The notes below the pieces were generated by a model that did no database searches, was not told the origin of the DNA, and was given only the letters and a program-made list of their open reading frames with translations. From Patescibacteria group bacterium (GTDB lineage: Bacteria > Patescibacteriota > Gracilibacteria > UBA1369), in NCBI GenBank assembly GCA_963169815.1, contig CAUJDC010000044.1, forward strand, positions 1 to 38,587: a stretch of DNA of 38,587 bases, in the 5' to 3' direction. Numbering within the stretch: position 1 is the first letter of the stretch; every line of letters begins with the position of its first letter. This document shows, piece after piece, positions 1 to 38,587 of the stretch. A program made the translations under genes and the position numbers.

Positions 1-395
1 CCATACTGCCCAGCCTTGGCCACTTTCATAATATCCTCCATCGGCACAGATAAATGCAGAATAGAAAGAATCGCAGTCATCATGAAGAAAACCCCAATCA
101 CTCGACTCAGTGGAAATGTAATTTTTTTAGAAAGAAAATACATCATGGCAATCACCAAAAGCATTACTGGGAAAATAAATATTCCCCAACCTAAAATTGG
201 ATTAAGAAAATTCAGCCAGGCATCACCAACTATACCGAAACTGTGATTGAGAGCCAAAATTGTAAAAATTCCTAGCCCTAAGAAAAATACTCCATTAATT
301 TCCCTAATTACCGATTTGGGAACATTTAAAGTAATTGGAGCCTTTGCTGATTTTCTGCTGGATTTTGCGGCAGCACGTTTTTTTCTTCGAGCCAT
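1..395 (-). CDS. ftsK: DNA translocase FtsK, N-terminal membrane domain (partial, cut by left edge)
   Basis: The minus strand reads 131 codons from an ATG at 395 and runs off the window without a stop. The protein opens with a very basic tail (MARRKKRAAAKSSRKSAK), followed by hydrophobic segments at about residues 34-50, 63-85 and 97-115. This resembles the four-helix N-terminal domain that anchors FtsK/SpoIIIE DNA pumps at the division septum. The motor and gamma domains would lie to the left of the window, so the name rests on the membrane domain alone. An in-frame TAG four codons upstream of the ATG leaves no other ATG start. The gene is divergent from gltX across a 113-base spacer. Another small polytopic membrane protein cannot be fully excluded. 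Confidence 0.72.
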   Translation of the reverse strand, partial: MARRKKRAAAKSSRKSAKAPITLNVPKSVIREINGVFFLGLGIFTILALNHSFGIVGDAWLNFLNPILGWGIFIFPVMLLVIAMMYFLSKKITFPLSRVIGVFFMMTAILSILHLSVPMEDIMKVAKAGQY

Positions 396-508
396 GTCTA
401 ATTGCTATTTGTTTTATATCGGAAACAATATAAACAATATCTGGCTTAACAGCAAATCTTCTGCTATAGTCAGCCCAAAACTTCTGATTTAAAACCTAAT
501 TTAAGAGC

Positions 509-2134
509 ATGAAAGTAAGAACACGTTTTGCCCCATCTCCAACCGGATATTTGCATATCGGGAGTCTGCGTACCTGTCTCTACAATTATTTATTTGCCAG
601 ACATCATGAAGGAACATTTATTCTACGTGTAGAAGATACCGATCAAACCAGATTTGTCGAAGGTGCCGTAGAAAATCTACTCAAAGTATTGGCTGTTTTC
701 GACATGCTGCCTGACGAAGGACCGGTTTTACCAGCCAATCTACAGAAACCTCTCGATCGCGACTTAACTGATTTAACAGACAAAGGCGATAAAGGTCCTT
801 ATGTTCAATCAAAACGCACTGAGCTCTATCAGGAATATGCCAAAAAACTGATTGACACTGGTCATGCTTACTATTGTTTCTGTAGTCCAGAAGATTTAGA
901 CAAAATGAGAACTGAGCAGGAATCAGCCAAGCTCGCCCCAATGTATGATCGTCGTTGTCTCAAGCTTAGTCCAGAAGAATCACAAGCCAAATTGGCCGCG
1001 GGAGGCTCTTATGTTATTCGTCTAAAAATGCCCCGCGATCGCAAAATCGAATTTGTCGATGCGGTTCGTGGCAAAGTAAGTTTCATGGGCAATCAAATTG
1101 ATGATCAGGTTTTAATCAAATCAGATGGCTTACCGACTTACCACTTGGCCAATGTAGTCGATGACCATTTCATGGATATCACCCATGTACTTCGTGCTGA
1201 AGAATGGCTGGCTTCTACACCAAAACATTTGGTAATGTTTGAAGCCTTTGGTTGGACTGCTCCAGAATACGCGCATCTTCCTCTGATTTTGAATGCCGAT
1301 AAATCTAAACTTTCCAAACGTCAAAATGACGTTTCAGTGGAATCTTATTTAGACAAAGGATATTCCAAAGAAGCCCTAATTAACTTTGTCGTAATGATGG
1401 GGTGGCATCCTGGTAAAGGCAGTGAACAGGAAGTTTTCAATATGGAAAATTTAATCGCTCAATTCTCTCTGGAAGGAGTTCACAAAGCCGGTGCCGTCTT
1501 CAATCCTGAAAAATTAGACTGGCTCAATCACACTTGGCAAAAGATTAAGTACTTCCAAAAACTCGACCATGAAGCTCTCAAACTCAATTCCAGCGTCAAA
1601 ATTGATGTCAGCAAAAACTTCGATCATGCATATCAATTCGAAAATAATGATACCACCAACAAATTCCAAAAAATCCGTGCTGAAATACTGGCCGAATTAA
1701 GCGGACTCAACAATCATCCTCAAATGCAGACTGATTCTGAAAAGCTTTTCCGCGCTTTACTAGTTAATGAAGAAAAAATTCTCCAAAATCCAGCCCAAAC
1801 TTGGGAATTAATCGCCTATTTATTTGAGGATTCAAAACTCAACCCTGCTCTCCTTCAAAATCCTAAAATGGGCGTTGATTCTCATGAAAAAGCCCTGGAA
1901 TCACTAAAATTTGCCAATGAAATCGTCAATGAATTAACTGAAAATTCCGATTTAAATGAGATTAAAGAAGCTTTTATGGCAAAAATCAAGGCCGCCGGCC
2001 GCAAAAATGGGGAAATTCTCTGGCCATTACGCGCAGCACTAACCCGTCAAGAGTTCTCCATAGGAGCCTTTGAATCGCTTTGGGTGCTTGGTAAAGCTGA
2101 AAGCGCAAAAAGACTTGCCGAAATCATTAAATAA
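509..2134 (+). CDS. gltX: Glutamyl-tRNA synthetase
   Basis: This class I aminoacyl-tRNA synthetase charges tRNA-Glu with glutamate in the cytoplasm. The N-terminus carries the GluRS signature FAPSPTGYLHIGSLRT (HIGH-type motif, residues about 7-22). The KMSKS-type loop is KLSKR at about residue 270. A CFC pair followed by YDRRC at about residues 130-150 resembles the zinc-binding segment of GluRS. The C-terminal 200 residues are helical, as in the anticodon-binding domain. At 541 aa it is somewhat longer than the usual 470-500 aa, apparently through insertions. The ATG at 509 lies directly before the conserved MKVRTRFAPSPTG start, with no Shine-Dalgarno motif upstream. Whether it also charges tRNA-Gln cannot be told from this window. 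A tRNA-Glu gene lies at 12886. Confidence 0.96.
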   Translation: MKVRTRFAPSPTGYLHIGSLRTCLYNYLFARHHEGTFILRVEDTDQTRFVEGAVENLLKVLAVFDMLPDEGPVLPANLQKPLDRDLTDLTDKGDKGPYVQSKRTELYQEYAKKLIDTGHAYYCFCSPEDLDKMRTEQESAKLAPMYDRRCLKLSPEESQAKLAAGGSYVIRLKMPRDRKIEFVDAVRGKVSFMGNQIDDQVLIKSDGLPTYHLANVVDDHFMDITHVLRAEEWLASTPKHLVMFEAFGWTAPEYAHLPLILNADKSKLSKRQNDVSVESYLDKGYSKEALINFVVMMGWHPGKGSEQEVFNMENLIAQFSLEGVHKAGAVFNPEKLDWLNHTWQKIKYFQKLDHEALKLNSSVKIDVSKNFDHAYQFENNDTTNKFQKIRAEILAELSGLNNHPQMQTDSEKLFRALLVNEEKILQNPAQTWELIAYLFEDSKLNPALLQNPKMGVDSHEKALESLKFANEIVNELTENSDLNEIKEAFMAKIKAAGRKNGEILWPLRAALTRQEFSIGAFESLWVLGKAESAKRLAEIIK

Positions 2135-2165
2135 TAGGAAAATTAAACCGTTTATAAGAGCCACA

Positions 2166-2543
2166 ATGAATTTTAGTGAATTAAATCAAATAGTTAGATT
2201 CTTAAGGAAGACTTTACCTTGCTCAAGCTGCAAGAACAGCTATCTCAATGATAGTATTGAAGTATTATCTACCTTCGACGACCAGGGGTTATTTAACCTG
2301 ACTTGCCCTAGCTGCCAAACTCAATTGTTAGTCCACATCACCATCAGCGATGATGAACGCAATTTATCCGAACCAAAAAAGTCCGGCAAACAAAGTATTC
2401 GCGCTCATCGTTCTCTCAATGAGAAGGACATTACCGCTCAAATTCATGATGCCCACATCTCTACTGATGATGTCATCAATATGCATACTTTCCTCAATCA
2501 ATTTGATGGAAACTTTAAAGAATTATTTTCTAAACGGCAGTAA
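2166..2543 (+). CDS. Small zinc-ribbon protein of unknown function
   Basis: This 125-aa protein has two CxxC knuckles, CSSC at about residue 19 and CPSC at about residue 46. They are about 25 residues apart with beta-type sequence between and after them, typical of a zinc ribbon. The C-terminal half is hydrophilic and rich in Asp, Asn and His, ending in a helix (VINMHTFLNQFDGNFKELF). The ATG at 2166 is preferred over upstream in-frame starts because those would lie inside gltX. It sits 31 bases after gltX and 9 bases before the next gene, so it is probably co-transcribed. No signal peptide or membrane segment is visible. A regulatory or RNA-binding role is possible but unsupported. Confidence 0.7.
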   Translation: MNFSELNQIVRFLRKTLPCSSCKNSYLNDSIEVLSTFDDQGLFNLTCPSCQTQLLVHITISDDERNLSEPKKSGKQSIRAHRSLNEKDITAQIHDAHISTDDVINMHTFLNQFDGNFKELFSKRQ

Positions 2544-2552
2544 TTGTCTCCC

Positions 2553-2876
2553 ATGAAACAAAAACAAAATATCATCGCGCTACTAATGCTGACTTCTATC
2601 CTCTTTGGTGGTTGTCAGCTTCTTAAGGATTCAGCCAAAGATCTTCGTTCAACCATCGATCAAACCGCTGAAAACGCCAATAAGATCAAAGACGACGCCA
2701 TGCATAAAATCGATGATGCCAAAAAATCTGTCGATGACCTCAAAACCAAAGTAGATGAAACTAAAAAGGCCGTGGACACCAAGATGCAGCAAATTGACGA
2801 TGCCGCCAAGAAGATCCAAGACGCCCAAAAAGCCATCGAGCAAGCAAATCAATCAATACAGACTGTAACCAAATAA
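2553..2876 (+). CDS. Coiled-coil lipoprotein
   Basis: This 107-aa protein starts with a lysine-containing n-region, a hydrophobic stretch (IIALLMLTSILFGG) and a lipobox LFGGC. It should be lipidated on Cys21 and held in the membrane facing outward. Everything after the Cys is a charged, Ala/Lys/Asp-rich alpha-helix with heptad-like spacing (repeated DDAKK, DDLK and DETKKAV units), so an extended coiled coil is expected. The ATG at 2553 is chosen over an upstream TTG because it gives a standard lipoprotein signal. It precedes pta by 6 bases. Its architecture recalls Lpp-type or LEA-like structural lipoproteins, but no specific family is recognised. Confidence 0.8.
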   Translation: MKQKQNIIALLMLTSILFGGCQLLKDSAKDLRSTIDQTAENANKIKDDAMHKIDDAKKSVDDLKTKVDETKKAVDTKMQQIDDAAKKIQDAQKAIEQANQSIQTVTK

Positions 2877-2882
2877 TTGGTT

Positions 2883-3947
2883 ATGTCTTTAAAAACCATC
2901 AATCAGTTAATTACCAAAGCCCAAAAACATCAGGCAAAAATAATTTTTCCTGAAACCTTTGATGCCCGCACTTTGAAAGCCCTTGCTGAAATTATCAAAA
3001 AGAAAATTTGTCAGCCTGTTTTAATTGGCACAAAAAAAACTCTTAAAACCTCTGCCAGTAAACATCGAGTTAAATTAAATTTGGACACTTGTTTAATAAT
3101 TGATCCTAGCGATTCAAAACTGCAAAACCAGTTGACCAAAAGACTTTTGCAAATACGCGGTAAAAAAGGTCTTACCCCAGTCGAAGCCCAAAAACTGCTG
3201 ACCGACATCAACTATTTTTCTATTATGCTACTCGAAGTAGGCGTGGCCGATGGCATAGTTTCTGGCGCCGCTTCCACCACAGCCGATACGCTTCGTCCAG
3301 CCTTCCAAATCATTAAAACCTCCTCTGGCAAAAAACTCTGTTCCGGCGCCTTCTTAATGTGCTTTAAAAATCGCCCACCAATCCTCTTTGCTGACTGCGC
3401 TGTTAACCCCCGTCCAACTCCAGCCGAAATAGCCACCATCGCCATCGAATCAGCCGAAACTGCCTTATTTCTTGGCCTTCAGCCAAAAATCGCACTACTT
3501 TCCTTCTCCACCCACGGCTCTTCAACTCACCCTGATGCTTTAGCAACCGCCGAAGCAGCCAAAATACTCCGCCGCCGTTTGAGTGCTCGAAGTACTAGAC
3601 GTATCGATATGCTCGCGACCGACCGAAGAAGCGCTATTTCACGACGGGCCCACTCCAACATCCTCATAGACGGCGAACTCCAGGCCGATGCCGCATTGGT
3701 TCAATCAGTAGCTCATTTCAAATCGCCCAAATCCCAAGTCAAAGGTTTGGCCAATGTACTCATTTTCCCTTCTTTGGAGGCTGGAAACATTGCCTATAAG
3801 CTAGTAGAACGTCTGGCTGGCGCTGAAGCAATTGGAACAATTGTCCAAGGTTTAAGCAAACCAGTTAATGACCTGTCTCGTGGTTGTAAACCGTCAGACA
3901 TTGTGGCACTCGCAGCTATCACTGCCCTTCAAACAAAACATCAATAA
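2883..3947 (+). CDS. pta: Phosphate acetyltransferase
   Basis: It converts acetyl-CoA and phosphate to acetyl-phosphate, feeding the acetate kinase encoded immediately downstream. Family landmarks are FPETFDARTLKAL (residues 22-34), DGIVSGAASTTADTLRPA (123-140), LLSFSTHGSS (205-214), DGELQADAAL (263-272) and the C-terminal NVLIFPSLEAGNIAYK (291-306) and GLSKPVNDLSRG (323-334). The length of 354 aa fits the short Pta class. The ATG at 2883 is preferred to a TTG two codons upstream. Relative to the E. coli protein as remembered there are about 25 extra Arg-rich residues at 233-257, annotated separately. Only 6 bases separate it from ackA, so the pair forms an operon. Confidence 0.93.
   Translation: MSLKTINQLITKAQKHQAKIIFPETFDARTLKALAEIIKKKICQPVLIGTKKTLKTSASKHRVKLNLDTCLIIDPSDSKLQNQLTKRLLQIRGKKGLTPVEAQKLLTDINYFSIMLLEVGVADGIVSGAASTTADTLRPAFQIIKTSSGKKLCSGAFLMCFKNRPPILFADCAVNPRPTPAEIATIAIESAETALFLGLQPKIALLSFSTHGSSTHPDALATAEAAKILRRRLSARSTRRIDMLATDRRSAISRRAHSNILIDGELQADAALVQSVAHFKSPKSQVKGLANVLIFPSLEAGNIAYKLVERLAGAEAIGTIVQGLSKPVNDLSRGCKPSDIVALAAITALQTKHQ
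3579..3653 (+). other. In-frame Arg-rich insertion inside pta
   Basis: Between a conserved helix (AEAAKILRRR) and the DGELQADAAL motif, this Pta carries about 25 extra residues, 9 of them Arg or Lys. They include codons such as CGA and CGG that are infrequent in neighbouring genes. The segment begins with GAGTGCTCGA (3581-3590) and ends at GGGCCC (3646-3651). The same two words frame the centre of the palindromic element at 19406-19506. The insertion boundary comes from an alignment by memory, and the link to the palindrome is only suggestive. Confidence 0.45.
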
Positions 3948-3953
3948 AAATCA

Positions 3954-5138
3954 ATGTACATACTAGTTCTAAACTCCGGCTCTTCTTCCATTAAATTTAA
4001 AATTTTTCGTCAAAAAGGGCAGGAACTTTTAGTTCAGGGTAGCGTTGATGCTTTAGGACTTCCACATGCAAATTTAGAAATTAAAGATAGCGTGGGACAT
4101 CAATTCGAAAAAAAGATTCCTAATGCTGATCACAGCTTTGCTTTGGAAATGATTTTTAAAACCTTGCTCGCCCATCATTATCTGGCCAACTTACAGGAGA
4201 TTTCCCTAGTCGGACATCGTGTTGTTCATGGTGGAGAAAAATACACTGAGCCCACTCTGATAAACAAAAAAGTTATCGTCGAAATTCGCAAACTTTGCGC
4301 GTTGGCACCACTGCATAATCCAGCCAATCTTCAAGGAATATTAGCCTGTACAGCATTACTTCCTAAAGCCAAACAGGTGGCGGTTTTCGACACCGCTTTC
4401 CATCAAACTATGCCTGAAGTCGCCTATCTTTATGGGTTGCCAACTAACCTTCATCGCCAGCATGGCATTCGCCGTTATGGTTTCCACGGCACCAATCACA
4501 AATACATTTCCGAACAAGCGACTCAATTACTCCGCAAAAACCGTAAACCAACAGGCAAAATGATTACTGTCCACCTCGGTAATGGCTGTTCAGTGGCGGC
4601 GATCCGAAATGGCATTTCCATCGATACCAGCATGGGCTATACCCCGCTGGAAGGCTTGATTATGGGCACACGCAGTGGTGATTTAGATCCGGCTCTGATT
4701 GAAGTTATTAGCAAAGCTAAAAAGATGACTTTGCATCAAACCGAGATTTTCCTCAACACAGAAGCAGGTCTCAAAGGTATCAGCGAATTGGACTCAGACA
4801 TGCGCACTATCTGGCAAGCAGTAGGGAAAAAGCATCGTTTAGCCATTCTGGCACTTGACCTTTACTGTTATCGTATTGTGAAGTATATTAATTCCTATAT
4901 TGGTGTACTGAATGGAGTTGATGTTATAGTCTTTTCCGGCGGTATTGGTGAACATGCCTGGTATGTCCGTGAAAAGGTCTGTGCATCTTTAAAACACTTG
5001 GGAATCAGCATTGCCCCGGCCAAGAATAAACAGAATGTCCAAATCTTCAGCGCGCCAACTAGCAAAGCTAATTTAATTATTATTCCTGCCAACGAAGAAT
5101 TAGAAATCGCCCGTCAATCGCTCAAATTAATCTCATGA
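3954..5138 (+). CDS. ackA: Acetate kinase
   Basis: It transfers phosphate from acetyl-phosphate to ADP, giving acetate and ATP, the last step of substrate-level energy conservation with Pta. The sequence shows the ASKHA-fold phosphate motif LNSGSSSIKFK at the N-terminus and HRVVHGGE around residue 88. Further motifs are FDTAFHQTMP, YGFHGTNHKYIS, the nucleotide loop HLGNGCSVAAI, GLIMGTRSGDLDP and SGGIGEH. The length of 394 aa is standard and all recognised catalytic motifs are intact. It starts 6 bases after pta and its stop overlaps the start of the next gene (ATGA), suggesting translational coupling to the glycosyltransferase. Confidence 0.97.
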   Translation: MYILVLNSGSSSIKFKIFRQKGQELLVQGSVDALGLPHANLEIKDSVGHQFEKKIPNADHSFALEMIFKTLLAHHYLANLQEISLVGHRVVHGGEKYTEPTLINKKVIVEIRKLCALAPLHNPANLQGILACTALLPKAKQVAVFDTAFHQTMPEVAYLYGLPTNLHRQHGIRRYGFHGTNHKYISEQATQLLRKNRKPTGKMITVHLGNGCSVAAIRNGISIDTSMGYTPLEGLIMGTRSGDLDPALIEVISKAKKMTLHQTEIFLNTEAGLKGISELDSDMRTIWQAVGKKHRLAILALDLYCYRIVKYINSYIGVLNGVDVIVFSGGIGEHAWYVREKVCASLKHLGISIAPAKNKQNVQIFSAPTSKANLIIIPANEELEIARQSLKLIS

Positions 5139-6571
5139 AACTTTACCCAAACACTTCACTCTATCGTGAAACAATACAGACTCTTGACCTGATTCTAGGT
5201 TTGATCAAACCCCTCAAAAGTTCAGCTGCTTTACGCCTGCTTGAAGAAGGTTTAATCAACTTAAGCAGCGAAACTGCCATTGCACTTGATCAATCTGACA
5301 ATGAGCAAATGTATGCAAAATTGCGTCAGCTTTCTCCACTGATTGCCAGACTAATCCAACTTTCCAATCTCGCTTATCATTTAAACGACATCGATCAGCC
5401 TATCAATCACCAGATTGAAACTGCTCTACAATTGTTGGATCGCAGAGTTCATACTTTCCCGCAAAAACGTCGTAATATTTTGAGTCTCAGCTCTATCATG
5501 GGCCAAGGCCATATGAGTGCTTCCAAAGCCATGAAACAAGGCATCGAATTCCTTTATGGCAAAGACTACAATGTCTCCATTATCGACTTTTACGAGCATG
5601 TTGATTCATTCTTCAACAATACTTTTGTGAAGGCTTATGAAGGTTCAACCAAACACTTACCAAAAGCTTATCAATATTTCTTTGAAAGCACTGATGCCAA
5701 ATGGCCAGTGAAATTTCTCAACATTATCACCTACCCTCTCAACGCAGTTAAGATTGAAAAACTTTTCAAATCCTACAATCCTCATGTAATTATTTCAGCC
5801 TTTCCTGTTTGGGACTATCTGGCTTCGATGATTATGAAAAAATGTGGGAACATAAAATTCCTAAGCGTAGTCACAGACTCAATCTCTATCCACAATGCCT
5901 GGGTTACTGGCAATCCCGATTATCATATCGTAGCCAATACTGAAACTGCTATCAGCGTCAAAAAACTCGGTGTTAAAGAAGAAAAAATCAAAACACTTGG
6001 TTTCCCAGTTAAGTTGGAATTCTCTAGCCCAACCAATCGCACTGAATTCCTCAAAGACTTAAACCTCAATCCAGAGCTCTACACCGTGCTGCTACAACCA
6101 GCCAGTGAAAAAACTACCGCTACTGTGAAAATGATTCAGGAAATCACCAGCCATTTCAAAGATTTAAATCTAATTGTAATTTGCGGCCGCAATCAGGAAC
6201 TCTTACCAAAGCTGGAAAAATTCGATCATACAACCAACACTCGCATCATAGGCTGGACAGACCAAATGCCAGAATTCCTCAAAAACTCCGACCTAGTTAT
6301 CACCAAAGCTGGCGGTGCCACAGTTATGGAATGCATCGCCGCCCAAAAACCAATGATAATCACCCAGGTCATCCCAGGCCAGGAAATGGGCAATGCCGAA
6401 CTTATCCGCCTCCACAATCTGGGTATTGATCAAAAATCCGCCAAAATGTCGATCAGCGAATGTATCGAATACATCCGCAAAAACCAGGCTCACTTCCAAA
6501 AAAAACTGGCCAACCTGAGCCGCCCACATGCGAGCCTGGACATTGCCAAGTTTATTCATGAGCAGCTGTAA
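5135..6571 (+). CDS. MGDG-synthase / processive diacylglycerol glycosyltransferase-like protein (GT28)
   Basis: It probably transfers a sugar from a UDP-sugar to diacylglycerol or a related lipid at the inner face of the membrane. The acceptor domain motif GQGHMSASKAM is at residues 123-133, matching the G-GH-A start of MGDG synthases and the related MurG. The C-terminal donor-binding lobe has the GT28 signature GGATVMECIAAQKP at about residues 393-406. An N-terminal extension of about 110 residues is helical and not part of the usual enzyme. The 478-aa length reflects this extension. The start overlaps the ackA stop by 4 bases. The exact sugar and lipid cannot be read from sequence; a glycolipid role is inferred from family. 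Confidence 0.85.
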   Translation: MKLYPNTSLYRETIQTLDLILGLIKPLKSSAALRLLEEGLINLSSETAIALDQSDNEQMYAKLRQLSPLIARLIQLSNLAYHLNDIDQPINHQIETALQLLDRRVHTFPQKRRNILSLSSIMGQGHMSASKAMKQGIEFLYGKDYNVSIIDFYEHVDSFFNNTFVKAYEGSTKHLPKAYQYFFESTDAKWPVKFLNIITYPLNAVKIEKLFKSYNPHVIISAFPVWDYLASMIMKKCGNIKFLSVVTDSISIHNAWVTGNPDYHIVANTETAISVKKLGVKEEKIKTLGFPVKLEFSSPTNRTEFLKDLNLNPELYTVLLQPASEKTTATVKMIQEITSHFKDLNLIVICGRNQELLPKLEKFDHTTNTRIIGWTDQMPEFLKNSDLVITKAGGATVMECIAAQKPMIITQVIPGQEMGNAELIRLHNLGIDQKSAKMSISECIEYIRKNQAHFQKKLANLSRPHASLDIAKFIHEQL

Positions 6572-6978
6572 TAATTACTTTCACTTAATAACTTTCAGCA
6601 TCTCAAAGTAGAACGGGAAAACCGTTGTTCGAGTAAGTCTACCAAGAATAACAGCCTCACGAATATCTTCCAGAATGGTCAGTAATTTAGCGAAACTTTG
6701 GTGGAAGCTGAGAAGTTTTACAAAATCAGAGCGGATTTGAAGAGCACATAAGAAATCTCTCAAATTTAGAGTTTTACAAGGAAACAAGAAAAACCTTTTC
6801 AAGACAGTAACAGACAGCATGCTATTTTACAAGGCGTCAAAAAATTCTGAGCCTGTTACATAAATCATTCAAATTGCTAATTTAGCAAGGAACTAAGAAA
6901 TTTTATCAAAGACAGTATGCTTTATACGGCTTTGATAAAATTTCTGCAGTGACAAAGATAAATTACAATTTCAATGAT
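6572..6978. other. 407-base convergent spacer with degenerate tandem repeats
   Basis: No convincing gene is present between the convergent genes ending at 6571 and 6979. The A/T-rich stretch at about 6762-6865 and the one at about 6870-6960 look like diverged copies of one unit. Both contain, in the same order, TCAAATT, a CAAGGAA-N3-AAGAAA block, an AAGACAG block, a CAG-ATGCT block and an AAAATTCTG or AAAATTTCTG block. The second copy includes the long hairpin annotated at 6896-6945. A short hairpin AACGG-GAAAA-CCGTT lies at 6612-6626 without a following T-run. Confidence 0.45.
6896..6945. terminator. Long perfect inverted repeat, probable bidirectional terminator
   Basis: Arms AGAAATTTTATCAAAG (6896-6911) and CTTTGATAAAATTTCT (6930-6945) are perfectly complementary over 16 bp. 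The 18-base loop can pair further through GTAT/ATAC (6915-6918 with 6924-6927). It lies between two convergent genes, where a bidirectional terminator is expected. It lacks a G/C-rich stem and a clean T-run, so a processing or attachment site is an alternative. Confidence 0.55.
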
Positions 6979-8985
6979 TTAAAGTGCTGTGCGGTAAACT
7001 GCTTTGGATGTTAACACATACATCGTATTCGTATCCTTATCCACATAAACATCCTTCAAATCATTGATTTCATCAAAGATGTATTGGCCAGAGTAAACTG
7101 CGCCGCCGCTACGATCATCTTTCAAGTAAACCAAGACACGATGTGCATTTGGCTCGAGAATGAAGATTTGAGACATATCTGCCTCAGTAAAAATCTTGGT
7201 TGGGGAAGTCAACGCTTTAACTGGTTGCTTCTTGATTGGGAAATCTTCTTTGGTACCTTGGAAAAGTTTAGTTATATAACCATCTTTATTCAAAACATAA
7301 ACATTCCCATCAATAGCCAAATCAATACCATTTTTCAAATCCACGCTGTTAGCATAAGCCTGAGCTCCATCAAATTGATCACGACGGCGAGTATATCTCC
7401 AGATTTGGCTACCTTCTGGATCTAAAACATAAATCTTATTGCTATAGGCTTTGATAGCATCACCTTTCTTGAAGTTGGTGTCAGAAGTAGAAAGGAAAGC
7501 CATACGATCATCTTTGTACTCAATCACCTTTCCACCTTCAGTCAAGAAAAGTATGGAATCTTTATCATCATAATTTACTGCGGATACAACTTTTTCATTG
7601 TCATCAATAGTGAGTGGATCAGCGACCTTATCCAGTAAAATTGGATAAAGAGCATTGTATTCATAAGCAAACAATTTATCTTTCAAACTAATCAAACCAA
7701 TGGCATTAACATTAGCACGTTTAGCAGATAAATCAGCCATTAATTCCATTTTAGGATGCATCACACCATCAAGTTTATCTCTAGTATCCATAATCATATC
7801 GAGAAGTTCTCTAGCCTTATCTTTGTGGAAGCCGCTGTTCAAAACAACAATAGATTTTTGCTCAGCATCATTGAGCATTTCGCCAGCACGATCTTTATCA
7901 AATTGGCCAGTTGTAACGGCAGAGTTAATTTCTTCTCTAATCTGAATCAAATCATTGGCCAAAGATTGAACTCTCTGATCTTCATCACCTTTGGCTCTGA
8001 GCCACCAAACGCCCAGTGTTAATACAACCACCAAGCCAACAATCGCTATCAAAATTTTATCTTTACCCCAATTAGAAAATGACCAACCACTTTGTGAACC
8101 ACGCGTTTCCACACCACGACCCAACGAATCCCATCGATTTTTTACAGTATTCACTGCTTTGGACATATGTCCTTTAACTTTTTGTAAATGTACGCCCAGA
8201 CCCAAACTGTCTGAACCACGTCTTTCTTTTCCGCTTGGAGCTTCACTAAACTTCTCTACTGGCTCATAACTTTCTTCTACTGTGTGCGCGACGCCAGGCT
8301 GAACTGCTGGCATTTCAGCAGCAGGCGCTTTCATATCAGTCGATTGAATACCAATTAAACCAATTTTGCTAATCACTTCACCTACCAAGAAATCCTTGAT
8401 AGATGCGATGGAATGTCTAAGTTCACCATAAACATGGCGAGATAAATCTGTTTTTGAAACATAGCGAAGTAAACGAGTTGTACTAAAAAGTACAAAGTCA
8501 TTCGCTTCAATTTCTCCAGAAGCAATATTAGTGAAAATGTCTTTGCTTTCTTGTTCTTCCAAATCATCACTGATAGTAGTAGCAAAACGCTTTCTAATCA
8601 GATAAGCCTCAGCTTCACCGCATTGCGTCAGATAAAGCTGATCGCCAATAATGGCGCCAATAATCACATTAAGTTTACCAAGCCAATCATTGCCTCTCTC
8701 TATCTTATATTCATTAAGAGCACGATTTACTTCCTTGAGAGATTCTTCAAAGCGTTCATAACCATCGATTTCACCATCAGCAAAAAAAACTTTGCGCATT
8801 TTATCAAAAATAATTTCTCCGATTTTGTCTGGATCAATATTATTTTGCATGATTTCCAGACAAATGAAGATTTTGCCGCTATGCTCACCTCCTTCACCCA
8901 AATCATAAGCGTAATTTTCGACAAAACTGCCTTCATCTCGTCCGACGAAGAGAAAATCATACTGAACTTTGATTGAACTACTCAT
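6979..8985 (-). CDS. Membrane protein with degenerate PP2C-like domain and C-terminal beta-propeller
   Basis: This 668-aa protein has three parts. Residues about 1-215 resemble a PPM/PP2C phosphatase fold, for example IIGDQLYLTQCGEAEAYLIR (114-131, split here by a turn) where active enzymes have a GDSRAYL-type segment. The metal-binding aspartates are not evident, so it may be a pseudophosphatase. A Pro/Ser-rich linker leads to one membrane helix at 311-329. Beyond it come a helical region (about 335-430) and repeated beta strands with I-VL-EGSQIWRY-like blades, as in NHL or YVTN propellers. Cytoplasmic phosphatase-like and outside propeller domains are inferred. The ATG at 8985 is chosen over a start 16 codons upstream because AAAGGAA lies 5 bases before it. 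Function unknown; a sensor role is plausible. Confidence 0.75.
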   Translation of the reverse strand: MSSSIKVQYDFLFVGRDEGSFVENYAYDLGEGGEHSGKIFICLEIMQNNIDPDKIGEIIFDKMRKVFFADGEIDGYERFEESLKEVNRALNEYKIERGNDWLGKLNVIIGAIIGDQLYLTQCGEAEAYLIRKRFATTISDDLEEQESKDIFTNIASGEIEANDFVLFSTTRLLRYVSKTDLSRHVYGELRHSIASIKDFLVGEVISKIGLIGIQSTDMKAPAAEMPAVQPGVAHTVEESYEPVEKFSEAPSGKERRGSDSLGLGVHLQKVKGHMSKAVNTVKNRWDSLGRGVETRGSQSGWSFSNWGKDKILIAIVGLVVVLTLGVWWLRAKGDEDQRVQSLANDLIQIREEINSAVTTGQFDKDRAGEMLNDAEQKSIVVLNSGFHKDKARELLDMIMDTRDKLDGVMHPKMELMADLSAKRANVNAIGLISLKDKLFAYEYNALYPILLDKVADPLTIDDNEKVVSAVNYDDKDSILFLTEGGKVIEYKDDRMAFLSTSDTNFKKGDAIKAYSNKIYVLDPEGSQIWRYTRRRDQFDGAQAYANSVDLKNGIDLAIDGNVYVLNKDGYITKLFQGTKEDFPIKKQPVKALTSPTKIFTEADMSQIFILEPNAHRVLVYLKDDRSGGAVYSGQYIFDEINDLKDVYVDKDTNTMYVLTSKAVYRTAL

Positions 8986-8990
8986 TGAAT

Positions 8991-8997
8991 TTCCTTT
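8991..8997 (-). promoter_or_regulatory. Shine-Dalgarno-like site deciding the start at 8985
   Basis: The minus strand reads AAAGGAA five bases before the ATG at 8985. It is nearly the only recognisable ribosome binding site in this window and favours that start over the in-frame upstream codon at 9033. Confidence 0.55.
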
Positions 8998-9083
8998 AAT
9001 TTTAGGGGGTTTTTGTTTTGCTGAAGCCACCAAAACGATAGCAACACCAATTAAGGCAAAGCTAGCTTAACATAAAAAAGAAA

Positions 9084-9112
9084 TTGACACAAAATTAACT
9101 TAAAGCTATCTT
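9084..9112 (+). promoter_or_regulatory. Sigma-70-type promoter of rpmH operon
   Basis: TTGACA (9084-9089) and TATCTT (9107-9112) are separated by 17 bases. Transcription would begin near 9119, about 20 bases before the rpmH ATG, and could run through rnpA, yidC, khpB and the two envelope genes. Confidence 0.75.
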
Positions 9113-9140
9113 CTGCTGGCAAAAAACTAAGCTCTATCTA

Positions 9141-9281
9141 ATGCCAATTTCCAAACTACAACAGAAGAAACACAAGAAAGTCCATGGCTTTCGTTCACGC
9201 ATGAAGACAGCAAAAGGTCGCAAAGTCCTCGCTGCACGCAGAACTAAAGGCAGAAAACAACTTACTGTCAGCGACAAGTAA
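9141..9281 (+). CDS. rpmH: 50S ribosomal protein L34 (bL34)
   Basis: This is a 46-residue, strongly basic protein with the hallmark segments [18 protein letters not shown] and [14 protein letters not shown] of bL34. That protein lies in the large ribosomal subunit near the 23S rRNA core. The length is normal for the family (44-50 aa). It starts 28 bases after a good promoter -10 box and is followed after 8 bases by rnpA, the universal bacterial order. No dnaA gene or cluster of DnaA boxes is found beside it, so the usual origin context is not conserved here. Confidence 0.96.
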
Positions 9282-9289
9282 TTTTCTAA

Positions 9290-9649
9290 ATGATTAATAA
9301 GACTCAACGTATTTCGACCTTTAGAGCCGCTTGGCTTCTCAAAAAAGGGGCGAAGTTCAGCAATGAGTTTTTTTCAGTTAAATTTCTACTCAACAAAAAA
9401 ACTCTTAACCGTTATAGTGTAGTCGTCTCAAAAAAGATCTTTAAATTGGCCACCGACCGTAATTCCCTGCGTCGCCAGCTCTATGAAGCACTCCGTACAC
9501 TTACACCTGGTCCAAATCCCGGTTTCGATCTAATGATTAGTGTTAAATCCAAGATCGATCAACTTACCTTTAATGAAAAACAAACCCAACTCAAAAATTT
9601 AATTGAACAGGTAGCCTCAAAACTTAGTCAACTCCCTTCAAATGGATAA
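9290..9649 (+). CDS. rnpA: Ribonuclease P protein component
   Basis: This protein assists the RNase P RNA in removing 5' leaders from pre-tRNAs. The diagnostic block RYSVVVSKKIFKLATDRNSLRRQLYEALR (split: RYSVVVSKKIFK, then DRNSLRRQLYEALR) corresponds to the family signature with the RN-x2-R(R/K) RNA-binding helix. At 119 aa it has the usual size, with a basic N-terminal half. It follows rpmH by 8 bases and overlaps the start of yidC by 8 bases, so the three are co-transcribed and probably translationally coupled. Confidence 0.93.
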   Translation: MINKTQRISTFRAAWLLKKGAKFSNEFFSVKFLLNKKTLNRYSVVVSKKIFKLATDRNSLRRQLYEALRTLTPGPNPGFDLMISVKSKIDQLTFNEKQTQLKNLIEQVASKLSQLPSNG

Positions 9650-10952
9650 AAAAGCAATTCAAAACTTTCTCAGTCAGGCCTTAACTTTTCTGGTTATTTT
9701 CCTGATTGTTAATTTCATTTTCAATCAATTTTTCAACAAACCCGAAGAAACCAAAACCGGCATACAGTTCTATACCTCCAGCAAAAACTTCGCTCAAAAC
9801 GACACAGTTATCTTTCATATAGATAATTATACTGATCATGCCATCACTTTAAAGAATCAATGTCCGAATGCTCCTGTTGCAGCTTCAAAACTCAACAATG
9901 GCCAATGGACACCAGTCACTTACAGTGCTCCAGTGAAATGTGAGGGCACAAAAGACGACATCATTCAACCGGGCGAAAAGAGACAAATCAAACTACACAC
10001 TTGGAGCCATGAACTTTTCAAAGACTTGGGCAATTACAAGTTAACTGCTGAGCTCGATGGACAAAGCATGGAATCAAATCAGTTTGAAATCAACAATATG
10101 TCTTTCTTCGGCTGGCTCTGGACTACTGTCATATATCAACCTATCTATAACGCCCTAATTTTCTTTGCCAGTATTTTACCTGGTCATAATCTCGGTTTGG
10201 CAATTATTCTACTGACTATTTTGATTCGAACCATTCTGCTTTTTCCAAATCACAAAGCCCTCAAATCTCAGAAAAAACTTCAATCCATTCAACACAAAAT
10301 TAGCGCCCTCAAAGATAAGCATGGCGATGATCAACAAAAAATCGCTCAAGAAACTTTCGCTATCTACAAAGAACATAAAGTCAGTCCTTTCAGCAGCTGT
10401 TTGCCAATGCTAATTCAATTGCCGATTTTGATTGGTCTGTTCAATGTAATTCAAAATGGGATGGATCCAGGCAGCAGCTACCTGCTTTATGGACCACTCA
10501 AAGCTTTTGACCTAACTCAAGTGGATACCAATTTCTTTGGTCTCCTGGATTTAACTAAAATAGACTTTATTGCTATGCCAATTATCGTTGGCGCCATGCA
10601 ATTCTTACAGGTTAAACTTACTCTCGGTCGCAGTAAAGCTAAGGCGGCTAAACCTGCCAATGAAATGGAAGCAGCCAGCCGTACTATGATGTATGTAATG
10701 CCAGTAATGATTGCCTTCTTCACAGCGTCTGTTCCATCAGGTGTTGGTCTTTATTGGGCATTTTCAACACTTTACGGTATAATCCAGCAAATGATTGTTA
10801 ACCGCCAACACGAAAGCACTGAAACAACAATTAAAGTAGCTGATGATTTAAGTAATAAAGAAAAAAAAGAATTGTATAAAAAGAAGAACGAAGAACGTAA
10901 AAAAGAAGACGCTGGTGACGATGATGGAACAATTCGTATTATTAAAGCTTAA
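9642..10952 (+). CDS. yidC: Membrane protein insertase YidC/Oxa1
   Basis: It inserts and folds membrane proteins, alone or with SecYEG. An N-terminal membrane helix (about residues 12-30) is followed by an extracytoplasmic domain of about 130 residues. The conserved insertase core then runs from about 165 to 385. Recognisable core segments are YQPIYNALIFFASILPGHNLG, split by family variation, then LAIILLTILIRTILLFPNH, the cytoplasmic helical hairpin, SPFSSCLPMLIQLPILIGLF and the last helices SVPSGVGLYWAFSTLYGI. The positively charged groove Arg is seen in ILIRTIL. The C-terminal tail is rich in Lys and Glu. The small external domain suggests a reduced version of the Gram-negative type. Confidence 0.94.
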   Translation: MDKKAIQNFLSQALTFLVIFLIVNFIFNQFFNKPEETKTGIQFYTSSKNFAQNDTVIFHIDNYTDHAITLKNQCPNAPVAASKLNNGQWTPVTYSAPVKCEGTKDDIIQPGEKRQIKLHTWSHELFKDLGNYKLTAELDGQSMESNQFEINNMSFFGWLWTTVIYQPIYNALIFFASILPGHNLGLAIILLTILIRTILLFPNHKALKSQKKLQSIQHKISALKDKHGDDQQKIAQETFAIYKEHKVSPFSSCLPMLIQLPILIGLFNVIQNGMDPGSSYLLYGPLKAFDLTQVDTNFFGLLDLTKIDFIAMPIIVGAMQFLQVKLTLGRSKAKAAKPANEMEAASRTMMYVMPVMIAFFTASVPSGVGLYWAFSTLYGIIQQMIVNRQHESTETTIKVADDLSNKEKKELYKKKNEERKKEDAGDDDGTIRIIKA

Positions 10953-10970
10953 TTCTCTAATCAACCAATT

Positions 10971-11453
10971 ATGGAAAATACCATACACCAAATATTGGAA
11001 GACTTAGTCCAAAAAATGGGCTGCAGTCTAAACAAAATCCGTATCGAAAAAAACGCCGATCAATCCTATCGTGTAAATATCGAAACTTCTCACCCTAACC
11101 TGATGATTGGTTATCGTGGTGAAAATATCACTGCCCTTCAACATCTCTGCAAATTATTACTCTGGAATAAACTCGACTTAGAATCAGCAGAGCCAGCAAA
11201 TAAACCTGAGCTAACTCTCGATATTGACAATTATCGCCGCCGTCAGGAACAGCAGGTTATTCAGCTCGCTGAAAGAAAAGTAGAAATGGTTCGCAAACTT
11301 GCTTCTCCTCAAAGCTTACCAGCTATGGCACCTTATTTCCGCCGCATAGTTCACATGCATCTCACTCAAGGGAAATTCAATGATATTTCGACTGAAAGCC
11401 AAGGTGAAGGTGAAATGCGCTATATCGTCATCAAACCTGAATTAGTTATCTGA
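10971..11453 (+). CDS. khpB: KH-R3H RNA-binding protein KhpB/Jag
   Basis: This 160-aa protein has a KH domain with the loop GYRGENITALQHL at about residues 48-60. A C-terminal R3H domain has the motif RRIVHMHL, about residues 124-131. This is the KhpB (Jag/EloR) arrangement; partners in other bacteria bind many RNAs and affect cell elongation and division. The N-terminal Jag_N domain of Firmicutes proteins is absent, which is common in short versions. Position after yidC is conserved across bacteria. It ends with TGA, confirming UGA as stop. Confidence 0.92.
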   Translation: MENTIHQILEDLVQKMGCSLNKIRIEKNADQSYRVNIETSHPNLMIGYRGENITALQHLCKLLLWNKLDLESAEPANKPELTLDIDNYRRRQEQQVIQLAERKVEMVRKLASPQSLPAMAPYFRRIVHMHLTQGKFNDISTESQGEGEMRYIVIKPELVI

Positions 11454-11456
11454 TTT

Positions 11457-12455
11457 ATGATTAAATATCCAGCCGCCAATTACTTGGCAATTTTGATCGC
11501 TCTTTGCACGGTCTTTCAACCTGTTTTTGCTCAAGAAGCAATTACCACCCTTGAAACCCCAGAGAACCCTTTCAGTGATGTTAAATTGGGTAGTGAATAT
11601 TTCACTGGTATCAAATACTTAAAAGATCAAGGTCTAGTTCAGGGTTATGAAGATGGTACCTTTAAACCCAAACAACCTATCAATCGCGCCGAAGCACTCA
11701 AATTACTTGGTCGCGCTATCCCCTATCACAGCATGACTTCAGTCGAACGCCCTTTAGCTGAATTAAATGCTACTCCCGAACCAATCACCGAATCAAAAGA
11801 ATGTCCTTTCCCAGACCTCACCAAAGGAGCCTGGTATTACAACTATGTTTGTGATGCCTTTGCCAACAAAATTGTTTCAGGTTATCCCGATGGCTCTTTT
11901 CACCCTGAGCAAACTATCAATGAAGTGGAAGCTCTCAAAATAATTATTCTTCAGGCAGGACTCAGCACTGAAACTGGCTCTCCAGAAAATTTTGACGATG
12001 TACCTGCCGATGCCTGGTATTCAGGCTATGCCAAATTAGCCAATCAAAAAAGCTTTGTTGTCGAGGGCCGTGATGGCAATTTAAATCCAGCTGACAGCCT
12101 TAATCGTGGTGATTTTGCCATGATTATTTATCGAACAATTAGAGCAATTCGAGATGGTTCAGAGTTTGGTCGTGCCACTTATTATGGCGGCCGTTTTGAA
12201 GAGCAAGACACTGCTTCTGGAGAAACTTTCGACACTTCAATACTGACTGCAGCTCACAAAACTTTACCTTTTGGCACAATTGTCCGTGTCACCAATTTAA
12301 CTAATGGTAAACATGTCGACGTGCGTATTAATGATCGCGGACCTTATGTGAATGGCACTATTATTGATTTGAGTTCCAGCGCTTTCCAGGTAATTTCACC
12401 ATTATCCGCAGGAGTTTTCCACAGCGAAGTACAAATTATCAAACTCGCTCCCTAA
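11457..12455 (+). CDS. Exported SLH-domain protein with C-terminal RlpA-like double-psi beta-barrel
   Basis: An N-terminal signal peptide with likely cleavage after VFA (residue 25) is followed by three S-layer homology repeats at about 37-85, 115-165 and 177-225. These contain the FSDV / GYEDGTFKP, FPDL / GYPDGSFHP and FDDV / GNLNPADSLNR elements. Residues 238-332 form an RlpA-type barrel: ATYYGGRFEEQDTASGETFD, LTAAHKTLPFGT, VRINDRGPY and IIDLSSSAF. The Asp of the NDRGP motif, needed for lytic transglycosylase activity in RlpA, is present. The protein likely binds wall polymers through SLH and trims peptidoglycan or binds septal glycan. It starts 3 bases after khpB. Confidence 0.9.
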   Translation: MIKYPAANYLAILIALCTVFQPVFAQEAITTLETPENPFSDVKLGSEYFTGIKYLKDQGLVQGYEDGTFKPKQPINRAEALKLLGRAIPYHSMTSVERPLAELNATPEPITESKECPFPDLTKGAWYYNYVCDAFANKIVSGYPDGSFHPEQTINEVEALKIIILQAGLSTETGSPENFDDVPADAWYSGYAKLANQKSFVVEGRDGNLNPADSLNRGDFAMIIYRTIRAIRDGSEFGRATYYGGRFEEQDTASGETFDTSILTAAHKTLPFGTIVRVTNLTNGKHVDVRINDRGPYVNGTIIDLSSSAFQVISPLSAGVFHSEVQIIKLAP

Positions 12456-12817
12456 TGTCTGTTACAGAAGAAATCATCAAACGTCGTGGGAAAAGCATCC
12501 CTATTCGCACCCCGCTTTCCCAGGAAATCAAAAAAAGCGTCTCCATGCTGGTCTTTACTTTACTGGCCATCATTATTCTGGTTAGCATAGTTTATCTGTT
12601 AAATTCTACCCAAACCAGCCAAAAAGGTTATTCCCTCAAACAAGAACAACAAGAAAAGGATAAATTGGTTGAAACAAGCCATGATTTAATACGCCAATTA
12701 ATTGATGCCCAGTCTTTCAAAAACATTGAAAATAGTGCTTTGGTAAAGAGTATGATTAAACCACCAGAGATCATTTACGTCGATCAGGATCGAGTTGTAA
12801 AAACAGGCAAGAATTGA
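12455..12817 (+). CDS. FtsB/DivIC-like single-pass division protein
   Basis: This 120-aa protein has a basic cytoplasmic N-terminus, one membrane helix at residues 30-49, a short coiled-coil region (60-85) and a C-terminal motif MIKPPEIIYVDQD (100-112). The last resembles the VKPGE-x-Y end of FtsB/DivIC proteins, which bridge the divisome to FtsI/FtsW. From KGYSLK at 57 onward it aligns without gaps for 60 positions with the FtsL-like protein encoded at 26871-27260, with 15 identities. The two therefore look like paralogues and may form a heterodimer. The gene overlaps the previous stop by one base and ends the rpmH operon. The division role is inferred. Confidence 0.65.
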   Translation: MSVTEEIIKRRGKSIPIRTPLSQEIKKSVSMLVFTLLAIIILVSIVYLLNSTQTSQKGYSLKQEQQEKDKLVETSHDLIRQLIDAQSFKNIENSALVKSMIKPPEIIYVDQDRVVKTGKN

Positions 12818-12818
12818 T

Positions 12819-12846
12819 TTGACTTGAGCGACAATCTCAATATAAT
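12819..12846 (+). promoter_or_regulatory. Promoter of tRNA-Glu
   Basis: TTGACT (12819-12824) and a perfect TATAAT (12841-12846) are 16 bases apart, placing the start of transcription about 33 bases before the mature tRNA 5' end. Confidence 0.75.
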
Positions 12847-12885
12847 ACTCGAGCAAAACACCTTATCGATTGACCTTTGCTTTTT

Positions 12886-12960
12886 GGAGATATCGTCTAG
12901 TGGTTAGGACGACAGGTTTTCATCCTGTAAACCGGAGTTCGATTCTCCGTATCTCTACCA
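12886..12960 (+). tRNA. tRNA-Glu (anticodon UUC)
   Basis: The 75-base cloverleaf has acceptor strands GGAGATA and TATCTCT (7 bp with one G-U), a D arm with TGGTTAGGA and an anticodon stem ACAGG/CCTGT. The loop TTTTCAT gives anticodon TTC. The T arm reads CGGAG-TTCGATT-CTCCG. Discriminator A and a genomically encoded CCA end the gene at 12960. It has its own promoter and lies between two operons. Confidence 0.97.
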
Positions 12961-13038
12961 AAAATACCTCATATTTGTCTGGCGGCTTTTTGAAGTTGAA
13001 TCCCAAACACTTTCAGCTCAAAAAGCAATTTTAAAAGA

Positions 13039-13067
13039 TTTACTTAAGTGAACAAATTGCCTATCTT
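13039..13067 (+). promoter_or_regulatory. Promoter of ferredoxin-led operon
   Basis: TTTACT (13039-13044) and TATCTT (13062-13067) are 17 bases apart. The predicted transcription start near 13074 lies downstream of an in-frame ATG at 13068, which argues that the real start codon of the ferredoxin is 13101. Confidence 0.55.
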
Positions 13068-13100
13068 ATGGGCACTAAAATTATCTTTTTATTCAAAGAA

Positions 13101-13433
13101 ATGCTCATCACTATTTCCAGAGAACTCTGTATCGGTGCCGCTCCTTGCGTAGCTATAGCAGGAGATGTTTTCCAACTCGATGAGGAAGGCAAATGTATTC
13201 AAATTGGTCTGGTTACTGACGAAGCAAATACCAGACTGGCCGCGGAAGCCTGTCCAGTCAGGGCAATCTTTATTTATGATGATGCCAAAATTCAATTATA
13301 CCCACCAGAAGACGAAATGCCTTATCCATATGTTCCTGAACCAATTCTTAGCATGAAACCTGCCAATAATGTGACTCAAGCACCGACTCAGCCAACTCCA
13401 CCAGAAGCCCAAGAACCACCAAAGGCCGCCTAA
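13101..13433 (+). CDS. Monocluster ferredoxin with Cys-to-Ala substitution and proline-rich tail
   Basis: This 110-aa protein begins with the ferredoxin core ITISRELCIGAAPCVAIAG and closes with AAEACPVRAI. Cluster cysteines are C10, C16 and C51; the second ligand position of a standard CxxCxxC loop is Ala13. That pattern is typical of single [3Fe-4S] ferredoxins, or of [4Fe-4S] proteins with one open iron site. C32 is an additional cysteine. Residues about 68-110 form a Pro/Ala/Glu-rich tail not needed for the fold. The ATG at 13101 fits the usual ferredoxin start and the promoter position; an upstream ATG at 13068 would add 11 hydrophobic residues. It likely passes electrons to an unknown partner and heads a five-gene operon. 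Confidence 0.85.
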   Translation: MLITISRELCIGAAPCVAIAGDVFQLDEEGKCIQIGLVTDEANTRLAAEACPVRAIFIYDDAKIQLYPPEDEMPYPYVPEPILSMKPANNVTQAPTQPTPPEAQEPPKAA

Positions 13434-13445
13434 AACCAAGCCAAT

Positions 13446-14435
13446 ATGGCTGACCAAAATCACAATTCACCAGCCTTCACGATTGACCTTGATCAAGCCG
13501 CTCAAGCCTGGGAATCTATTAAATCAGCGAAGCAAATCGCTATCATTTCTCATCGCCACCCCGATCCAGATACCGTTGGAGCCAATTTAGCCTTGCGCAG
13601 CGCGCTCACAAAAGCTGGCCTACAAATTCAGTCTTTTTGTGTTGATGCACCACCAGAAACATGTCAATTTCTCGAAGAATCAGCTTGTTATCAAAAAAAT
13701 TTTCAGCCAGAAAACTTTGACCTGATTATCAGCGTAGATTGTGGAGGTATAGAACAAGTCGCCTTTCAAAAACAGTTCCCTGATATTTTCAAAAGTAACT
13801 TTATCAATATCGATCATCACGCCTCCAATCAGTTATTCGGAACCATCAACATTGTTCAAACCAACCTTTCTTCCACCTGTGAAATAATTTATCAATTATT
13901 ACATTTTTGGGAACTTCCAGTTACTACAGATATCTCCAATTACTTATTATTTGGTTTATATTACGATACTGGCAGCTTCATGCACCCCAATACAACTCCA
14001 ACGGTTTTAGAAATTGCCAGCGATTTAGTCAGACTGGGCGCCCGATTGGATTTAATCACCAAAAGCCTTTTTCAAAATTTCACAGAAAATAAATTTCATC
14101 TCTGGGGTCAGATACTAGAAAAAATCAAAGTCACTGCCGAAGGTAATGCTGCAGCAGCCATTCCTCATCAAGATTTAGTAAAACATCAAGCCGGCTCAGA
14201 GGAGTTGAGCGGTCTCACTAATTATCTAAGCATGGTTAAAGGCAGCAAATTTGCCGTAATGGTCAGCGAAGAAGAGACTGGGCAAATTAGAGGGTCACTA
14301 AGATCAGTGAGCGGCGATGTAGATTTATCCAAATTGGCTCAAAGCCTAGGCGGCGGTGGCCATCGCAAGGCCTCAGGTTTCAGTTTGGAAGGAAAAATTA
14401 CCGAACATCCTTTTTGGACAATTCAACAAAATTAA
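13446..14435 (+). CDS. DHH/DHHA1 phosphoesterase, NrnA-like oligoribonuclease
   Basis: Family members degrade 2-5 nt RNAs or cyclic-dinucleotide products, and some dephosphorylate pAp. All motifs are present: HRHPDPDTVG (residues 36-45), VDCGG (97-101), the DHH triad in IDHHAS (122-127), YYDTGSF (172-178) and the DHHA1 substrate loop GGGGHRKASGF near residue 308. The length of 329 aa is standard, so the enzyme should be active with two metal ions. It follows the ferredoxin by 12 bases. Its stop overlaps the next start (TAATG), coupling it to the RNR-like gene. NrnA is the best guess; a cyclic-di-AMP-directed DHH enzyme (GdpP-type) is less likely as no sensory domain is present. Confidence 0.9.
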   Translation: MADQNHNSPAFTIDLDQAAQAWESIKSAKQIAIISHRHPDPDTVGANLALRSALTKAGLQIQSFCVDAPPETCQFLEESACYQKNFQPENFDLIISVDCGGIEQVAFQKQFPDIFKSNFINIDHHASNQLFGTINIVQTNLSSTCEIIYQLLHFWELPVTTDISNYLLFGLYYDTGSFMHPNTTPTVLEIASDLVRLGARLDLITKSLFQNFTENKFHLWGQILEKIKVTAEGNAAAAIPHQDLVKHQAGSEELSGLTNYLSMVKGSKFAVMVSEEETGQIRGSLRSVSGDVDLSKLAQSLGGGGHRKASGFSLEGKITEHPFWTIQQN

Positions 14436-16318
14436 TGGAATTAAAATTACAAACCAGCCAGGGACAGATCATTAAACTCAGATTTCAACAGTTGGAAGAA
14501 TTAATGTTACAAGCCTGCCTAGAAAAAAATATCACTGCACAAATCAGCCATGAAATTCTTAGCAAGATCAGTAAATACCTGGAAATTTTTTTATTAAATC
14601 CAGGAAATATTCTATCAACAGATCAATTTATCAGTCTAATTGCGAATATCTGTAATGAAAATGAACAAGCCGAACTTGGCCAAGCTTTAAGCAAGCTCCT
14701 ATTACAAAACAATTCTCAAGAAATAAAAACTGAATTCAGCTTCAATAAAATTCAACAGGAAAAACTCAAAAAACTCTATTTGCCACCAGCAGAAACTGGT
14801 CTGAGTTTCGCCGATCTGGTCAACAAAATCGCTAATAAAAACAATGATTTTACCAACGCTGTCAAACTAATCAAGCTATTCGATCAATCAATCTTTTTTC
14901 CCGACCATAACAATCATAAAATAGTCTTAAAAGACGACTTAGACGCCATTTTTGAAGGACTCAAAACTACAGCCAGAAATTTTCAAAACCATATCAGCAC
15001 CTGCATTGATTTCTCCAAACTTAGACCAAAATTATCGTTAATCCACTCGATTAAAAATTTTTCCAGTGGTCCAATTTCTTTCATCAAAATCTACGCGGCT
15101 ACTATCGAAACTCTGCGTCAATCAATCAGCAGTGAATTCACTCCACATCAGACTTTCATACTAAATATCCATCATCCGGACATCTTAGAATATCTGATTT
15201 TCATTAAAAATTTCCAGAAAAATTCGCTCAATGCGCATTGCCATTTCAAAATAGAAATTACTTCCAATTTCCTGGAAGCTCTTAGCAAAGAGGAAAATTT
15301 TGAGTTAATCAGTCCAGAAAATAATCAAATCATCAACCTACTAAGTGCTAAACACACTTTCGATTTAATTATTTCCACGATTCAGGAAAACTCTCAATTG
15401 GAGATCACCAGCGCAGTAAATGGCGAAGCAAATAATGAGTTAACCATCAACGGTTTATTTAATCTTGCACCTTACGGTATGGTTAAAAATCCTCTAAGAA
15501 AAATTAGTGAAGATTTAAAAACTGTCGAAGAATATTTACTCAAACAAAAAAATTCAGCCAGTCAAAATACCAAGAAGGTTTTGCAGATACGTCTAAATTT
15601 CACTGGTTGGCATGATTTTCTAATCGGACAAGAGATTCCTTACGCCTCCATTCAGGCCCTTGAAATGGCTCAAAAAATGGTCAATCACATCAACAGTGCT
15701 TTGGCTCCAGATACAGGAAAAGGTGTGAGTTTAGCTTCACCGTTGCAAGCAATTCTCGAGCAAAGTCATGGCCTGGAAACGTATCAATCGCTTAGTTACT
15801 CTCGCACTAGTTTAGAGGGTGCTGAAAATATTCAATTAATACAACCTTTGCAGGACAGTTTAAATAATTCCAATTTGAATTTGGCCGAGCTTACCAAAAT
15901 AATTGTCGAACAAAATTCATTGAAAGAGATTTATCAGATCCCCTCCGCAGTCAAAAACATTTTCACCCTTGGTCAGGAAATCCCTGCAGATTTTCACTTC
16001 AGTTTACAAAAAATCTTCGAAACAGGTTTCGGTAACAATATCGAAAAAATGATTTTCTTGGAAAGGCATTTTGACCTGGAAGAAGCAAAAAAAATCTTCC
16101 AGGAACAATTACTGAACAATTTATTAAACCTAGGTTATTCCCAATTCCAGCCAATCTCCCGTGAAAGTTTAAGTGAACATCAATATTTGGACAAAAATTA
16201 TTTACACTCTCTCAACAATCAAAATCGTCGTCGACATCGTGAGATACAACCTCCACTTTTCCAATTGAAAAAAACTGAAGAAATAAAATTACCTCCCATC
16301 AACTCATCACAAAAATAA
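14435..16318 (+). CDS. Catalytically degenerate class II ribonucleotide reductase-like protein
   Basis: Segments of this 627-aa protein align in order with B12-dependent ribonucleotide reductase (NrdJ): FSKLRPK (193-199), SGPISFIKIY (211-220), HHPDILEYL (246-254), FTGWHDFLIGQEIPYAS (389-405), SHGLETYQSLSYSRTSLEG (444-462) and SLKEIYQIPSAVKNIF (495-510) with HFSLQKIF and NNIEKMI (521-540). Residues 1-95 resemble an ATP-cone. The reductase chemistry cannot work. The only cysteines are 28, 73, 190 and 269; the first catalytic Cys aligns with about His161, the thiyl Cys of NPCGE with about Glu331, and its partner with Phe342. The PTG-S phosphate loop is also lost. It is thus a pseudoenzyme, perhaps a nucleotide binder. 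The ATG at 14435 is chosen over an in-frame TTG at 14414. Confidence 0.8.
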   Translation: MELKLQTSQGQIIKLRFQQLEELMLQACLEKNITAQISHEILSKISKYLEIFLLNPGNILSTDQFISLIANICNENEQAELGQALSKLLLQNNSQEIKTEFSFNKIQQEKLKKLYLPPAETGLSFADLVNKIANKNNDFTNAVKLIKLFDQSIFFPDHNNHKIVLKDDLDAIFEGLKTTARNFQNHISTCIDFSKLRPKLSLIHSIKNFSSGPISFIKIYAATIETLRQSISSEFTPHQTFILNIHHPDILEYLIFIKNFQKNSLNAHCHFKIEITSNFLEALSKEENFELISPENNQIINLLSAKHTFDLIISTIQENSQLEITSAVNGEANNELTINGLFNLAPYGMVKNPLRKISEDLKTVEEYLLKQKNSASQNTKKVLQIRLNFTGWHDFLIGQEIPYASIQALEMAQKMVNHINSALAPDTGKGVSLASPLQAILEQSHGLETYQSLSYSRTSLEGAENIQLIQPLQDSLNNSNLNLAELTKIIVEQNSLKEIYQIPSAVKNIFTLGQEIPADFHFSLQKIFETGFGNNIEKMIFLERHFDLEEAKKIFQEQLLNNLLNLGYSQFQPISRESLSEHQYLDKNYLHSLNNQNRRRHREIQPPLFQLKKTEEIKLPPINSSQK

Positions 16319-16852
16319 ATGCAACTTTTCAAAGATATTGTTTTACTGCTGACTTTTATATTGGTCTTACTGATGTTCGCCACAGTTTTCGTTTCATTTT
16401 TCATGGCCAAAGTTCCTTTTGTTCCAACTCGTAAAAAGATTCTACCTTTACTTGAACCACACTTGAAAGATCGCCAAGGGCAGCTAATGCTTGACATAGG
16501 TTGTGGAGACGGAAAAGTGCTTTTTTGGGCCGAAAAAAAACTGGGACTGAAAGGACGTGGATTTGAAATTTCTCCACTTCCCTACCTCTTAAGCATCGTT
16601 AGCAGATACCTAAAAAGTTCTTCAGTCGAACTACGCTTTGCTAATTTTTTCAAACAAAATCTCCAGGATGCCAACTTGATTTTTTGCTATCTCTTTCCTG
16701 AACTTGTAGAAAAAGCTTATGACCAAGCCAAAAAACAATGTAAACCGGGCACATTATTTATTTGTAATACCTTTAGACCAAAACAGCTAGAACCTGTTAA
16801 AATAATCAGTGACGAGAAAAACAAACCTTATTTCTATATTTACCAGCTCTAA
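16319..16852 (+). CDS. Membrane-anchored SAM-dependent methyltransferase, FAM173-like (copy 1)
   Basis: This 177-aa protein has one N-terminal membrane helix (about 7-30), then PFVPTRKKIL, then a class I methyltransferase core. The core shows motif I LDIGCGDGKVLFWA (about 59-72), the acidic strand-2 end FEIS, and a strand-4 segment ANLIFCYLFPEL (about 119-130). The PFVPT element preceding motif I and the late CYLFPE segment are features of FAM173-type enzymes, whose animal members methylate lysines of ATP synthase c subunit or ADP/ATP carrier. The substrate here is unknown. It starts at the base after the previous stop and is followed after 3 bases by a clear paralogue. Confidence 0.8.
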   Translation: MQLFKDIVLLLTFILVLLMFATVFVSFFMAKVPFVPTRKKILPLLEPHLKDRQGQLMLDIGCGDGKVLFWAEKKLGLKGRGFEISPLPYLLSIVSRYLKSSSVELRFANFFKQNLQDANLIFCYLFPELVEKAYDQAKKQCKPGTLFICNTFRPKQLEPVKIISDEKNKPYFYIYQL

Positions 16853-16855
16853 AAA

Positions 16856-17449
16856 ATGCTCGATCTTATCACCAGCCTTCTAGTTATTCTTGGTTTAATA
16901 CCATTACTCTATTTCACCAGCCATCAATTTAATGATCTATTCGCCTTAGTAGTTTTAATTTTGCTCAGTGTGCCAACTGTGATGGCCTTGGTAAATGGTG
17001 CACCTTTCGTACCAACACCAATGAATCAAGTGAAGAAAATGGTCGCTCTTGCCAAATTAAAAAAAGGCCAACGTGTTTATGACCTCGGTTGTGGCGATGG
17101 TCGTTTTGTTTATATTGCTGCCAACGTGTATGGAGCCAAAGCTACTGGTATCGAGCTATCACCAATGGTTTATCTCTATGCCAAAGTCCGCCAACTTTTC
17201 TGGAGATCCAAAGCACAAATTGTTTTTGGAGATTTCAAAATGCGCAACATCTCTGACGCCGATGTAATTTTCTGCTATCTGCTTCCAGAATGTTTGACCA
17301 GAATTCAACCAGATCTCGATAAGCAATTAAAACCAGGAACGCTCATTTATTCATACGCATTCAAAATTCCCAGCTGGAAATTAATTCATACTGAAGAAAG
17401 AGACAAAACTGCTAACCTCGGACCAGTTTTCGTCTACGAAAAAGTATAA
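16856..17449 (+). CDS. Membrane-anchored SAM-dependent methyltransferase, FAM173-like (copy 2)
   Basis: This 197-aa protein is a tandem paralogue of the preceding gene. It has two hydrophobic segments (about 3-21 and 27-47), the linker APFVPTPMNQVKKMV, then motif I YDLGCGDGRFVYIAA (about 75-89), IELSP, and ADVIFCYLLPECL (about 138-150). The C-terminal segment LIYSYAFKIPSWKLI matches the SxxFxxPxW end of FAM173 enzymes better than copy 1. Retention of the G-x-G-x-G SAM loop in both copies suggests both are active. Its last 38 bases overlap the end of comEC on the opposite strand. Confidence 0.83.
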   Translation: MLDLITSLLVILGLIPLLYFTSHQFNDLFALVVLILLSVPTVMALVNGAPFVPTPMNQVKKMVALAKLKKGQRVYDLGCGDGRFVYIAANVYGAKATGIELSPMVYLYAKVRQLFWRSKAQIVFGDFKMRNISDADVIFCYLLPECLTRIQPDLDKQLKPGTLIYSYAFKIPSWKLIHTEERDKTANLGPVFVYEKV

Positions 17450-18842
17450 ATACTCCCAGATACCATAGTAGCGCCAGCCAAAGATTATCTTGGCCTATTT
17501 CAATTTGTGCCATCGGCAAAATGGCCAGACCATGGGCAATCCAAAGCATCAATTGAAAAACAAATTCCAAAAAACCTCCAGGCAAAAATCCCAATCCAAA
17601 AATTCCAGCCGGAACTACAATTGAGCTGATTAGCATTGCTATAGGAACTAGCGGAGCAACCAGCAGATTTGCTATAGGTGAAATTAAAGATACCCTCCCA
17701 AAACTATAAAACATCAACGGCAATGTCAGCACCTGAGCGGCAATAGTTAAAATAATCCCCTCCTTGATGGCCTCCGGCCAATTCCAATCGAGCTTTTCCA
17801 GTAGAACATCTCCAAACCAGATGAGACTGAGAGTCGCGAACAGTGAGAGTTGAAAAGATAAATCAAAATCCCAATACAGAGGCTTAAACCAGACAATCAA
17901 AAAAGTACTCATAGTAATTGCTTTGAAAACCGTGGTTTTCCGACGAAAAATTTTCACCGCAAAAACAAGTACACCCATCACCGCCGCACGCACCACGCTG
18001 GCACTGGCACCAGTCAAAACAACAAAAAAACTAATCAAAATAATTGCCCAAGATAATCGCCAAAAACGCCCCACTTTAGCCAGAAAAAAGATCAACAAAT
18101 TGATAATCAAAGTTATATTAAAGCCAGAAATAGCCAGAATATGAGTCAGTCCAACAGTCTGAAAATCAGTCAAAATTTCCTTTGCTATGCTTGCCCTTTG
18201 CCCAATTAAAATGCCACCAGACAGAGATGCAGCTGGCTCTCTTAAATTTTCCTGCAAAATCCGCAGCAGCCAACTCCGACCAATAAAAATCAGCGATTCA
18301 ACCGAATTACTCTGACTCACTCTACTCAACAAAGAAGCCCTTCCACTTGTCCAGCTCAAACCATCTTTAAGCAGTCGCCATTTCTTTAAAGAATTTTTTT
18401 CTGATGAGTTTCCCAGCAAATCAGTACTGATTTTCCAGGTATCTCCATAAAACACTTCCCGCTCATCCATCACTCTCAACTGCAATAATTCACCATTTGA
18501 AATTATTCTCCCAATAAAACTTTGCTCAACACCCTGCTTTTCCACTAAAGAAATTACTTTAATCTCATAGGTCTGAGTAGTAATCTGATCTGGCTGCATT
18601 ACTACCTCAAACTGCATCACCCAAAACATTCTCATCAAACCAAGCAAACAGCTCATTAATAAAACTACCCAGGCTTTCCTCCAGCGCTCCCTCCAAATTA
18701 CCCATACAGTTAGCAAAAAGCCGAGCAGCGATCCATAAAACAGCAACACTTGAGCCTTGAGCAACATGCCAGTCGCTACACCAACCATCCACAGAAATCC
18801 CAAAATAAAAATATTTATCTGCGTATCACGATTCCAGGGCAT
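17412..18842 (-). CDS. comEC: ComEC/Rec2-family DNA uptake channel (no metallo-beta-lactamase domain)
   Basis: It probably forms the inner-membrane channel for single-stranded DNA import. N-terminal membrane helices flank an extracytoplasmic OB-like region of about 150 residues. The Competence domain follows with the signature GLTHILAISGFNITLIIN (split: GLTHILAISG, FNITLI) at about residue 230, then SASVVRAAVMGV and multiple helices to the C-terminus. The usual C-terminal metallo-beta-lactamase-like nuclease domain of full-length (700-800 aa) ComEC is absent; the protein ends after the membrane part at 476 aa. Shortened ComEC proteins are known in several phyla. It overlaps the convergent methyltransferase gene by 38 bases. 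No other competence genes are in the window. Confidence 0.9.
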   Translation of the reverse strand: MPWNRDTQINIFILGFLWMVGVATGMLLKAQVLLFYGSLLGFLLTVWVIWRERWRKAWVVLLMSCLLGLMRMFWVMQFEVVMQPDQITTQTYEIKVISLVEKQGVEQSFIGRIISNGELLQLRVMDEREVFYGDTWKISTDLLGNSSEKNSLKKWRLLKDGLSWTSGRASLLSRVSQSNSVESLIFIGRSWLLRILQENLREPAASLSGGILIGQRASIAKEILTDFQTVGLTHILAISGFNITLIINLLIFFLAKVGRFWRLSWAIILISFFVVLTGASASVVRAAVMGVLVFAVKIFRRKTTVFKAITMSTFLIVWFKPLYWDFDLSFQLSLFATLSLIWFGDVLLEKLDWNWPEAIKEGIILTIAAQVLTLPLMFYSFGRVSLISPIANLLVAPLVPIAMLISSIVVPAGIFGLGFLPGGFLEFVFQLMLWIAHGLAILPMAQIEIGQDNLWLALLWYLGVFILFRRRKLVRG

Positions 18843-18908
18843 GGCAAAAAATTTATTTAGCCAAAGTTAGCAAAGCCAAATTAAATTTTGCTGAAAAACG
18901 CGTCTAAT

Positions 18909-19343
18909 TTATTTCTGTCTTGAATCAAAATCGATCATCCATTCAATACCGTATTTATCTCTAAACATCCCAAAATATGAGCCCCAAGGACTATCGCCAA
19001 TCGGAAATTCTATTGCACCACCAGCTGAAAGGCCGTTGAATAATTTATCAGCTTCTTCTTTGCTTTCTGCATTAACTGAAATTTTACTTCTATTTTCTTT
19101 TTCATTTACAACTCCCATAAATTTTGGCACGTCATTGGCCATCAGGAAATTTTCTTTACCAATAGGCAAAGAAATATGCATGATTTTATTACCTTCTTCT
19201 TCTGTCACCTGGTTGCCAGGATCACTTGGCATATCTTTGAAACGAACAACTCTGGTAAATTCTCCGCCAAAAACTGATTTATAAAAATTAAATGCTTCTT
19301 CAGCATTTCCATTAAAGGCGATATAAGGATTAATTGTTGCCAT
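18909..19343 (-). CDS. VOC-superfamily protein, PhnB-like
   Basis: This 144-aa protein has the paired beta-alpha-beta-beta-beta modules of the glyoxalase/bleomycin-resistance fold. NPYIAFNGNAEEAFNFYKSVFGGE opens module one (PYIAFNGNAEEAF then FYKSVFGG), and PWGSYFGMFRDKYGIEWMIDF closes module two. These segments are typical of PhnB and related 3-demethylubiquinone-like proteins, whose substrates are mostly unknown. Length is normal. The ATG at 19343 directly follows an A/T-rich leader; a promoter is not clear. The gene stands alone between comEC and a palindromic element. Confidence 0.88.
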   Translation of the reverse strand: MATINPYIAFNGNAEEAFNFYKSVFGGEFTRVVRFKDMPSDPGNQVTEEEGNKIMHISLPIGKENFLMANDVPKFMGVVNEKENRSKISVNAESKEEADKLFNGLSAGGAIEFPIGDSPWGSYFGMFRDKYGIEWMIDFDSRQK

Positions 19344-19405
19344 AATTTATATATAGATAATTTGATAACATCGACGTCATATCATGTTCATGCGTAAAGC
19401 CAGAC

Positions 19406-19506
19406 TAAAAAACCCTGGCTGAGTACCGCTGGCCGAGTGCTCGAGGAGTCGCTATATAGATCAGCGACTAACGAGGGCCCCACAGGTACAAAGACAGGGT
19501 TTTTTA
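19406..19506. repeat. 101-base nested palindrome with A/T-tract ends (bidirectional terminator or mobile palindromic element)
   Basis: The outer stem is a 12-bp perfect pair: 19406-19417 (TAAAAAACCCTG) with 19495-19506. Inside are GTACC/GGTAC (19423-19427 with 19485-19489), GGCC/GGCC (19431-19434 with 19476-19479), CTCG/CGAG (19440-19443 with 19472-19475) and a 7-bp stem AGTCGCT/AGCGACT (19447-19453 with 19463-19469) with a 9-base loop. T-runs at the end on either strand would let it stop transcription both ways, for instance downstream of the lipoprotein gene on minus. It is markedly more G/C-rich than its surroundings and much longer than the other terminators here. Confidence 0.7.
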
Positions 19507-19514
19507 TGACGCTA

Positions 19515-20477
19515 TTAATTCAGCATTCCACCAAGAGCTTCCATTGGAATTGGCTGAGCGTCTTTTGGAACTTCAACAGTCACAGCTTTGTTCATGTCAG
19601 AGAGAGTGAATTCAACAGTTACTGTACCACTTGGAGATGATTTTTCTGCATTAGCAGTAAGAGTAACAGTTACTTTACCTTTGTTTAAAGTACCTGAATC
19701 TTTGCCAACATAGAAATCACCAGCGAAATCCATTTGATCAAAAGCCTTTTTCATATCTTCTTTTTCTGTAGCAGAAACAGTTTGACCTTGCATTTCAGTA
19801 GCCTTAGCTATGAAATCAGAAACAGCAGCTTCATCAAGCATACCTGTATAGTGGTAGCTTTGTTCGCCATTTACAGCTTCCATACTCTTGTATTCAACAT
19901 TCTTGAAGAATTTAGTTTCTTCAACCAATTTCTTCATTTTTTTCTGTTCTTCAGTCATCTTTGATTCGTCAGAACCAGCCATTGAATTGCTGAGTTCAGA
20001 AAGAGCTTCTGGAGGGATTGGCATAGTCCACCATTTGCCCAAGAATTGAGCTTTCATTTCTTCTGGGATGGCAACAGCACCTTTACCTTCAAGCTTCATC
20101 AAATTCATGTATAAAGCCGCTTTGTTCATACGCATAGAGAATTCACCACTTCCGCCATCGGCATCAGCAGTCATATCACCTTTAATGCTTAAGTTAAGTT
20201 TTGGATCTTGTGGATCTTTAGCTTCAACATTACCAGTAAGTCCCATGTTGAACTTCACCATTTCCGGCTTTTCTCCTTGAGGACCTTTGAGATCACCATT
20301 GAGATTAACATTATAAGCGTAAGAAGTAACTTTAGAAAGTTTAGTAAGACCTTCCTGGAGCATTGCATCTGGAGCTTTTTGTGGAGCTGCTGGAGCGCCA
20401 ACATTCTGACAGCCAACCAAACCCATAGATAAAACTACAAGGCTGCTTGCTGCCAAAACTTTGAGATCATTTCTCAT
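19515..20477 (-). CDS. Lipoprotein with LolA/LppX-like repeat pattern
   Basis: The 320-aa product has a signal with lipobox LVGC (Cys23), so it should be a membrane-anchored lipoprotein on the outer face. The mature part alternates hydrophobic and polar residues as in amphipathic beta strands (LTKLSKVTSYAYNVNLNGDL, then LNLSIKGDM, FSMRMN), with a central helical Lys/Glu-rich segment (MTEEQKKMKKLVEETKF). This pattern resembles LolA/LppX/LprG half-barrel lipoproteins that carry lipids, but that is a fold guess. No close family is recognised. A good minus-strand promoter lies 36-64 bases upstream, and the palindrome at 19406 lies immediately downstream. Confidence 0.75.
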   Translation of the reverse strand: MRNDLKVLAASSLVVLSMGLVGCQNVGAPAAPQKAPDAMLQEGLTKLSKVTSYAYNVNLNGDLKGPQGEKPEMVKFNMGLTGNVEAKDPQDPKLNLSIKGDMTADADGGSGEFSMRMNKAALYMNLMKLEGKGAVAIPEEMKAQFLGKWWTMPIPPEALSELSNSMAGSDESKMTEEQKKMKKLVEETKFFKNVEYKSMEAVNGEQSYHYTGMLDEAAVSDFIAKATEMQGQTVSATEKEDMKKAFDQMDFAGDFYVGKDSGTLNKGKVTVTLTANAEKSSPSGTVTVEFTLSDMNKAVTVEVPKDAQPIPMEALGGMLN

Positions 20478-20512
20478 GTTTTTTTGGTATTAATAAATAA
20501 TTAAGCCCCTGG

Positions 20513-20541
20513 ATACTAGCTAGAAAATGTTCTGGCGTCAA
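20513..20541 (-). promoter_or_regulatory. Promoter of lipoprotein gene
   Basis: On minus, TTGACG (20541-20536) and TAGTAT (20518-20513) are separated by 17 bases. Transcription would start about 30 bases before the ATG at 20477. Confidence 0.6.
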
Positions 20542-20595
20542 ACAGAGAATTTGTTTAAAATGTCCAGGCCATCAAGAGGCTAAATATATTTAAAC

Positions 20596-22236
20596 ATGAA
20601 TTTTAAAAAGCGGAAAATTAGGCATAACCTAAACAAAATAAAACAATATAACGAAACTGCACCAGAATCTGAATCACCCGTAGAAAAAATACCAGAAACC
20701 AACTTCCATCAGTCAAGAAAAACTAGCAATAACAGCAACTCCATACACTTTCTTGGCATTGGGGCTGGTGTCATAGTTCTATTTGCGCTTTTCTGGATTG
20801 CATTCAGTATGATCAAAACTATCGATTTCAGTTCATTAGTTTTCTCATTCGGTAAAAATCTGCATAAAGATGACAATAAACTGACTAATTTCTTGTTAGT
20901 TGGTGTCGGTGGTTCAGAACATGATGGGTCAAATTTAACTGACACTATTATCTTGGCCAGCTTAGACGAACACAATAAGTTGGTAAAAATGCTTTCTCTG
21001 CCACGCGACCTTTATATAGATGACAAATTAACTGGCGGCCAACGTATTAATAAACTTTACGATACTTACCTGGTTAAATACAAAAACTCGGCCAAAGCCA
21101 TGGGCGAATTGGAAAAAACAGTTTCAGAAATGACTGATATGCCAATACAGTATTATATCAAGATCGACTTCAATGGCTTCGTAAAAATAGTAGATGCCTT
21201 GGGTGGAGTGGACGTAAATGTAGAAAAATCTATTTACGACACTACTTATCCATTAGGCGAAACGGAAAAATATACTACTTTCAAAATCGACGCTGGTCCT
21301 CAACATCTCGATGGCGATACTGCCCTAAAGTACGCCCGTAGCCGTCACACTACTAGTGACTTCGATCGTGCCCGCCGCCAACAATTATTACTTGCTGCCA
21401 TCAAAGAAAAAGCCTTCAGTCTGGAACTCCTGACCAATCCATCTAAAATTCAAAATCTTTATAATTCTGTAGCTGATAGTTTGGAAACAAATTTGAGCGT
21501 AGCAGAAATTATCGAGTTGGCAAAAGTAGCCAAAGATATCAATAAAGATAGCATTCAATCTCGCGTCATTACCGATGATTACGGTAATTGTGGCGGGTTA
21601 TTATATACACCTGTACGAGATTATTTTGGCGGCGCCGCTGTACTTCTTCCTGCCGGAGAAAGATATGAAGAAATCAATAAATTCAGTCACAATTATTTCA
21701 ATTCTCCAAGCCTGCTCACCAATGAAATTCAAGTCTTAAACGGCACAAAAACTTCAGGTCTCGCTCTAACTGCTCTAAATCGTTTAAGCCGCGAATGTCT
21801 CAATGTAGTTTACTATGGAAATGCCGCCAATCGAGAACTCAAAACTTCTACTATTTACTATCAACTCCCAGCTTCTGAAAATACTGATGAAAAGAAAGCT
21901 GATGATAAAAGTATTGTCCCAGCAAATCTCCCTCCAGAAATTGCCATCATCAAACAATTCTTCAATGCTCCAGTAGTAGAGGGTATTCCAGCAGAATATT
22001 TGGAATCACCAAAACGCGCCAATACCGTTATCGTGGTAGAACTCGGTGCAGATTACAAACAAATCATGTCAGACGATCCATTTGATCATCTCAAATATAT
22101 GACGCCCATAGCAAAAGAAGAAAATGAAACAACTACAGATACTGGCGAACATCCACTAAACAGTGAGGCAAAAACTGCTATCACTGGCGAAACTTCTACT
22201 GCGGACACCATCAAAAAAACACCTACCACTCCATAA
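20596..22236 (+). CDS. LytR-CpsA-Psr (LCP) family cell-wall polymer ligase
   Basis: LCP enzymes attach lipid-linked glycopolymers to peptidoglycan outside the cell. This 546-aa protein has a basic cytoplasmic tail, one membrane helix at residues 52-73, then the LCP domain. That domain shows FLLVGVGG, the TDTIIL motif, KMLSLPRDLYID with the catalytic-site Arg, INKLYD, ALGGVDVNV and ALKYARSRHTTSDFDRARRQQ. A C-terminal LytR_C domain starts at EIQVLNGTKTSGLA (about residue 376). The Thr/Glu-rich tail is probably disordered. It is followed by a carboxypeptidase after 2 bases and mraY 3 bases later, making an envelope operon. Start at ATG 20596 without a Shine-Dalgarno site. Confidence 0.93.
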   Translation: MNFKKRKIRHNLNKIKQYNETAPESESPVEKIPETNFHQSRKTSNNSNSIHFLGIGAGVIVLFALFWIAFSMIKTIDFSSLVFSFGKNLHKDDNKLTNFLLVGVGGSEHDGSNLTDTIILASLDEHNKLVKMLSLPRDLYIDDKLTGGQRINKLYDTYLVKYKNSAKAMGELEKTVSEMTDMPIQYYIKIDFNGFVKIVDALGGVDVNVEKSIYDTTYPLGETEKYTTFKIDAGPQHLDGDTALKYARSRHTTSDFDRARRQQLLLAAIKEKAFSLELLTNPSKIQNLYNSVADSLETNLSVAEIIELAKVAKDINKDSIQSRVITDDYGNCGGLLYTPVRDYFGGAAVLLPAGERYEEINKFSHNYFNSPSLLTNEIQVLNGTKTSGLALTALNRLSRECLNVVYYGNAANRELKTSTIYYQLPASENTDEKKADDKSIVPANLPPEIAIIKQFFNAPVVEGIPAEYLESPKRANTVIVVELGADYKQIMSDDPFDHLKYMTPIAKEENETTTDTGEHPLNSEAKTAITGETSTADTIKKTPTTP

Positions 22237-22238
22237 GC

Positions 22239-23144
22239 ATGCTTACTACGCTGGTCAGCTTGCTGGCCGCCCAAAATTTGATTAGCGGAGAAATGCTTAC
22301 GCCATCCAGCGATTATCTTGCTAGTATCCCTCAACCGGCAGAAATTGTTGCCTATGCTGAAAAGACAGGTAGATCTGACAGGCCTCTACTTGGCTCAAAA
22401 GCAGCTCTAAGTATAGATTTGGACACCAATCAAACTCTTTATCTGCAAAATCCAGATACTCCCATGCCAATGGCTAGTTTAACCAAAATGATGACCATTT
22501 TGCTGACTCTGGAAAATCATTCTCTCGACGACATTGTCACTGTTGATAGCCGCGCCACTAAAGTCGAACCAAGTAAGATTAACCTCCGAGCAGAAGAAGA
22601 AATCACTGTTCGCAATCTAGTCAAAGCCGCCTTAATCAAGTCAGCCAATGACGCCGCTCTAGCTCTTGCACTTTACGATGTCGACAATGGTCAGAAAAAC
22701 GATGTCAGCCTATTTGTTGATAAAATGAATGTCCGCGCCAAAGAGTTAGGCATGACTCACACAACTTTTGAAAATCCGATTGGCTTTGACTCCGAAGACC
22801 CTACAAAACCTCACGAGTCTACTGCCAGTGATTTAGCAATTTTAGCCAGAGCGTTATATAAACATCCTTTCATTCAGGAAATTGCTACCACCAAATCCAC
22901 CACCATCAGCTCCGAAGAAGGTGATACTCATCAGCTAGAATCAACCAATGAACTTTTGAATTCCTATCTCCCAGTGCTGGGCCTGAAAACCGGCACAACC
23001 GATTTAGCAGGAGAATGTCTAATTTCTATTGTGAAAACTCCTACTGGGAATAGAATCTTAAATGTATTATTAAATAGCCCCGCCCGCTATCAGGAAAGCA
23101 AAGTACTTTCAGAGTGGGTCATCAATAATTTTACCTGGATCTAA
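22239..23144 (+). CDS. D-alanyl-D-alanine carboxypeptidase (peptidase S11, DacA-like)
   Basis: This penicillin-binding protein trims the terminal D-Ala from peptidoglycan stems. The three active-site motifs are intact: SLTK at residues 80-83 (nucleophile Ser80), SAN at 135-137 and KTGTT at 250-254. A short N-terminal hydrophobic stretch (MLTTLVSLLAA) would act as the export signal. The 301-aa length lacks the C-terminal PBP5_C domain and amphipathic anchor of E. coli DacA, so the membrane attachment is unclear. It lies between the LCP ligase and mraY with 2-3 base gaps, consistent with one envelope operon. Confidence 0.93.
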   Translation: MLTTLVSLLAAQNLISGEMLTPSSDYLASIPQPAEIVAYAEKTGRSDRPLLGSKAALSIDLDTNQTLYLQNPDTPMPMASLTKMMTILLTLENHSLDDIVTVDSRATKVEPSKINLRAEEEITVRNLVKAALIKSANDAALALALYDVDNGQKNDVSLFVDKMNVRAKELGMTHTTFENPIGFDSEDPTKPHESTASDLAILARALYKHPFIQEIATTKSTTISSEEGDTHQLESTNELLNSYLPVLGLKTGTTDLAGECLISIVKTPTGNRILNVLLNSPARYQESKVLSEWVINNFTWI

Positions 23145-23147
23145 CAC

Positions 23148-24206
23148 ATGAATCCTCAACTGATTTTCTTTTCGCAAAATCTTCGCTATCTACTGCTAAT
23201 TTTCGGCTCGCTAGTGATATCTTTTTTAATCACTACTCTAATCGCTCCTCCTTTCATTCGTGTTTTACACAAATACAAAATCGGCAAACAACTTCGTGAC
23301 AAAGCCTCCACTGGTGAAGAAGCCGTAGTTTTCAAAGAATTACACGCAAAAAAAGCTGGCACTCCAACCATGGGCGGCGTAGTAATTTGGGGTACAACTC
23401 TGATCATGGTAGCGTTATCCAGCATTTCCGAATGGCTAAAAATCACCGACAATTCCCTCTTCAGCCGTAAAGAAACCCTGCTCCCAATTTTCACTTTAAT
23501 CGCCACCGCACTACTTGGCGCAGTTGACGATTATATGAACTTGAAAGGTCACGGTAAAAGCAAAGGCATCAATGTAAAACCAAAGTTTTTCCTACTGACA
23601 CTCTTTGCCGCCTTTGCCGCCTTCTGGTTTTACTATCGCCTCGGCTTTCAAGGAATACATATTCCCTTCCTGGGCGAAGCACAACTCGGTATCTGGTATA
23701 TTCCGCTCTTCATTCTGGTCATCACTGCAACATCCAATGCCGTCAACATTACCGACGGTCTCGATGGTCTCGCCGGCGGCCTTTTAACCATGGCTTTCAC
23801 TGCTTTCGCAGTAATCGCCTATTTCAAAGGTCTACTCATTCTATCGGCCTTCTGTATGGTTATAGCTGGTTCTATTATCGGCTTCCTTTGGTTCAATATT
23901 ATGCCCGCTAAATTTTATATGGGTGACACGGGGGCCATTTCACTTGGTGCAACTCTTGGTGTGATTGCCATGATGACTGATTCAGTTTTTGTACTACCAA
24001 TTATCGGCTTCATCTTCGTAGTCGAAACTATTTCAGTAATGATTCAGGTTTTCTCAAAAAAAGTTTTCAAAAAGAAAGTTTTCCTGATCGCTCCACTTCA
24101 CCATCACTTTGAAAAGCTCGGTTGGCATGAAGCAACCGTAGTCATGCGTTTCTGGATTATCGGTGCCTTTTCTACAATGCTAGGCCTGCTTCTCGCCACT
24201 ATCTAA
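23148..24206 (+). CDS. mraY: Phospho-N-acetylmuramoyl-pentapeptide-transferase
   Basis: MraY makes lipid I from UDP-MurNAc-pentapeptide and undecaprenyl phosphate in the membrane. Family motifs are KKAGTPTMGGVVIWG (about residues 67-81), the GAVDDYMN Mg-site motif (about 124-131), NAVNITDGLDGLAGG (about 197-211), YMGDTGAISLGA (about 257-268) and the cytoplasmic APLHHHFEKLGWHE (about 312-325). About ten membrane helices are visible and the 352-aa length is standard. Its last 27 bases overlap the FecR-like gene end on the other strand. It is separated from the other dcw genes rsmH and ftsL, which lie on minus 3-4 kb away. Confidence 0.97.
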   Translation: MNPQLIFFSQNLRYLLLIFGSLVISFLITTLIAPPFIRVLHKYKIGKQLRDKASTGEEAVVFKELHAKKAGTPTMGGVVIWGTTLIMVALSSISEWLKITDNSLFSRKETLLPIFTLIATALLGAVDDYMNLKGHGKSKGINVKPKFFLLTLFAAFAAFWFYYRLGFQGIHIPFLGEAQLGIWYIPLFILVITATSNAVNITDGLDGLAGGLLTMAFTAFAVIAYFKGLLILSAFCMVIAGSIIGFLWFNIMPAKFYMGDTGAISLGATLGVIAMMTDSVFVLPIIGFIFVVETISVMIQVFSKKVFKKKVFLIAPLHHHFEKLGWHEATVVMRFWIIGAFSTMLGLLLATI

Positions 24207-26180
24207 TAATTCTTCCGGAGCTTCGTGCAAAACAACCGGATCTACTGTTGATTCCACTTCAATAATAATTTCACTTTGCTGGCCATCAATAGCCGAACGA
24301 TTTCCTCTAGGATGTTTAACTGAACGATATTCAGGGTAATTTTGCAGAACTTGTTCCAAATCCTGTATCATTCTACTTCTAATTGTAGCATCTTCACGGC
24401 CCAAATAAGTAATTACAGTATTTTTCAAATCCATCACCATCAACATTGGAATACCACTATCGTGATAAGTTTTAACTACTGCTACCAGTTTAGTAACATT
24501 ATCCAATTTCACTTTGTGAACAGAATCTGCCAAATTAGTTAAGTTTTTATTGTTCAACTTTTGTTCAATTGAAGCCAACAATTTAGCCTGATTAGTTTGT
24601 TCATTTAACAGTGTAAATAAGCTGCCCTGAAGTTTAGCCACATCCACCTTCTCAACATTAGCAACCAATTCATTTAAACCATTCACATAACTGCGTAAAG
24701 CACCTTCTGCTCCAGTAATATCACCGTTATCAATCATACCCTGCATTTCTATCAAACGATTCTTGGAGTTTGCCAAATAGAACTCTGTTTTTTGAGCGGA
24801 ATCCTGAGCAAAATTAGCAGCAGCATCTGATAAAGCTTCCTTGACGATATACAATTTATCTCCTGGCAAAATCAAGCTAGCGCTTTTACGCTGTAAATCT
24901 ACTTCTTCCGTCATCCAGGCAATTAACTTATCAGCCTGAACCTGATCTTTACTGCGTAAGTTTTCATAGTCAGCCATGATTTCTTTGATAGCGGTCTTAT
25001 ACTGGAGAATCAGTGGAGTTGCATTACGTCTATCCTGTGCATCATTACTTTGTAGCAACTTTTGAGCTTTCATGAAACCAAATTGTACAGACAAGAATCT
25101 TTGACGAGCTTTTTCAATATCAGCGTTGGCAAAGAGCGCTTTGGTATTGTCTCGTAAGTCAGCAATTGTACCAACCAGAGATTCGTCAACTGCTGTTGAA
25201 TTGGCAGCCAGTTGAATGTTTTCATTTTTCAAAGTTTGTTGATGTTCTTTATCCAAATCCAAATTCAATTTAGCCCATTCATCTTCACTGTTATTTTTCG
25301 CTACAGTAATAGTTGCAAGTTTAGTTTTACCACTAGCTGGTTGATTGGCCAGTTTAACCTCAGCCTTAAATCCAGATAATACTGGTTGAACTTGTTTACT
25401 ACTCTGTTTATCTGATAAATCCACCACATTGTCGAAAACTGCCAAAGTTGTCACACTATTTTCTGAACTAATTTCAAAAGCTGCCTTGCTGGAAACATTA
25501 GCCATTGCGGTATCAGTTTCGATAGCAAAATGAGAATCTTCATCAATCAAATTATAAACTGAAGCCCAGATCTGACCACTTATCAACTCTAATTCAACCT
25601 CAGTCTCCACTGCATTGTCAGGGCGTACATAAAGCTTTTTAATTTCCAAAGAAGTGTTATCTCCTAGTCTAGTTACACTATCATCGAGATAACGGACAGT
25701 CACAAAACTGTCGCTTCGTGTAAAAATTAAATCCCCTTCTTCCAAAACAAAGTTCTTATCAACAGACATGGTACGGCCATTTCTATTCACAAAAACTTCG
25801 CCTTTTACATCAGTTAAAAAAGTCCATTTGGAAGCACGTGTTGTACGTAATTCAAATGGTGAAACTACTGCGATACTGAAACCAAAAACAGCAATCAAAA
25901 AGGTTGCAACGCTGGATCTCCAATTGCGGAAAATCCACCAGGACTGCCAAAAAGGTTGTCCACCTCTCTCCTCAACTGTTTCACGAATAGATTGAAGCAT
26001 GCGACGGCGCAAACCATCAGACAAATATTTTTCTTCAGCTATCAAATTCAGTTTTTCAGACAAGTGCACTGAACGTTCAATTCTCATCATCATCCGTTCT
26101 TTTTGATCTCCATCAAGCAAAGATTCAGCACCTAGTGCCTGTAAATCTGCTGCTAATTTGTTGAGGTTTTCCTTTTTCAT
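24180..26180 (-). CDS. FecR-domain membrane protein, probable sigma-factor regulator
   Basis: This 666-aa protein has a cytoplasmic N-terminus of about 85 residues with helical, basic segments, one membrane helix at about 90-107, and then an extracytoplasmic FecR-like region (about 118-260). That region shows GEVFVNRNG, LEEGDLIFTRSDSFVTVRYLDDSVTRLGDNTSL (in pieces) and WASVYNLIDEDSHFAIETDTA. The remaining 400 residues are mostly helical; the part around LPGDKLYIVKEALSDA resembles a DUF5667-type repeat. Immediately upstream is a sigma factor. FecR proteins commonly act as anti-sigma factors or signal transmitters for ECF sigma factors, so that is the likely role, with the long outer domain sensing the envelope. 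It overlaps the mraY end by 27 bases. Confidence 0.8.
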   Translation of the reverse strand: MKKENLNKLAADLQALGAESLLDGDQKERMMMRIERSVHLSEKLNLIAEEKYLSDGLRRRMLQSIRETVEERGGQPFWQSWWIFRNWRSSVATFLIAVFGFSIAVVSPFELRTTRASKWTFLTDVKGEVFVNRNGRTMSVDKNFVLEEGDLIFTRSDSFVTVRYLDDSVTRLGDNTSLEIKKLYVRPDNAVETEVELELISGQIWASVYNLIDEDSHFAIETDTAMANVSSKAAFEISSENSVTTLAVFDNVVDLSDKQSSKQVQPVLSGFKAEVKLANQPASGKTKLATITVAKNNSEDEWAKLNLDLDKEHQQTLKNENIQLAANSTAVDESLVGTIADLRDNTKALFANADIEKARQRFLSVQFGFMKAQKLLQSNDAQDRRNATPLILQYKTAIKEIMADYENLRSKDQVQADKLIAWMTEEVDLQRKSASLILPGDKLYIVKEALSDAAANFAQDSAQKTEFYLANSKNRLIEMQGMIDNGDITGAEGALRSYVNGLNELVANVEKVDVAKLQGSLFTLLNEQTNQAKLLASIEQKLNNKNLTNLADSVHKVKLDNVTKLVAVVKTYHDSGIPMLMVMDLKNTVITYLGREDATIRSRMIQDLEQVLQNYPEYRSVKHPRGNRSAIDGQQSEIIIEVESTVDPVVLHEAPEELLDSGEKQA

Positions 26181-26215
26181 ACGCTTTCTACAACGGTAGA
26201 AATGACAATTTGTTA

Positions 26216-26794
26216 CTAGTATTTAATACCCATTTGTTCCAAAACTTTCTTTAATTCCTGCAAAGCCCGGAATTTCAGAACTCTCAGTCCCCCTTCGGAC
26301 TTGTTCATCAGCTCTGCTACTTCAGAATTGCTCAAATCATTAAGATATGAGTGAGTAAGTACTTCTTTGTAAATATCCTTAAGTTTGGACATGGCTTTTT
26401 TCAAAGTCTCTTTACGCAAACTTTCTTCCGTTTTATGCATTGGATCAGCCTCCTCACGTTTGTCCGCATGAACATCAGTAAGCTCAACCATTTCTTTCTT
26501 CAAACGATAATGATCAACCAACAAATTATGGGCTATGCGAAAAACCCAGGAACCAAAAAAGCTGCCCGCTTTAGGTTTATAACTTTTCAAATTTTCCCAA
26601 ACTTTCAAGAAGACTGTTTCAGTCAGATCAAAAGCCTCATCCTGTGAGGAAACTTTGTAGTAATTATATTTATAAACCTTATCAACAAAATGTTCATAAA
26701 GTTTAGAAAAAGATTGCCAATTTCCTGACTGAGCCTCTTTGACCCATTGCTCAATATTTAATTTTTGCTCATTGTCTGGCTCGTTTTTTGTCAT
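26216..26794 (-). CDS. ECF-type RNA polymerase sigma factor
   Basis: This 192-aa protein has the two-domain ECF layout. Region 2 spans about residues 20-90, with YEHFVDKVYKYNYYKV, the ETVFLKVWENL segment and the -10 recognition helix SWVFRIAHNLLVDHYR. Region 4 spans about 130-185, with the helix-turn-helix LSNSEVAELMNKSEGGLRVLKFRALQELKK, in pieces. It directs polymerase to a special promoter set, probably including its own. The FecR-like gene starts 35 bases downstream on the same strand, which is the classical sigma/anti-sigma pair. Regulon and inducing signal are not visible. Confidence 0.93.
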   Translation of the reverse strand: MTKNEPDNEQKLNIEQWVKEAQSGNWQSFSKLYEHFVDKVYKYNYYKVSSQDEAFDLTETVFLKVWENLKSYKPKAGSFFGSWVFRIAHNLLVDHYRLKKEMVELTDVHADKREEADPMHKTEESLRKETLKKAMSKLKDIYKEVLTHSYLNDLSNSEVAELMNKSEGGLRVLKFRALQELKKVLEQMGIKY

Positions 26795-26816
26795 ATCTGC
26801 TTAAAACTGCCAGCCC

Positions 26817-26844
26817 AGCATAACACTAAAAACGCAAAGTTCAA
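26817..26844 (-). promoter_or_regulatory. Possible promoter of sigma factor gene
   Basis: On minus, TTGAAC (26844-26839) and TATGCT (26822-26817) are 16 bases apart and 23 bases before the ATG. The match is moderate; an ECF-type self-recognised promoter could use different boxes here. Confidence 0.35.
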
Positions 26845-26870
26845 CTTGCAAATATGTCAAAATTCAAATC

Positions 26871-27260
26871 CTAATTAGCTTTAGCAATGACATTATCACC
26901 AGTCATATAATCAACTTTAGAAGGCTTACGCATATGATCAATACGCCCACTTTCGATGATTCCATTCATAGATTTTACCTTGGCCATATAGAGCGTGTTC
27001 AAGTCGGCTTGATCTTTGAGTTCCTGACGGGAAATTTCCATTCTCTTTAAAATGTATCCTTTAGTAGAGTTTTTATTAAAATTCATCAGATAAAGCCCAC
27101 CTAAAGCCAAAATTCCAACAAATAACCCAACAATTACCAGGTTTGGACTAACTTCTAATTTCACCATTTCCTTGCTGACAGCGATATTACTTTTTTGAGC
27201 CGCCTTTTCATCGCGGAAAGCTTGCCGATATGGACTGTAACTTACTTGGATTTTGTTCAT
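26871..27260 (-). CDS. FtsL-like single-pass division protein
   Basis: This 129-aa protein sits directly after rsmH (13 bases), the classical position of ftsL in the dcw cluster. A basic cytoplasmic tail of about 40 residues precedes a membrane helix at 41-59, followed by a helical segment (70-100) and the C-terminal IIESGRIDHMRKPSKVDYM (101-119). The last recalls the RIE...A..L end of FtsL/FtsB proteins. It is paralogous to the protein encoded at 12455-12817 over the whole extracytoplasmic part. FtsL forms a complex with FtsB to activate septal peptidoglycan synthesis. Identity rests on position plus topology, since FtsL proteins barely conserve sequence. Confidence 0.7.
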   Translation of the reverse strand: MNKIQVSYSPYRQAFRDEKAAQKSNIAVSKEMVKLEVSPNLVIVGLFVGILALGGLYLMNFNKNSTKGYILKRMEISRQELKDQADLNTLYMAKVKSMNGIIESGRIDHMRKPSKVDYMTGDNVIAKAN

Positions 27261-27273
27261 TTTATTTTTATTT

Positions 27274-28209
27274 TTAGATTCTTTCCGCTACTCGAAGCTT
27301 GGCACTTCTGGCTCTTGGATTTTTGGCCAACTCCTGAGCAGTGGGAACAATTGGCTTTTTAGTAATTATTTTTATTTTTGGTTGAAGTTCTGTTGTTTTT
27401 AATTCCCCTGGTAAATTAATAAATTCACGGGCTGCATCACGAAAAAAATTCTTCACAATTCTGTCTTCCAAAGAATGATAAGAAACAACCGCAATACGCC
27501 CTTCCTTTTTCAGGAGTTCAACTCCATCAGACAAGATTCTTTGCAAATTTTCCAATTCTTGATTTACATAAATACGCAAAGCCTGGAAAACTTTTGTAGC
27601 AGGATGAATACGGCTGCCCGGCCTAGCGCGAACAACCTTGGCAACCAATTCAGCTAAATCAGTAGTCTTCAAAAACGGTTTTTCTCTTCTTCTTTCAATA
27701 ATAGCGCGAGCAATTTTTCTGGAAAATCTCTCTTCACCCAATTCCCAGAAAATTCTGGCAATTTCTGCCTCTCCAAATTTATTCACAACTTCAGCGGCAG
27801 TTAATGTTTGTTCTTTACTAAAACGCATGTCGAGATCGCCTTCACGCATAAAAGAGAACCCTCTCTCAGCCCGATCTACCTGAGTTGAAGCAATACCCAG
27901 ATCCAACATGATGGCGTCAATTTCCTTAACTTTTAATTTCCCCGCAGCTTCTGCCAGAGTAGCAAAATTATCATTCACAAAATCTATTTGCTCTGACCAA
28001 GCCGCTAGGCGCGCTTTGGCTACAGCCAAATTTTCCTGATCCAAATCAAATGCAATCAGACGTAGGTTTTTGAAACATTCCAAAGCCTTTTCGCTATAAC
28101 CACCAAGACCCAAAGTGCCATCTACCAAAACAGCATCATTTTTTAAATTCAATGAGTCAATTACTTCGTCCAGTAATACTGGTTGATGTGCTACTTTAGC
28201 CTTATCCAT
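27274..28209 (-). CDS. rsmH: 16S rRNA (cytosine-1402-N4)-methyltransferase
   Basis: RsmH (MraW) methylates N4 of C1402 in the decoding centre of 16S rRNA using SAM. The N-terminus AHQPVLLDEVIDSL and motif I VDGTLGLGGYSEKAL are diagnostic. Further landmarks are DAIMLDLGIASTQVD, RGFSFMREGDLDMRF, ATKVFQALRIYVN and the C-terminal NPRARSAKLRVAERI. The 311-aa length is standard. The ATG at 28209 is preferred to a TTG eight codons upstream because family members begin just before HQPVLL. It starts a minus-strand run with the ftsL-like gene. mraZ, which normally precedes it, is not present here. Confidence 0.96.
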   Translation of the reverse strand: MDKAKVAHQPVLLDEVIDSLNLKNDAVLVDGTLGLGGYSEKALECFKNLRLIAFDLDQENLAVAKARLAAWSEQIDFVNDNFATLAEAAGKLKVKEIDAIMLDLGIASTQVDRAERGFSFMREGDLDMRFSKEQTLTAAEVVNKFGEAEIARIFWELGEERFSRKIARAIIERRREKPFLKTTDLAELVAKVVRARPGSRIHPATKVFQALRIYVNQELENLQRILSDGVELLKKEGRIAVVSYHSLEDRIVKNFFRDAAREFINLPGELKTTELQPKIKIITKKPIVPTAQELAKNPRARSAKLRVAERI

Positions 28210-28285
28210 TATATTTTTTTGTTTTTTGATCAAAAGATCTAGTCAGTAATGTTCAAGTTTTTTGATCGAACCCTGACAAGCTCAA

Positions 28286-28312
28286 TTTATAGCGGCTATT
28301 TCATTGTGTCAA
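28286..28312 (-). promoter_or_regulatory. Possible promoter of rsmH
   Basis: On minus, TTGACA (28312-28307) is followed after 15 bases by TATAAA (28291-28286). The -35 is perfect but the spacing is short. The boxes lie 77-103 bases before the rsmH ATG and adjoin the palindrome at 28315-28338. Confidence 0.45.
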
Positions 28313-28314
28313 AG

Positions 28315-28338
28315 AATTTGAACATAATAGTTCAAATT
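28315..28338. promoter_or_regulatory. 24-bp palindrome, candidate operator
   Basis: AATTTGAAC (28315-28323) and GTTCAAATT (28330-28338) are perfect 9-bp inverted arms around ATAATA. It lies directly upstream of the rsmH -35 box in the divergent rsmH-gap spacer. A further GTTCAAG occurs at 28251-28257. The GAAC-N6-GTTC core does not fit the Gram-positive LexA box (N4 spacing). The cognate regulator is unknown. Confidence 0.45.
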
Positions 28339-28486
28339 TTTTGTACCATAAACGACAAAAACAGCCATTTATTCTTTTCATAAGCCCAAAAGTCACATTT
28401 ACAAAAACCTTGCCGGATCATACAGCTATAGTCTTACTACACAATTTCATGATAAAATATATTTAAACACAATAAATAAATATAAA

Positions 28487-29506
28487 ATGCAAAATCAACA
28501 ACCAAGAATCGCCATTAATGGCTTCGGCCGCATTGGACGTCAAATTTTCCGTGTAAATCTGGAGAAAGGAAGCCCGCTAAATATCGTGGCAGTAAATAAT
28601 ATTGGCGACAATAAAACTACTGCACATCTACTTAAATATGATTCCAACTTTGGAACAATGGCAGAACCAGTAGTTTGTGAAGATGCCAACTCCATCACTG
28701 TAGGTGGCCAAAAAGTAGTTTATTTACAAGAAAAAGATCCAGCAAAACTTCCGTGGAAAGATTTAAATATCGATATCGTTATTGAATCAACTGGTCTTTT
28801 CACTGACAAAGAAAGTGCCTCTAAACACATCGCTGCTGGCGCTAAAAAAGTAGTCATTTCTGCACCAGGTAAAGGTGTTGATATTACTTTATTAATGGGT
28901 GTTAACCAGGATCAATACGATGCAGCAAAACACAATATCGTTTCTAACGCTTCTTGTACTACCAACTGTCTCGCGCCAATAGTAAAAATTCTCAATGAAA
29001 AACTCGGCATTGAACATGGTCTAATGACCACAATTCATGCCTATACTAATGACCAACGTTTACAAGACCTCGAACACAAAGATTTACGTCGCGCTCGCGC
29101 CGCTGCTCAATCAATTATCCCAACTACAACTGGCGCTGCTATCACTGTTGGCGAAGTTATTCCTGAACTCAAAGGGAAATTAAATGGTCTCTCCATTCGT
29201 GTTCCAACTCCTGTTGTCTCGCTGACTGATTTTACTTTCACAGCTAAACGCGACACCACAATCGAAGAAGTAAATTCTATTTTAAAAGATGCCAGCCACG
29301 CTTCTCTCAGCGGCATCATGGCTTATTCGGAAGAACCGCTTGTCTCCATAGACTACAAAAAAGATCCGCACTCATCAATTGTTGACGCCCTCTCAACTTT
29401 AGTCATGGACAATAGAATGGTTAAAGTTTTCGCTTGGTACGACAATGAATGGGGTTATTCCAATCGTACAGTAGAAATTGTTAAAATGATTGCTGATAAG
29501 CTCTAA
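28487..29506 (+). CDS. gap: Glyceraldehyde-3-phosphate dehydrogenase
   Basis: It oxidises glyceraldehyde-3-phosphate to 1,3-bisphosphoglycerate in glycolysis. The NAD-binding start INGFGRIGRQIFR (residues 10-22), the active-site SNASCTTNCLAP with nucleophile Cys157, catalytic His184 and the C-terminal WYDNEWGYSNR are all present. The 339-aa length is normal. After the second strand the usual Asp that selects NAD is Asn (VAVNNIGD, residues 34-41), so cofactor choice may be relaxed towards NADP; this is an inference. The start at 28487 follows an A/T-rich leader without a Shine-Dalgarno site. A TAAAAT box at 28453-28458 may be the -10, with no clear -35. Confidence 0.97.
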   Translation: MQNQQPRIAINGFGRIGRQIFRVNLEKGSPLNIVAVNNIGDNKTTAHLLKYDSNFGTMAEPVVCEDANSITVGGQKVVYLQEKDPAKLPWKDLNIDIVIESTGLFTDKESASKHIAAGAKKVVISAPGKGVDITLLMGVNQDQYDAAKHNIVSNASCTTNCLAPIVKILNEKLGIEHGLMTTIHAYTNDQRLQDLEHKDLRRARAAAQSIIPTTTGAAITVGEVIPELKGKLNGLSIRVPTPVVSLTDFTFTAKRDTTIEEVNSILKDASHASLSGIMAYSEEPLVSIDYKKDPHSSIVDALSTLVMDNRMVKVFAWYDNEWGYSNRTVEIVKMIADKL

Positions 29507-29509
29507 AAT

Positions 29510-30091
29510 TTACTCTACATCGAAATCAGAACCTGGTTGAAGCCGGGTTCTTCTTCTATCTGAACGGATATAATCCAAGAAACTATCAGCCAGTCCCGAT
29601 CCAACTACTTCTCTAAAGCTTTCCAAAATGGGCTCTGCCAAAGCCATACCCTCCAAGAGATCTACAACTAGTCCTCGAAGTTTTGCCTGGTGGGCGAATT
29701 CTAAAAGTTCATGATCAATCATTTCTCCTACTGTCCCATCAATTTTACCGTGACGGATTATATTCCATTCGCGGTGAAGTAAACTTGGGTAAACCACCCG
29801 CAAGTACTTTTGCCATTTCTGCACCCCCTCTTCAGTTTGTAAATTTAATTTACTGACATTTTTTATTTCATTACATCCTCCATATAAAAAATGATCTAAA
29901 ACTATTCTTAAGATAATGATTTTCTTCCAGCTTTCCAGATCAAGAGCAGCTTCAGTCCAGGCCAAAGTTCTTTTTCTGAGTTCCTTTACATCTGAATCCT
30001 TTTGCTCAGAAGACTTTTCCGCAGAAACCAAATCAACCGGGGATATCATCTCTTCTCCTGCTTTCACTACTTGTCTGAGCGCTTCAGCCAT
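29510..30091 (-). CDS. Hypothetical helical protein
   Basis: This 193-aa protein is not recognised. It is mostly alpha-helical and soluble in appearance, with a charged N-terminal third (KSSEQKDSDVKELRKR). A central part has aromatic and Leu-rich helices (LRIVLDHFLYGG; WQKYLRVVYPSLLHREWNII) and a long amphipathic helix (LLEFAHQAKLRGLVVDLLEGM). The C-terminus is RRRTRLQPGSDFDVE. No signal peptide, membrane helix, metal motif or nucleotide loop is visible. It is transcribed alone, converging on gap, with only 3 bases between the two stops. Codon usage looks like the neighbours, so it is probably a real gene. Confidence 0.6.
   Translation of the reverse strand: MAEALRQVVKAGEEMISPVDLVSAEKSSEQKDSDVKELRKRTLAWTEAALDLESWKKIIILRIVLDHFLYGGCNEIKNVSKLNLQTEEGVQKWQKYLRVVYPSLLHREWNIIRHGKIDGTVGEMIDHELLEFAHQAKLRGLVVDLLEGMALAEPILESFREVVGSGLADSFLDYIRSDRRRTRLQPGSDFDVE
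29529..29550 (+). terminator. Possible terminator of gap
   Basis: GAACCTGG (29529-29536) pairs with CCGGGTTC (29543-29550) around TTGAAG with one G-U pair, followed by TTCTTCTT. It lies inside the 3' coding end of the convergent gene. The tract is pyrimidine-rich rather than pure T, so support is moderate. Confidence 0.4.
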
Positions 30092-30138
30092 ATTCTCATC
30101 AATATTTCACAATTGGGAATATAGCACTACGCAAAAAT

Positions 30139-30168
30139 TTGCCAAGCTGTATATTAGCACTGTATAAT
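30139..30168 (+). promoter_or_regulatory. Promoter of hrcA-grpE
   Basis: TTGCCA (30139-30144) and a perfect TATAAT (30163-30168) are 18 bases apart. The -10 box sits in the spacer of the CIRCE-like operator, the same geometry as at the dnaK promoter. Confidence 0.65.
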
Positions 30169-30180
30169 CCTAACTGCTAA
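30154..30180. promoter_or_regulatory. Degenerate CIRCE operator upstream of hrcA
   Basis: The 27-base site has left arm TTAGCACTG, a 9-base spacer and right arm AACTGCTAA. It matches the CIRCE consensus TTAGCACTC-N9-GAGTGCTAA at 8 and 7 of 9 positions. HrcA should bind here and repress its own gene, so a weaker site giving looser autoregulation is plausible. Confidence 0.8.
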
Positions 30181-30198
30181 ATTCTCTAAACTAACTTT

Positions 30199-30903
30199 AT
30201 GGATCGCCGTTTAGAAGTCCTAAAAGCAATCGTTAAGCATTTCGTGGAAACAGCTGAACCAGTAGGCTCAAATACTATTTTAGTCAGCTACAACTTTCAC
30301 GTCAGCCCAGCCACTATTAGAAATGATATGGCCACTTTGGAAAAAGAAGGCTTAATTTATCAGCCGCACACTTCTGCAGGCCGCGTACCAACTGACCTCG
30401 GTTATCGTCTCTATGTAGAAGAGTTGCAGGATTACGAACAAGCCAAAAAAGAAGCTAAACTCGCCATCGAGCAGGGCCAAAAAGACATGCAGATGAAGAA
30501 AGTTAAAGAAAAAATTTATGACATTGTCGCCCTTCTCTCTCATGTAACTCAGGTCGCCAGTTTCGCTACAGTTCCAGACAATCCACGTACTTTCTACATC
30601 GGCCTCTCAAACATAATTCGCCAACCAGAATTCATCGCCGACGCCAGTCGCGCCAGCCAGGTAATTGAAGTTTTTGAAAAAAATGATCGCTTCCTCACCA
30701 TCCTCAAACGACTCGACGCTGACGAAACAATTAAATTTTTCATCGGTAAAGAAAATCTTCTGCCAGAAATTCAAAGCTGCACCCTGATGGTTACTACTAT
30801 TAAATATATGGGACATCAAAGCATTATTGGTTTATTGGCACCAACCCGTACTAATTACGCCTTCAATCGCGCTGTGCTCGAACAAATCAAAAAATTAATT
30901 TAA
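30199..30903 (+). CDS. hrcA: Heat-inducible transcription repressor HrcA (short form)
   Basis: HrcA represses chaperone genes by binding CIRCE operators and is released under heat stress. The winged-helix part is clear: [45 protein letters not shown] (in pieces) and GYRLYVEEL, residues about 16-75. The remaining 160 residues contain the shortened dimer/GAF-like domain ending in [17 protein letters not shown]. At 234 aa it is about 100 residues shorter than the Bacillus protein; the inserted domain seems missing. Two CIRCE sites in this window, before hrcA and before dnaK, support the assignment. grpE follows after 8 bases. Confidence 0.94.
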
Positions 30904-30911
30904 CTTAAATT

Positions 30912-31445
30912 ATGACACAAGAAGATCAAAATCCTCAAACTGATTTGACCACTCTTCAAAATGAATTGGAGCAGGCCAAAGCAAGAATCACCGAACTCAC
31001 CATCATCAGCCAACAAGCCTTGGCCGACTTGCAGAATTTCAAAAAACGCACTGAAGAAGAAAAATCCAAATTCGTCACTTTCGCCAACGCATCACTGATT
31101 AATGATATCATTCCGATGCTCGACAATCTTGATCGCGCTCTCACGCACCTACCCGAAGAAACAGCTGCTCGCAATTGGGCCGAAGGAATTTTAGCCATCA
31201 CTAATCAGCTTCACAGCCTCCTCACCGCTCGTGGTTTGGAAACCATTTCTACCAGCAGTGGCACTTTTGATCCAAACCAACATGAAGCAGTCATGACTGA
31301 TGCTGGACCTGCCGACGGAATTCTGCGCGAATTAGAAAAAGGTTATAAGCTCTCTGACCGTGTTCTCCGCCGCTCCAAAGTAGTTGTAGGAAATGGCCAA
31401 ATGCCTGCGGCAAGCAGCACCGAAACTCCCATTAAAAATTCTTGA
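30912..31445 (+). CDS. grpE: Nucleotide exchange factor GrpE
   Basis: GrpE releases ADP from DnaK. This 177-aa protein has an N-terminal long helix (about 10-50, LQNELEQAKARITELTI), the connecting ADLQNFKKRTEEEK, NDIIPMLDNLDRAL, then the beta-wing domain with FDPNQHEAVM and the conserved GYKLSDRVLRRSKVVV at about 147-162. Length is typical of short GrpEs. Its TGA stop (31443-31445) lies within the TTGACA -35 box of the dnaK promoter, so the promoter of the next gene overlaps the end of this one. Confidence 0.95.
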   Translation: MTQEDQNPQTDLTTLQNELEQAKARITELTIISQQALADLQNFKKRTEEEKSKFVTFANASLINDIIPMLDNLDRALTHLPEETAARNWAEGILAITNQLHSLLTARGLETISTSSGTFDPNQHEAVMTDAGPADGILRELEKGYKLSDRVLRRSKVVVGNGQMPAASSTETPIKNS

Positions 31446-31470
31446 CAATAGACCATTAGCACTCTAAAAT
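31442..31470 (+). promoter_or_regulatory. Promoter of dnaK
   Basis: A consensus TTGACA (31442-31447) and TAAAAT (31465-31470) are 17 bases apart. The -35 overlaps the grpE stop codon and the -10 lies inside the CIRCE spacer, so HrcA binding would block polymerase directly. Confidence 0.85.
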
Positions 31471-31482
31471 AGAGAGTGCTAA
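31456..31482. promoter_or_regulatory. Perfect CIRCE operator upstream of dnaK
   Basis: TTAGCACTC (31456-31464), nine bases, then GAGTGCTAA (31474-31482): both arms match the CIRCE consensus exactly. This is the HrcA binding site. Confidence 0.97.
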
Positions 31483-31492
31483 ATCAACATCT

Positions 31493-31521
31493 GCGACGAA
31501 ATTTTTCCGCAGACAACAAAG
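31493..31521 (+). repeat. Direct repeat copy 1 in dnaK leader
   Basis: A 29-base unit beginning GCGACGAA and ending CCGCAGACAACAAAG. It recurs at 31752-31780 with one mismatch. In this copy TCTGCG/CGCAGA (starting 2 bases upstream) can form a 6-bp stem; the second copy has lost it. The two copies bracket the structured segment. Confidence 0.85.
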
Positions 31522-31535
31522 TGCATTAATAATCC

Positions 31536-31655
31536 GCTGCGTTCCTACCTTGTAAAATTTAAGTGAAATTTATTTTTACAAGACGGTAAAAAATTTATGA
31601 CCGAGCCGTATATATTGAAATACGGTGAGAGAATAAATTTTGAAACCAACGCAGC
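31536..31655 (+). ncRNA. Structured RNA in the dnaK 5' leader (three-way junction)
   Basis: Complementary arms predict a junction. P1 is GCTGCGTT/AACGCAGC (31536-31543 with 31648-31655). P2 is CTTGTAAAA/TTTTACAAG (31549-31557 with 31574-31582). P3 is AAAATTTAT/ATAAATTTT (31590-31598 with 31633-31641), enclosing P4 CCGTAT/ATACGG (31606-31611 with 31620-31625). All helices are perfect over 6-9 bp. It lies downstream of the heat-shock promoter, so it is transcribed in the dnaK mRNA. A thermosensor, riboswitch-like element, RNA stability element or inserted palindromic element are possible. No known family is recognised. Confidence 0.65.
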
Positions 31656-31674
31656 TAATAGAAAGATATCAAGC

Positions 31675-31713
31675 CCTAGTAAGTAATTTAAAATTAAAAA
31701 TTATTTTACTAGG
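31675..31713 (+). ncRNA. Second leader hairpin (P5) before dnaK
   Basis: CCTAGTAA (31675-31682) pairs with TTACTAGG (31706-31713), extended by TAATTT/AAATTA (31684-31689 with 31698-31703) around an A/T loop. With no T-run after it, it is unlikely to be a simple terminator and probably belongs to the leader structure. Confidence 0.6.
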
Positions 31714-31751
31714 CGGCCAGGAAAAATTGAGGAGACAGTGTGAATAACACG

Positions 31752-31780
31752 GCGACGAATTTTTTCCGCAGACAACAAAG
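31752..31780 (+). repeat. Direct repeat copy 2 in dnaK leader
   Basis: The second copy of the 29-base unit at 31493-31521, one mismatch, lying 26 bases before the dnaK ATG. Similarity continues weakly for about 12 bases (AATAATAAT-like) after both copies. Confidence 0.85.
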
Positions 31781-31806
31781 CAAAATAATAATTTAATTTT
31801 AAATTT

Positions 31807-33768
<1,962 letters not shown>

Positions 33769-33774
33769 ATCATC

Positions 33775-33800
33775 AAAGCAGGCCTTGCGGCCTGCTTTTT
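33775..33800 (+). terminator. Rho-independent terminator of dnaK
   Basis: AAAGCAGGCC (33775-33784), loop TTGC, GGCCTGCTTT (33789-33798) followed by further T residues: a textbook G/C-rich stem with T-run. Confidence 0.95.
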
Positions 33801-33817
33801 ATTTAAAATAAATACCC

Positions 33818-34276
33818 ATGCTTTACATCGCCTCTGACCATGCCGGCTTTGAACTCAAAACTGAGCTTCTCAAATTTTTCCAGGAACAAAAAATCGACTG
33901 TGAAGATTGTGGTGCATTCACTCTCAATGATCAGGATGATTATCCTGACTTCATTATTCCCTGCGCTGAAAAAGTAGCTGCCAATCCAGGAAGTTTGGGC
34001 ATCGTTATCGGCGGATCAGGTCAAGGCGAAGCCATTGCCGCCAACAAAGTGAAGGGTATTCGCGCCGCCCTTTGGTACGGCGGAAATCCTGACATCATCA
34101 CCCTTTCCAAAGAACACAATAATGCCAATACCATTTCCCTCGGCGCTCGCTTCGTAACTATAGAAGAAGCACAAAAAGCAGTTTCGCTCTGGTTAGAAAC
34201 TAAGTTTACCAATGAAGAACGTCATTTACGTCGTCTAGAAAAGCTAAATCAATACGAATGCAAGCAACTACATTAG
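33818..34276 (+). CDS. rpiB: Ribose-5-phosphate isomerase B
   Basis: It interconverts ribose-5-phosphate and ribulose-5-phosphate. The 152-aa protein starts MLYIASDHAGFELK, the RpiB/LacA/LacB signature. The active-site loop is GGSGQGEAIAANKVKGIRAAL (split: GGSGQGEAIAANK, VKGIRAAL). In the E. coli type this loop has a catalytic Cys (CGTG); here the loop reads GGSGQGE with Glu71, as in the actinobacterial type that uses Glu as base. HNNANTISLGAR and a C-terminal helix with HLRRLEKL complete the fold. It lies between the dnaK terminator and serS as a single gene. Confidence 0.94.
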   Translation: MLYIASDHAGFELKTELLKFFQEQKIDCEDCGAFTLNDQDDYPDFIIPCAEKVAANPGSLGIVIGGSGQGEAIAANKVKGIRAALWYGGNPDIITLSKEHNNANTISLGARFVTIEEAQKAVSLWLETKFTNEERHLRRLEKLNQYECKQLH

Positions 34277-34325
34277 ATCAGACTAGTATTATAAATACTT
34301 TTGGTCTTTTGATAAACAAACAGTT

Positions 34326-34412
34326 ATGCAAATGTATTACGATCAAAACGGTAAATATCTAGGCTTTGATCAAATTACTTCCAACGTCGAACCACACCTA
34401 GAAGCACGTTAG
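34326..34412 (+). CDS. Possible 28-residue small protein
   Basis: An ATG at 34326 opens 28 codons ending in TAG: MQMYYDQNGKYLGFD followed by QITSNVEPHLEAR. The composition (Tyr, Gly, Asp turn, helix-like end) looks protein-like rather than random. There is no Shine-Dalgarno site, but neighbours lack one too. It lies in the rpiB-serS spacer just before the putative serS promoter. It could also be a gene remnant. Confidence 0.25.
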   Translation: MQMYYDQNGKYLGFDQITSNVEPHLEAR

Positions 34413-34417
34413 AAAAT

Positions 34418-35753
<1,336 letters not shown>

Positions 35754-35756
35754 ATA

Positions 35757-35784
35757 TTGATCAATTCAGGATCTGTGCTATCTT
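35757..35784 (+). promoter_or_regulatory. Possible promoter of a small RNA after serS
   Basis: TTGATC (35757-35762) and TATCTT (35779-35784) are 16 bases apart. The same -10 hexamer is used at the rpmH and ferredoxin promoters in this window. Confidence 0.4.
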
Positions 35785-35790
35785 TGCCCA

Positions 35791-35857
35791 GACTTAAATG
35801 TCAGCAGCGAAAGCTGCCAATTAAACTCCGGTTCCAACCCTTCCGGAGTTTTTTTAT
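35791..35857 (+). ncRNA. Candidate small RNA
   Basis: A transcript from the promoter above would be about 67 bases. It would contain a GNRA-loop hairpin GCAGC-GAAA-GCTGC (35804-35817) followed by the terminator hairpin at 35823-35851 and a T-run. The presence of promoter, independent hairpin and terminator in so short a stretch suggests a small RNA. The region could also simply be the serS 3' end. Confidence 0.35.
35823..35856 (+). terminator. Rho-independent terminator after serS
   Basis: AAACTCCGG (35823-35831) pairs with CCGGAGTTT (35843-35851) around an 11-base loop, followed by a T-run. Confidence 0.92.
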
Positions 35858-35930
35858 ACAGCAAATATCAAAAATTAAGACATATTAGGCGCAAGCAGTC
35901 AAGTCATATAGCTCCTCAACCCAGGATCTG

Positions 35931-35960
35931 TTTCACAAAGCTAAACTTTTACTCTAAAAT
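35931..35960 (+). promoter_or_regulatory. Possible promoter of TIM-barrel/ABC operon
   Basis: TTTCAC (35931-35936) and TAAAAT (35955-35960) are 18 bases apart, 40 bases before the ATG at 36000. A second TAAAAT lies at 35965-35970. The -35 match is weak. Confidence 0.35.
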
Positions 35961-35999
35961 ATGCTAAAATTTCAGTAGTAATACCAAAAACAAAACAAC

Positions 36000-36767
36000 A
36001 TGCTAGCAATTTGTTCAGAAAGTCTCCGTGGCTATGGTATCAACAGAATTTTCGACTTCGTAAAAAAAGCCGGATTTGATGGCCTCGACCTCACTATTGA
36101 TCCAAAAAACTTTGATTCGCAGGATGAAAGTTACCTCAAAGAGCTGGTTGAAAAATACCAAGTACCAGTTTTATCAATCTCTACTCCAGTTACTGGTTCA
36201 GCCAAAAAGATTGAAAGCGCTATCGAAATGGCTAAAGTCCTTGGCACAAAAGTTATCATTATTCAACCCCCACGCATTTTTGATTTCAAATATGCCAATT
36301 GGTTAAAAAACGAAATTCCTAAACTCCGTCAAAAAGAAAATATTTCCATCGCCCTGGAAAATGCTCCTTCCGAAACTTTCCTAGGCATCATCCCTGAACA
36401 TTCTATGAACAACATGATGGATTTAAAAAAATTCAAACATGTCTGTCTCGACACAACCAGAATTGCAACCCGAAAAGAAGATTTAATTCGCGTCTACAAA
36501 GCGCTCAAGCCATATCTAGTTCATGTACATTTGAGCAATGTTAAAAATGGTATTTCTTACAATTTGCCTCAAGCCGGCATTTTACCAATTGAAAGTTTCC
36601 TGACTAAACTCAAGCAAGATGGTTTCCCAGGAACAATTTCTATAAAAATTAATTCTAAATTCCTCAGCGTAGGTGATGATGCCAAGCTGCTCAAAGAACT
36701 TAAAGGTTTGAAGGAATTCTACGATACTTATTTCACCAATATCAAAACCGTCAAAAGCGATTCATAG
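36000..36767 (+). CDS. Xylose isomerase-like TIM-barrel protein with altered metal site
   Basis: This 255-aa protein has the sugar phosphate isomerase/epimerase (AP endonuclease family 2) fold: FDFVKKAGFDGLDLTID in strands 1-2, VPVLSIST, AKVLGTKVIIIQPP, then ISIALENAP, CLDTTRI, LVHVHLSN and TISIKIN. In active members the metal ligands are Glu, Asp, His and a final Glu. Here Glu120, Asp151 and His177 remain but the last position is Lys216, and the D-x2-H and H-x2-D partners read DTTR and HLSN. Metal binding may thus be lost or different. It is followed, with a one-base overlap, by an ABC transporter ATPase, so a link to sugar or lipid export is possible but unproven. Confidence 0.8.
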   Translation: MLAICSESLRGYGINRIFDFVKKAGFDGLDLTIDPKNFDSQDESYLKELVEKYQVPVLSISTPVTGSAKKIESAIEMAKVLGTKVIIIQPPRIFDFKYANWLKNEIPKLRQKENISIALENAPSETFLGIIPEHSMNNMMDLKKFKHVCLDTTRIATRKEDLIRVYKALKPYLVHVHLSNVKNGISYNLPQAGILPIESFLTKLKQDGFPGTISIKINSKFLSVGDDAKLLKELKGLKEFYDTYFTNIKTVKSDS

Positions 36768-37447
36768 TGAGTAAAATTCTACAATTTCAAAATGTAAATA
36801 AAAATTACTCACTTGGCCCCAACCAAGTTTTGGCTTTAAACAATGTTAACCTTGAAATCAAAAAAGGTGAATTTGTTGCCATTACTGGACCTTCTGGCTC
36901 AGGCAAATCGACCATGCTTCATCTACTTGGTCTGCTCGATCAGCCTAGCAGTGGAGAAATAACTTTCAACAATCATAAAACACATAAACTCAGCGAAAAA
37001 AAACTTTCCGTAATTCGTAATCAACAAATCGGCTTTATTTTTCAGGACTTTTTATTGCTGGAGGAATTATCTGTCTTCGACAATATAGCGCTGCCTTTAC
37101 TGATTCATTCTGGCCGCAGCAAACTCACTTCAATTGAACATGATCGCGTAATGAAACTGTTAGTAGAATTAGGCCTGGCTGAAAGAGCGCATCACCTCCC
37201 CTCTCAAATTTCTGGAGGACAAAAACAACGTACTGCCATTGGAAGGGCATTGATTACCGAGCCAAAAATCATTCTGGCCGATGAACCTACAGGCAATCTA
37301 GATACACATACAGGAGAACAAATAATTAAATTACTCACTAAACTTTCCGAAAGCACAGGTTCCACTTTGATTGTAGTAACTCACGATCAGAAATTAGCCC
37401 AACAGGCAGACCGCATCATTAAAATAATCGACGGACAAATACAATAA
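36767..37447 (+). CDS. ABC transporter ATP-binding protein (LolD/MacB type)
   Basis: This 226-aa nucleotide-binding subunit has Walker [10 protein letters not shown] (residues 41-49), Q-loop FIFQDFLLL, signature ISGGQKQR, Walker [13 protein letters not shown] and the H-loop VVTHD. The short length and the EPTGNLD-type D-loop are typical of the LolD/MacB/FtsE class, which power mechanotransmission rather than classical transport. It starts with GTG at 36767 overlapping the previous TAG, and its TAA overlaps the start of the permease by one base, showing tight coupling. Confidence 0.93.
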
Positions 37448-38587
37448 TGCTGACCAAACTCATTTTCACCAATTGGAAAAATAAACCCTCACGTCCCCTC
37501 TTAACTGTAGTAACCTTTACAATTGGCTTGAGTTTATTAATTATTTTTCTTGGACTAATTACTGGCCTAGAAAATTATTTCCGTGGCAATGTCACAGCCA
37601 GCGGCAACTTGAATCAAATCAATGTACAAACCAAAGGTCGCCAACTGTCACTCAGCCCAACCAACCTCTTCAATCAGAGCTCCATTAGCACTGATCAATT
37701 AGAAAAAATCCGCGCCCTGCCAACAGTTCAAAGCGTTTACGCCCAAAACACCATCAAAGGAATTTCCTCACTGCAAGTCGGCCTCTTTGGTCGTTGGCTA
37801 CAAACTGACACTTTACTTTTTGGAGCCGAATATGATGAAATCAAAGACAGTGGTGTAAAGCCCGAAGTTTGGGGCAATCACGCTGAACCATTCCCAGTAA
37901 TTGTCTCAAGCAAAATTCTCGATATATATAATCTGTCTTTCGCCAAAGTAAATAATTTACCAGAGCTTACTCCAGACATATTACTTGGTAGTGATATAGA
38001 CATTCTACTCAATCAATCGACTTTTTATCCAGACAGTAAACTCACACCAAAAGTTTTCCATGCCAAAATTGTCGGCTTCTCTCCAAAGGCCACATTAATT
38101 GGTATCACACTTCCTGCCGCAACCATTACAGAGATCAATCAAAAATTTCTCGATCAAGAAGAAGTTGATTATCTCGACTTAACTGTCACAGTTAAAAATT
38201 TCAAAGACTTAGATCGAACTCGCCAGGAAATCGAAAAATTAGGCCTCGAAACCAGTACAGTGACCGAATCACTCGATCGTCTCAACTCCTATTTCCTGAC
38301 CGTAAATCTGGTGATGAGTATTTTGTTCTTCTTAATTCTCTTGATGGCAGGTCTGATGTTAGCTTCAACTCTTATCGCCAAAATTGCCGAGAAACAAAAA
38401 GAAATCGCCATCTTAAAAGCGCTAGGCCTGACTAGCAAACGCATTGCCAAACTTTTTCTAATCGAAGGTGCGATGCTGGCCGCCATCTCTGCACTACTGG
38501 CTTCACTTATTGTTATCCCGCTAAGTCTATTGGCCAATTCCTGCTTCGCTCAATATTTCAATACCATTATCAATAAACCAAATCCAC
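37447..38587 (+). CDS. ABC transporter permease, FtsX/MacB-like (partial, cut by right edge)
   Basis: The reading frame is open from ATG 37447 through the window end (380 codons) with no stop. The N-terminus [20 protein letters not shown] precedes membrane helix 1 (about 19-42). A large extracytoplasmic domain of about 240 residues follows, with a MacB-like pattern (ISTDQLEKIRALPTVQSVYA; FPVIVSSKILDIYNL). Helices then appear at about 285-312 (YFLTVNLVMSILFFLILLMA) and 340-365, linked by the cytoplasmic EKQKEIAILKALGLTSKRI, the coupling element of MacB/LolCE/FtsX permeases. It overlaps the ATPase gene by one base, so the two form an exporter or mechanotransmission complex. Confidence 0.92.
   Translation, partial: MLTKLIFTNWKNKPSRPLLTVVTFTIGLSLLIIFLGLITGLENYFRGNVTASGNLNQINVQTKGRQLSLSPTNLFNQSSISTDQLEKIRALPTVQSVYAQNTIKGISSLQVGLFGRWLQTDTLLFGAEYDEIKDSGVKPEVWGNHAEPFPVIVSSKILDIYNLSFAKVNNLPELTPDILLGSDIDILLNQSTFYPDSKLTPKVFHAKIVGFSPKATLIGITLPAATITEINQKFLDQEEVDYLDLTVTVKNFKDLDRTRQEIEKLGLETSTVTESLDRLNSYFLTVNLVMSILFFLILLMAGLMLASTLIAKIAEKQKEIAILKALGLTSKRIAKLFLIEGAMLAAISALLASLIVIPLSLLANSCFAQYFNTIINKPNP

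Follow-up and report, generated by a model that had tools for sequence, protein, structure and literature searches.

A class II ribonucleotide reductase-derived pseudoenzyme beside a second NrnA-like DHH phosphoesterase in Gracilibacteria, a candidate nucleotide-sensing scaffold

Background

As a rule, cells cannot do without ribonucleotide reductase (RNR), and the enzyme is tightly conserved. The R1 proteins of betaherpesviruses are related to class I R1. Three of these (HCMV UL45, MCMV M45 and HHV-6B U28) are RNR large-subunit homologues that have lost activity and are kept for protein interaction (PMC11772975, PMC5469499). A literature search for dead RNRs in bacteria found none; the only dead, repurposed large chains it returned were from herpesviruses. 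Here we describe a dead RNR homologue encoded in a window of 38,587 nucleotides (the whole stretch of DNA analysed; contig CAUJDC010000044.1) from a Patescibacteria group bacterium of the Gracilibacteria. Its family consists of very small, uncultured Peregrinibacteria. Like the betaherpesvirus R1 pseudoenzymes it is a dead large-chain homologue that has been retained, but whereas those are viral and act on host signalling, the window protein is bacterial, is derived from a class II RNR, stands in a conserved operon with DHH phosphoesterase and ferredoxin genes and has been shortened in several lineages. The closest solved structure by sequence to the profile of its family is the class II (B12-dependent) RNR NrdJ of T. 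maritima (PDB 1XJE; 3.3e-136). For the adjacent phosphoesterase the described counterpart is the nanoRNase NrnA (DHH/DHHA1) of Bacillus subtilis, which cuts RNAs of 2-4 nt (PMC9757072).

Organization and conservation of the locus

The order ferredoxin, DHH, RNR-like, methyltransferase 1 (MT1) and methyltransferase 2 (MT2) was verified in the window (Table 1). The ferredoxin and DHH genes are separated by 12 bp, DHH and RNR-like genes overlap by one base (TAATG), the RNR-like gene abuts MT1 with a gap of 0 and 3 bp lie between MT1 and MT2, so that the coordinates agree with the gaps of 12, -1, 0 and 3 given in an earlier note on this DNA. ComEC is convergent with MT2, overlaps its 3' end and adjoins the locus across the whole order, as seen by synteny. 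The single promoter that the same note placed before the five genes was not recovered: in a promoter scan the sole strong sigma-70-like site of the stretch (12819-12846, 11/12) lies in front of tRNA-Glu, no promoter-like site was found between tRNA-Glu and ferredoxin, and the total of sigma-70-like sites is no higher than in shuffles. Co-transcription of the cassette from one promoter is a prediction.

Table 1. Features of the locus in the window
Feature	Position	Strand	Evidence or remark
tRNA-Glu(TTC)	12886..12960	+	ARAGORN; conserved marker upstream of locus
Ferredoxin	13101..13433	+	ORF can start at 13068; Fer4_15 5.5e-9; position kept in 11/11 family genomes
DHH/DHHA1 phosphoesterase, NrnA-like	13446..14435	+	DHH 5.5e-16, DHHA1 1.8e-10
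RNR-derived pseudoenzyme, 627 aa	14435..16318	+	PF02867 (Ribonuc_red_lgC) 9.8e-24; alignments; RNR fold Z about 20
Retained RNR-barrel segment (dimer interface and specificity effector, residues 166-254)	14930..15196	+	Alignment
QPPLF, ahead of the RNR-like C-terminal motif	16247-16261	+	
EIKLPPI, C-terminal short linear motif of the RNR-like protein	16280..16300	+	38/44 orthologues
Junction where relatives hold the helical partner gene (missing from this genome)	16319		
SAM methyltransferase 1 (MT1), LDIGCGDG, predicted membrane-anchored	16319..16852	+	
SAM methyltransferase 2 (MT2), YDLGCGDG, predicted membrane-anchored	16856..17449	+	
ComEC, DNA uptake channel	17412..18842	-	PF03772 2.2e-51; synteny

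The ferredoxin, DHH and RNR genes (or a remnant of the last) are contiguous in 11/11 genomes of the window family with a readable locus; in one of these (G003) the third gene is cut off by the contig end after 0.2 kb, and its match there is weak. This contiguity exceeds chance adjacency, and the view that the neighbours form a shared unit rather than an incidental one is thereby upheld through the window family. Across the order the unit is an RNR gene followed by a gene for a helical partner and a methyltransferase, beside convergent ComEC. The partner is an order-specific protein of 660-900 aa, predicted all-helical and with no significant PDB match by Foldseek, that lies between the RNR and methyltransferase genes in relatives. 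Throughout the order it neighbours RNR genes, dead or catalytic, and in family f15 it stands behind an RNR that is not orthologous. The gene is missing from the window genome and was also lost in G002 and G007. The idea that a TPR in the partner receives the RNR tail was dropped, as a regular expression found the TPR pattern in one partner only.

A ribonucleotide reductase without its catalytic residues

By fold and descent the window protein is a member of the RNR large-chain superfamily, and locus orthology shows that its gene descends from a class II RNR. An orthologous RNR with NPCGE, redox Cys and CxxC tail occupies the same locus in families f4, f7, f13 and f14, where with few exceptions it is the only RNR, and an orthologue is also kept in f8 and f9. 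The window genome encodes a class I NrdA (802 aa) and NrdB (PF00268 8.8e-114) away from the cassette; NrdB also occurs in G001, G003 and G007, and the other family genomes hold class II second RNRs elsewhere.

Residues are numbered here as in the T. maritima RNR, with roles taken from eLife 07141. The window protein matches the Pfam profile best over the front of the barrel (Ribonuc_red_lgC) and shares with NrdJ the barrel fold and the effector residues Asp141 and Arg171 (D167 and R197 in the window protein), but lacks C134, C322, E324, C333, loop-2 R207 and the CxxC tail. The first five of these are lost in the dead family sequences aligned. In the window, G007, G002 and G005, C322 and E324 fall in alignment gaps, and both are missing from the shorter forms. 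The finger-loop motif N-x-C-x-E (N320, the radical Cys C322, E324) is not found at the catalytic site of the window protein, its NICNE string being in the N-terminal domain away from that site; substrate loop 2 and the redox pair (C134, C333) are also gone. Because these residues and the CxxC tail are lost, the protein presumably cannot perform RNR chemistry as known. Asp141 and Arg171 are kept in 7/7 dead family sequences aligned. Confidence in the structure model is low (mean pLDDT 55.8; built from only four sequences); within that limit it matches RNR chains with a Z of about 20 across some 330 residues (VIA).

The effector-site Lys158 is Q, K or R among the dead family sequences; the long dead forms have Gln there, as do the catalytic G010, G004 and G025. 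With Lys158 replaced by Gln and loop 2 lost, effector affinity could be gone and Asp and Arg kept for structure.

All members of the window family have lost the CxxC tail, and two of them (G004 and G010) keep NPCGE, C134 and C333. The dead copies encode products of 627, 592, 336, 212 and 189 aa, the 189-212 aa remnants being without most of the barrel, and on the alignments catalysis is lost more than once within the family. Family f12 holds a dead RNR that arose independently (G023, 471 aa); it retained the ATP-cone and lost effector residues and tail, and by this comparison the part of RNR that is kept differs between lineages.

The dead genes are under purifying selection. In two sister species (G012/G008), the one pair for which dN/dS was computed, the 212-aa remnant has a value of 0.021, the lowest in the operon, vs. 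0.050-0.077 for its neighbours. For the window-type protein selection is read from long, open, divergent ORFs: in three genera whose copies share 42-45% identity, more than 560 codons have stayed free of stops, and the long dead forms are constrained about as much as DHH and MT1. Judged by these sequence comparisons, the RNR-like gene is not a decaying pseudogene, and loss of catalytic residues with purifying selection retained marks its product as a selected pseudoenzyme. The RNR-like scaffold suggested in the earlier note is borne out to the extent that catalytic residues are gone while fold, effector residues and selection persist.

The C-terminal tail carries the consensus (E/Q)(I/V)xxPP(I/V), found in 38/44 orthologues vs. 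0.15 expected and missing from non-orthologous RNRs. It is common to catalytic and dead RNRs of this locus, 189-212 aa remnants included, and is kept by every dead copy aligned in the window family. The motif outlasts the partner gene in the window, G002 and G007, and f9 has the partner but not the motif, so its targets are not limited to the partner. Tethering to a sliding clamp by strings that precede the tail (QPPLF, QLSLF, QSQLPF, QVNLPF, QNSLPF) was also considered; these resemble clamp-binding motifs, but their spacing fails in f7, none occurs in f13 or f14 and a chance lookalike lies elsewhere in the G003 fragment, and the idea is kept as a lead.

Genes accompanying the pseudoenzyme

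The cassette DHH shares domain order and all active-site motifs with B. subtilis NrnA (HPDPD, VDCG, DHH, DTGSF and GGGGH are intact), but it scores 97.4 bits against the NrnA NCBIfam equivalog cut-off of 350 bits. The canonical nrnA of the same genome is a separate gene at C29, which makes the cassette DHH a second copy. Across the 11 family genomes, identity to the window DHH drops to about 40-50%. This copy is confined to the window family and linked to RNR there only. Downstream of RNR and partner, at a distance of a few genes, families f9 and f12 also carry a DHH gene, and in the tree these group with canonical nrnA and not with the cassette copy. An ancient partnership of DHH and RNR was therefore dismissed, and the conservation of the pair in distant lineages, which the earlier note had proposed as a check, was not found.

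The ferredoxin, also restricted to the window family, was called as an ORF at 13068-13433, but its true start is probably the ATG at 13101, where family homologues begin. Three Cys (CIGAA[PA]C ... ACP) are conserved in 11/11 family genomes by alignment and match the pattern C-x2-(non-C)-x2-C ... C-P, from which a [3Fe-4S]-type cluster is predicted. The proline-rich tail ends in KAA. A ClpX degron was considered for the terminal -AA; no ClpX scored above the cut-off in six genomes, and tmRNA tags end variously in AFA, FAA, VAA, ATA or VMA.

MT1 and MT2 have SAM-dependent methyltransferase folds, with one and two predicted N-terminal membrane segments respectively (hydropathy). MT2 is the most conserved cassette gene (62-68% to G002 and G007), and relatives of the methyltransferases are common without this neighbourhood. 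The nearest curated family, the archaeal protein-lysine methyltransferase NF041081, shares with them a SAM motif and N-terminal hydrophobic segments, but their scores of 37 and 70 bits lie below its 200-bit cut-off and they occur as two tandem copies. The ATP-synthase-c lysine methyltransferases likewise have a SAM motif and N-terminal hydrophobic segments. The earlier note named ATP synthase subunit c as a possible target of the two methyltransferases; in this genome the subunit (AtpE, C25) carries a lysine within the polar loop. A role in anti-phage defence was set aside, PADLOC having given weak methyltransferase-fold matches only.

Possible functions of the locus

We see about an even chance that the RNR-derived pseudoenzyme dimerises, senses nucleotides and serves as a scaffold next to an active DHH of the NrnA type, and that the cassette arose when a class II RNR locus was remodelled in this family. 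In the window family the ancestral locus would have been remodelled by placement of ferredoxin and the second DHH in front, with other RNRs elsewhere (class I NrdAB in this genome) taking over deoxynucleotide synthesis, and the resident RNR would have lost catalysis yet been kept. The dead RNR may still dimerise and accept dNTP or ATP at what was its specificity site. It would serve its operon partners as a scaffold that responds to nucleotides; the likeliest of these partners is the DHH, which would degrade short oligonucleotides or a signalling nucleotide; the membrane methyltransferases are a possible output and the ferredoxin a possible redox partner.

A doubtful though serious alternative is that the dead RNR is kept as a folded platform that senses nothing, its E(I/V)xxPP(I/V) tail docking the helical or another partner. 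The presence of the tail in all family members down to the shortest remnants and in catalytic orthologues, and the position of the partner beside RNRs dead or alive, even the non-orthologous one in f15, fit such a platform, while the invariance of Asp141 and Arg171 in the dead sequences and the uncoupling of tail and partner in both directions speak against it. It is unlikely that the RNR-derived protein is functional but shares only transcription with ferredoxin, DHH and methyltransferases. The methyltransferase relatives outside this neighbourhood and the limitation of the DHH copy to one family would agree with that, but contiguity is kept in 11/11 genomes though DHH identity falls to about 40-50%, and genes overlap.

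We consider it quite improbable that RNR-like nucleotide reduction persists with altered chemistry and ferredoxin as an electron source replacing the Cys tail. The family-specific ferredoxin accompanies the loss of the CxxC tail throughout the family, and G004 and G010 retain NPCGE, C134 and C333 without it; such a reductase is possible for these two only, as the window protein and six others are without the radical Cys, the Asn-x-Cys-x-Glu site and the redox pair, and the 189-212 aa remnants lack most of the barrel. Least credible of all is a redundant gene drifting to loss and open by chance, as repeated truncation, the redundancy of a second RNR and loss of the neighbouring partner gene might suggest; it is contradicted by the low remnant dN/dS, by long reading frames that stay open in three genera while diverging as far as DHH and MT1, and by retention of tail motif and effector residues.

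Conclusions

Genes of this kind risk being annotated as functional RNRs or discarded as fragments. The series within one family, from catalytic forms without redox tail through full-length dead forms to remnants of 336, 212 and 189 aa, would let the RNR allosteric site be studied apart from catalysis, and the finding points to a conserved, unannotated helical protein beside RNR throughout an order of candidate-phyla bacteria. More tentatively, and as a rather improbable proposal, the locus may represent a new bacterial nucleotide-sensing module, in which the allosteric part of RNR, which binds effector and dimerises, would have been freed from catalysis more than once and would report dNTP or ATP levels to membrane methyltransferases and a DHH phosphodiesterase. 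The bacteria concerned depend on hosts and probably subsist on nucleic acids that they scavenge.

Genes of the window cassette

The five genes and the gaps between them described in the earlier note were present as stated, and its gene identities agree with domain searches (Fer4_15; DHH and DHHA1; the barrel of ribonucleotide reductase, RNR, best matched in its front part; and two SAM methyltransferases, MT1 and MT2, both with hydrophobic N-termini). The most likely start of the ferredoxin gene is the one tabulated, because homologues in the family genomes start there. A promoter directly before this gene found no support: the strong promoter-like site upstream belongs to tRNA-Glu, and the site total is at the level of shuffled sequence. 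The window makes up contig C44 of G000, a genome of 1.09 Mb; three of its relatives (G002, G004 and G009) are Peregrinibacteria/Gracilibacteria MAGs.

Coordinates of features in the window and at related loci
Feature	Source	Coordinates	Remark
Promoter-like site	window	12819-12846	
Ferredoxin start	window	13101	
Ferredoxin C-terminal -AA	window	13425-13433	
ComEC	window	17412-18842	convergent with MT2, overlapping MT2 end
Class I NrdB-NrdA pair	G000, contig C51	L043:1154-4676(+)	
Helical partner		L040:5350-7629(-)	
Helical partner		L064:7111-9393(+)	
RNR in two ORFs	G084	L190:2413-4874(+)	529 + 284 aa
Dead RNR	G023 (family f12)	L155:2246-3661(+)	471 aa

The RNR locus across the order

The RNR-like protein was used as query against 59 relatives, family profiles were then searched against 89 genomes of the order, and about 60 loci were annotated with home-built HMMs. 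The best solved relative of the RNR family is T. maritima NrdJ (3.3e-136). In four other families (f4, f7, f13 and f14) the locus holds a single full RNR that has NPCGE, the two redox cysteines and a C-terminal Cys-rich CPEC...CxxC tail and is, with few exceptions, the sole RNR found. It is followed by the gene of a helical protein (the partner), often by a methyltransferase gene, and by a convergent ComEC. Families f8 and f9 also retain the locus RNR. Downstream of the partner, f9 has genes for cob(I)alamin adenosyltransferase, a thioredoxin-reductase-like protein, DJ-1/PfpI and DHH, neighbours that fit expectation for a B12-dependent class II enzyme. A non-orthologous RNR (1160-1531 aa) occupies the locus in f15, where the partner still follows, and two f2 genomes still have the partner and methyltransferase at a locus without RNR.

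ComEC is kept in most loci order-wide, which links nucleotide metabolism and DNA-uptake genes in synteny. The two RNR ORFs of genome G084 jointly cover the family profile and reflect a frameshift, an assembly error or a real split. The f13 RNRs (L041, L042; 1129-1152 aa) are ~350 aa longer than their orthologues. A plain pattern search finds no N-x-C-x-E in them, yet alignment shows the catalytic residues in place; they probably contain an insertion near the active site, possibly an intein.

The partner is all-helical, restricted to the order and unannotated (~660-900 aa at full-RNR loci, 500-900 aa across the order); its gene comes after that of the RNR in most of the families examined, and it had no match in Pfam, PHROG or PDB. 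It is missing in G000, G002 and G007 and shortened to 354 aa in G005, all of the window's family. Its C-terminus is -AA in 24 of 44 cases. Ferredoxin likewise ends in -AA in the window and G007, where the partner is absent, and in G003, where the locus is incomplete. Of ~480 proteins that belong to other families or have no classification, 2 end in this way. The di-alanine of both proteins looks to be under selection; no ClpX scored above cut-off in six genomes searched.

Remodelling in the window's family

Ferredoxin and DHH genes lie immediately upstream of RNR in all 11 family genomes with a readable locus, and no ferredoxin was found at seven loci examined from other families. The cassette DHH is separate from the canonical nrnA of the same genome (contig C29), which groups with DHHs of f3, f9 and f12. 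Resident RNRs encoded by complete genes have all lost the CxxC tail. Those of G004 and G010 keep the remaining catalytic residues; those of the window, G002, G007 and G005 are long and lack C322, E324, C333 and C134 (T. maritima numbering); shortened remnants occur in G009 (336 aa), G012 and G008 (212 aa) and G006 (189 aa). A second RNR is encoded elsewhere: the class I pair in G000, a 1200-aa class II type in G004-G006 and G008-G012, and another class II type in G002. NrdB was also found in G001, G003 and G007, and not in G002, G005, G010 or G012, so that RNR type varies inside one family.

Selection and retained regions

Judged from its sequence, the RNR-derived gene is no pseudogene. When sister species G012 and G008 are compared, dN/dS is 0.021 for the 212-aa remnant and higher for its neighbours (MT1 0.050, DHH 0.060, partner 0.077). 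Among the window, G007 and G002, where synonymous sites are saturated, the RNR-like ORFs are open across 568-611 aligned codons. Their identity of 42-45% is close to that of DHH (44-48%) and MT1 (39-41%).

In T. maritima RNR, Asn320 and Glu324 bind the substrate ribose and Arg207 in loop 2 its phosphate, while the effector is held by Asp141 (ribose) and by Arg171 and Lys158 (phosphates) at the ends of the dimer-interface four-helix bundle (eLife 07141). The aligned dead sequences of the family all carry Asp141 and Arg171 and have K, R or Q at the Lys158 position; they have lost Arg207 and the catalytic residues. This effector/dimer-interface segment has the most invariant columns of any region in the long dead forms, and the short remnants comprise it, the tail and little besides. 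Among 44 locus orthologues, 38 carry the tail motif [EQ][IVF]xxPP[IVLAP], where shuffled sequences predict 0.15; the non-orthologous RNRs all lack it. A low-confidence AlphaFold2 model of the window protein (four-sequence input, mean pLDDT 55.8) has RNR large chains as its closest PDB matches (Z ~20). As read from these alignments, the kept portion is the allosteric, dimer-forming one and the lost portion the chemistry.

The f12 protein of G023 is a further dead RNR that arose apart from those of the window's family. Its ATP-cone is strongly kept (5.5e-24), the radical Cys, effector residues and tail are lost, the partner lies directly downstream, and a different RNR is encoded elsewhere. That this protein kept the ATP-cone and not the specificity site fits retention of an allosteric nucleotide site, but not retention of the same site every time.

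Possible function

In the simplest reading, the RNR-derived protein would still sense a nucleotide and relay the nucleotide state to interaction partners by way of dimerisation and its tail. The DHH enzyme, which has intact motifs and whose gene overlaps the RNR-like gene, would be the nearest plausible client; relatives of this enzyme break down 2-4 nt RNA or c-di-AMP (PMC9757072). Ferredoxin and the methyltransferases may be further clients. Betaherpesvirus R1 proteins, inactive RNRs retained for other work (PMC11772975, PMC5469499), offer a precedent for the window's inactive, retained RNR; no report of a bacterial dead RNR was found in the open literature, where absence is weak evidence. 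The window protein would be a repurposed dead enzyme, a kind already known, for which a nucleotide-sensor role is an unproven hypothesis, and the helical partner is an unannotated RNR-adjacent protein that deserves separate study.

Follow-up and report, generated by a model that had tools for sequence, protein, structure and literature searches.

A non-catalytic ribonucleotide reductase homologue retaining the dimer and effector half-barrel and a putative clamp-binding tail in a family of uncultured bacteria

Ribonucleotide reductases (RNRs) are, to our knowledge, regarded as conserved, essential enzymes. The nucleotide-sensing module that they share with NrdR, an ATP-cone repressor of RNR genes, is used by the latter outside RNR. 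Beta-herpesviruses possess RNR large subunits that are catalytically inactive; one of these, M45 of MCMV, was repurposed for protein-protein interaction (PMC12282084). The bacterial protein described here, P0001, resembles M45 in being a non-catalytic homologue of the RNR large subunit. It differs in that M45 is viral, is an R1 without R2, and uses an aggregation motif to sequester host RIPK1 and NEMO; nor are half-barrel forms, as found in the family of P0001, described among the inactive R1 proteins of beta-herpesviruses. An earlier note on this DNA knew of no described RNR pseudoenzyme of this kind. Given the beta-herpesvirus cases this holds only in a narrower form: in the open-access literature searched we found no inactive RNR that is cellular, class II-derived or reduced to a half-barrel. 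A family-wide study of RNRs dropped sequences shorter than 400 aa (PMC9531940), so that short forms would stay hidden.

The closest characterized enzyme is the Thermotoga maritima NrdJ (PDB: 1xje; PRK08665/TIGR02504). In NrdJ the dimer is made by the helices alphaA and alphaB, and the effector site by loop 1 (PMC9669993). The 3'-OH of the effector is held in the T. maritima enzyme by Asp141, and its phosphates by Arg171 together with Lys158 (PMC4728125).

The stretch of DNA that we analysed (the window; 38,587 nucleotides, contig CAUJDC010000044.1 or C44) belongs to a 1.09 Mb genome in 59 contigs of a relative of Ca. Peregrinibacteria. It exhibits an intact ORF of 627 codons (P0001, 627 aa, 14435-16318, + strand), as the earlier note had read it. 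Read with table 11 the frame stays open throughout, which rules out a frameshift or recoding; a TGA counted in the match from genome G007 is the terminal stop and not a recoded codon. P0001 matches the RNR barrel domain of Pfam (PF02867, E-value = 9.8e-24) and the B12-dependent NrdJ model of NCBIfam (E-value = 2.1e-43). Against T. maritima NrdJ (1xje) P0001 gives an E-value of 6.8e-17 by itself, and a four-sequence profile gives 1.8e-34. These matches are far above chance level, and P0001 is a true RNR homologue. Matches to viral and phage proteins are to ordinary NrdJ (about 23-38% identity over core parts), and the nearest relatives of the reduced proteins in the tree are peregrinibacterial NrdJ; a phage origin of the long form was rejected. 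PADLOC gave no match for P0001, for its upstream or downstream neighbour or for the 212-aa form introduced below, ruling out P0001 as a known defence protein.

An AlphaFold2 model computed from four long pseudo-RNR sequences alone (pLDDT 61, pTM 0.41) has T. maritima NrdJ (1xje) as its top PDB match in Foldseek (4e-18). A second model, computed from 14 sequences (pLDDT 77, pTM 0.68), superposes on 1xje with Z 27.3 at 3.3 A over 463 residues (VIA) and predicts an RNR barrel with its finger loop deleted; its input included ten canonical NrdJ rows, which makes it less independent than the first. P0001 shares with T. maritima NrdJ the predicted ten-stranded barrel, helices alphaA and alphaB, loop 1, the D141 and R171 positions and the HPDI motif. 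It lacks the thiyl-radical cysteine, the redox pair, the finger loop, loop 2, the PTGTIS loop and the Cys-rich C-terminus.

P0001 lies in a likely operon, in the order ferredoxin, DHH, P0001, methyltransferase, methyltransferase. The first gene encodes a single-cluster ferredoxin (13068..13433, +; Pfam Fer4_15, 5.5e-9); a promoter-like TTGACT-16-TATAAT, a consensus match only, is found near it at 12819-12846. The second encodes a DHH/DHHA1 phosphoesterase (NrnA-like; 13446..14435, +; Pfam DHH 5.5e-16, DHHA1 1.8e-10), whose stop codon overlaps the ATG of P0001 by one base (TAATG). Two tandem methyltransferase-like genes follow (16319-16852 and 16856-17449, +) with spacings of 0 and 3 bases.

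We compared 13 genomes of the family, designating the position behind the DHH gene as locus C and its protein by the genome (e.g. G008C for genome G008). Ten genomes carry a locus-C protein, and in all ten the DHH gene is directly upstream; from this conserved gene order we take these proteins to be orthologues. Two of them, in G004 and G010, are full-length NrdJ of 725 aa with the active-site cysteines, and eight are non-catalytic. Long forms without catalytic cysteines (587-627 aa) are found in G000, G002, G005 and G007, and G003 shows the apparent start of a long form interrupted by the contig end. The 336-aa G009C consists of an intact ATP-cone and the first half-barrel. In G006, G008 and G012 the protein has only 189-212 aa, with the first half-barrel as its sole barrel part and the C-terminal tail kept; some orthologues are thus, compared with NrdJ, a half-barrel and a tail only. 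The gene was not found in G011 or in the 53%-complete G001. Beyond the family, 353 genomes of the class yielded no clear reduced form, with a few shorter ORFs among the hits incompletely resolved. The catalytic-Cys-free relatives that the earlier note proposed to look for do exist, among the eight non-catalytic proteins at this locus.

The reduced forms group as a single clade (SH-aLRT/UFBoot 99.2/100; 96.8/98 with a smaller set) adjoining the full-length locus-C enzymes. One loss of the second half-barrel is not distinguished from two (AU p=0.38). G004C and G010C, the full-length locus-C NrdJ of sister genera, resemble P0001 in lying behind DHH, in being nearest to it in the tree and in having the same tail, of which the second motif reads EE[IV]xPPPI in G004C and G010C. 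Unlike P0001, these two keep the active-site cysteines, NPCGE, loop 2 and a PTGTIS-type loop (as APAGTLS), their sole loss being the C-terminal Cys-rich reductant domain. The best explanation is that the ancestor of P0001 was a full-length NrdJ whose gene took up its place behind DHH in one peregrinibacterial family.

P0001 possesses exactly four cysteines (28, 73, 190 and 269), none after residue 269 and none at a catalytic position; the count of the earlier note was exact. Its residue assignments need revision. The thiyl-radical cysteine (C322 in T. maritima numbering) had been aligned with Glu331 and its partner with Phe342. A replacement by these residues is ruled out, the finger loop itself being deleted: the alignments exhibit gaps there, and in the AlphaFold2 models about 8 residues (junction 327-334; 15413..15436, +) join betaE (322-326) to betaF (335-343). 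Likewise, the first redox cysteine, equated with His161, falls in an alignment gap with no residue reliably aligned, N160 and H161 lying nearby. The PTGTIS loop is missing in the alignments, as had been reported. Among the seven distinct reduced proteins none has any of the three catalytic cysteines, the active-site redox pair (C134, C333) included. Loop 2 is similarly degenerate (residues ~229-238 of P0001; 15119..15148, +), with 6% of the canonical-invariant cells kept and the R207 equivalent in none of the seven. The C-terminal Cys-rich reductant domain is also gone from P0001, whose tail has no cysteine. Without C322, adenosylcobalamin-dependent reduction by P0001 is not expected.

The part of the barrel that faces the dimer partner and the effector is retained. 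The first half-barrel (betaA-betaE, residues 165-325; 14927..15409, +) contains the dimer helices alphaA (169-184) and alphaB (213-228) and loop 1 (193-212). Asp167 (codon 14933..14935, +) corresponds to T. maritima Asp141, the anchor of the effector 3'-OH, and Arg197 (codon 15023..15025, +) to Arg171, an anchor of the effector phosphates (PMC4728125). Both equivalents are found in all seven distinct reduced proteins, and that of Asp141 is invariant throughout the reduced forms, full-length NrdJ and phage NrdJ. The Lys158 position is Gln, Arg or Lys in the reduced forms; Gln occupies it in most of them and in the full-length locus-C enzymes. Of the canonical-invariant cells, 57% survive over alphaA, loop 1, alphaB and betaC-HPDI, whereas loop 2 and the Gly-rich turn have kept 11%; this statistic counts related sequences as independent, and its p value is indicative only.

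The half-barrel kept in the pseudo-RNR is probably dimerising and effector-competent. The suggestion of the earlier note that the protein senses nucleotides is now better founded, since the effector anchors survive where the catalytic relay (loop 2, finger loop, cysteines) is lost. Recognition of the effector base in active RNRs depends in part on loop 2, so the effector affinity of the reduced forms may be low. Whether nucleotide still binds at the old specificity site appears to us, from the conserved anchors, evenly balanced.

Other domains are less well conserved. The second half-barrel (residues 335-570; 15437..16144, +) is kept but divergent in P0001 and missing in the short orthologues. 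The N-terminal domain (residues 1-95; 14435..14719, +) is ATP-cone-like but degenerate, modelled by AlphaFold2 as beta-beta-alpha4 (pLDDT ~70-89) and giving no Pfam ATP-cone match at E 0.1. Pfam does recognise an ATP-cone in G005C (5e-7) and an intact one in G009C (8.5e-23). G009C thereby resembles NrdR in carrying the module outside an active RNR, and P0001 differs from NrdR in having no Pfam-recognisable ATP-cone. Second half-barrel and ATP-cone are thus dispensable and have been deleted in some lineages. Among the long forms the mean identity is 80% in the tail (603-622), 49% in the half-barrel core, 32% in the second half (residues 381-560), 25% in the finger region and 23% at the N-terminus, the two best-conserved parts being those that the shortest orthologues retain. 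A new enzymatic activity gained on the old nucleotide-binding barrel could account for the second half-barrel being kept in the long forms with some invariant residues. That half is nevertheless poorly conserved, and it has been deleted at the same locus in G006, G008, G009 and G012; we consider such a gain highly improbable.

The stepwise loss of domains, together with the gene not being found in G011 or the half-complete G001, might also suggest a decaying pseudogene that is open by chance. The substitution pattern argues against this. A comparison of G008 with G012 gives, for the 212-aa form, 33 synonymous changes against 3 nonsynonymous ones (dN/dS 0.021), and neutral evolution is rejected (p ~1e-20). 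The ratio is among the lowest in its neighbourhood and below that of DHH (0.059), a difference that is not significant (p=0.16). The long forms have kept their frames intact at saturated or near-saturated dS, and their tails are 80% identical against about 20-50% elsewhere. A chance-open pseudogene is accordingly ruled out by dN/dS, and chance decay retains only a vanishing probability. Purifying selection has preserved the half-barrel of the dimer and effector sites, as well as the C-terminal tail. The central claim of the earlier note, a retained non-catalytic RNR homologue, is borne out by the homology, the fold, the loss of all catalytic cysteines and strong purifying selection in the family; we hold with high confidence that P0001 is a non-catalytic pseudoenzyme kept by selection.

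The tail of P0001 (residues 603-627; 16241..16315, +) is predicted to be disordered (pLDDT ~30-38), and in the long forms 14 of the 20 residues at 603-622 are invariant. It contains two short motifs. The first, QPPLF (605-609; 16247..16261, +), is a putative beta-clamp-binding motif. Clamp-binding proteins such as DnaE, PolC and Hda carry a short motif of the QxxLF or QxxLP[LF] type in a flexible segment, and P0001 is alike, its binding being inferred from the motif. The consensus is QxxLF, with QLSLPL as a tight variant (PMC12309361). QxxLF or QxxLPF occurs in nine of the ten locus-C proteins, G006C having no clear copy. Among the 158 proteins of at least 100 aa in the ten locus-C neighbourhoods, exactly nine exhibit QxxL(P)F among their final 45 residues, all of them locus-C orthologues. 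The full-length enzymes at the locus have QLSLF or QSQLPF, that of G004C being the textbook QLSLF. The family's own DnaE proteins match this at their internal clamp site, with Qxx[LI]F. The prolines at positions 2-3 of QPPLF are unlike the best clamp binders. No QxxL(P)F tail was found in the canonical NrdJ of the order, the motif being specific to locus C, and we found no RNR relative with a clamp-type tail in the literature searched.

The second motif, EEIKLPPI (615-622; 16277..16300, +), follows the pattern EE[IVF]xxPP[IV], which is present in all ten locus-C proteins (with QQ replacing EE in G009C) and unique within the genome. In several families of the order, canonical NrdJ proteins carry EExxPP[IV] as well, in the tail ahead of the Cys-rich end, and the motif is thus probably ancestral. 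Neither tail motif is present in the 19 phage NrdJ that we checked. Taking the motif evidence together, we lean slightly towards the tail of P0001 docking on the sliding clamp.

Each of the ten genomes that carry a locus-C protein encodes another RNR, which may be of class I, large class II or the monomeric RTPR-like type; these family names were assigned by profile, for one member per type. The cell of P0001 (G000) possesses a full class I RNR, comprising a NrdA with its cysteines (TIGR02506, 1.2e-210) and a NrdB upstream. A large PRK07562-type class II enzyme is found in G005, G006, G008, G009 and G012, and a monomeric RTPR-like enzyme in G002. The dNTP supply can thus come from the other RNRs of these genomes. 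Separate ATP-cone proteins of NrdR size (149-185 aa) are present in 12 of the 13 genomes. P0001 might join the active RNR of the cell in hetero-oligomers, as a non-catalytic partner or decoy, and regulate it, given that the RNR dimer face is kept and that an inactive subunit resembling RNR could poison an oligomer or tune it. The co-resident enzymes, however, are three different RNRs, to which no single dimer interface would fit, so that a direct regulator of RNR is quite unlikely.

We tentatively propose that P0001 works as a tail-docked, non-catalytic adaptor, a reading to which we give, leaving aside whether every contact holds, slightly less than an even chance. The half-barrel would form a dimer through alphaA and alphaB, and a dNTP may still bind at the specificity site of the dimer interface, its signal reaching no active site. 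QxxL(P)F would dock the protein on the sliding clamp of DNA polymerase, and EExxPPI would bind a second partner. The likeliest client would be the DHH enzyme encoded directly upstream, so that a replisome-tethered and possibly dNTP-responsive adaptor would bring or regulate an oligonucleotide or nucleotide phosphoesterase. Operon linkage to DHH is no proof of contact, and the gene arrangement leaves the odds of such a partnership about equal either way.

The gene order in the ten genomes, with the stop-start overlap in the window, would be expected of a structural scaffold or stabiliser for DHH only, with neither nucleotide sensing nor clamp contact. That account leaves unexplained the invariant effector anchors D141 and R171 and a clamp-like motif common even to the full-length enzymes, and we regard it as rather unlikely. 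The tail-docked adaptor covers these features, although its elements (pseudoenzyme, clamp, nucleotide and DHH) would probably not all hold together. Similarly doubtful is its boldest form, in which the allosteric half-barrel of RNR, freed of catalysis, would be a clamp-tethered dNTP-sensing adaptor that ties a DHH phosphoesterase at the fork to the supply of nucleotides.

A link between RNR and the replisome is disputed (PMC2826317). If the tail binds the sliding clamp, this family would connect an RNR relative physically with the replisome, in a way open to experiment. A single bacterial family exhibits, in species alive today, the path from enzyme to pseudoenzyme, with the full-length protein, the long dead form, the ATP-cone with half-barrel and the bare half-barrel. 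The split between what was kept (the dimer/effector face and the tail) and what was dropped (the finger loop, loop 2 and the second half) sets the regulatory module of RNR apart from the chemistry that the enzyme performs, and the short forms bear on the question of whether half an RNR barrel is able to fold and function alone. These observations suggest that an old enzyme has turned into a non-catalytic helper, kept under strong selection in a small family of uncultured bacteria.

At locus C, where an RNR-type gene lies directly behind a DHH phosphoesterase gene, two of the peregrinibacterial genomes carry a full-length NrdJ (G004:C112, L047 positions 916-3090; G010:C50, L037). In both proteins all the active-site cysteines are present, the C-terminal Cys-rich domain has been lost, and the tail exhibits the putatively beta-clamp-binding motif (QLSLF / QSQLPF). 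A ferredoxin gene stands immediately upstream of the DHH gene in G010. Canonical NrdJ sequences from several families of the order (L014, L030, L032, L153 and others) exhibit the motif EE[FIV]xxPP[IV] in the linker preceding their Cys-rich end. This motif, found in none of the phage NrdJ sequences examined, is apparently undescribed in the literature searched.

In six genomes the locus-C gene is followed by a gene for a protein of 760-780 aa (L075-L079 and L083; G004_6, G010_5, G009_9, G008_9, G006_6 and G012_7), which exhibits no confident Pfam match. It is absent behind the locus-C gene in G000 (the genome of the window), G002 and G007, and a different protein of 354 aa takes its place in G005. 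The putative start of another long pseudo-RNR (L087, positions 2373-2708) is truncated by the end of contig G003:C2. A second, paralogous DHH phosphoesterase adjoins a methionyl-tRNA formyltransferase-like gene (L090, G003:C54; L088, G011:C47), with no RNR gene beside it at either locus.

In the window, a strong sigma-70-like promoter match (11/12, positions 12819-12846), a consensus match only, separates the FtsL-like gene from the ferredoxin gene; such matches are not in excess across the region as a whole.

The working RNR (loci G000:C51, G004:C9, G002:C4 and others) differs within this one family: depending on the genome, it is class I NrdAB, a class II enzyme of the large type, or an RTPR-like monomer. 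An essential enzyme is replaced repeatedly here.
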